From a virus, in the IMG/VR virus record IMGVR_UViG_3300029268_000067, positions 1 to 35,178 of that record: a DNA stretch of 35,178 nt. One strand, given 5' to 3'. Of the stretch, positions 1 to 35,178 are shown piece by piece (the first letter of the stretch is position 1; the number at the start of each line of letters is the position of its first letter). A program made the position numbers and the translations under genes. The notes under the pieces are model-generated. The model was given only the letters and a program-made list of their open reading frames with translations. It did no database searches and was not told the DNA's origin.

Positions 1-846
1 TCCAAAAAAGCAGGGCCAAATGACATTTACCGAACCGTTTTGAACCGAGTCATTTCAAAACTTCAAGAGACAAACGATGAGCTTTCCAAGCAACTTCTCC
101 AAAGCGGCTTGTTGAGACGTTCCGTAGTCAAAGTTCCGGTAATGGCTATGCCTTACGGAATCAAACCCCACGGGACGCTGGAAGCTATTGATGCTGAGTT
201 CAAACGGATCAGCTTCAACGAGCCTAAAACTTATGACATACTACCAGATAACGTGAGGCGAAATGCGGCTCTACTTCTTGGTAATGCCATACGAGACGTT
301 ATCGGTGATCTTTTGAACGGGCCGAAGGAAGTCATGGAGTGGCTTAAAGAAACAACGAAGAAAGTTTCCAACCAAAACGTGTTCGTCCAATGGCTAACCC
401 CTAGCGGATTCAAAGTGGTGTGTGCCTACCCAAAATCCACTGTTGAGTCATACAATTTGGTATGGAACGGAAAAGCAGTAAACCGTTCATCTATGGTGGA
501 GGACTATTCAACGGTCAGTTCCAGAACCACAGTCAACTCAATCTGTGCCAATTACGTCCACAGTCTTGATGCTTCCGTAGCCCACATTGTTTCCCAACGT
601 GCTTCTGAAATGGGCATATCTCTTGGGGTCATACATGATTGCTACGCAACCCATCCAAGTGATGTTCAAGCTGTAATCTCTTTGGTGCGAGACACTTACG
701 CCGATATGTTTTCCGTGAATTTACTGGAAGATTTTCGGCAGCAGCTATCGTGCCAAGTAACCAAAAACAAACCCGAAAAAATTTTCAGCATTGATGAAGA
801 TTTTCCTATTGACCAAGTGCGTCAGTCCGAATACTTTCTCTGCTGA
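1..846 (+). CDS. 1: T7-like single-subunit RNA polymerase, C-terminal part (partial)
   Basis: The reading frame is open from base 1, so this is the 3' part of a gene that begins outside the window (281 codons present, against about 880 aa in T7 RNAP). The protein transcribes the phage middle and late genes from phage-specific promoters. Visible hallmarks are motif B, with Lys at codon 44 seven residues before Tyr-Gly (T7 K631 and Y639), and motif C, IHDCYATHP, whose catalytic Asp codon is at 637-639 (T7 D812). A conserved NYVHSLD stretch lies just before motif C. The motif A aspartate and the promoter-specificity loop region cannot be assessed fully. The C-terminus ends hydrophobic (SEYFLC), compatible with the buried C-terminal foot of the family (FAFA in T7). 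The SSB gene follows 25 bp downstream. Confidence 0.95.
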   Translation, partial: SKKAGPNDIYRTVLNRVISKLQETNDELSKQLLQSGLLRRSVVKVPVMAMPYGIKPHGTLEAIDAEFKRISFNEPKTYDILPDNVRRNAALLLGNAIRDVIGDLLNGPKEVMEWLKETTKKVSNQNVFVQWLTPSGFKVVCAYPKSTVESYNLVWNGKAVNRSSMVEDYSTVSSRTTVNSICANYVHSLDASVAHIVSQRASEMGISLGVIHDCYATHPSDVQAVISLVRDTYADMFSVNLLEDFRQQLSCQVTKNKPEKIFSIDEDFPIDQVRQSEYFLC

Positions 847-871
847 ATCAACAAGGATTCATGTAATCAAA

Positions 872-1513
872 ATGAACGAAAGACCAAAATACATCCGTCT
901 CGTCAGCCCTAAAGGGGTGGCTGTCTATCCGAGGCTCAACACCCCTTCAACGAAGTTCAAGGAGGAAGGCGAATATTCAGTTCGACTCGCAATTCCTGTG
1001 GCAGATGCATCCCAATTCCTTGAAAAGATCAAAAGCGTTGCACGGGAGTTCTACACGGAACAATGCGCTCTCTTGAAAAAAGAGAAGCTAAAGGTTCATC
1101 CTTTCCCTTGGGAAGAAGATGGTAACACCGTTACCGTCAAGTTCACCAATGTCGCTAAGATTACGTCGAAGTCCGGTCAGGTTTACGAAATGAAAGTTGC
1201 CCTTCTTGATACCAAGGGTAATCCTATTACCGATCTCATCGGTGGTGGTTCAGTTCTTAAAGTGGCATCGGAAGTTAAGCCTTGGTATGTTCCCGCATTG
1301 GGAGTCGGCGTTAGCCTCAGATTGAAGGCAGTTCAGGTTCTTGACCTGAAGGCTCCCTCTCAGTTGGTTAGTGCGGAACAGTTCGGCTTCTCAACTGACG
1401 AAGAAGGCTTTGTTTCGGGTGGCGAGACATTCAGTGATTCACTGTTTGGCTCCGATCAGCCGAAAGAGCCTTCCGAGGCGAGCAACACCGCAACGTCTGG
1501 GGGGGAATTTTAA
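872..1513 (+). CDS. 2.5: T7 gp2.5-like single-stranded DNA-binding protein
   Basis: 213 aa. Coats ssDNA during replication and recombination and contacts the DNA polymerase and helicase. The body matches the gp2.5 type: an N-terminal KYIRLVSPKGVAVYPRLN stretch followed by an OB-fold-like core. The last 50 or so residues are acidic and Gly/Ser-rich and end in a terminal Phe (GGEF), the signature of gp2.5 C-terminal tails, where the final aromatic residue contacts partner proteins. The open frame extends upstream to 791 inside the RNAP gene; the ATG at 872 is preferred because it follows the RNAP stop and opens directly on the conserved N-terminus. An AAGGA lies about 14 nt upstream, too far for normal SD spacing. 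Located between RNAP and endonuclease I, as in T7. Confidence 0.9.
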   Translation: MNERPKYIRLVSPKGVAVYPRLNTPSTKFKEEGEYSVRLAIPVADASQFLEKIKSVAREFYTEQCALLKKEKLKVHPFPWEEDGNTVTVKFTNVAKITSKSGQVYEMKVALLDTKGNPITDLIGGGSVLKVASEVKPWYVPALGVGVSLRLKAVQVLDLKAPSQLVSAEQFGFSTDEEGFVSGGETFSDSLFGSDQPKEPSEASNTATSGGEF

Positions 1514-1542
1514 TCCTCCATTAACCGAGACAATGCTAACCC

Positions 1543-1965
1543 ATGCCTAACCGAAGACGTAAAAAATCAGAAGCAAAGCGTGGGTTACGTTATCGCTCCA
1601 AATTGGAAGACGGGGTAGCAATCCAAATTCAGTGTTACAGCACGTTTGAATATGAGTCAAAAAAAATCCCATTCGTGGTTTCGGAATCTTGTGTTTACAT
1701 TCCAGATTTCATACTACCTAATGGTATTCATATTGAAGCAAAAGGCTATCTACGTAGGGAAGATCGTAAAAAACTTCTTCTCGTAAAAGAGCAACACCCT
1801 GATCTTGATTTGCGCCTCGTCTTCCAATGCGCGAGCAACAAAATAAATAAACGGTCTAAAACGACTTACGGCCATTGGGCCACAAAACATGGATTCCTTT
1901 TTTCAGACAACGGACGAGTCCCTAAACAGTGGCTCCTCCAACCTTGTAAGACACATACCCTGTGA
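1543..1965 (+). CDS. 3: T7 endonuclease I-like Holliday junction resolvase
   Basis: 140 aa (T7 149). Resolves branched DNA and contributes to host DNA breakdown and concatemer processing. All four catalytic residues are visible: E22 in SKLED (T7 E20), D55 in VYIPDF, E65 and K67 in HIEAKGY, the last three at the same residue numbers as in T7. Downstream REDRKKLLLVKEQHPDLDLR matches the family helix. No SD is visible before the ATG. Its 3' end overlaps the primase-helicase start by 77 nt. In T7 the lysozyme/RNAP-inhibitor gene 3.5 lies here; it is absent, and the amidase is found after the large terminase instead. Confidence 0.93.
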   Translation: MPNRRRKKSEAKRGLRYRSKLEDGVAIQIQCYSTFEYESKKIPFVVSESCVYIPDFILPNGIHIEAKGYLRREDRKKLLLVKEQHPDLDLRLVFQCASNKINKRSKTTYGHWATKHGFLFSDNGRVPKQWLLQPCKTHTL

Positions 1966-3541
1966 AGCGTGTGGCTCAAGTGATGCCAATGCTCTTTACA
2001 CGGACGGACACGAATACTGCTTTAGTTGCAAGGCTTACAAACACGGTGATTCTTCACCAACAATAAAATCTCGCACTAATATGAGTTTTGAACCAGTAGC
2101 GGGGGAACATCGTCCCTTGCAGAAACGCGCAATCAACGAGGAAACAGTCCGTAAGTGGGACTACCAAGTTGGTATCTACAACAACCAGCCTGTTCACATT
2201 GCCAACTACCGTAACCTTCAAGGTGAGTTAGTGGCTCAGAAACTACGGTTCCCTAACAAAGAGTTCATCATCAAAGGGGATGCTTCCAAGATGGGCCTTT
2301 ACGGTCAGCATTTGTGGAAAGATGGCGGTAAGATGATTGTTGTTACCGAAGGGGAAATTGATGCCCTGTCGGTGTCTCAAGTTCAGAACAACAAATGGCC
2401 CGTGGTATCCGTTCCTAACGGAGCACAAGGAGCCTTGAAAGCGGTCAAAGCTAACATCGAATACTTTGATAACTTTGAAACTGTGGTGTTCATGTTTGAT
2501 AACGACGAGCACGGAATAAAAGCTGCTAAGGAGTGTGCTTCCATTCTCAAGCCTAATCGGGCCAAGATTGCTACTCTTGAAGCCAAGGATGCCAATGACC
2601 TTCTTGTTTCCGGTAAGGGAGCCAAGATCATTGACGGTGTTTGGAGTGCCAAGAGCTTCCGTCCAGATGGCATTGTAGATGCGGCTCAAATGTGGGATGC
2701 GCTGGTTAACGCCCCAAAGATGGAGTCTATTCCCTACCCGTGGATCGGTCTGAATGACATGACAAGAGGGATACGTAAGGGTGAGCTTGTCACGCTTACC
2801 GCTGGTTCTGGTATCGGAAAGAGCCAGATATGCCGTGAGATTGCCCACTGGCTTGTTCAGTCCGGTCAGAGTGTTGGGTATATCGCACTTGAGGAAAGTG
2901 TTCGCAGAACCGTTTTGGGGATGCTTGGAATCCACCTTAACCGTCCGTTACATCTCGATATGAACGTCTCTGAAGAACAACTCAAGGAAGCGTTTAATGA
3001 AGTTATCGGCGGGGGTAAGTTCTTTACCTACGACCATTTTGGCTCCATTGAGTCTTCTAATCTCCTTAATCGCATTAGGTATATGGTTCATGGATGTGAG
3101 TGCGGATGGATTATCTTGGATCATTTGTCTATTGTTGTAAGCGCATTTGGGGATGGAGACGAGAGGAGGCTTATTGATTCGGTGATGACCAAACTACGCT
3201 CATTGGTTGAAGAATTGAAAATTGGAATCATCCTCGTTTCCCACCTAAAGCGTCCTGATGGTAGAGGACATGAAGAAGGTGCGTCAACATCCTTGTCACA
3301 ACTCCGTGGTTCTGCTGGTATTGCACAACTCAGCGATATGGTGTTAGGATTGGAGCGTAACCAGCAAGATGAGCAAAACAAACACCTTACCAGAGTCCGT
3401 GTCCTCAAGAACCGCTTCAGTGGAGAAACTGGGCTTGCTTGCAATCTTCTTTACATACCAGATGAAGGACGTTTGCGGGAAACCCATGTTGAAGCTGATG
3501 TCCCAGACGAACTAGCCAAAAAAGGAGAAAGTGATTTTTAG
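1889..3541 (+). CDS. 4: T7 gp4-like primase-helicase
   Basis: 550 aa (T7 gp4A 566). Primes lagging strands and unwinds DNA at the fork as a hexameric ring. Domain order: Zn-binding domain with C25, C28, C44 and C47; TOPRIM primase core with E154 (VVTEGEIDAL) and D203/D205 (MFDNDEHG); DnaB-like helicase with Walker A GSGIGKS (K311), Walker B in IILDHLSIV near residue 409, and a later LRGSAGIAQLSD segment. The C-terminus is acidic and ends in Phe (KKGESDF), the polymerase-contacting tail type. The start at 1889 is chosen because the residues before C25 align with the T7 N-terminus, although it overlaps endonuclease I by 77 nt. M65 (2081-2083) sits where T7 begins the helicase-only 4B form, but no SD precedes it. 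Confidence 0.95.
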   Translation: MDSFFQTTDESLNSGSSNLVRHIPCEACGSSDANALYTDGHEYCFSCKAYKHGDSSPTIKSRTNMSFEPVAGEHRPLQKRAINEETVRKWDYQVGIYNNQPVHIANYRNLQGELVAQKLRFPNKEFIIKGDASKMGLYGQHLWKDGGKMIVVTEGEIDALSVSQVQNNKWPVVSVPNGAQGALKAVKANIEYFDNFETVVFMFDNDEHGIKAAKECASILKPNRAKIATLEAKDANDLLVSGKGAKIIDGVWSAKSFRPDGIVDAAQMWDALVNAPKMESIPYPWIGLNDMTRGIRKGELVTLTAGSGIGKSQICREIAHWLVQSGQSVGYIALEESVRRTVLGMLGIHLNRPLHLDMNVSEEQLKEAFNEVIGGGKFFTYDHFGSIESSNLLNRIRYMVHGCECGWIILDHLSIVVSAFGDGDERRLIDSVMTKLRSLVEELKIGIILVSHLKRPDGRGHEEGASTSLSQLRGSAGIAQLSDMVLGLERNQQDEQNKHLTRVRVLKNRFSGETGLACNLLYIPDEGRLRETHVEADVPDELAKKGESDF

Positions 3542-3545
3542 TAAA

Positions 3546-3698
3546 ATGAAAACCAACAAACGCTACGAACAAACGGAGTTTGATTTCTCTAAAAAGATGA
3601 AACGCAAACCCAAGTCCAACAACCAAAAGAAAAAGCTGATTAAGCAGATCAGAGAGGAAGAAACCCAAATCCAACTTAAATTATCTTATGAACTCTGA
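3546..3698 (+). CDS. small basic protein of unknown function
   Basis: 50 aa, Lys/Arg/Gln-rich (MKTNKRYEQTEFDFSKKMKR at the start), predicted mostly helical and without cysteines or membrane segments. It begins 5 bp after the primase-helicase stop and its last 11 nt overlap the methyltransferase start, so it fits the operon tightly. The strongly basic charge would suit nucleic-acid or acidic-tail binding, but no family is recognised. T7 carries several tiny genes (4.1-4.7) in the same place. The support is positional: a complete frame that fills the only gap between two certain genes. Confidence 0.55.
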   Translation: MKTNKRYEQTEFDFSKKMKRKPKSNNQKKKLIKQIREEETQIQLKLSYEL

Positions 3699-4311
3699 CC
3701 CTAAAAATCTAAAAGCTATCTACGACGAAATGTATGGGATAAAGCCTCGTCGCGTGGCCGAAGTGGGGGTTAATGATCCACACCTGTGCTCGCTTTTGTC
3801 ATTTATTAACGAGGGTATTCCCACCTTACTTGTCGAACCTTTACCGTCTTGCTGCCAGAATTTGCGTGACGCTTTTACTGGAAAGACAGTAGAAGTTATT
3901 GAAGGTGTCATAGGCGACAAAGAAGGAAGCGTCCTTTTGTATGACCGTGGGGCGGGTAGTTGGATAGAAGATGTTCCGAAAGGTGGAGCACCGGACGAAC
4001 ACCCAAACGGTTGCAATACGAAGCGGGAGGAGTTTAATCATAGCTATGTCCGCACGGTGCGAAGCTACCGCTGGCAAATGGTTGATCCCAGCGACATTGA
4101 CGTTCTTTGCGTTGATACGGAGGGAGCAGAGTGGTTTGTTGTGCGTGAAATGATTAGCCGACCAGCATTGGTGCGCTGTGAAATGCACTTCCCTCCTACT
4201 GGGTGGATGAATCCCCATAACGCAGCGATTCGACAGAAAATGGAAGAAATGGGTTATACTGTGATCGGAGAAGACGTAAGTGATGTTCTTTGGGCGAGGA
4301 CAACTAAATGA
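3688..4311 (+). CDS. FkbM-family SAM-dependent methyltransferase
   Basis: 207 aa. The Rossmann-type methyltransferase pattern of the FkbM family is visible: motif I VAEVGVNDPHL near residue 23, an acidic loop LLVEPLPS near 47-54, VIGDKEGSVLLYDRGAGSW around 73-91, and the typical VLCVDTEGAEWFVVREM block near 139-155 ending a core strand. FkbM enzymes usually O-methylate sugars, peptides or small molecules. The substrate here is unknown. The gene sits between primase-helicase and DNA polymerase and overlaps both neighbours (11 nt and 4 nt), so it is co-expressed with replication proteins. A second, distant FkbM-like protein lies at 29739. It could act on host surface glycans or on nucleotides; neither can be chosen from sequence. 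Confidence 0.75.
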   Translation: MNSDPKNLKAIYDEMYGIKPRRVAEVGVNDPHLCSLLSFINEGIPTLLVEPLPSCCQNLRDAFTGKTVEVIEGVIGDKEGSVLLYDRGAGSWIEDVPKGGAPDEHPNGCNTKREEFNHSYVRTVRSYRWQMVDPSDIDVLCVDTEGAEWFVVREMISRPALVRCEMHFPPTGWMNPHNAAIRQKMEEMGYTVIGEDVSDVLWARTTK

Positions 4312-6146
4312 CCTTACTTTTTGACACCGAGACAGACCACTTGATTGAGAAAGCTACCAAGGTTCATTGCCTTGTTACTTACAATGTCGAGACAGGTAAA
4401 ATCAGTCGGTTCAATTCGCTATTCGGGAATATCGAACAGGGATTGAAACTCCTTGAATCCGCTACGCAAATCGTGGGACACAACTCCCTTGGTTTTGACG
4501 TTCCGGTTCTCAAGAAACTCTACCCTTCCTTCAACCCGAAGCGTGTTCTGGATACCCTCGTGTTTACCCGCTACATCTGGGCAGACCTAAAAGATCGGGA
4601 CTTCCAACGTCTGTCAAAAGACGCTGAGTTTCCTAGGAAATTGATTGGTTCTCACAGCCTTAAAGCGTGGGGCTACCGTCTCAAAGTTCTCAAGGGAGAC
4701 TTTAAGGAAAACAACTCCTTTGAAAACTGGTCGCAAGAGATGGAAGATTATTGCGTTCAGGATGTCATGGTTACTAAGCGGCTGTGGGAGCTTGTTCAGG
4801 GGAAGACTCCAGACCCAAGATCCGTTGAATTGGAACACACCTTTGCCGAGCTTATCTACGGTCAGGAAAAAAGTGGTTTCAAGTTCGATGTCCGTAAGGC
4901 TCAAGACTTGTATGCCGAGCTTGCCATGAAGCGGGTGGACATTGAGCAAGAGCTTCAACGTGTCTTTGAACCGAAAATTGAAGTGATGAAAAAGCGGCAC
5001 TACCTTTTCTTTGACAAGGTGTTTTCCACAAAGGGGGAAGCTACTGCCTATGCTAAAGTTTGGGCAAGGGAACAAACCATGACCCAAAAGGATGCCCTTG
5101 CTCTCATCAAGGAGGGGGAACCCTTTAAGAAAGAGATTCCCTTCAACTGTGGTAGCCGTGAGGAAATTGCCAGAAGGTTCAAGGAGAAATACGGATGGGA
5201 GGCGAAAGAGTTCACACCTGACGGAAAACCGAAGATGGATGAATCCATTCTCTCGTCCCTTGACTTCCCTGAAGCAAAGCCCTTGCTGGAATACCTGACC
5301 ATTCAAAAGCGTATTGGTCAGCTTGCCGAAGGTAAGGAAGCGTGGATTAAGCTGGAACGAAACGGACGTATTCACGGACGGGTCAACACTAACGGAGCCG
5401 TTACCGGACGTTGCACACACAGCAACCCCAACATTGCTCAAGTTCCCGCTGTCCGTGCTGCTTACGGTAAGGAGTGTCGTTCCTTATTTACTATGGATAC
5501 TGGCAACAAGTTGGTAGGATGTGACGCTTCAGGTTTGGAGCTACGTTGCCTAGCTCACTACATGGCTAAATGGGATGACGGAGCTTATGTTAAGGAGTTG
5601 TTGGAGGGCGACATTCATACAGCCAACCAAACGGCTGCTGGACTCCCTACTCGTGACGATGCCAAGACCTTTATCTACGCTTTCCTTTACGGTGCGGGGG
5701 ATGCCAAGATCGGCTCTATCATCGGTAAGGGGCAAGAAGAAGGTAAAGCCTTGCGGGAAAACTTCCTACGGAAGACCCCTGCTCTCCGCTACCTTAAAGA
5801 AGCTGTGGAAAAGGCTTCAAGTCGGGGATACCTTATCGGTTTGGACGGAAGACATCTTGTAGTTCGTTCCCAACACGCAGCACTTAACACCCTGCTACAA
5901 TCGGCAGGAGCCTTGGTTATGAAGAAAGCGGCTTGTTTCCTGTGGGAAGGATACCGTGGGGTATTTCCTTGGAAGTTTGTTGCTAACATCCATGACGAAT
6001 GGCAAATCGAAGTAGCGGCTGAAAACGCACCCCTCATAGGCTCTGCGTCAGTTCAAGCCATGAAAGACTCAGGGGAATATTTCAGCTTCCGCTGTCCCTT
6101 GGACGGAGAGTTCCGTATCGGTAATAATTGGGCAGAAACACACTAA
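4308..6146 (+). CDS. 5: T7 gp5-like family A DNA polymerase
   Basis: 612 aa (T7 704). Replicative polymerase with 3'-5' exonuclease. Exonuclease residues D6/E8 (FDTETD), D64 (GFDVP) and D152 (YCVQDVMVTKRL) are all present, so proofreading should be active. Polymerase motif A has D406 in GCDASGLELR; motif B has R449, K453 and Y457 in TRDDAKTFIYAFLYGAGD; motif C is HDE at 562-564. The Tyr at the T7 Y526 position marks a polymerase that accepts ddNTPs. The thumb insert (about residues 221-280) occupies the place of the T7 thioredoxin-binding domain but shows no obvious similarity to it. The start overlaps the upstream methyltransferase by ATGA, and a GAGG sequence lies about 8 nt before the ATG, one of the few SD-like sites in the window. 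Confidence 0.96.
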   Translation: MTLLFDTETDHLIEKATKVHCLVTYNVETGKISRFNSLFGNIEQGLKLLESATQIVGHNSLGFDVPVLKKLYPSFNPKRVLDTLVFTRYIWADLKDRDFQRLSKDAEFPRKLIGSHSLKAWGYRLKVLKGDFKENNSFENWSQEMEDYCVQDVMVTKRLWELVQGKTPDPRSVELEHTFAELIYGQEKSGFKFDVRKAQDLYAELAMKRVDIEQELQRVFEPKIEVMKKRHYLFFDKVFSTKGEATAYAKVWAREQTMTQKDALALIKEGEPFKKEIPFNCGSREEIARRFKEKYGWEAKEFTPDGKPKMDESILSSLDFPEAKPLLEYLTIQKRIGQLAEGKEAWIKLERNGRIHGRVNTNGAVTGRCTHSNPNIAQVPAVRAAYGKECRSLFTMDTGNKLVGCDASGLELRCLAHYMAKWDDGAYVKELLEGDIHTANQTAAGLPTRDDAKTFIYAFLYGAGDAKIGSIIGKGQEEGKALRENFLRKTPALRYLKEAVEKASSRGYLIGLDGRHLVVRSQHAALNTLLQSAGALVMKKAACFLWEGYRGVFPWKFVANIHDEWQIEVAAENAPLIGSASVQAMKDSGEYFSFRCPLDGEFRIGNNWAETH

Positions 6147-6147
6147 C

Positions 6148-6498
6148 ATGGACATAAAAGACACCGATCTAGCTTACGTTGGAGGATACTTTGATGGAGA
6201 AGCGTGTATTAGGTGGTCATCCTATTCACCTAAAATTGGAGTCCAAAGTTGTAACCCAAACCCCTTAAATTTTATTTGTAATCTTTTTAATACTGGGAAC
6301 AAAGTGATTTTAGATAAGCGAAGAACCTCAGTAGGAAAACCTGTGTATCGTTTAGAATACTACGGAATAAAAGCTATAAATATTTTATCACAAGTTAGCC
6401 CCTACATGATTGAGAAAAAACCTCAATCCGAGAAATTAATACAAATGTTTAACCTAAGAGAAGAAATCAAAGCAGAAAAAAATAAACGACATAAATGA
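6148..6498 (+). CDS. LAGLIDADG-type homing endonuclease, single-motif
   Basis: 116 aa. Residues 8-21, LAYVGGYFDGEACI, match the LAGLIDADG dimerisation helix and its metal-binding acid (D16, followed by E18). The C-terminal SPYMIEKKPQSEKLIQMFNL segment is also usual for small phage homing endonucleases of this group. With one motif it should act as a homodimer. It is free-standing, wedged between the polymerase (1 bp gap) and exonuclease (4 nt overlap) genes, interrupting an otherwise T7-like order. It looks more A/T-rich than its neighbours (runs such as ataaaagctataaatatttt), consistent with recent arrival. Likely target: a site in or next to the polymerase or exonuclease gene of related phages lacking it. 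Confidence 0.82.
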   Translation: MDIKDTDLAYVGGYFDGEACIRWSSYSPKIGVQSCNPNPLNFICNLFNTGNKVILDKRRTSVGKPVYRLEYYGIKAINILSQVSPYMIEKKPQSEKLIQMFNLREEIKAEKNKRHK

Positions 6499-7253
6499 AA
6501 CGCACACTACTCATTGACGGAGATACAATCGCTTACCAGCAATCAATCATATCGGAAGTTCCGGTAGATTGGGGTGATGGGTTTTGGACACTACACAGCT
6601 ACGCTAAAGAAACCATAGCGGCTGTGGAAGACCGGATCGTTAACTACAAAAATGATCTGGAAGCTGATGAAATTGTTATCGCTTTATCAGATTCCAAAAA
6701 CTTCAGGATGTCGATTCTTCCTTCCTACAAGGAAAACCGCAAAAAGGGCCGTAAACCCCTGTGCTTGGGGGATGTCCGAGAACATCTCATCTACAACCAC
6801 AAAGCTGTAATCATCCCTACCCTAGAGGCTGATGACGTTATCGGGATCATGGCTACGGAAAACACCCACCGGAACACAGAGTTCATCATTGTAGGCATTG
6901 ATAAGGACTACAAAACCATTCCAGCCAAGACCTACAACCCGAACAAACCGGACTTGGGGATTGTTGAGCAAAGCCCTTTGGAAGCTGATCGGTTCTGGAT
7001 GATGCAATCCCTTATGGGGGATGCTGTGGACGGTTACAAAGGCTGTCCTACAGTCGGCCCCAAGAAAGCTGAAACACTGCTTGGGGAGCTAAAAGACTTT
7101 GATTCCATGTGGCTCAAAGTGGTGGAAACCTATGAGAAACAAGGACTTACACGGCTTGACGCTTTGGTTAATGCCAGAGTTGCCCGAATCCTCCGCTTTG
7201 GCGATTACAACAAAAAAACAAAACACATAAATATATGGACACCAAGTATTTAG
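6495..7253 (+). CDS. 6: T7 gp6-like 5'-3' exonuclease
   Basis: 252 aa (T7 300). FEN/PIN-fold 5' nuclease that removes RNA primers and degrades host DNA. The acidic metal-binding residues are visible in order: D8/D10 (LIDGD), D66 (ALSDS), D113/D114 (LEADDVIG), D136/D138 (GIDKDYK) and D176/D179 (GDAVDG). A helix-hairpin-helix-like GCPTVGPKKAETLL follows at 183-196. The C-terminal NARVARILRFGDYN matches the end of T7 gp6 (QMARILRFNEYN). The start overlaps the homing endonuclease by 4 nt (ATGA) and the end overlaps the next gene by 19 nt. Confidence 0.92.
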   Translation: MKRTLLIDGDTIAYQQSIISEVPVDWGDGFWTLHSYAKETIAAVEDRIVNYKNDLEADEIVIALSDSKNFRMSILPSYKENRKKGRKPLCLGDVREHLIYNHKAVIIPTLEADDVIGIMATENTHRNTEFIIVGIDKDYKTIPAKTYNPNKPDLGIVEQSPLEADRFWMMQSLMGDAVDGYKGCPTVGPKKAETLLGELKDFDSMWLKVVETYEKQGLTRLDALVNARVARILRFGDYNKKTKHINIWTPSI

Positions 7254-7525
7254 CCCCATCTCCAGATGACCTTAAAACCATGATTTGCGGTATCATTGAC
7301 CGTGTTATGGAGGGAGGTAAAGCCAAGCACGGGGAACACATTTGGTTCCTCAAGGAAACCGTGCGTCACCATGCCGATAGGTCTTCCCGCCATGCTCTTA
7401 CAGCCGCAATGCGGTGGGAGGGGGATGAATCCTCCGTAAGCGATGGGGAATCTGCCGTAAATCACATGGAACGTGGCGTTATCAGGGGGTTGTTTGCCCT
7501 TGCCAAAATGAAATCAATAGCTTAA
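7235..7525 (+). CDS. small protein resembling dATP/dGTP diphosphohydrolase N-terminal (DUF5664-like) proteins
   Basis: 96 aa. The pattern KHGEHIWF, then RSSRHALTAAMRWEGDE, then DGESAVNHMERGVIRGLFAL resembles the KYG-NW / RH-A-GE / H-A order of the small helical phage proteins annotated as dATP/dGTP diphosphohydrolase N-terminal (PF18909/DUF5664), judged by eye from memory. If right, it would hydrolyse purine dNTPs and shape the nucleotide pool beside the replication genes. It overlaps the exonuclease gene by 19 nt. It could equally be an uncharacterised T7-like accessory protein; confidence in the ORF is much higher than in the function. Confidence 0.7.
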   Translation: MDTKYLAPSPDDLKTMICGIIDRVMEGGKAKHGEHIWFLKETVRHHADRSSRHALTAAMRWEGDESSVSDGESAVNHMERGVIRGLFALAKMKSIA

Positions 7526-7537
7526 AATTTACGTTAA

Positions 7538-7726
7538 ATGGACGAAACCCCTTCAATTCCTAAACAACTCATTGATTGGTTGTCTGATCGTATTCCAGAA
7601 CGACACCCAACTATTGACCAATCGGATAGGGAAGTGTGGTTTAATGCTGGAAAAAGAAATGTTGTCAATTTCCTTGTTGACAAATACAACGAACAAAACC
7701 AAAACATTCTCCACAACAACCTTTAA
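7538..7726 (+). CDS. conserved phage hypothetical protein
   Basis: 62 aa. Sequence features: IPKQLIDWLSDRIPERHPTI, then SDREVWFNAGKRNVVNFLVD. The compact pattern of a WL-x-P-P helix followed by AG-x-R-x-VV-x-FL resembles small proteins I associate with this part of marine T7-like genomes, but I cannot assign a function. No signal peptide, membrane segment or cysteine is present. It starts 12 bp after the previous gene and is followed 14 bp later by the gp6.7-like gene. Confidence 0.65.
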   Translation: MDETPSIPKQLIDWLSDRIPERHPTIDQSDREVWFNAGKRNVVNFLVDKYNEQNQNILHNNL

Positions 7727-7740
7727 CTAAATACTTTATT

Positions 7741-8112
7741 ATGTGTATGCCATCAGCCCCGAGAGGGCCAGATCAATCTTTAATTAGGCAACAGCAAGCG
7801 TCCATGCGAAAACAGGAAGCTCTGCTGGAGCAACAACTAAATGAATCTAAAGCAGCCGCAGAAGCTACGCGCGCCCAGCAAAAAACGGCTAATGAGAGGT
7901 CTGAGAAAGCTCTTGCTGACGCTGAAACTAGACGTAAGGAGCAGGAGGAAAACCTTAAAGTAAAACAGGCTAAAACTGAAGCAACTATGGCTAAAGGGAT
8001 TGCCAATATTACTGACAAAACAAGGGGCAGGGCTGGATTGAAAATCAATAAGCAAATGCCTTCTGTTGGGATTTCAAACCCGATGGAATCACTTCTTAAT
8101 CTACCAGTATAA
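7741..8112 (+). CDS. 6.7: T7 gp6.7-like virion protein with coiled coil
   Basis: 123 aa. It opens with MCMPSAP, like the MC-start of T7 gp6.7, and carries a GRAGLKI motif near the C-terminus that matches GRKGLKV of gp6.7. In between, residues 15-80 are a Gln/Glu/Lys/Ala-rich uninterrupted coiled coil, longer than in T7. T7 gp6.7 is a minor virion protein ejected with the DNA, and its location just before the 7.3/8 region agrees. The leader is TTTAACTAAATACTTTATT with no SD. The overall assignment rests on the two short motifs and on synteny. Confidence 0.65.
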   Translation: MCMPSAPRGPDQSLIRQQQASMRKQEALLEQQLNESKAAAEATRAQQKTANERSEKALADAETRRKEQEENLKVKQAKTEATMAKGIANITDKTRGRAGLKINKQMPSVGISNPMESLLNLPV

Positions 8113-8114
8113 AC

Positions 8115-8900
8115 ATGATTGATGCAGGGGGAGCAAAACATTGGCAAGGTGAGCTAGGGAAACTAGCTCCTCAAGTAATCAAGGTAAATGGACATCATTA
8201 CGAGAGAACTGAGTTTGGTGGCCCTTGGAAGTCTTTTGATCCAGCCCAAAGAGCCAAAGATGAACAAGAAGTTAAACAAGCCTACGAAAAACGCATATTT
8301 GACCTGAATACCGCTAAAGATTGGTATTCAATGAGTGAAGATCAACGTAAAGATGTAGGTTCAAAACTGTTCCCAACCATAGCTACCCCTGAAGGTGGGT
8401 GGACAAAAGAAAAAGCAGTAGAAGCTGGTATTTTTTCCAAAAATGCCCTGTCTCGTCCTGAAAGTTCTGCTTCTTTTTTCAATGCTGTAGGACAAACTGG
8501 AAGTATTGTTTCAAAAGGAATGGATACTGAAAACCAACCAATTTATGCTTTTCAAGGTAAAGGAAGCTCCACGGTTGCTTCCGGTTCTGACCCTTCAGGA
8601 ATAACAAGGTTTTCTCAATTAGCTCGTTCTGAAGGATACTTCCAAGAAAATACAGAACTTAGTGATTTCCTTACTGGACTTGGTAGAGAATCCAAAATGG
8701 AAATTACTAAAGCGACTCCTAAATACATAGAAGAAGCTAAAGCCAAAGCACTTAAACAAAAAATAGAGTCTGCTGAAACTATGCCTTCATCTGGTGGACG
8801 ACCTTCCCTTAAACGTGGTCTTTCATCTTCCCCAAAAAATTCCTTGCGTATCGGTGGCGTTGCTGATACTGATGAATCACCTGTAAACATTCCAACCTAA
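8115..8900 (+). CDS. putative virion/tail-assembly protein, possibly gp7.3-like
   Basis: 261 aa, hydrophilic, no membrane segment. The C-terminal tail, GRPSLKRGL followed by NSLRIGG and VNIPT, recalls both the GRAGLKI tail of the preceding protein and the GKKSLSVARSSGGGINI end of T7 gp7.3, a tail assembly/ejected protein encoded in this position. The N-terminal two thirds (QAYEKRIFDLNTAKDWYSMS and the GWTKEKAVEAGIF stretch) are not recognised. Start 2 bp after the previous stop. A virion role is inferred from position and the tail motif only. Confidence 0.55.
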   Translation: MIDAGGAKHWQGELGKLAPQVIKVNGHHYERTEFGGPWKSFDPAQRAKDEQEVKQAYEKRIFDLNTAKDWYSMSEDQRKDVGSKLFPTIATPEGGWTKEKAVEAGIFSKNALSRPESSASFFNAVGQTGSIVSKGMDTENQPIYAFQGKGSSTVASGSDPSGITRFSQLARSEGYFQENTELSDFLTGLGRESKMEITKATPKYIEEAKAKALKQKIESAETMPSSGGRPSLKRGLSSSPKNSLRIGGVADTDESPVNIPT

Positions 8901-8919
8901 ACTAAACCCTTATACCTTT

Positions 8920-9171
8920 ATGCCTATCCAAACTTCACCCAATCCTTATGGTCTTAACGGAGCCGTTGTCGAAACCGGAACCACTGCTGTTACTGGCCGG
9001 TTTTACGCTATCCAATGTCTTGAAGATACCGTCTTTTCTTCTGTTACTGTAAACTACGAAGGAGACGCTATTACTGGTGTCACCATCCCCAAAGGAGTCT
9101 TTCTTTACGGTGATTGGAACGGATTTACCCTGACTAGCGGTAAAGTTATTGCTTACAAAATGAGTTTCTAA
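8920..9171 (+). CDS. small beta-rich protein, likely virion decoration or fibre-associated
   Basis: 83 aa, with alternating short strands and turns: RFYAIQCLEDTVFSSVTV, GDAITGVTIPKGVFLYGDW, NGFTLTSGKVIAYK. This repeated pattern (AIQ-LEDT-F, G-TIP-G-LYG, F-LTSG-V-AYK) is common in small structural proteins of aquatic phages, but their precise site in the particle is not known to me. It has no cysteine pair or membrane segment. It lies 4 bp before the lectin-like protein and may be its partner. Confidence 0.65.
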   Translation: MPIQTSPNPYGLNGAVVETGTTAVTGRFYAIQCLEDTVFSSVTVNYEGDAITGVTIPKGVFLYGDWNGFTLTSGKVIAYKMSF

Positions 9172-9175
9172 AATC

Positions 9176-10273
9176 ATGCCTAATCTTGGGTTACAACTAA
9201 GTCGAACATCTAATTTTTTTGTTGGTGGGGAGTTTTTACCAACTAACCTCTCCGATCTTGTTGTTTGGCTAGATGCAGGGGAAGGGGTTCTATATATTGA
9301 AGGTAACAATTTTACAGACTCTAACAGGACTTTTACACTTTCTGGTTTCCCAACTTCCCCAGCAGGAGGAAGTGTAAATGGGCTTGCTTCACCAACTGGC
9401 TCAATTCAAAATGGACGTAATAGCTATAATGTTCCGTGGGGTGGAAACCTAGATGGAGGATATGCTACTATGTATTGGAATACCAACAACTGGTATTTAG
9501 AGGCAACAGAGTTAGACGGTGAAAATACCAATAATTATGTATATACTGCATCTGGTAATACCACGTATCCTTGGCAAGCTGCTTGGACTGATGGAACACT
9601 TACGCCAACTGCTACTACTGTTGACGTTCCTGCTACTAACAACCAAACCGTAGCTAAATGGGTAAATAAGGTGGGTGATCGCTCGCTCACTCAAACCACT
9701 TTAGGGTTACAACCACAATTTAGAAATTTAGGTAATGGAGATGTGTATGTTAGTTTTAACACTGACTATTTAAAAGGGGAAAACGTTGCTTCTGAACCTA
9801 ATTGGGCTAGTTCTTGGTCTTATTACGTTGTTTCAACTCCAATGACCGCTGCTGGACAAAGCGCAACTATTGCAAGATATGTGTTGGGTCATAGTGGTGG
9901 TAGTTTTTCTAGAGGTGGTTTTGGTTCTACTATAGGATCACTAGAAATTAGAAATGGGCTTTCGGCTTTATCTACAACACCAACAGTTACATCTGGTTTA
10001 ACAGAAAACCCCAATGCAACTTATGTGTTTTCCGCAAGAGTTTTCTCATCTGGGTTTTATTTAGGAAATAACTCTACTTTTGTAGGCAAATCCACACCAA
10101 TAGCTTCATCAAATCAGCGCACTTTATTTCTAGGAACCCTTGGGGGAAGTTCATCTGATAGTATAGTTAGCGGCAACATTAAAGAAGTTTTGGCTTACCA
10201 ACAAACACACACTAACCAAGAGGCAAACCTAGTTGTAGGATACTTGGCTCAAAAATGGGGAGTAACGCTATGA
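9176..10273 (+). CDS. LamG/concanavalin A-like lectin-fold protein, putative virion surface protein
   Basis: 365 aa. The N-terminal DLVVWLDAGEG (residues 27-37) and the C-terminal IKEVLAYQ...QEANLVVGYLAQKWG (residues 338-362) bracket a beta-rich region. That pair is the usual opening and closing pattern of LamG/concanavalin A-like jelly-roll domains in bacterial and phage surface proteins. Many Asn, Thr, Ser and Gly residues and several Trp and Tyr fit a carbohydrate-binding beta sandwich. No signal peptide. It is followed by an ATGA-coupled small gene. A likely role is head or tail decoration that binds host or environmental glycans. No T7 protein corresponds to it. Confidence 0.65.
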   Translation: MPNLGLQLSRTSNFFVGGEFLPTNLSDLVVWLDAGEGVLYIEGNNFTDSNRTFTLSGFPTSPAGGSVNGLASPTGSIQNGRNSYNVPWGGNLDGGYATMYWNTNNWYLEATELDGENTNNYVYTASGNTTYPWQAAWTDGTLTPTATTVDVPATNNQTVAKWVNKVGDRSLTQTTLGLQPQFRNLGNGDVYVSFNTDYLKGENVASEPNWASSWSYYVVSTPMTAAGQSATIARYVLGHSGGSFSRGGFGSTIGSLEIRNGLSALSTTPTVTSGLTENPNATYVFSARVFSSGFYLGNNSTFVGKSTPIASSNQRTLFLGTLGGSSSDSIVSGNIKEVLAYQQTHTNQEANLVVGYLAQKWGVTL

Positions 10274-10503
10274 CGATAAAAATCTACAAAATCCATCCCG
10301 ATTACTACCCCGATTTTCAACAAGCTGTTGATGCGGCTTTTGAGGATACACTGATTAAATCAGGTAGATGTAAACATATTTTCCCCCCAGAAATAGAAAT
10401 TGCTGAAGATGGGTATATTTACCTCCACGTAAAAGATTTTATTGCTAGTCTTCCTAATATGTGGCAGTTTTTGGCTGAACTAACCGAAGTAGAACAACCC
10501 TAA
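10270..10503 (+). CDS. small protein of unknown function coupled to the lectin-like gene
   Basis: 77 aa, starting MTIKIYKIHPDYYPDFQQAV. The frame is open from 10255, but the ATG at 10270 overlaps the stop of the lectin-like gene as ATGA, which favours it. Acidic with several Phe and Trp; no membrane segment or known motif. Tight coupling suggests that it works with the preceding protein, for example as a folding or attachment partner; this is inferred from position. Confidence 0.55.
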   Translation: MTIKIYKIHPDYYPDFQQAVDAAFEDTLIKSGRCKHIFPPEIEIAEDGYIYLHVKDFIASLPNMWQFLAELTEVEQP

Positions 10504-10517
10504 ACCTCATTACCATT

Positions 10518-10694
10518 ATGGACATTATTAACCTCATCTCATTTATCTCCTCTCTTAACTGGCTTGAAATTGTTGGAGCCGTAACAACGCTTCTTACCGT
10601 TTTGATTGCCATTTTTGAGTTCATCCCTAGCGATCAACCTGAAAAAACGCTTAAAGCTATCGTCTCCTTTATCGAAAAATACTCACGAAAGTAA
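10518..10694 (+). CDS. small single-TM membrane protein, holin-like candidate
   Basis: 58 aa. Residues 16-37 (LEIVGAVTTLLTVLIAIFEF) form one hydrophobic helix, followed by SDQPEKTLKAIVSFIEKYSRK, an amphipathic basic tail. Membrane insertion is very likely. Such proteins just upstream of portal genes in T7-like phages are generally unannotated; it could be a holin, antiholin or envelope-modifying protein. A second TM protein in the T7 gp17.5 (holin) position lies at 27973, so the lysis role is not assigned here. No SD; the leader is AACCTCATTACCATT. Confidence 0.65.
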   Translation: MDIINLISFISSLNWLEIVGAVTTLLTVLIAIFEFIPSDQPEKTLKAIVSFIEKYSRK

Positions 10695-10699
10695 ACCTT

Positions 10700-10837
10700 A
10701 TGAGTCTCTACGCAAACATGAACAAACGGAAAAAAGAGGGAACATCCCGTTCTAAATCCAAGTCAACCATCAGCCCTAAAATGTATTCTCTTATGATTAA
10801 AAAGAAGGGTGGGTTTGCTCCTAAAAAGTCTAAATGA
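10700..10837 (+). CDS. small basic conserved phage protein
   Basis: 45 aa: MSLYANMNKRKKEGTSRSKS at the start, then STISPKMYSLMIKKKGGFAPKKSK. The SLY-N---R-K-GTSR-K--STI-P--Y--M layout is a pattern I recognise from very short unannotated proteins upstream of T7-like portal genes. About 40% of residues are basic or Ser/Thr; it may bind DNA or RNA. It starts 5 bp after the previous stop and its stop overlaps the next start (ATGA). Confidence 0.65.
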   Translation: MSLYANMNKRKKEGTSRSKSKSTISPKMYSLMIKKKGGFAPKKSK

Positions 10838-11007
10838 AACTTGGGATTGTTTTCTTAATTTCTATGTTGATTACTGGATGCCTGACGGTTGGTGTCTCTT
10901 ATGACCAAAATGGCACTCAATTTTCAGCAGGGTATTCGGATGGAAAAACTGTTTTGTCTGCTACCCAAGGAAGTAAAACAATAGATTTGAAATACAAAAA
11001 ACCTTAA
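10834..11007 (+). CDS. small phage-encoded lipoprotein
   Basis: 57 aa. A short basic start (MK), a hydrophobic stretch LGIVFLISML and the lipobox ITGC with Cys16 define a type II (lipoprotein) signal peptide. The mature part is about 42 residues (CLTVGVSYDQNGTQFSAGYS onward), hydrophilic and Tyr/Gly/Ser-rich, probably short beta strands. There is no Asp at +2 (it is Leu), so outer-membrane sorting by the E. coli rule is expected. The ATG overlaps the preceding stop as ATGA. Phage lipoproteins commonly block receptors (superinfection exclusion) or form outer-membrane spanins; this one has no Pro-rich segment typical of Rz1 and no Rz partner was found nearby. Confidence 0.72.
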   Translation: MKLGIVFLISMLITGCLTVGVSYDQNGTQFSAGYSDGKTVLSATQGSKTIDLKYKKP

Positions 11008-11008
11008 A

Positions 11009-12733
11009 ATGGCTAACGATTCTTACAGCAAAGTATCCCTTCCAACCGAAAACGGTGAATCTGAGGAAAACGAAGGAACAGCCGCTTCTCTTTACGCTAG
11101 TTTGGAGAGCAACCGACTCACGTTTCTAGATAGGGCTAGGGATTCTTCCAAGCTGACCATCCCCATGCTTATTCCCCCTGCGGGATATGGGGAGCATACG
11201 AAATACGATACTCCTTTTCAGTCTATTGGAGCTAGGGGCGTAAACAACCTTGCCTCTAAGTTGCTCATGGCTTTGTATCCCCCAAATAGCCCTTTCTTCC
11301 GGTTGGTTATTGATCCCTACATCCTTGCTAAAGAAGCTGGGGAAGATGCCGATAAGCTCAAGACTGAGATGGATAAAGCCCTCAGTAAGATTGAGCGTAT
11401 TGCCATGCAGGAAGTTGAGACTACTGCCATCCGTGTTGGAGCTTACGAAGCCCTGCGTCATCTTATTGTTGCTGGTAACGTCCTTGTTCACACCCCTGAT
11501 GAGGGAGGGTTGCGGGTTTTCCGTATGGATAGCTACGTAGTTAAACGTGATCCCGCTGGGACTGTGACACATATTGTAGTCAAAGAACGTGTCAGCCCTA
11601 TGACGCTTCCTCCCCAAGCTAAAGCTCTTTGTTACTCTACCGAAGAAGAACACGGAACCAAGGAATACGTGGATGTTTACACCAAAATCTGCCTTGAGGA
11701 AGAAGACAAGTCTTACGAAATCTACCAAGAGATTAACGGAGAAGAAGTTCCCGAATCTCACGGTGTTTACCCTGAAGGTAAGTTGCCGTGGATGGCCCTA
11801 AGATTTAACCGTATTGACGGTGAGGACTACGGACGAGGCTTTGTTGAAGAATACATTGGTGATCTACGCTCCCTTGAAGCCCTTTCCCGTGCTGTGGTCG
11901 AGGCTACGGCTGCTTCTAGTAAAGTCATCTTTCTAGTTAACCCTACTGGGACTACCCGAATTAAGACTCTAGCTGATGCACCCAACGGAGCTTACATTAG
12001 CGGTATCGCTACTGATGTTACTTCCCTACAAGCCGATAAACGTGCTGACCTTCAGACAGTTATCTCTTTTACCCAAGACATTCAGGCCCGACTTTCCTTT
12101 GCTTTTCTTCTTAATAGTGCAGTTCAGCGTAATGCCGAGCGTGTCACGGCTGAAGAAATCCGCTTCATGGCTCAAGAATTGGAAACAACCCTTGGTGGTG
12201 CTTACTCCATTCTTAGTCAAGAGTTCCAGCTTCCCCTTGTTCGCCGCCTCCTTGACCGTTTGAACAAGCAAAAACGGATGCCTAAACTGCCCAAGGAGGT
12301 AGTTAAGCCTATGATTGTCACAGGCGTTGAGGCTCTTGGTCGTGGTAACGATTTGATGAAGCTGGATCAGTTTCTTGTGGGTATCCAACAAGCCCTCGGC
12401 CCTGAAGCTATGCGCTACATTAACCCCTCAGAATACCTTTCTCGCAGGGCTGCTGCCTTGGGTATTGATTCTGAAGGATTGATTAAAACTCAAGACGATT
12501 TGGCTGCTGAACAAGAAGCTGCCCAACAGCAACAACAGCAGCAGCAAATGGCGGCACTAGCCCCTGACATGATTAAGGGTATGGCTCAAGTTGCCAGTTC
12601 TACCCCAGAAACAGCCACAGCCGCTACCAGTATGCTTTCCCGTGGTGTGGCCCAAGCTCAAGGACAGGAATCTAATGTTCCTATGAATTTGGAAGGATTT
12701 ACACCCCCTTCCGCACAAAAGAAAACTAAATAA
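11009..12733 (+). CDS. 8: portal (head-tail connector) protein
   Basis: 574 aa (T7 gp8 536). Forms the dodecameric ring through which DNA is packaged and ejected. The family start is clear: SNRLTFLDRARDSSKLTIPM and LIPPAGYGEHTKYDTPFQSIGARGVNNLASKL, with ALYPPNSPFFRL following. The central GEDYGRGFVEEYIGDLRSLE region is also typical. The C-terminal 60 residues are Gln/Ala/Thr-rich, with a run of eight Gln (about residues 506-513), and likely disordered. It starts 1 bp after the lipoprotein stop with no SD. The scaffold follows 12 bp downstream. Confidence 0.95.
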   Translation: MANDSYSKVSLPTENGESEENEGTAASLYASLESNRLTFLDRARDSSKLTIPMLIPPAGYGEHTKYDTPFQSIGARGVNNLASKLLMALYPPNSPFFRLVIDPYILAKEAGEDADKLKTEMDKALSKIERIAMQEVETTAIRVGAYEALRHLIVAGNVLVHTPDEGGLRVFRMDSYVVKRDPAGTVTHIVVKERVSPMTLPPQAKALCYSTEEEHGTKEYVDVYTKICLEEEDKSYEIYQEINGEEVPESHGVYPEGKLPWMALRFNRIDGEDYGRGFVEEYIGDLRSLEALSRAVVEATAASSKVIFLVNPTGTTRIKTLADAPNGAYISGIATDVTSLQADKRADLQTVISFTQDIQARLSFAFLLNSAVQRNAERVTAEEIRFMAQELETTLGGAYSILSQEFQLPLVRRLLDRLNKQKRMPKLPKEVVKPMIVTGVEALGRGNDLMKLDQFLVGIQQALGPEAMRYINPSEYLSRRAAALGIDSEGLIKTQDDLAAEQEAAQQQQQQQQMAALAPDMIKGMAQVASSTPETATAATSMLSRGVAQAQGQESNVPMNLEGFTPPSAQKKTK

Positions 12734-12745
12734 TCAAATATCAAA

Positions 12746-13591
12746 ATGACTAATACTGTCGAAATTAAATCCGAAGAAACGGGGGCTGATGCTCCTATTG
12801 CAGAAGAAACCAAACCTACTACCGATACCCCTGAAATCGAAATTGTAGATCAGGGAGGAACAAAGGTAGCCCGTCCTAAACAGGAAAATACCGAAGATCG
12901 TCCTGAAGCCCTTCCAGAGAAGTTCAAATCTGTTGAGGATTTGGCTAAAGCCTATAGCGAACTGGAAAAGAAGTTGGGTCAGCCTAAACAAACCGAAGAA
13001 ATTAAAGAAGATGAAAACAAACAAAGTGATAGTGAGGAACCCAAAGACGAAGAAAAAGAAGCCGAAAAGCCTGAAGACCAGCCGGAAGACCCCAAAACCC
13101 ACAACCTCGCAAAATTCTCCGAAGAATGGACTGAAAAAGGGGAACTCTCCGAAAACAGCTACAAAGAGCTTCAGAAGTTGGGCTACCCTCAAGAGTTTGT
13201 GGACACTTACATTGCGGGTTTTCAAGCTCTCCAAGATCGTCAAGTAGGGGAAGTTTACAAAACTGTGGGTGGTGAAGATAACTACAAATCAATGATTGAG
13301 TGGGCTTCTACTAACCTCCCTAAAGAAGAAGTAGAATCATACGATAATATCATTACCAGTAACGACCCTTCCCAAACCAAACTTGCGGTTAAGGGGCTGT
13401 GGGCGCAATACACTGAAGCCAATGGTAAACAACCTAAGCTGATTGGTGGTAGCCAAAGCTCTAGTAGTTCTGTTACCCCGTTCCGTAGCACGGCTGAAGT
13501 GGTCAAAGCTATGAGTGACCCTCGTTACTCCACTGACCCAGCTTATCGTAAGGATGTTGAGAAGCGTCTAGAATTTTCAGATGTTTTGTAA
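12746..13591 (+). CDS. 9: capsid assembly scaffolding protein
   Basis: 281 aa (T7 gp9 307). Acts inside the procapsid and leaves before DNA packaging. The N-terminal half is extremely Glu/Asp/Lys-rich (EETKPTTDTPEIEIV, EEPKDEEKEAEKPEDQPEDP) and probably disordered. The C-terminal half is helical (SYKELQKLGYPQEFVDTYIAG, LPKEEVESYDNIITS) and ends with FRSTAEVVKAMSDPRYSTDPAYRKDVEKRL, the conserved scaffold C-terminus that contacts the coat protein. Lies directly between portal and capsid. Confidence 0.93.
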   Translation: MTNTVEIKSEETGADAPIAEETKPTTDTPEIEIVDQGGTKVARPKQENTEDRPEALPEKFKSVEDLAKAYSELEKKLGQPKQTEEIKEDENKQSDSEEPKDEEKEAEKPEDQPEDPKTHNLAKFSEEWTEKGELSENSYKELQKLGYPQEFVDTYIAGFQALQDRQVGEVYKTVGGEDNYKSMIEWASTNLPKEEVESYDNIITSNDPSQTKLAVKGLWAQYTEANGKQPKLIGGSQSSSSSVTPFRSTAEVVKAMSDPRYSTDPAYRKDVEKRLEFSDVL

Positions 13592-13599
13592 ATTCTTTG

Positions 13600-13620
13600 T
13601 TGACAAAACGATTCTAATAA
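13600..13620 (+). promoter_or_regulatory. candidate phage RNAP promoter upstream of the capsid gene
   Basis: This 21-bp element and one at 27138-27158 share TTGACA-N2-ACG-N3-C-N-AATAA, 15 of 21 positions identical. The two sites stand in the 182-bp and 41-bp gaps upstream of the capsid and tail fibre genes, the places where T7 has its own phi10 and phi17 promoters. TTGACA also resembles a sigma70 -35 box; here 17 bp later comes TAAAAG (13623-13628), a mediocre -10, so host RNAP recognition is possible too. The shared ACG and AATAA parts are not explained by sigma70. Confidence 0.5.
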
Positions 13621-13773
13621 CCTAAAAGCTATTTAACCGAAAAATACATAAAGTAAACAAACTACTTTTGGCCCTTTGCGAAGGATAACCTTTGGAAAAT
13701 GTTTCTTAAACGTAACTAATCGGGAAACCAAAACCAAAAAACTAACAACTAACATAGAAAGAAATAAATTACT

Positions 13774-14739
13774 ATGGCTAATGGCGATACTACTGTCTCT
13801 CGTTTGGGGCAAGTTAACATTACTTCGGATGTTTACAGCCTTTTCTTGAAGAAGTTTGCGGGTGAGGTTCTCACTAGTTTCACGACTGAGAACATCATGA
13901 TGCCGTTGCATACGGTTCGCACAATTTCCAATGGTAAAAGTGCTCAATTTCCGGTCACTGGAACTGCCTCTGCGAAATATCACACCCCAGGTCAAAACAT
14001 CCTTGATTCGGGTAACTCCTACCTGTCCCAGATCCGCGCTGGCGAACGTGTTATCACGATTGATAACCTGCTGCTCTCCTCAACCTTTATTGCTCGTATT
14101 GACGAAGCGATGAACCACTACGATGTGCGTTCCATCTATTCGACTGAGCTTGGTCGGGCGTTGGCTCAGAAGTTCGACAAAACGGTTCTTCAGGTCTTGT
14201 CCACTACTGCTTCTGTTGCTGAAGCGTTCACTGGTAGTGGAGCCGGAACGACTCTGAACAAAGGCACGGCTGTGCGGACGGGTGCTAACCTTTCCGCTGC
14301 GGTTTACGAAGCTGCTCAGACTCTCGACGAAAAGAACATCCCCTCGGATGGTCGTTTCGTTGTGGTCAAGCCTGCTGAGTATTATGCTTTGGTTCAGGAA
14401 CTTTCGGCCCCTTCTAAGCCCTCTCCTGTTGGTTCGTATGTGAATGGTGACGTTGCTGTGATTGCGGGTATCCGCATCTTCAAGAGCAACAACCTTCCTA
14501 CGACTAACGTGAACGCTGGACTTATCGAAACCGGAGCCAACACCAACTACAACGGTAACTTCACTAACACTGTCGCACTTGTCGCCCACAAAGCGGCAGT
14601 CGGCACGGTGAAGCTCCTTGATTTGGCTATTGAATCTGAGTATCAGATCACTCACCAAGGAACTCTGATGGTTGCGAAATACGCTATGGGTCACGGAGCA
14701 CTCCGTCCTGAGTGTGTTGTTCGCATCACTGCTGCCTAA
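13774..14739 (+). CDS. 10: major capsid protein
   Basis: 321 aa (T7 gp10A 345), HK97-fold coat of the T7 type. Typical segments: FLKKFAGEVLTSFTTENIMM, RTISNGKSAQFPVTG near the N-arm, ERVITIDNLLLSSTFIARID, and KYAMGHGALRPECVVRITA at the C-terminus. Codon choice looks GC-richer and more uniform than in neighbouring genes (many GGT, AAC, GTT, CGT), as expected for the most expressed protein. No frameshift-extended 10B form is apparent, because the frames after the stop close at once. A 182-bp A-rich leader with a promoter candidate precedes it, and a large hairpin follows. Confidence 0.95.
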   Translation: MANGDTTVSRLGQVNITSDVYSLFLKKFAGEVLTSFTTENIMMPLHTVRTISNGKSAQFPVTGTASAKYHTPGQNILDSGNSYLSQIRAGERVITIDNLLLSSTFIARIDEAMNHYDVRSIYSTELGRALAQKFDKTVLQVLSTTASVAEAFTGSGAGTTLNKGTAVRTGANLSAAVYEAAQTLDEKNIPSDGRFVVVKPAEYYALVQELSAPSKPSPVGSYVNGDVAVIAGIRIFKSNNLPTTNVNAGLIETGANTNYNGNFTNTVALVAHKAAVGTVKLLDLAIESEYQITHQGTLMVAKYAMGHGALRPECVVRITAA

Positions 14740-14747
14740 CATTTGGC

Positions 14748-14807
14748 GGGGTGTCTCTAGCTTAATACGGTTTTTGCTCATTTTACCGTAAAGCTAAGGG
14801 ACACCCC
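14748..14807 (+). terminator. long stem-loop after the capsid gene (terminator or RNA-processing site)
   Basis: The left arm GGGGTGTCTCTAGCTT (14748-14763) pairs with AAGCTAAGGGACACCCC (14791-14807), with a small internal mismatch. The inner TACGGT (14766-14771) pairs with ACCGTA (14785-14790), giving about 20 base pairs and a 13-nt loop. It is located exactly where T7 has its terminator T-phi, after gene 10. No U-run follows immediately (TCCCAAAAAA), so it may be a pause/partial terminator or an RNase III site. Directly repeated GTCTTAAT (14833-14840 and 14844-14851) lies between it and gene 11. Confidence 0.65.
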
Positions 14808-14857
14808 TCCCAAAAAATTTGTTTGAAAATGAGTCTTAATTAGGTCTTAATACTTCC

Positions 14858-15433
14858 ATGTCACTTTCCCTTACTTCCAGACTTGAAGCAGTTAACTCAA
14901 TGCTTATGTCTATTGGGGAGGCTCCTATTAACCAGTTGGACGGACTTACGGTGGATGCCTCTATTGCCGAAGCTACTCTTGATGAGGTTAGCCGTGCGGT
15001 TCAATCTATTGGATGGCACTTCAACACAGAAAAAAATTTCCCCCTTTCTCGGTCTATTGATAACAAAATCCCACTTACTTCTGATATTGTTCGTGTCGAT
15101 CTATCTGCTTACGAATACATCAACATTGATGCGGTGCAACGCAACGGTTTTCTGTATGATCGAAAGAACCATACTTACACTTTTGACACTGATCTTAAAG
15201 CAGAGGTTGTCAGGTTGCTTGATTGGGATGACCTCCCTCAACCAGCCCGAAGTTACATCATGGTCAAAGCTACTCGTATGTTCCAAACACGGGTTGTTGG
15301 TAGCGATACCCTTGCTGGGCAACTAGCGGCTGATGAGCTTTCGTCTCTTGTGGTTTTCAAAGAGTTTGATGCTGACACAGCCGATCACACGGTTTTTGAT
15401 AATTACAGTGTTGCTGAAGTTCTTGACCGCTAA
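14858..15433 (+). CDS. 11: tail tubular protein A
   Basis: 191 aa (T7 gp11 196). Joins portal to the tail nozzle as a dodecameric adaptor. The start SLTSRLEAVNSMLMSIGEAPINQLDG is the highly conserved family N-terminus. LDEVSRAVQSIGWHFNTEKN and the ending YIMVKATRMFQTRVVGSD...LAADE are also family patterns. Full length with no anomaly. First gene after the capsid hairpin, and 6 bp before tail tubular B. Confidence 0.94.
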   Translation: MSLSLTSRLEAVNSMLMSIGEAPINQLDGLTVDASIAEATLDEVSRAVQSIGWHFNTEKNFPLSRSIDNKIPLTSDIVRVDLSAYEYINIDAVQRNGFLYDRKNHTYTFDTDLKAEVVRLLDWDDLPQPARSYIMVKATRMFQTRVVGSDTLAGQLAADELSSLVVFKEFDADTADHTVFDNYSVAEVLDR

Positions 15434-15439
15434 CTAAAT

Positions 15440-18421
15440 ATGTCCCTTCTCAACGTAAATGTTCCAAATCTTCTAAACGGTGTCAGCCAACAAGCAGACT
15501 CTTTGAGGTTTGCTACTCAAGGTGGAGAGCAGATTAACGGAATGAGTTCGATTGTCAGTGGTTTGACTAAACGTAATGGGGCTGAATTTGTGTGCCAACT
15601 TTCTAGAAACAGTTTACGAAATCGAAACCCCTACGTTCACTTTATTAACAGAGACGAAAACGAAAAATACGTAGTTTTGTTCTACGGTGGACTTGAAAAA
15701 CCTGTAACTTATATCCAAGACTACGGTTTTATTCGTATTTTTGATTTACAAACAGGAAACGAGAAAAAAGTATACGGGCGTTTTGAGGATGGATCACTTA
15801 TTGCATCCAATACCCCAATATTGACTTACGGAACAAGTGCTGGAGCACCAGAACCCATTACTGGTGGAGATCAAGAAACAATAGGTTATTACGATGAGTC
15901 CTCATTTTACATCGGTGAAAACCCTAAAAAAAACCTTAAAGCATTTACTGTAGCTGACAGCACGTTTGTTTTAAATACCAGCAAAACTGTTAGAACAACC
16001 CCCGCAACCCGCCCAGCAACGCTTACTAACAAAACTGTCAATAGGTCTGGAACAACAGCAACCGTAAATTTAGGGGCTGGAGTTTCTAACTCTGTTGTAG
16101 AAATAGGTGAAGTAATTCAGGTTCTAGGGACTACAACCCTTGCTGGTAGTGTAACCGTTACTGGAAAACCTAATGGAACGAGCTTTACGTTTGATACTGT
16201 AGATGCTGGGCCAGTTACTTACACTAATAGTATTTCTTTTGAAAAAGGGGAACGTCTTGTTCCCTTTGATATGCCTCACACTTTGATTAGACAAGCTGAC
16301 GGGTCTTTTCTTCTGGAGAGAAATTACTGGAACGCTAGAGGAGTTGGAACTAGATCGTCTAACCCAAACCCTTCATTTGTGGGTAAGACTCTTAACGACA
16401 TATTCATGTATCGTTCCCGTTTGGGTTTCCTTTCAGATGAAAATGTTATTTTGTCGGAAAACTCCCAATTTTACAATTTTTACAGGACAGAGTTAAGCAC
16501 TTTGCTGGACTCTGATCCTATTGATGTCTCTACCAGCCACAGTAAAATAACTATTCTTCATAATGCGGTTCCGTTCTCAGAACGTCTTGTTTTGTTCTCA
16601 GATGAAGCCCAGTTTTACATGACCGCTGTTGATATTCTCACACCTAAAACAGCTTCTATTCAACAAACCACTGAATTTTCAGTTGATAAAAACGCTAAAC
16701 CTATTGTTGTTGGTAAAAACATCTTTTTTCCATTTAACAGGGGAAACTTTTCAGGGGTTATGGAATACTTCATTACCCAAGATACTTTAGAGTTTAACGG
16801 TATAGATGTTACGTCTCCGATCCCAGCTTACATTAAAAATAAAATTACTAAAATTGTTTCGTCTAACAACGAACAAATAGTTGCTTTGATTACAGAAGAT
16901 TCTGAAAACACAATTTACGTTTACAAATATTTTACTACAGATGATCAGAAACTTCAAGCATCTTGGTCTAAATGGGAATTAGGATCTGTTAATGATAAAA
17001 TTTTGGGAATGGAATTTATAGATAATTATCTTTATTTAGTTGTCGATAAAACAAGTAATGAGGCGTTAGACATTAATCAAAACCAAGATATAGTTTTTCA
17101 AGAACAATCTACAAATTTACTAAAAATCAATGTTCAAGATTTTTATTCAGATTCTAGTTCTGATTTTTTCGTTAAATTAGATAAAAAAATAGATGAATCT
17201 CAGTTGCTAAACGCTTCTTACAATTCCTCTACAGACATCACAACCTTTACGCTTCCTTACTTGGAAGGAGGAACTTCTTTAGTAGTTGCTGAACGTGCTG
17301 AAACAGACAGAATCAGTTACGTATTTGATGCGTCACCACAAAACGATTCAGTTATTATTCCCTCTGGATGGGACGATTTTGGGGGAGATTACACCCTTTT
17401 ATCAAGGGGAACAGCTACCGTTCTTGAATCAGTGTTTTTTACGAGCAATCCTTTATCCCTAACTGGAAAAGGTTCTAAAAATCTGTATTCTAGTGGGACT
17501 AGTTTTGCTTCCGCAAAAGAAAATGGAATTGTTTGCTACATAGCTTCTTTTACCGGAAGGGAATCAACTAACCCAATTCCAGAAACAACTGTTCATTGGG
17601 TAGTAAGTCAATATAAAGACAGTGATTTAATTCAATTTTACATTTCCAAACCGTATCCTGATTTTTCAGCTAGTTTATGGAACGATACTGATGACCCACT
17701 ATTTAGCTCATCTTCTACCTCTCTACCTCAAAGCCTTCCAACATATCCTTGGGAAGTTACTGAGTGGTATTCCAATATTATCAATAACTCTATACTAGAT
17801 TACCCGTTTCTTAATTTAGTTAGTGGAGATGCTTATTTGACTGATCCAGTTAATAAAAAACTACACCCCCGTAGGAACCCTCAAACTACCGTTTCTCTCC
17901 CAGATACTACAGTTGGTAAACTGTTTCCTGTTGAATCGGTGTCTTCAATAGCGATAAACAACCCGTATTGGAATAAAGATTTCGACTACACACAAATTCA
18001 AGTAAAAGGAAACCAGCTAAACAAACCACTTTGGTTTGGTGTCCCTTACGAATTTAAATATCAGTTTTCTAATCCATTCCTTCGTTTAGGGGGAGGAGGA
18101 GGTCAGAAAACAGCCGTTTCGGACGGGCGTTTTCAAGTTAAAAACGGAAACCTGACTTTTAATGATACAGTAGCTTTCGATGTCGAAGTTACTGCTCCAT
18201 TCCGTAACAAAAATGTTTACAAGTTCTCCAATTACACCCTTGGTCGTGGGGATTCAATTATTGATACCCTACCCATCAAAAGCGGAACCTTTCGTTTCCC
18301 CGTGTTAAGTCGGAACGACAAGGAACTAAAAGTTGAAATCGTAAACTCTACTCCATTCCCCTCATCCTTTATTTCAATAGATTGGGAAGCATTTTATTCT
18401 TCACGAGCCAGACGAGTTTAA
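15440..18421 (+). CDS. 12: tail tubular protein B (nozzle)
   Basis: 993 aa (T7 gp12 794). Forms the hexameric nozzle of the short tail. The N-terminus is diagnostic: VNVPNLLNGVSQQADSLRFATQGGEQINGMSSIVSGLTKRNG. FMYRSRLGFLSDENVILSENSQFYNFYRTE (near residue 320) is the conserved beta-propeller block. The extra length, about 200 residues beyond T7, seems to lie in inserted loops (around residues 185-275 and 600-800), the second encoded by noticeably A/T-rich DNA. Such loop insertions on nozzle proteins often contact fibres or host surface. The stop overlaps the next start (TAATG). Confidence 0.94.
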   Translation: MSLLNVNVPNLLNGVSQQADSLRFATQGGEQINGMSSIVSGLTKRNGAEFVCQLSRNSLRNRNPYVHFINRDENEKYVVLFYGGLEKPVTYIQDYGFIRIFDLQTGNEKKVYGRFEDGSLIASNTPILTYGTSAGAPEPITGGDQETIGYYDESSFYIGENPKKNLKAFTVADSTFVLNTSKTVRTTPATRPATLTNKTVNRSGTTATVNLGAGVSNSVVEIGEVIQVLGTTTLAGSVTVTGKPNGTSFTFDTVDAGPVTYTNSISFEKGERLVPFDMPHTLIRQADGSFLLERNYWNARGVGTRSSNPNPSFVGKTLNDIFMYRSRLGFLSDENVILSENSQFYNFYRTELSTLLDSDPIDVSTSHSKITILHNAVPFSERLVLFSDEAQFYMTAVDILTPKTASIQQTTEFSVDKNAKPIVVGKNIFFPFNRGNFSGVMEYFITQDTLEFNGIDVTSPIPAYIKNKITKIVSSNNEQIVALITEDSENTIYVYKYFTTDDQKLQASWSKWELGSVNDKILGMEFIDNYLYLVVDKTSNEALDINQNQDIVFQEQSTNLLKINVQDFYSDSSSDFFVKLDKKIDESQLLNASYNSSTDITTFTLPYLEGGTSLVVAERAETDRISYVFDASPQNDSVIIPSGWDDFGGDYTLLSRGTATVLESVFFTSNPLSLTGKGSKNLYSSGTSFASAKENGIVCYIASFTGRESTNPIPETTVHWVVSQYKDSDLIQFYISKPYPDFSASLWNDTDDPLFSSSSTSLPQSLPTYPWEVTEWYSNIINNSILDYPFLNLVSGDAYLTDPVNKKLHPRRNPQTTVSLPDTTVGKLFPVESVSSIAINNPYWNKDFDYTQIQVKGNQLNKPLWFGVPYEFKYQFSNPFLRLGGGGGQKTAVSDGRFQVKNGNLTFNDTVAFDVEVTAPFRNKNVYKFSNYTLGRGDSIIDTLPIKSGTFRFPVLSRNDKELKVEIVNSTPFPSSFISIDWEAFYSSRARRV

Positions 18422-18906
18422 TGAAACTGAGCTACAATACCTGTAAAATCCGTAAAGCCACCCTTGAAGACACCGATTACCTCGGCCCTAAGCTCCGTCC
18501 TGAAGACCTCCTTGAAATTGAGAGTTTTCGTCCTAACAGTGACCCAGCAGAAGCCCTAGTAGCGGGTGTTGAGGCTTGCGGGGAACAGTGTTGGACAGTT
18601 ACGTGTCTAAAAAACAAGCCTATCCTCATGTTCGGGGTAGCTCCGGTTATCCCAGAACAGTTTGGAAGTATCTGGCTCCTTGGAACCCCACGAATCAAAG
18701 AAATCCAATGGGAGTTTCTGCGTAATTGTCGAACAATCCTTGATGAACTCCACAAAGGCTTCCCAATTCTCGGTAATTACGTATCCCTAAACAACCGTGT
18801 TCACGTTAAATGGTTGAAATTTATGGAATTTAAGTTTATCAATAGGCTGGACAACTTTGGAAGTTTAGGGTTGTCTTTTTACGAATTTATCCATATTAAA
18901 AACTAA
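18421..18906 (+). CDS. 13: T7 gp13-like protein
   Basis: 161 aa (T7 gp13 138). Required for virion assembly in T7, and resembling a degenerate acetyltransferase fold. Matches include TCKIRKATLEDTDYL at the N-terminus, GEQCWTVT in the middle (T7 GDQCWFVT), and the C-terminal LGNYVSLNNRVHVKWLKFM (T7 WNYVWVGNTSHIRFLK). The open frame extends to 18382, but the ATG at 18421 overlapping the gp12 stop matches the conserved N-terminus, so it is chosen. gp14 follows 6 bp downstream. Confidence 0.87.
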   Translation: MKLSYNTCKIRKATLEDTDYLGPKLRPEDLLEIESFRPNSDPAEALVAGVEACGEQCWTVTCLKNKPILMFGVAPVIPEQFGSIWLLGTPRIKEIQWEFLRNCRTILDELHKGFPILGNYVSLNNRVHVKWLKFMEFKFINRLDNFGSLGLSFYEFIHIKN

Positions 18907-18912
18907 CTAAGT

Positions 18913-19683
18913 ATGTGTGAACCTACAACTATTGCTATTACGTCCGCAGTTTTGACTGTAGCCGCTACAGCCGCTAGTTCGTATATGCAGTATCAGGCTC
19001 AAAACCAAGCTGCCTCTGCTGCCCAACAACAGGCTAACTACATGACTCAGTTGGAAATCCAGCGTATGAACGCTGAAACTCTCCAAATGCAGGTGGTTTA
19101 CAACCAACAGGAAGAAGCTCAACTTCTTGCTATGCGTAATTTGTCGGAGGATTCTATGAGAGCTTTGACGCTTTCTGATAAGCAGTTTGAAAGACAGCTA
19201 GACGCTATGGATGTCGAATACAACAAAGTTGCTCGCCAAACCAAGGAAGGAGCCGCTTCAGCCCTTGTTCGTGCGTCTGAATCAGGTGTAGGTGGCCTTT
19301 CCGTTGGGGCTTTGTTGGCTGATTACACTACCCAAGAATATGATGCTCGTCTCACACTGGATAAACAATCCGGTTATCTTCTTGAGGACTTCACTTTCCG
19401 TAACCAAGACATTAAGACCACTCTTGACCGTGCTAAAGAGAGCTACACAATCCAGAGCCGTAACGATATGGGAGCACTTGCGCGGGGTCTTTACTCTACT
19501 GAGCTACAATCTTCTTTTAACCTCGCTCAAATCAACGATCCTTCCCGTATGCCTACTGGTGGAAGTCTTCTTGCTGCGGGACTACAAACAGCTGGTGGGG
19601 TTTCTGAAGGGCTTAACACACTTACTTACGCTGGTGTATTTAAACCCAGTAGTCCTAGAGTTCCAACCGGAACCCTTGCATAA
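18913..19683 (+). CDS. 14: internal virion core protein (gp14-like)
   Basis: 256 aa (T7 196). Ejected first into the host outer membrane to begin the DNA channel in T7. It begins MCEPTTIAITSAVLTVAATAASSY, an MC-start followed by a small-residue hydrophobic helix, as in T7 gp14 (MCW...). Long Gln/Ala-rich helices follow (QYQAQNQAASAAQQQANYM) through about residue 200. DNA-channel function is known for the family and inferred here. Leader CTAACTAAGT, without SD, resembles those before genes 12 and 6.7. Confidence 0.88.
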   Translation: MCEPTTIAITSAVLTVAATAASSYMQYQAQNQAASAAQQQANYMTQLEIQRMNAETLQMQVVYNQQEEAQLLAMRNLSEDSMRALTLSDKQFERQLDAMDVEYNKVARQTKEGAASALVRASESGVGGLSVGALLADYTTQEYDARLTLDKQSGYLLEDFTFRNQDIKTTLDRAKESYTIQSRNDMGALARGLYSTELQSSFNLAQINDPSRMPTGGSLLAAGLQTAGGVSEGLNTLTYAGVFKPSSPRVPTGTLA

Positions 19684-19689
19684 CAAATT

Positions 19690-22473
19690 ATGGCTATTCA
19701 AAATCAAATCACACCACGTAAGGAAGTAGGTCGGGCTGTAGATTATCTATCACCATCCACCCAAATTCAAGTTGGTGGAGGGCCGCAATCCTTTTCTGTT
19801 AGTGCTTCTAAGTCTGTAACCATGCCTACCCCGTATGTAGGAAGGGCTGCTAAAAATACAGAACTTATTGAGCTTGCTGAATCCCTTGGGATGTTCAACA
19901 AACAGATCAATGCACTTTCCTATGTAGTAACTAACAAGGCTGAAGAACAAGCCGAACAACAGGGTAAAGAAGATGCCGTAGCTAACACTGAATTGGCTCG
20001 TGAAATATTCAAACGAAACATGGATCAAGCCACAAAAGATGGTCTTTTTCCTAAAAATGCTCACCCCGCATACCGACTTGCTTACACTGAGACAGCAGCT
20101 AAAGCTATTGTAGCCGAAGATTTACCAGCATACTTGGAAGAAAATTTAAACTACTTGGCTAGTGCTGCCAACATGGAACCTGTCGGCCCTACAGTTAGAA
20201 ATGCTGTAAATAAACGTATGGCTGAGATGTTCACTGACCCTTCCGCACGTAGGGCTGCTATGGAGTCTGCTATACCTTACGGTATTAGGTTTGAGGAGCA
20301 AATGCGTAACAAACGAGAAACTAATTTTATTCAAAAAAGCCAAGAAGTATATTCCCAAAACGTAATGGGACTAACTGCTAATTTGGCGTTGAACAATGAT
20401 GAGGACGATCAAACACAGCAAATGGTAAGTCTCGATCAACTAACTCAGTTGCAACGCAATTACGATCAACGTATGGCACATCCCGATTTCCAGAAAACAG
20501 GGTCTAGGGATTTTGCTAATGAAGTATCTGCTGGTGTTATTTCTCAAGTTAGAGACGGGAAAGTAAACCCCACAGATGGTATTGATACTATTAACAAAAT
20601 TAGAGATTCCATCAAAAGCGGAACTGGGCCGATTGCTGGTATAAGCGAAGTTGCCGATGTGTTTAACAACGCTCAAGCTACTTTGATGGGTTTGGCTTCA
20701 AGTCAATCTTCTGCCTTGTTAAGTCTGGAAAAAGCTAAACAAGAAGACCTTTCTACACAGGTAAGAGACTACGTTCAAACATCTTTACAGGAAGGTAATG
20801 TATTAGACGTAGCTACAGACTCAAAATTTTTTACAACTGTTTCTCAAATGTATGATGCTCTAGGTATGCCTTTTAATCGTGATGAAGCTCGTGCTTTGCG
20901 AACAGAAGCTATGGACGAATTAGCTAACTACAACAAACAAGAGCTTGAGTTAGGGGAAGAAATGAACAGGTTAATCGTTACTGACCCAAAACAAGCCCTG
21001 GCTTATATTAATGCCATGCCTTCACTTCCAAAAGCCACTAGAGACAGCTACAAAGAACAAGCTACTCAACGCATCAATGTTGTTGGTGATTTAGATAAAA
21101 TTGGTGGATTTAACTCTAAAAAAGGGGATTTGGATAAACTGGCTAAAGATTTGATGGGTATTCCTGATGGTATGAGTATTACTCTACTTTCGTCGGAAGA
21201 CATGAAAAGTCTAATGGAAGACGATAATGAAGTATCTCCCGAAACTCTTATTCAAGTTCAAGAACTCATGGCTTATGGGGAAAACGAGTTTCGTCAGTTG
21301 GCTACCGATAAACTATTAGACGAACTACGGATCGACCCAACGCTAAAAGACCCTGAACGTGAAAATGAATACACCACCACCGTTACTAAAGTTATTAATG
21401 ACGCTAAAGTAGAGACTTCTAAGCGTATGAACGAGAGAAAAAACGCTATTAAAACTAAAGTTGAGCAAGAAGAAAAAGCCAAGACTGATCAATTTGGGAA
21501 AGGTGGGAGAGTTGTTAGTAAGGCTGATCAAATTTTTAAGTCTTTCAATGAAGGTCAAATCAATTCTGCTGATTTTCAGCTTGGAGTTCACAATTTAAAA
21601 CAGGACGTTAAAACCCTAGCTAGGGATGTTATAGCTGCACCGGAAAACGAAAAAGGCCCGTTGACTGAAGCGTTTTTCAATCTACTGACAAAAACAGGTA
21701 TTGGAATTGATGCCGTTCTGACTGGTGAAAAGATGGGTGTTAAAATCCCAACAGAACGCATTGATTGGTTTCGTCAACCCCTGTATGAAAGCAGGGAAGA
21801 ATTTGAAGACATAAGACAGGAACAGAAAAATTCCATTATGCAGGGAGGTAGCGGAGGTAGTCTTGTGGACTTTGTTATCCGTGAGGAAGCTGGGCCAGAC
21901 GGAAAATCGTTTTATTCAACCCCCACACCTGACCACAAACAAAATAGTATTGGTTACGGAACCGAAGCTAGGGGGCCAAATGACCGAGTAACCCCAGTGG
22001 AAGCCAGACGTAGGCTTGAAGAAGCTTTAGGAATAAGAGCAATAGCGATTGATTCAGCCCTAGACAAAGTTGGACTTATTTTAAGTGAAAACGAACGTAA
22101 CGCTTTGATTTCTTTCCACTTTAACACTGGTAAGGGTGAGCAAGTTATCCTTAACTCTGGTGGGGACAAAGCACTTATCAGAAGCGCACTATCACCAATT
22201 AACTCTAGCGGAACAAATAAAGGTCAATATGTCCACGTAACACGAACTCCCGATGGAAGACTCCTTTCAGTTCCTAAAGTCCTGTCGGGTTTGGTTGATC
22301 GTCGTCAAAGAGAACTTGACTTGTTTGACGGTAAATCCTATCAAGCACCCGCAACTAAAACAAAATACATTCAATTACTTGAGCAGCTAGGAATCGAACC
22401 TAATTCAGAAAAAGAAAAACTCTTTGTTAAAACTCAAGTAAAATTGATTGATAAACTTAACTTTAAGCCTTAA
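19690..22473 (+). CDS. 15: internal virion protein (gp15-like) with C-terminal GH24-type lysozyme domain
   Basis: 927 aa (T7 gp15 747). Residues 1 to about 715 are mainly alpha-helical and match the place and style of the ejected core protein gp15. From about 725 to 895 a phage-lysozyme pattern appears: VDFVIREEAG (E732/E733), D748, NSIGYGTE (753-759), LSENERNALISFHFNTGKG, and GLVDRRQRELDLF. This is the GH24 muramidase layout. The usual Glu-8-Asp/Cys-5-Thr triad is altered: the Asp lies 14 residues after E733, and Ser753 replaces Thr. In T7 the wall-degrading domain is the transglycosylase at the N-terminus of gp16, so the activity has changed both protein and family. It should open peptidoglycan locally during ejection. 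Confidence 0.82.
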   Translation: MAIQNQITPRKEVGRAVDYLSPSTQIQVGGGPQSFSVSASKSVTMPTPYVGRAAKNTELIELAESLGMFNKQINALSYVVTNKAEEQAEQQGKEDAVANTELAREIFKRNMDQATKDGLFPKNAHPAYRLAYTETAAKAIVAEDLPAYLEENLNYLASAANMEPVGPTVRNAVNKRMAEMFTDPSARRAAMESAIPYGIRFEEQMRNKRETNFIQKSQEVYSQNVMGLTANLALNNDEDDQTQQMVSLDQLTQLQRNYDQRMAHPDFQKTGSRDFANEVSAGVISQVRDGKVNPTDGIDTINKIRDSIKSGTGPIAGISEVADVFNNAQATLMGLASSQSSALLSLEKAKQEDLSTQVRDYVQTSLQEGNVLDVATDSKFFTTVSQMYDALGMPFNRDEARALRTEAMDELANYNKQELELGEEMNRLIVTDPKQALAYINAMPSLPKATRDSYKEQATQRINVVGDLDKIGGFNSKKGDLDKLAKDLMGIPDGMSITLLSSEDMKSLMEDDNEVSPETLIQVQELMAYGENEFRQLATDKLLDELRIDPTLKDPERENEYTTTVTKVINDAKVETSKRMNERKNAIKTKVEQEEKAKTDQFGKGGRVVSKADQIFKSFNEGQINSADFQLGVHNLKQDVKTLARDVIAAPENEKGPLTEAFFNLLTKTGIGIDAVLTGEKMGVKIPTERIDWFRQPLYESREEFEDIRQEQKNSIMQGGSGGSLVDFVIREEAGPDGKSFYSTPTPDHKQNSIGYGTEARGPNDRVTPVEARRRLEEALGIRAIAIDSALDKVGLILSENERNALISFHFNTGKGEQVILNSGGDKALIRSALSPINSSGTNKGQYVHVTRTPDGRLLSVPKVLSGLVDRRQRELDLFDGKSYQAPATKTKYIQLLEQLGIEPNSEKEKLFVKTQVKLIDKLNFKP

Positions 22474-25400
22474 TGAATCCTACTCCTACCATTCTTGATA
22501 ACGCTGAAAGTCTTGATGACATCCTAAATAACGACATTGCTGCGACTACCGCTACTAAAGAGATGCTTGATGCTGCTTTGGCGGCAGAAGAAGGTAGGGA
22601 ATACGTCCCACCAAATCCCCAGCCCACCCCAACCCCCACCCCAACCCCAACTCCCGAACCCACCCCTGCTGAATTCGCAACGGCAGCACAGGCTTACGAG
22701 GAAATAAACACGGATTTGGGAATTTCTGTTGGGGGTGAACAACCCGCACCTAGTGATAAATCAGCTTTGGAAGAAACTAAGGACTCGGCTATGGCTTTTG
22801 CAGCAAACGCCGCTAACACAGTTGCCCCAACTACGGCTGCTATGGCTGCTTTCCCTTATGGTATGACTGGTGGTGCTGCTATTGGTGGCCCTGCTGCTCC
22901 GGTTACAGGTATTATTGGTGGTTTAGGTGCTGCTGGTCTTGCTTATTGGGCTACTTCTGCGGCTCAAGAAGCGGCTCTTGAGACTGTTGCTCCAGAATCT
23001 TACGCTAATTTCAAACAATACCTAGAAACGGCTAAAGAAGAATACCCTGTATCGTCTTTTCTTGGAGAAACGATGGGTGGTCAACGTGGGGTGATGAAAA
23101 TGAGCATTTCGGGTGTCAAAGAAGCTATGTCTTTTGGCCGTCAGTTGATGGGACGGGGATTCAGTCGGGAAGAATTACTCACAAAATCTAACCAGTATCG
23201 AATGGACAACTTCATCAATGTTGTCTTTGGTGCGGGAACTGAAATGGCTGCTGAAGCTGCCCGTCAATTCACAGAAGAAGGTAAGATTGACCTCCCACTT
23301 CTCGGCATGGCTACGGTTGTGGGGGCAACAATGAACAAACCTACCGCTTTGGGTAGTAAATTGACCAATGCTTTGCCGTTTAAGCCTGATTTCAGTAAAG
23401 GTGTTGACCCCACTATTAACAAAACGGACGAAGAACTTGCTCAAGAAGTTCTTGATAAAATGGCCGGTAAAGAGCAGCCACCACCACCTGAAGCTGAAGC
23501 CCCTCCGGTAAGGCAATCTCAAATAGATCACCCTAAAACACAGGTTGAACGTCTCCACGAGGCTTCAGATATGTCTGTTGACGGTCTTAAAACTGGTGGA
23601 TTTGCTGCTAAAACAGATAAATACGGTATTTCTGAGTGGACAAAAACCGAAACTTATTCTGATGGGGAAACAGCTTCTACACGGAAATTTTCGCATCCTA
23701 ACTTCCCCGACAAAGTTTTTAAGTCCAAAAACAGTCTGATTAAAGCCCTTAAAATTAGGAAAGAAGCCAAGAAAAACAACACTTGGGATGCTCCGATTGA
23801 GGCTACTCCGGTTTCTGTAGAAGTTACCCCCAGACCTCTTACCAAAGAACAAGAGAAACAGGCTGCTATTGCTGCTGGACAACTGAGCGATTTTGCTAAA
23901 CACTTGGCAAACAACATTGCAAACCCACTAGAGGCTACTGTTCCCCCCAGAACCCTTAATGGGGAGGTTCTGAACTCGGTAATCACACGCGAACCTGAAG
24001 AAGCCATTATCGCTTTGGCTCAAACCCTTAAAACGGAGCTTCACAAAGCCAAAGGCAACCCGCTTACCCTTCAACAACGGTTGGCTGATGCTAAAGAGTG
24101 GCTGGAAAGTAACGGATTTGGTGATCGGGTTAACATGATGCAGAAAAACGTCAAAGCCCAAGAAGAACTGCAATATCAAATCCTTGCTGCCCGTGCTGTT
24201 ACCGAAAGAGCTACACAATATCTCCAACAAACCCTTAACAAGTGGAGAGTAACCAAAGACCCTCGTGACTTGGCTGAAGCTGTTGTAGCTATGCAGGACG
24301 TTAAGAAAGTTCTCATGCCCTTGGAAGCAGCTAGAACTAACTGGGGAAGAATGGGACACGCTTTTAGAACTATGGGGCCAGAAGTCCGTAGCCTATCTAC
24401 AGTTGATTTCATGCTCAAAAGCTCTGGTATTGAGGTTGGAACGCTTGATGAACAGACTGCAACAAACCTTGCTGAAAACATGGCAAGAGCTTTGGACTCA
24501 GGGGATTATGGAAACATCAAGAGAGCTTTGAATTACTCACTAGAAGAAAAGATTCTTGGAGCAATTAACGAAACGATGTCGGGTTCTGTTATGAGTTCCA
24601 CTTTTACAACTGCCGTAACTGCTGTTGGTGGTCTTGGTGAAGCACTTGTTTTTGCCCCAGTTAACGGAACTGTGGGAGGTTTGGTAAGACTTGCTGCTAC
24701 TATGGCAGAAAAAGGTAAAAGCGAGGAAACAAAACGAGCCGCTATTGAGCTAAAAAACATCTTAAAATATCATTTTATGGTGTTTGAACGCTTTAAAACA
24801 AACCTAAGAGTCGGCTGGGAAGCGTTTAAGAATGCTGAACCTCAGTTTGGAGCAAAAACATCACAGCTAATGGATGTCAAAATGGGGGCAACTCCGGCAC
24901 AACGAGGGCAACGTGTTTCAGACGAAACAAAAGGTTTTAGTGCTGCGGCTGCTAGATTGTTTTACAAAGGTTTTGAAAAAAGTGGCAATATTGGTTTTGT
25001 TAATCGGGCAACAAGTCGGATAACTTCCGAAAGTTTGGGTATTGATCCAAACAAGCATCCTATGGCTGCTGTGCTTATGGATATTTATGCTGAGATTATC
25101 AGTTTTGTCCACAGACCAATGTTGATGGCAGATGAGATGATTAAAAGCAGCAACGCTTATGCTCACGCAAAAATCAAAGCCCTTACTGAAGGTGAGATGA
25201 AAGGATTGAAGGGGCCAGAGCTTAAAAAGTATGTGCAAGAAACGATGGATACCCTGTTTGACATGAACAATAAGCTCTATACGAAACAGCGTGTCATTGA
25301 TGAAGTTAAAGCGGAACTTCTTAAAGAAGGTTTGAAAACAGATGACCCTGCTTTTTATGCTGAAATGGTTAAGCGTAGTGAAGCTCGTTATAGTTCCGAT

Positions 25401-27131
25401 TTAGGGGCGATGGCTGAAAACGCAGATAAATGGGCAAGAGAAATCACTTATCAAGCTGATCTTGGTAATTTGACTACTGGTAAACCGACATTTGCTAAAC
25501 GATTTGCCACGTTTATGAACGAATCCCCTGCTTTTAAGTTCGCTACCGGAACTATTTTCGTAACTAGCCCACTGAACATTGTAAAAATGATCGGAAAATA
25601 CACCCCGACAGCTTTTATTTCTCAAACAGTCCAAGCACATAAGTTACCTAGTGGTAAAACTCTTGGAGAAGCGTTTCCAGCATTGAGAAATGTTCAAAAA
25701 GAATTTTACGAAGCTATGCAATCTGACGATGAGTTTAGAAAAAATCAAGCTGTTGGTCGTCAAATTACAGGGCTTTTTATGTCTATTCTTGGGTATCACT
25801 TTGTAATGAACGACATTATTACTCCGAGTCTTCCGCCCACTAAAGAAAACCGGAAACTACAAGCATCTAAAGAAGTTCCTTATGCTTTTAAGATCAAAAA
25901 AGAATCAAATATAGGAAAAGCTATTACAGAAAGTATTAAGTTTTCTGGGTTAAAAACAGATTTTGAAGACGTAGATAACTACTATTTTGAGTTTAAACGT
26001 ATCCACGAGCCTACTTCTTCAATCATCATGGCTATGTCCGATTTGGGACAATACCTAAAAAGCCCTGAATACGACGAAGCTACTTTTCAAGATGGAGTAG
26101 CCTTAACTGCTGCTTCTATTTCAAGCATGATGATGGAAAAGACTTACTTTAATAACTTCAAACAGATGTTTGATCTAATGCAAGCTATGTCAGATGACAG
26201 GAAAGATTGGGGTCAAAAAGTTGCCAATTATTTAGGACGCAGAACATCCTCAATGATTATGCCTGTCATGGAAGCTCGTGACCCTGTTCAGCTTGAGTTG
26301 CATAGTTGGACTCAACAAGTAGCTAGACGCTTTGACCCTAACCTCCGAGATGTTGTTTTTGGGGAAAATTACTACCTACCTAAAGCCTATAACATTTTGG
26401 GTGAAAACATTGACGCATACATAACAGGAGTTGCTCCTATTGATTTTGTCCAACCGTTCTACGTTAGCGCAAAAAAGAATGATGAACTAATTGATGAGCT
26501 TCTTTTGATAAATGAAAATTGGTCATCACCTGAAGCTGTTCCGTTTACTAAAACAAACGAACAAGGCCGTCCTGTTGTGTTTAACATGAAAAAGGTTCCT
26601 TTTAAGCCTCTCCCTATTAACTTAGTTCAAGAGCCTAATCCTGATGACACCACTTTTTACCCTGAAAAAGCCCTTAAATACCTTCAATCTCAAGAAAACC
26701 CTACCGAAAGAAGTAATGGACTGCTTCAAGCCTACGTAAAACTTGGTGTAACAAAACTTCCTGAAATTAATCAAACAGCTTATGACCGCTGGAACCAAAA
26801 CATCGGTCAAATCCGGTTGAAAAAATACAGATATAAAACTCTCCGAGAAGCCTTGGAACACGAAATCAATACCCCTGCTTATCAAAGACTTTCTGCAATA
26901 ACTTTCACTGGTGAGTTGAACCCACGAGCAGCACATTTAACACAGTTTATTTCAGATTATCGGCAATCCGCTTTGGCTCTTACAATGATGGAATATCCTG
27001 AAGTTGAAGAAGCCAAAAAAAGTAAAAAAATTGTTGATCGTCTTCTTAAAAAAGGAGCCACTAGAGAGCAAATTTCTGAAACTCAGAAACAAATTACTGA
27101 ATTACTTTCGTTTCCAAACCAACCAGACTAA
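22473..27131 (+). CDS. 16: internal virion protein (gp16-like), ejected core protein
   Basis: 1552 aa, the largest gene (T7 gp16 1318). Position after gp15 and size identify it; long amphipathic helices dominate. The N-terminus has a Pro-Thr repeat (PTPTPTPTPTPEPTP, about residues 51-65), then an Ala/Gly-rich hydrophobic region around residues 108-165 (AAIGGPAAPVTGIIGGLGAA) that may enter membranes. No SLT-type transglycosylase motif is seen at the N-terminus, unlike T7; the lysozyme domain is at the end of the preceding protein. DNA pulling and periplasmic-tunnel roles are known for the family and inferred here. The start overlaps the gp15 stop (TAATG). Confidence 0.87.
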   Translation: MNPTPTILDNAESLDDILNNDIAATTATKEMLDAALAAEEGREYVPPNPQPTPTPTPTPTPEPTPAEFATAAQAYEEINTDLGISVGGEQPAPSDKSALEETKDSAMAFAANAANTVAPTTAAMAAFPYGMTGGAAIGGPAAPVTGIIGGLGAAGLAYWATSAAQEAALETVAPESYANFKQYLETAKEEYPVSSFLGETMGGQRGVMKMSISGVKEAMSFGRQLMGRGFSREELLTKSNQYRMDNFINVVFGAGTEMAAEAARQFTEEGKIDLPLLGMATVVGATMNKPTALGSKLTNALPFKPDFSKGVDPTINKTDEELAQEVLDKMAGKEQPPPPEAEAPPVRQSQIDHPKTQVERLHEASDMSVDGLKTGGFAAKTDKYGISEWTKTETYSDGETASTRKFSHPNFPDKVFKSKNSLIKALKIRKEAKKNNTWDAPIEATPVSVEVTPRPLTKEQEKQAAIAAGQLSDFAKHLANNIANPLEATVPPRTLNGEVLNSVITREPEEAIIALAQTLKTELHKAKGNPLTLQQRLADAKEWLESNGFGDRVNMMQKNVKAQEELQYQILAARAVTERATQYLQQTLNKWRVTKDPRDLAEAVVAMQDVKKVLMPLEAARTNWGRMGHAFRTMGPEVRSLSTVDFMLKSSGIEVGTLDEQTATNLAENMARALDSGDYGNIKRALNYSLEEKILGAINETMSGSVMSSTFTTAVTAVGGLGEALVFAPVNGTVGGLVRLAATMAEKGKSEETKRAAIELKNILKYHFMVFERFKTNLRVGWEAFKNAEPQFGAKTSQLMDVKMGATPAQRGQRVSDETKGFSAAAARLFYKGFEKSGNIGFVNRATSRITSESLGIDPNKHPMAAVLMDIYAEIISFVHRPMLMADEMIKSSNAYAHAKIKALTEGEMKGLKGPELKKYVQETMDTLFDMNNKLYTKQRVIDEVKAELLKEGLKTDDPAFYAEMVKRSEARYSSDLGAMAENADKWAREITYQADLGNLTTGKPTFAKRFATFMNESPAFKFATGTIFVTSPLNIVKMIGKYTPTAFISQTVQAHKLPSGKTLGEAFPALRNVQKEFYEAMQSDDEFRKNQAVGRQITGLFMSILGYHFVMNDIITPSLPPTKENRKLQASKEVPYAFKIKKESNIGKAITESIKFSGLKTDFEDVDNYYFEFKRIHEPTSSIIMAMSDLGQYLKSPEYDEATFQDGVALTAASISSMMMEKTYFNNFKQMFDLMQAMSDDRKDWGQKVANYLGRRTSSMIMPVMEARDPVQLELHSWTQQVARRFDPNLRDVVFGENYYLPKAYNILGENIDAYITGVAPIDFVQPFYVSAKKNDELIDELLLINENWSSPEAVPFTKTNEQGRPVVFNMKKVPFKPLPINLVQEPNPDDTTFYPEKALKYLQSQENPTERSNGLLQAYVKLGVTKLPEINQTAYDRWNQNIGQIRLKKYRYKTLREALEHEINTPAYQRLSAITFTGELNPRAAHLTQFISDYRQSALALTMMEYPEVEEAKKSKKIVDRLLKKGATREQISETQKQITELLSFPNQPD
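22617..22668 (+). repeat. Pro-Thr codon repeat inside the gp16-like gene
   Basis: C-rich low-complexity DNA (CCCCAACCCCCACCCCAACC-type units) encodes alternating Pro and Thr, about residues 49-66 of the gp16-like protein. It makes an extended, flexible linker and is prone to slippage, so its length may vary between isolates or between reads. Confidence 0.8.
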
Positions 27132-27137
27132 AAATAA

Positions 27138-27158
27138 TTGACATCACGTAACCAATAA
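27138..27158 (+). promoter_or_regulatory. candidate phage RNAP promoter upstream of the tail fibre gene
   Basis: Second copy of TTGACA-N2-ACG-N3-C-N-AATAA (see 13600-13620). No acceptable sigma70 -10 lies 16-18 bp downstream (AGGTTT), which argues that TTGACA here is part of a phage-specific motif rather than a host -35. The site occupies nearly the whole 41-bp gap before the fibre gene, as phi17 does in T7. The following TAATTAGGT (27156-27164) also occurs upstream of gene 11 (14837-14845). Confidence 0.5.
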
Positions 27159-27172
27159 TTAGGTTTAATTTT

Positions 27173-27976
27173 ATGGCTTTTGCTTACACAGACTACACAG
27201 CTAATGGAACTGCTACCACTTTTGGTATCACGTTCCCTCGTATCAATGACAACCATGTAAAGGTGTATCAATCCACCAACTCCGTGTTTAGCTTGGTGTC
27301 TGGAACGGCTTATACCATTCAGAATAACAATGTGGTGTTTAATGCGGCCCCAGCCAACGCCAACACAATCCGAGTAAAGCGTGAAACCCCAAATAACGCC
27401 CGATTGGTGGATTTCCAAAACGGTTCTCGACTTGGGGAAAGTGATTTGGACACAGATAGCCTTCAAGCGTTTTACCTTTTGCAAGAGGAGCACGATGACC
27501 TTGAGCTTTACGGTATTTACAACACCATGTCAGTCATGGGTCAGTGTTCCCGCATGACGGATGGCACGGTCACTATCACCACTCAAGGAACTTACGTCCT
27601 GTTCCCAACGGCTGTAGCTGCTACCCTTGACGCATCAACGGCGAATGGCATTGAACTCGACACTTCAACCAACGGCTTTGTGCTTAAAAATGTCTCCGGT
27701 ATCGGGCGGTTCTTCCGAGTGTATGGAAGCGTTGATGCTACGTCTGCAAACAACCAAACTTTAGGTGTTAAACTTAATCATGTGGGTGGTGGAGGAGTAT
27801 TAAACGCTTCTGAGTGTCGTGCATTTACTGGCTCTGGGAACCAAGAAGCTAAACTTGTTACGTCGTGGATTATTTATATGCCCAATAACACAAGTGTTGG
27901 CTTGATGTTGGCTAACCACAGCGGAACTCAAAATGTTACTGTAAAACGTGCTAGATTGGTGGTATCGGCTGTATGA
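27173..27976 (+). CDS. 17: tail fibre with T7-type N-terminal anchor
   Basis: 267 aa, less than half of T7 gp17 (553). Residues 1-125 are the phage T7 tail-fibre N-terminal domain that docks on the tail: FAYTDYTANGTATTFGITFP, HVKVYQS, TIRVKRETPNNARLVDFQNG, GESDLDTDSLQAFYLLQEE. Residues 130-267 are a short beta-rich distal domain (FFRVYGSVDATSANN, SWIIYMPNNTSVGLML) that could be a trimeric jelly-roll head. The lack of a long shaft suggests either a stubby fibre or an adaptor to which another protein, perhaps the lectin-like protein at 9176, provides the receptor-binding part. The stop overlaps the next start (ATGA). Confidence 0.9.
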   Translation: MAFAYTDYTANGTATTFGITFPRINDNHVKVYQSTNSVFSLVSGTAYTIQNNNVVFNAAPANANTIRVKRETPNNARLVDFQNGSRLGESDLDTDSLQAFYLLQEEHDDLELYGIYNTMSVMGQCSRMTDGTVTITTQGTYVLFPTAVAATLDASTANGIELDTSTNGFVLKNVSGIGRFFRVYGSVDATSANNQTLGVKLNHVGGGGVLNASECRAFTGSGNQEAKLVTSWIIYMPNNTSVGLMLANHSGTQNVTVKRARLVVSAV

Positions 27977-28185
27977 ATGAGGATGTAGAACGTCTAGTCA
28001 GGCTTGAAACAAAGCTGGATGTGGTTTTGGAAAATCAAAACTACTTTCGTTCTTCGTTTGAAAAGCATGACGAACGGATTAAAAACCTTGAAAACAGTCG
28101 TTCTCATACTCTCGGCTATGCTGCTGCCATAGGTGCGGCTCTTGGTCTTTTTCTTGATAACATAAAACACCTTTTTATCCGATGA
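27973..28185 (+). CDS. holin candidate: coiled coil plus C-terminal TM (XhlA/gp17.5 position)
   Basis: 70 aa. Residues 1-43 form a heptad-rich coiled coil (VERLVRLETKLDVVLENQNY), and residues 48-63 (GYAAAIGAALGLFLD) make a single hydrophobic helix followed by a basic end (KHLFIR). This is the shape of haemolysin XhlA-type membrane proteins. T7 encodes its holin gp17.5 in the same slot, between fibre and small terminase. ATGA overlap with the fibre and 4-nt overlap with the small terminase. Holin function is inferred from topology and synteny. Confidence 0.7.
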   Translation: MNEDVERLVRLETKLDVVLENQNYFRSSFEKHDERIKNLENSRSHTLGYAAAIGAALGLFLDNIKHLFIR

Positions 28186-28397
28186 ACAAAGAAGCTGTCC
28201 TTGAAAAACTTTCCGTTCAGTTGGCTGAAGAACTGCTTAATCGCATTTCTAGCGGGGAAGCTGCCCCTGCTGACCTGAACGTAGCCCGTCAACTACTCAA
28301 AGATAACAACATTACGGTAGTCCCTGAAGCCCAACACCCTGCTCAAAAGTTGGCCTTGGTGCTTCCGTTTGAAGAAAAACAACAAGCTCATGGCTAA
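28182..28397 (+). CDS. 18: small terminase subunit
   Basis: 71 aa (T7 gp18 89). Recognises concatemer DNA for packaging. LAEELLNRISSGEAAPADLNVARQLLKDNNI is the conserved T7-type small-terminase core (helix, SGEA-P-DLN-ARQ-LKDN-I). Order holin, small terminase, large terminase is preserved, although three genes now separate the two subunits. Overlaps both neighbours (4 nt and 8 nt). Confidence 0.88.
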   Translation: MNKEAVLEKLSVQLAEELLNRISSGEAAPADLNVARQLLKDNNITVVPEAQHPAQKLALVLPFEEKQQAHG

Positions 28398-28626
28398 ACG
28401 AGATTACGCTAAAGAATATCGGGAATACCACGCTAAACCTTCCCAAATCAAAAACCGTTCCAAACGAAACGGAGCTAGACGTTTGATGATTAAGAAACAC
28501 GGTAAAGCTAAACTCAAAGGAAAGGATGTTGACCACAAAAAACCCTTGAAAAACGGGGGTTCAAATAGTATGAAGAATCTTCGCATCCGTTCTGTGGCTA
28601 AAAACAGAGGGGATAAATCCTTTTAA
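28390..28626 (+). CDS. HNH-endonuclease-like small basic protein
   Basis: 78 aa from the ATG at 28390; the frame is open from 28369, but the MAKRDYAKEYREYHAKPSQI start is the usual one for this phage family. The core KDVDHKKPLKNGGSNSMKNLRIRS with NRGDKS gives the D48-H49, N63 and N72-R73 pattern of compact HNH proteins. Very basic. Small HNH proteins beside terminase genes assist end cutting in several phages; the same is possible here, but a homing role cannot be excluded. The usual CxxC zinc knuckles are absent. Confidence 0.75.
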   Translation: MAKRDYAKEYREYHAKPSQIKNRSKRNGARRLMIKKHGKAKLKGKDVDHKKPLKNGGSNSMKNLRIRSVAKNRGDKSF

Positions 28627-28647
28627 CTACCTAAAAGAGCAACCAAA

Positions 28648-29742
28648 ATGAAAAAAATTTTATTGGAATCGGAAATTCCTGATTCTTTGATGTCATTAGA
28701 TCTTAATTGTGAATATCTTGTGGAAAACCAGCAAGTTTCTTACTTTGCTGTCAAAACAAACGGAGATTTGTTGGTTACAAACGTAGGTCAAAACGATTTC
28801 CGTAATTTTAAAATTGATGATGACCTGAACGGAAAAGAACTTGTAGTGTTCCGTGCGGGTGGTGGTGGGGATATTTTGTTTATGTATCCCCTATTGGACG
28901 AGATTAAGCGTAGGTTTCCTTCTTGTTCGCTTACTGTTTGTTGTAACTCTGACTATCACTTCGTAGCCACTAACTGCAAATCTGTTGATAAAGTATTATC
29001 GTTTCCCATTAAAGTTAAAGACCTACCTGAAGAATGTGTTATTCTAAATCTTGAAGGTGCTGTTGAGAAAAACGATGCAGTTCCAGCGGTGGATTGTATG
29101 TTCTGGGCTGCTGGAATGGCTCGTCCCGACTCTGAAACCATTAAGAAATCCTTGGTCTATACCCCAAAGGAGGAAGACGTTCGTAACGCTCACCTTATTC
29201 CTGTAGCCAAAAACAAAGACCGTATCCGCATTGGTTATCAATGGTCAGCCAGTAGTCCTGTCAGAAGTTACCCTCACAAAAACTCGTGCGAACTTGTGAC
29301 AAAATTAGCTCAAGACGGAGGTTTTGAAGTGTGCTTGTTGGGGGAACCAGATAGCATTGAGATCGGTTCTTCTCCCAAAAAAGGTTGGGTTTACAACATG
29401 ACCAAACAGGGTCTTTCATGGGAACAATCCGTAGCTTTCCTCAAATCCTGTGACCTTGTTATCGGCCCAGACTCAAGCGGTATTCACTTTGCTGGGGCTA
29501 TGGGTATCAAAGCCCTCGGCCTTTACGCTCCCTTTCAATGGGACTTGAGAACTAATTATTTTGACTCTGTGTGGTGTTTTCAGCAACGTGGGGAGTGTGC
29601 TCCGTGCAAGCATCACACCAACAACAAAAATGGCCTTTTCCCCAAAGACAAACCTTGCAGTCAATCTGGTCAGTGTGAGGTTTTGGCAACCCTAAACCCT
29701 GACCGTGTATTCAAAAAAGCCTTACAACTACTTAACAAATGA
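28648..29742 (+). CDS. glycosyltransferase family 9-like (ADP-heptose:LPS heptosyltransferase type)
   Basis: 364 aa. Two Rossmann-like halves of the GT-B fold: the first with FRAGGGGDILFMYPLLDEIK (residues 68-87, G71-D75), the second with CDLVIGPDSSGIHFAGAMGI (about 268-287). The C-terminus holds four Cys in C-x2-C then C-x5-C form (GECAPC, PCSQSGQC), common in GT9 enzymes. These transfer heptose or similar sugars to LPS core or to proteins. Residues 1-60 are an extra N-terminal part. It lies between small and large terminase genes and is ATGA-coupled to an FkbM methyltransferase, which suggests a two-step sugar addition and methylation of host LPS or of a virion protein. Substrates are unknown. 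Confidence 0.78.
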   Translation: MKKILLESEIPDSLMSLDLNCEYLVENQQVSYFAVKTNGDLLVTNVGQNDFRNFKIDDDLNGKELVVFRAGGGGDILFMYPLLDEIKRRFPSCSLTVCCNSDYHFVATNCKSVDKVLSFPIKVKDLPEECVILNLEGAVEKNDAVPAVDCMFWAAGMARPDSETIKKSLVYTPKEEDVRNAHLIPVAKNKDRIRIGYQWSASSPVRSYPHKNSCELVTKLAQDGGFEVCLLGEPDSIEIGSSPKKGWVYNMTKQGLSWEQSVAFLKSCDLVIGPDSSGIHFAGAMGIKALGLYAPFQWDLRTNYFDSVWCFQQRGECAPCKHHTNNKNGLFPKDKPCSQSGQCEVLATLNPDRVFKKALQLLNK

Positions 29743-30374
29743 AAACTATTGAAGAACTTCGTCGAATCCGTTGGTTTACCGACTTTGCTTATATCCTTAA
29801 ACTTAACAAGGACATTAAAATCCGAACATTCTGTGAATGCGGTGTGGGGCCGCTGGATATTGCGGCTGCTCCAGAAATCTACAACCAGAAACTTGCTGAT
29901 AAGGTAATTTTGGTTGAACCCAACGAGGAACTAGCCAATCTTGCTGTAGCTGCCATGCCCGATGCTGACATCTGGAGGGTAGCCATTACCGATACTGAAG
30001 AAGTGGGGGGAACAGCCAACTTCCGTGTTAACGGGGGGTCAAGCTACATTGAGGGTCACTGGAGTCCGTCTCCGAGCTACGGCCCCATAACAACGGTTAA
30101 GACAAGTCCCTTCAGGGTCATAGACGATGGAACCATTGACGCTATGGTGCTGGACTGCGAGGGAATGGAATGGGCTGTGTTGAAAAATATGAAAAGCCGT
30201 CCTTATTTTCTCTCTGTAGAAGTGTGGAAGGGTCACCCCCATGAGAATGAAATCTTTAATTGGCTTACGGAAAACAAATACGAGATTCGTTTTACCACCG
30301 GCCCAGAGGGTGAAACCTTCTTCCTAGAACGAAATGTCGAAAAACCAAAAACACGCAAAAGCCGTAGCGATTGA
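29739..30374 (+). CDS. FkbM-type methyltransferase-like protein
   Basis: 211 aa. FCECGVGPLDIAAA (residues 31-44) is in the SAM-binding motif I place. VILVEPNEELANLA is the acidic loop after the second strand, and AMVLDCEGMEWAVLKNM is the FkbM core, parallel to VLCVDTEGAEWFVVREM in the methyltransferase at 3688. The two are therefore distant relatives within one genome. The start overlaps the GT9 stop (ATGA), and its 3' end overlaps the large terminase by 41 nt, so all three are co-translated. Probable O-methylation of a sugar; substrate unknown. The C-terminus is basic (KPKTRKSRSD). Confidence 0.72.
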   Translation: MKTIEELRRIRWFTDFAYILKLNKDIKIRTFCECGVGPLDIAAAPEIYNQKLADKVILVEPNEELANLAVAAMPDADIWRVAITDTEEVGGTANFRVNGGSSYIEGHWSPSPSYGPITTVKTSPFRVIDDGTIDAMVLDCEGMEWAVLKNMKSRPYFLSVEVWKGHPHENEIFNWLTENKYEIRFTTGPEGETFFLERNVEKPKTRKSRSD

Positions 30375-32052
30375 CCCAAGGTTACATGACTTTCGGAATT
30401 TCCTGTATGTGGTATGGAAACACCTAAACCTACCACAACCTACTGATATTCAGTATGATATAGCCGAGTTCATTCAAAACGCACCTAAGCGTTCCATCAT
30501 TGAAGCCTTTCGTGGGGTAGGTAAAAGCTACATCACTAGTGCTCACGTATGCCATCAGTTGCTTCTGAACCCTGATAAAAAGTTCTTGGTTGTCTCTGCT
30601 TCCAAGAGCCGTGCCGATGACTTTAGCACCTTTACCCTCCGTCTTATCAACGAGCTTCCCATCCTCCAGCATCTACGTCCCACTGAAGACCAACGTAGCA
30701 GTAAGATAGGGTTTGATGTCGGCCCAGCAGGAGCCTCCCACAGCCCCTCTGTGAAGTCCGTAGGTATTACTGGCATGATTACTGGTAGCCGTGCTGACGA
30801 GATCATTGCCGATGACGTAGAGAGTGCCAACAACTCCATGACTCAGGGGATGCGGGACAGGGTAGCAGAATCGGTTAAGGAGTTTGAAGCCGTGCTTAAA
30901 CCGGATGGTAAAATCCTTTTTCTAGGCACTCCCCAGTGTGAAGAATCTCTTTACAACAAGCTACAGGAACGTGGCTATGTGTGCAGAATTTGGCCCGCTC
31001 GGTATCCCGAACAAAATAAGGTGGTAAGCTACGGTGATAAATTGGCTCCCCGTATCTGTGATTTGATGGAAAAAGACCCTAATATTTCCCTCAAAACTAC
31101 TGACCCTAAACGCTTTAGCGACCTTGACCTTATGGAACGTGAAGCCAGTTACGGTAAAAGCGGGTTCCAGCTTCAGTTCATGTTGGATACAAGCCTAAGC
31201 GACATGGAGAGGTATCCCCTTAAACTCTCTGACCTTTGTGTAATGAGCCTTAACCACGAGCTTTCCCCCCAGAAGATTGCTTGGGCAGGGAGTCCCGATT
31301 ACGTCATTGATGACCTTCCGTGTGTCGGGATGAGTGGGGATCGTTACTACAGCCCCATGTTTGTCAGTAAGGAAGATTGGCTACCCTACGAGGGGAGCAT
31401 CATGGCAATAGACCCATCAGGTCGGGGAAGGGATGAGACTTCCTACGCAGTTCTTAAATACCTTCACGGTATGCTGTTCCTCACCGAAAGTGGGGGCTTT
31501 AACAGTGGCTATACAGAAGATACCCTAAGTGCGTTAGCAACTGTCGCAAAACGACAGAAAGTAACACAAATCATTGTCGAGGAAAACTACGGTGGGGGTA
31601 TGTTTACCCAACTGCTTAAACCAGTTCTAGGGAGGGTTTATCCGTGCTCTGTGGAGGAAGTTAAGCACAGTAAACAGAAGGAGTTACGGATTATCGACAC
31701 CCTTGAGCCAATCCTTAACCAGCACAGGCTTATTGTGGATAAAAGGGTTATTGAACGGGACTACAGAGATAACCAACACCTTCCCCCAGAAATGGCACTT
31801 CGTTATCAACTCTTTTACCAGATGAGCCGCATCACCAAAGATCGTGGTGCGCTTGCTCAGGATGACCGTCTAGATGCCCTAGCCATTGGTGTAGCCTTCT
31901 GGACAGAGAGAATGGCACAAGATATTGACAGGGCTGTGGAGGATGCTAAAGAAGCCAAGCTAGATGAAGAACTCAGAAAATTTCAAGAAAATGTCTTCGG
32001 ACACAAACCCAGAGAAAAAACATGGATCAGCCAAACCGTAAACGTAATATGA
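30334..32052 (+). CDS. 19: large terminase subunit (ATPase-nuclease)
   Basis: 572 aa (T7 gp19 586). DNA packaging motor. ATPase: Walker A EAFRGVGKS with K64; Walker B IIADDVE (D160/D161). HSPSVKSVGITGMITGSRAD is the T7-type hallmark. RNase H-like nuclease: D360 in AIDPSGRGRDET, and the final acidic cluster DDRLDAL (D510, D511, D514). All catalytic residues are present. The first 41 nt overlap the FkbM gene; no SD. The last four bases ATGA overlap the endolysin start. Confidence 0.96.
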   Translation: MSKNQKHAKAVAIDPRLHDFRNFLYVVWKHLNLPQPTDIQYDIAEFIQNAPKRSIIEAFRGVGKSYITSAHVCHQLLLNPDKKFLVVSASKSRADDFSTFTLRLINELPILQHLRPTEDQRSSKIGFDVGPAGASHSPSVKSVGITGMITGSRADEIIADDVESANNSMTQGMRDRVAESVKEFEAVLKPDGKILFLGTPQCEESLYNKLQERGYVCRIWPARYPEQNKVVSYGDKLAPRICDLMEKDPNISLKTTDPKRFSDLDLMEREASYGKSGFQLQFMLDTSLSDMERYPLKLSDLCVMSLNHELSPQKIAWAGSPDYVIDDLPCVGMSGDRYYSPMFVSKEDWLPYEGSIMAIDPSGRGRDETSYAVLKYLHGMLFLTESGGFNSGYTEDTLSALATVAKRQKVTQIIVEENYGGGMFTQLLKPVLGRVYPCSVEEVKHSKQKELRIIDTLEPILNQHRLIVDKRVIERDYRDNQHLPPEMALRYQLFYQMSRITKDRGALAQDDRLDALAIGVAFWTERMAQDIDRAVEDAKEAKLDEELRKFQENVFGHKPREKTWISQTVNVI

Positions 32053-32639
32053 ACATTCTAACCAAAATCCTAACCAGCCTATTCCCCCGTAAAGACACTG
32101 TTCCGCTATCGCCACCCTCCCAAGCAGTAAAAACGCCTCCTAGACCCCCTGTGACTCAAAAGCGCATGGCTTTTAGCGAATCATACCGACCCTCTCCTAA
32201 CGTATCCCCTAAACCTATCCGACCCCGCTACATTGTTTTGCACCACACTTGCGGTAGTTACGCTGGAAGTGTTGCGTGGTGTCTTAACCCTGCCTCAAGG
32301 GTGTCCTACCATTGTATTATCGCTGAAGACGGTAGGAGAACAGTGTTGGCTACACCGGATAAAAGAACGTGGCACGCTGGGTTGGCTAACTGGAAGGGTA
32401 AGAAAGACCTCAATAGCGTTAGTGTTGGACTAGCCTTTGAAAAAGACACCTACGACAAGCCTCTTACTTTGGAACAGATGTATTCAGCTTTAGAGTATCT
32501 TAAACCGATCCTCAAAAAGTATGAGATTCCTCTTTCAGATGTTATTGACCACAGAATGATTGCTCCCAACAGGAAGAACGACCTTAACCCTGTTGAATAC
32601 AACAAGTTGAAAAAGTTCCTTTTTTCCAACTACCTATGA
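32049..32639 (+). CDS. N-acetylmuramoyl-L-alanine amidase endolysin (Amidase_2/T7 lysozyme type)
   Basis: 196 aa from the ATG at 32049, which overlaps the terminase stop as ATGA; an earlier in-frame ATG at 32022 would add 9 residues. The amidase domain (about 58-190) has Zn ligands H65, H168 and D178 (the T7 H17, H122 and C130 positions, with Asp replacing Cys), plus Y87 and K176 matching T7 Y46 and K128. A 55-residue Pro-rich, basic N-terminal extension beginning MNILTKILTSLF may tether it to membrane or wall and has no T7 counterpart. It cuts peptidoglycan at lysis. In T7 this enzyme (3.5) also inhibits RNAP and is expressed earlier. Here it is a late gene, so that link is probably lost. 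Confidence 0.88.
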   Translation: MNILTKILTSLFPRKDTVPLSPPSQAVKTPPRPPVTQKRMAFSESYRPSPNVSPKPIRPRYIVLHHTCGSYAGSVAWCLNPASRVSYHCIIAEDGRRTVLATPDKRTWHAGLANWKGKKDLNSVSVGLAFEKDTYDKPLTLEQMYSALEYLKPILKKYEIPLSDVIDHRMIAPNRKNDLNPVEYNKLKKFLFSNYL

Positions 32640-32869
32640 GCTTGAAATACGAACAGTATCGGAGTCTTAAATACACTCGTGAATTTTTAAGAGACTTGTT
32701 GAATCACGACACCAGACCTAAGACTGTTAAAGAATTGAAAGAAAGATCACTGAGATGTCTTCGTCATTTTCCAGCGTTAGCTGAAGATGGACGACCTTAC
32801 TTCAGTGAAGATACTTTCAAAGACCCTTACTTTAACGACAACAAAAGTCCTTTAATATCAACTACTTAG
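32636..32869 (+). CDS. conserved phage protein of unknown function
   Basis: 77 aa, starting MSLKYEQYRSLKYTREFLRD. The YEQY-LK-TREFLRDLL then RPKTVKELKERSLRCLRHFPAL pattern recurs, to my memory, at the right end of many aquatic T7-like genomes, without assigned function. Helical, basic and soluble. ATGA-coupled to the endolysin, so last gene of the late operon; the frame closes 11 bp before the next regulatory region. Confidence 0.72.
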   Translation: MSLKYEQYRSLKYTREFLRDLLNHDTRPKTVKELKERSLRCLRHFPALAEDGRPYFSEDTFKDPYFNDNKSPLISTT

Positions 32870-32890
32870 AACTTTGTTGGAAAAAGATGC

Positions 32891-32919
32891 TTGACAGGAT
32901 TTTTTCACCCTTTTAAAAT
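32891..32919 (+). promoter_or_regulatory. strong sigma70-type promoter
   Basis: TTGACA (32891-32896), exactly 17 bp, then TAAAAT (32914-32919), one base off the -10 consensus. Expected transcription start near 32926. It differs from the candidate phage promoters because it lacks ACG and AATAA. It is the best host-type promoter in the window and points toward the leader ORF and GNAT gene, like an early promoter at the left end of a T7-type map. Confidence 0.75.
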
Positions 32920-32923
32920 CAAT

Positions 32924-33008
32924 CTTAACAAGGAGTTAAAGCGATGTTAAAAATTGGTTTTGGAAAAAGAATTGCTTAACAAGTTAGTTAAAGGGGTTGT
33001 TAAAAACA
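32924..33008 (+). repeat. tandem 51-bp-spaced repeat with TTAAC/GTTAA palindromes over the transcription start
   Basis: Two copies, beginning at 32924 and 32975, share CTTAACAAG-(N2-3)-GTTAAAG-(N4)-TGTTAAAAA. Each holds an inverted repeat: TTAAC (32925-32929)/GTTAA (32935-32939) and TTAAC (32976-32980)/GTTAA (32987-32991). The first covers the predicted start of transcription from the sigma70 promoter, a typical operator site. They could also form weak RNA hairpins that hide the SD within the first loop. Confidence 0.6.
32944..32979 (+). CDS. 11-codon leader ORF with a full Shine-Dalgarno
   Basis: MLKIGFGKRIA, preceded by AAGGAG 8 nt before the ATG, the best SD in the whole window, and about 20 nt downstream of the inferred start of transcription. 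The peptide is too short to classify. Its stop overlaps the second TTAAC palindrome, so translation could affect folding of the leader RNA. It may be a leader peptide for the GNAT gene or a chance ORF. Confidence 0.35.
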   Translation: MLKIGFGKRIA

Positions 33009-33066
33009 TTGTTCCTCATTAACTTCTAACCCAACTACAACAACAACATCTTAAATTTAATTATAT

Positions 33067-33606
33067 ATGAGTGATAAATCTAATGTATCTATTAGGCTGT
33101 GTATATCTCCTTCTCTTGATTATAGTGAGGAGAATGTTAAAGACTACCTTGGAAGTATCCCTTTAGGTGATTTAGGATTGGATAAGAAAGACTCTACTTC
33201 TCTACAAGTAATTGCAAAATTGGATAAGAAATGTTTTGTTGGGGATCATCCTGTATCGTTAAAGAATACCTTTTGGTGGATAGCCTATAGCGAGGCTGGT
33301 AATCCAGTAGGCTTTAGTGGGCTAAAGATGTGTAAGAAGAAAGAGAACAAGGGGTTGGGGTATTTCAGCAGGGCTGGGGTAATCAAGAGCTACAGGGGGC
33401 ATGGAACGCAAAAGAAGATGATTAAAGCACGGATCAGGAAGGCTAAGGAACTTGGGCTTACTCATTGTGTGACGTATGTTAAGGGCTTCAATCTGGCTAG
33501 TGCTAACAGCCTTATCTCATGTGGGTTTAAGCTCTACAACCCTCACTACAAATGGGGTGGTAAGACAGCTTTATATTTTGTAAAGTGTTTAGAATGTGGT
33601 AAATAG
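33067..33606 (+). CDS. GNAT-family acetyltransferase
   Basis: 179 aa. FWWIAYSEAGNPVGFSGLK (strands 2-3), then AGVIKSYRGHGTQKKMIKAR (residues 103-122), the acetyl-CoA pyrophosphate loop in R-G-H-G form (R110), then AKELGLTHCVTYV and ASANSLISCGFKLY, the usual N-terminal-of-last-strand motif. Transfers an acetyl group from acetyl-CoA; substrate unknown. Codon use shifts within the gene and includes many AGG, GGG and AAG codons unlike the late genes, suggesting a separate origin. It is set apart from the late operon by a 197-bp regulatory region with its own sigma70 promoter, so probably expressed early to modify host protein, RNA or small molecules. Confidence 0.8.
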   Translation: MSDKSNVSIRLCISPSLDYSEENVKDYLGSIPLGDLGLDKKDSTSLQVIAKLDKKCFVGDHPVSLKNTFWWIAYSEAGNPVGFSGLKMCKKKENKGLGYFSRAGVIKSYRGHGTQKKMIKARIRKAKELGLTHCVTYVKGFNLASANSLISCGFKLYNPHYKWGGKTALYFVKCLECGK

Positions 33607-33749
33607 GTTAAACGACATTGTGGATAATGATGCAGGAAGTATGTATAAACGAGGTCGGTGACGTTTTATTTTTTAAGACTCTTTAAAGACTCTGATAAGA
33701 CCCCCCTTAAAGGTTTTTGGGTAAAAAATCTGAGAAGGTGAATACGTAT

Positions 33750-33811
33750 TGAGCGACAGCGAATTCCCCCCTATCGGTCATCAATTATCAGGTTGGGGGG
33801 CCCCACGCTCA
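33750..33811. repeat. two-step inverted repeat with C6/G6 arms
   Basis: Outer arms TGAGCG (33750-33755) and CGCTCA (33806-33811), inner arms CCCCCC (33766-33771) and GGGGGG (33795-33800), with 23 nt between the inner arms. It could form a cruciform or RNA hairpin. Possible roles are a processing or recombination site or a terminator-like structure; no U-run follows. Confidence 0.55.
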
Positions 33812-34218
33812 AAGCCACCAGCCAGGCCACCGAATAAACGCAAACCGTTGATTTCCAACGCTTCAGAATATATATTTCCAATATTCCACCGCTTGTTTCG
33901 CCTTATTTGCACCGGAGCAGCCTTGCTTTGATGCCCAGCCAGACCGCCAAACATATCGCCACGCTTGCGAGCATCCTACCATTTTCACTATCACGCCCAT
34001 ACTATTGATTACCCTATATCATATCACATTCTCAAAAATTTTTTCCTTTACGCTCGTAACCTTTCTTTAACTTGTTTGTCTTCTCTCCGCTCATCTTCTT
34101 CTCTTGTTCGTTGTATGTTGTTTGATCTTATCAATTTATATGTTGTAGATCATTCTATAACGCTCACTTCGTTCGCTTCATGTTGTGGTCGTTCGCCTAT
34201 CGGCTCACTATCATCGTT

Positions 34219-34480
34219 GGGCGCGAATTAAAAATCAATTTTCAGTTTGCCGCAGCACGTACCGGATGGGTGCAAATTGATTCTTGAATTGCAGTTGAGC
34301 AGCACGGGCGCGAAAGTTGAAAATCGTTTTTCAAATAGTTTCACCACGCCGGCCATGTGCTAATTGATTCTTAATTAGTAGTTAAGTAGCACTTGGGCGA
34401 GAATGATAAATCACTTGCAAATGTCTGGGCCGAGTGTGGACCGATAAAGCCTTCCCACTATTTGCAAATGCTTTCCCAAA
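34219..34480. repeat. three degenerate tandem units of about 87 bp
   Basis: Units begin with GGGCGCGAA at 34219 and 34306 and GGGCGAGAA at 34395. The first two also share a 36-bp core, 34270-34305 and 34357-34392, of the form GTGC-AATTGATTCTT-AATT...GTT-AG-AGCAC with GTGC/GCAC ends that can pair. The third unit keeps the unit start and A/T-rich middle but loses the core. Iteron-like; could be a replication, packaging or protein-binding array. Confidence 0.7.
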
Positions 34481-34649
34481 TCTGCGGCAAATGTGAAACC
34501 TAATTACCGCTTATTCGCCGCAAATTGATAACACGCTTACAGCCCTTGGGCTACGCTTTGATTGTTTGACCATATAAACGCAAGTGCCTGATTTTCAACA
34601 ATTTATGCAATATTCAAAATGATTGGCTATGGTGACACCTTGAAAAAAT

Positions 34650-34708
34650 AAAAACGCCTTATATCGCAAAATTAACAAGGTTATCAGATTGCAGAAAATG
34701 GCGTTTTT
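34650..34708. terminator. inverted repeat AAAAACGCC/GGCGTTTTT
   Basis: Nine-bp arms at 34650-34658 and 34700-34708 with a 41-nt loop. Read on + it ends in TTTTT, and on - likewise, as in a bidirectional intrinsic terminator, though the loop is long. It lies 114 bp before the first small ORF of the last segment. Confidence 0.4.
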
Positions 34709-34821
34709 GCCTTTAGCAAATACCGTGCCAACCTGTAAAGATGGCCGAAAATATATTTTCTTTTATTTTCACTAATTCGCTTGCCCTTTGCACCCGCCCG
34801 ATTTATTCTTTTATCTCAATC

Positions 34822-34914
34822 ATGAGCCTCACCCAACTCCAAGCCGCCCTTGAGCTTTTCTGCTTTTTAGTGATTCCCGCTCTCATGCTGGCTTTCACTA
34901 TCACCAAAAAATAA
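34822..34914 (+). CDS. very small single-TM protein
   Basis: 30 aa: a short helix, then FCFLVIPALMLAFTI (residues 13-27) as one membrane segment, and a basic end (TKK). Leader is TTTTATCTCAATC with no SD, like other genes in the window. G/C-rich codons (CTC, CAA, GCC) differ from the late genes. A real gene is plausible because it aligns in style and spacing with the next ORF 24 bp later; the function is unknown. Confidence 0.45.
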   Translation: MSLTQLQAALELFCFLVIPALMLAFTITKK

Positions 34915-34938
34915 AACACACCCAACACCAACAAAAAC

Positions 34939-35178
34939 ATGAGCACCAAAAACCTCGAAACCCTGACAACCGCACCAATCCCGCACCCGACCAAGCTCGC
35001 GATCTGGCTTGCCGATGCGATCTTCTCCGAACACCGGAAAACTGACGGCACTTGCAATGTCTCCGACTCAGCACTTAACCAGATTGCCCGTTATCTTCCT
35101 GCCAACGTGGAGCCGCTTTTCTGGAAATCCCTCAACCGCAAACGCAACGCCGCCGAGATTGCCGCCGCCCAACGCAAA
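34939..35178 (+). CDS. N-terminal part of an unknown protein, cut by the window end
   Basis: 80 codons open to the last base without a stop. Starts MSTKNLETLTTAPIPHPTKL and contains LAIWLADAIFSEHR and SALNQIARYLPANVEPLFWK, suggesting a helical soluble protein, not recognised. GC content is visibly higher than in the late region (runs of CGC, GCC, ACC codons). Preceded by AACACCAACAAAAAC, an A-rich leader without SD. If the genome is circular, this is an early-region gene upstream of RNAP. Confidence 0.6.
   Translation, partial: MSTKNLETLTTAPIPHPTKLAIWLADAIFSEHRKTDGTCNVSDSALNQIARYLPANVEPLFWKSLNRKRNAAEIAAAQRK

Follow-up and report, generated by a model that had tools for sequence, protein, structure and literature searches.

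A GT9 glycosyltransferase–FkbM methyltransferase cassette between the terminase genes of a T7-like lake podovirus, a candidate tailor of virion glycans

To our knowledge, only a few phage groups are firmly known to have glycosylated particles. Glycosyltransferases of the GT9 family are best known for heptosylation of the LPS core, and the LPS enzymes WaaC and WaaF have an important active-site lysine, Lys192 and Lys195, respectively. TibC, a bacterial autotransporter heptosyltransferase, is a protein glycosyltransferase with a GT-B fold (PMC4358343). Phage glycosyltransferases accompanied by methyltransferases are already known, as are such modules in chloroviruses: A064R of PBCV-1 is a glycosyltransferase–glycosyltransferase–methyltransferase acting on the chlorovirus capsid glycan (PMC7019647), and glycosyltransferase/O-methyltransferase sets of mycobacteriophages modify the capsid and tail tube (Freeman et al. 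2023, as cited in PMC11600133). Existing annotations of phage GT9 proteins include RfaF-like and Aah/TibC-named ones. Within the part of the literature that we searched, we found no description of the GT9–methyltransferase pair reported here, of its GT9 subfamily, of the N-terminal domain shared by that subfamily or of its recurrence in head modules.

The phage analyzed here is a T7-like podovirus from a lake, available as an IMG/VR record of 35,178 bases, the whole of which is hereafter termed the window. It encodes a T7-type primase-helicase, a family A polymerase, endonuclease I, a T7-type capsid, a head-tail connector, a tail tube and a large terminase subunit. The region around the terminase genes is organized as follows.

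27173–27976, tail fibre gene
27973–28185, holin-like ORF between the tail fibre and TerS genes
28182–28397, + strand, small terminase subunit TerS (PF11123, E 5e-17; phrog_891)
28369–28626, + strand, small HNH-like ORF (phrog_4590, E 3e-23; weak match to HNH PF01844)
28648–29742, + strand, GT9 glycosyltransferase of 364 aa (PF01075; GT-B fold model)
29739–30374, + strand, FkbM-like SAM methyltransferase of 211 aa, termed FkbM-A (PF05050, E 4.7e-4; TIGR01444, E 1e-4)
30334–32052, + strand, large terminase subunit TerL (PF22530, E 3e-39; phrog_38, E 2e-106)
32022–32639, amidase gene 3′ of TerL

The GT9 and FkbM-A ORFs are both intact. The ATGA at 29739–29742 comprises the GT9 stop and the FkbM-A start, indicative of translational coupling, and FkbM-A overlaps TerL by 41 nt. 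The original prediction of such a coupled pair, located between TerS and TerL and overlapping the latter, is thus borne out, and gene order supports its placement among late genes; an excess of promoters between the genes of the locus was looked for, and none was found. The accompanying statement that this place is empty in T7 is mistaken, given that the Rz-like spanins 18.5/18.7 (36917–37348) lie between TerS and TerL in T7 itself. Small ORFs occupy this interval in L029, L030 and L113. The HNH-like ORF, whose start ATG is probably at 28390, is a member of the packaging module and is kept alongside TerS, including in relatives without GT9. The interval holds a 225-aa ATPase, PhoH-like by eye, in L033 and L035, and small membrane-like ORFs in L113–L118, which makes a cargo site of it, as it seems. 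The packaging module of L022–L026, whose TerL is 74% identical to that of the window, is rearranged, with TerL on the strand opposite TerS and HNH.

Scans of IMG/VR contigs with GT9, the methyltransferase, HNH and TerL as queries yielded 18 related contigs in which GT9 lies beside TerL. GT9 identity is 81%–100% where TerL identity is 95%–100%, and 53%–59% where it is 80%–83%. The second slot is occupied by FkbM-A in 15 of the 18, by FkbM-B (see below) in L020 and L021 and by DUF5672 in L003; GT9 and a SAM methyltransferase therefore occur together in 17 contigs of this T7-like clade. The dN/dS ratios are about 0.11 for GT9, 0.09 for the methyltransferase and 0.03–0.05 for TerL, by which GT9 and the methyltransferase are judged to be under purifying selection. 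Since the pair is kept in 18 related contigs at these ratios, it is not a chance association; combined with the variable second gene, the ratios indicate a maintained cassette with an exchangeable second position. A GT9-family match was absent, with positive controls run, from 14 more distant records, most of them fragments, and from L143, a window-like contig without the interval. In L001, the HNH, methyltransferase and TerL genes and the C-terminal part of GT9 are identical or nearly so to those of the window, and the N-terminal part of GT9 (L001:361–660 versus window 28648–28947) shows about 48 nucleotide differences, suggestive of this domain having been exchanged or diversified separately.

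The window GT9 matches PF01075 with an E-value of 9.6e-11 and 41.9 bits, above the Pfam gathering cut-off of 22. Its AlphaFold2 model (pLDDT 82, pTM 0.85) adopts a two-Rossmann GT-B fold, which superimposes on the Veillonella GT9 protein (PDB 3tov) with a Z of 24.1 and an rmsd of 3.0 over 284 residues, on WaaF (1psw) with a Z of 22.4, on TibC (4rb4) with a Z of 20.4 and on WaaC with a Z of about 20. The alignment begins at residue 57–63 of the model for the LPS enzymes and at residue 25 for TibC. The preceding N-terminal domain, of ~60 aa, is modelled with three strands and one helix. The following elements were located within the gene.

28648–28833, + strand, N-terminal domain, residues 1–62 (domain profile; structural alignment)
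28870–28872, + strand, Asp75 codon, equivalent to WaaC Asp13 (unchanged across 22 diverse members; aligns with WaaF as well as with WaaC D13)
29596–29676, + strand, four-Cys motif C317-x2-C320-x16-C337-x5-C343, resembling the TibC iron finger

Across 22 diverse family members, six residues do not vary: Asp75, Ser202, Arg206, Asp275, Ser276 and His280. The proposed comparison with the active sites of WaaC and WaaF turned out partly as expected: Asp75 and Asp275 align with WaaC Asp13 and Asp261, respectively, but the position of WaaC Lys192 and WaaF Lys195 is taken by Arg206 throughout the family alignment. Likewise, the description of the protein as heptosyltransferase-like holds for its GT9 fold and catalytic-type residues, but the NCBIfam equivalog cut-offs for LPS heptosyltransferases are far off (TIGR02193, 29.7 versus 185.3 bits; TIGR02195, 28.1 versus 134.6), and no BAHT model was listed for it in NCBIfam at E 0.5. 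As modelled, the window protein is a GT9-fold enzyme with conserved catalytic-type residues. It shares with WaaC, WaaF and 3tov the GT-B fold (Z about 20–24) and the two Asp equivalents, and differs from them by the extra ~60-aa N-terminal domain and the phage gene context, and from WaaC and WaaF also by the arginine. TibC likewise possesses an additional N-terminal domain, an Asp base and four Cys near the C terminus. However, TibC is less similar to the window model than the best LPS-type matches; its N-terminal barrel comprises 97 aa plus a β-hairpin thumb, its Cys spacing is x2-x15-x11 (PMC4358343) rather than x2-x16-x5, and it probably has Lys230 in place of the arginine. The four Cys of the window motif are invariant in the T7-like clade, and the first two in the 22 diverse members. 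By sequence comparison, no close membership of the TibC group was seen.

FkbM-A scores below the curated cut-offs of both PF05050 (20.8 versus 22.7 bits) and TIGR01444 (22.8 versus 37.7 bits), and by its sequence is a divergent FkbM relative. Structure prediction yielded a Rossmann methyltransferase (pLDDT 86). The fold search returned matches limited to generic Rossmann methyltransferases; thus, the fold does not identify the substrate. The window contains a further enzyme of this type.

3688–4311, + strand, second FkbM methyltransferase, termed FkbM-B (PF05050, E 2e-8)

FkbM-B exceeds the PF05050 cut-off (34.9 versus 22.7) and falls below that of TIGR01444 (24.3 versus 37.7). Its gene is flanked by those of the primase-helicase and the DNA polymerase and overlaps the start of the latter, and no glycosyltransferase was recognized in its vicinity. 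In other phages, relatives of FkbM-B are partners of GT9, adjoining it or on the same contig: of the 12 contigs with the closest FkbM-B genes, 11 hold a GT9-family gene as well, and the remaining one is a nearly identical version of the window phage, in which both genes are present.

These relatives led to the unrelated phages L147 and L149, in which the genes run portal, GT9, FkbM-B, protease and coat. A profile built from these GT9 proteins retrieved about 60 viral loci, within this analysis on phage contigs only; two limited scans of GTDB genomes with narrow peptide patterns gave no GT9-family relative. A second profile, made from the N-terminal domain, recognizes almost every family member, if weakly in the case of L155, L164 and L193; among the 19,746 ORFs in the retrieved loci it hits no ORF of any other kind. 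In tblastn searches of INPHARED with GT9 and both methyltransferases, no close relatives were found; at relaxed E-values, GT9 matched only Caulobacter jumbo phages and an FkbM-B relative matched only Streptomyces phages. In the Caulobacter isolate CcrBL9, gp178 (SAM methyltransferase) adjoins gp179 (GT9) as in the window pair, whereas the gene order is reversed and the pair lies beside a lysozyme gene, outside the packaging module; gp179 is shorter (285 aa) and 29% identical to the window GT9 over the C-terminal part. As a side observation, the Streptomyces phages ShakeNBake (L215) and Yara (L216) carry, near tail/lysis genes, a glycosyltransferase, a hypothetical gene and a methyltransferase as a triplet, of which the last is a remote FkbM-B relative.

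The neighbourhoods of the GT9 family, given here as a plain listing of positions rather than an enrichment over random placement, show that in several phage groups unrelated to one another its members adjoin genes for the portal, protease, coat or terminase, and that in others they are found near replication genes. GT9 is immediately 3′ of the portal gene in L150–L154, L162–L163, L168 and L178, and a single small ORF separates the two in L164 and L177; clustering with L164 was the basis for calling the portals of L168, L177 and L178 SU10-type. In L183, GT9 is flanked by the TerL and portal genes, and in L188 by those for the head-tail connector and the tail sheath. In the large phages L190–L199, no head genes were recognized near GT9, and in L206 and L207 GT9 and FkbM-B are kilobases apart, close to a helicase judged DnaB-like by eye. 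At most loci a SAM methyltransferase adjoins GT9 or lies within a few genes, and ATGA junctions recur at GT9 stops. The two occur together in the lambda-portal phages L147 and L149–L154 and in L168. The methyltransferase near GT9 is FkbM-A or FkbM-B in L149–L154, L156–L159, L161–L163 and L200, PF13489/PF08241 in L164, and of other kinds in L188; PF13578 or PF08241 together with GT2 genes is found in L166, L173 and L176, and by clustering in L167 and L169–L170. GT9, FkbM and DUF5672 are all present in L152 and L154, and a polysaccharide pyruvyl transferase takes the partner slot in L165. The search for the pair in other phages was therefore rewarded, as GT9 with a methyltransferase recurs in unrelated phage groups. 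That GT9 and its methyltransferase form a functional add-and-methylate unit is well supported; the two-step scheme of the original prediction stands insofar as the pairing recurs, but the second step is not bound to a single enzyme, as the slot may hold FkbM-A, FkbM-B or DUF5672.

We give about an even chance to the pair being a late-expressed phage glycan-tailoring cassette that acts most likely on a virion protein. From the gene order and the predicted enzymes we infer that, once expressed late, GT9 would take a sugar from the host nucleotide-sugar pool and transfer it onto an acceptor that the N-terminal domain would help to select, most likely a head, portal, tail or fibre protein. The ATGA-coupled FkbM methyltransferase would then O-methylate, and so cap, the transferred sugar. 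Progeny particles would carry a methyl-capped glycan, and may benefit from changed adsorption, stability or shielding. Such a course would resemble that of PBCV-1 A064R in that enzymes of the virus transfer a sugar and then cap it by O-methylation, although A064R is a single fused protein with rhamnosyltransferases, from an algal virus and with a demonstrated acceptor, whereas the acceptor of the window pair is a predicted one. The mycobacteriophage sets, as far as the cited account describes them, are alike in gene arrangement, in that phage glycosyltransferases adjoin an O-methyltransferase; their hosts lack LPS.

The original prediction had named either host LPS or the phage's own surface proteins as target, and the neighbourhoods lean towards the phage particle without settling the matter. 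A virion protein is slightly favoured over host LPS because GT9 is found repeatedly among head genes, carries the extra N-terminal domain, parallels TibC and has precedents in glycosyltransferase–methyltransferase sets acting on viral particles; on its own, position carries little weight, since co-expression would be expected of late genes in either role. A less likely reading is that, late in infection, the pair attaches a sugar to LPS or some other glycan of the host surface and methylates it, which would prevent superinfection or keep progeny from adsorbing again to debris. The renown of GT9 for LPS core heptosylation, the nearest solved folds (3tov, WaaF and WaaC), the late position in the operon, and the DUF5672 or, in L165, pyruvyl transferase in the partner slot, which suits polysaccharide tailoring, all agree with such a role, and the LPS heptosyltransferases as closest characterized structures count against a virion target. 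The missed equivalog cut-offs, the family-wide arginine at the Lys192/195 position, the absence of the N-terminal domain from WaaC and WaaF and the recurrent location of GT9 in head genes argue against a host-surface acceptor.

The lack of recognized head genes near GT9 in L190–L199 also speaks against a virion target. So do the GT9/FkbM-B genes by the helicase in L206 and L207 and the window FkbM-B by the DNA polymerase, which fit an improbable alternative in which the substrate is a small molecule, a cytoplasmic phage or host protein, or modified nucleotides or DNA, or in which only one of the two genes is functionally linked to GT9. Against it, the coupling of GT9 with a methyltransferase recurs, and no hydroxymethylase or thymidylate-synthase-like gene was recognized among the window ORFs scanned; the absence of a base hydroxymethylase among them disfavours DNA glycosylation in particular. 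Finally, the interval tolerates inserts, as the spanins of T7 and the small ORFs of L029, L030 and L113 illustrate, and the pair might be neutral cargo with no phage function; with dN/dS of about 0.1, intact genes in all relatives and an active site kept in remote members, this is very hard to credit. Regarding the family as a whole, we suggest only tentatively, at somewhat below an even chance, that the phage-restricted GT9 subfamily, with an N-terminal acceptor-docking domain and an exchangeable FkbM or DUF5672 partner, is a portable virion-glycosylation system inserted several times into unrelated head and packaging modules. If so, methyl-capped virion glycans may be much more widespread, given a portable pair in the head modules of freshwater phages; the pair would be relevant to the stability and adsorption of phages and to their recognition by the immune system, and the GT9 family would be a source of new protein glycosyltransferases.

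The window terminase is closest to those of Roseobacter, Pelagibacter and Rhizobium phages (58%–61%), and no tRNA genes that could help host assignment were found in the window. Elsewhere in the window, two larger ORFs of 261 and 365 aa at 8115–10273 have no Pfam match and weak PHROG matches at most. An acetyltransferase-like gene (33067–33606; phrog_1249) lies 3′ of the amidase gene and is kept in relatives.
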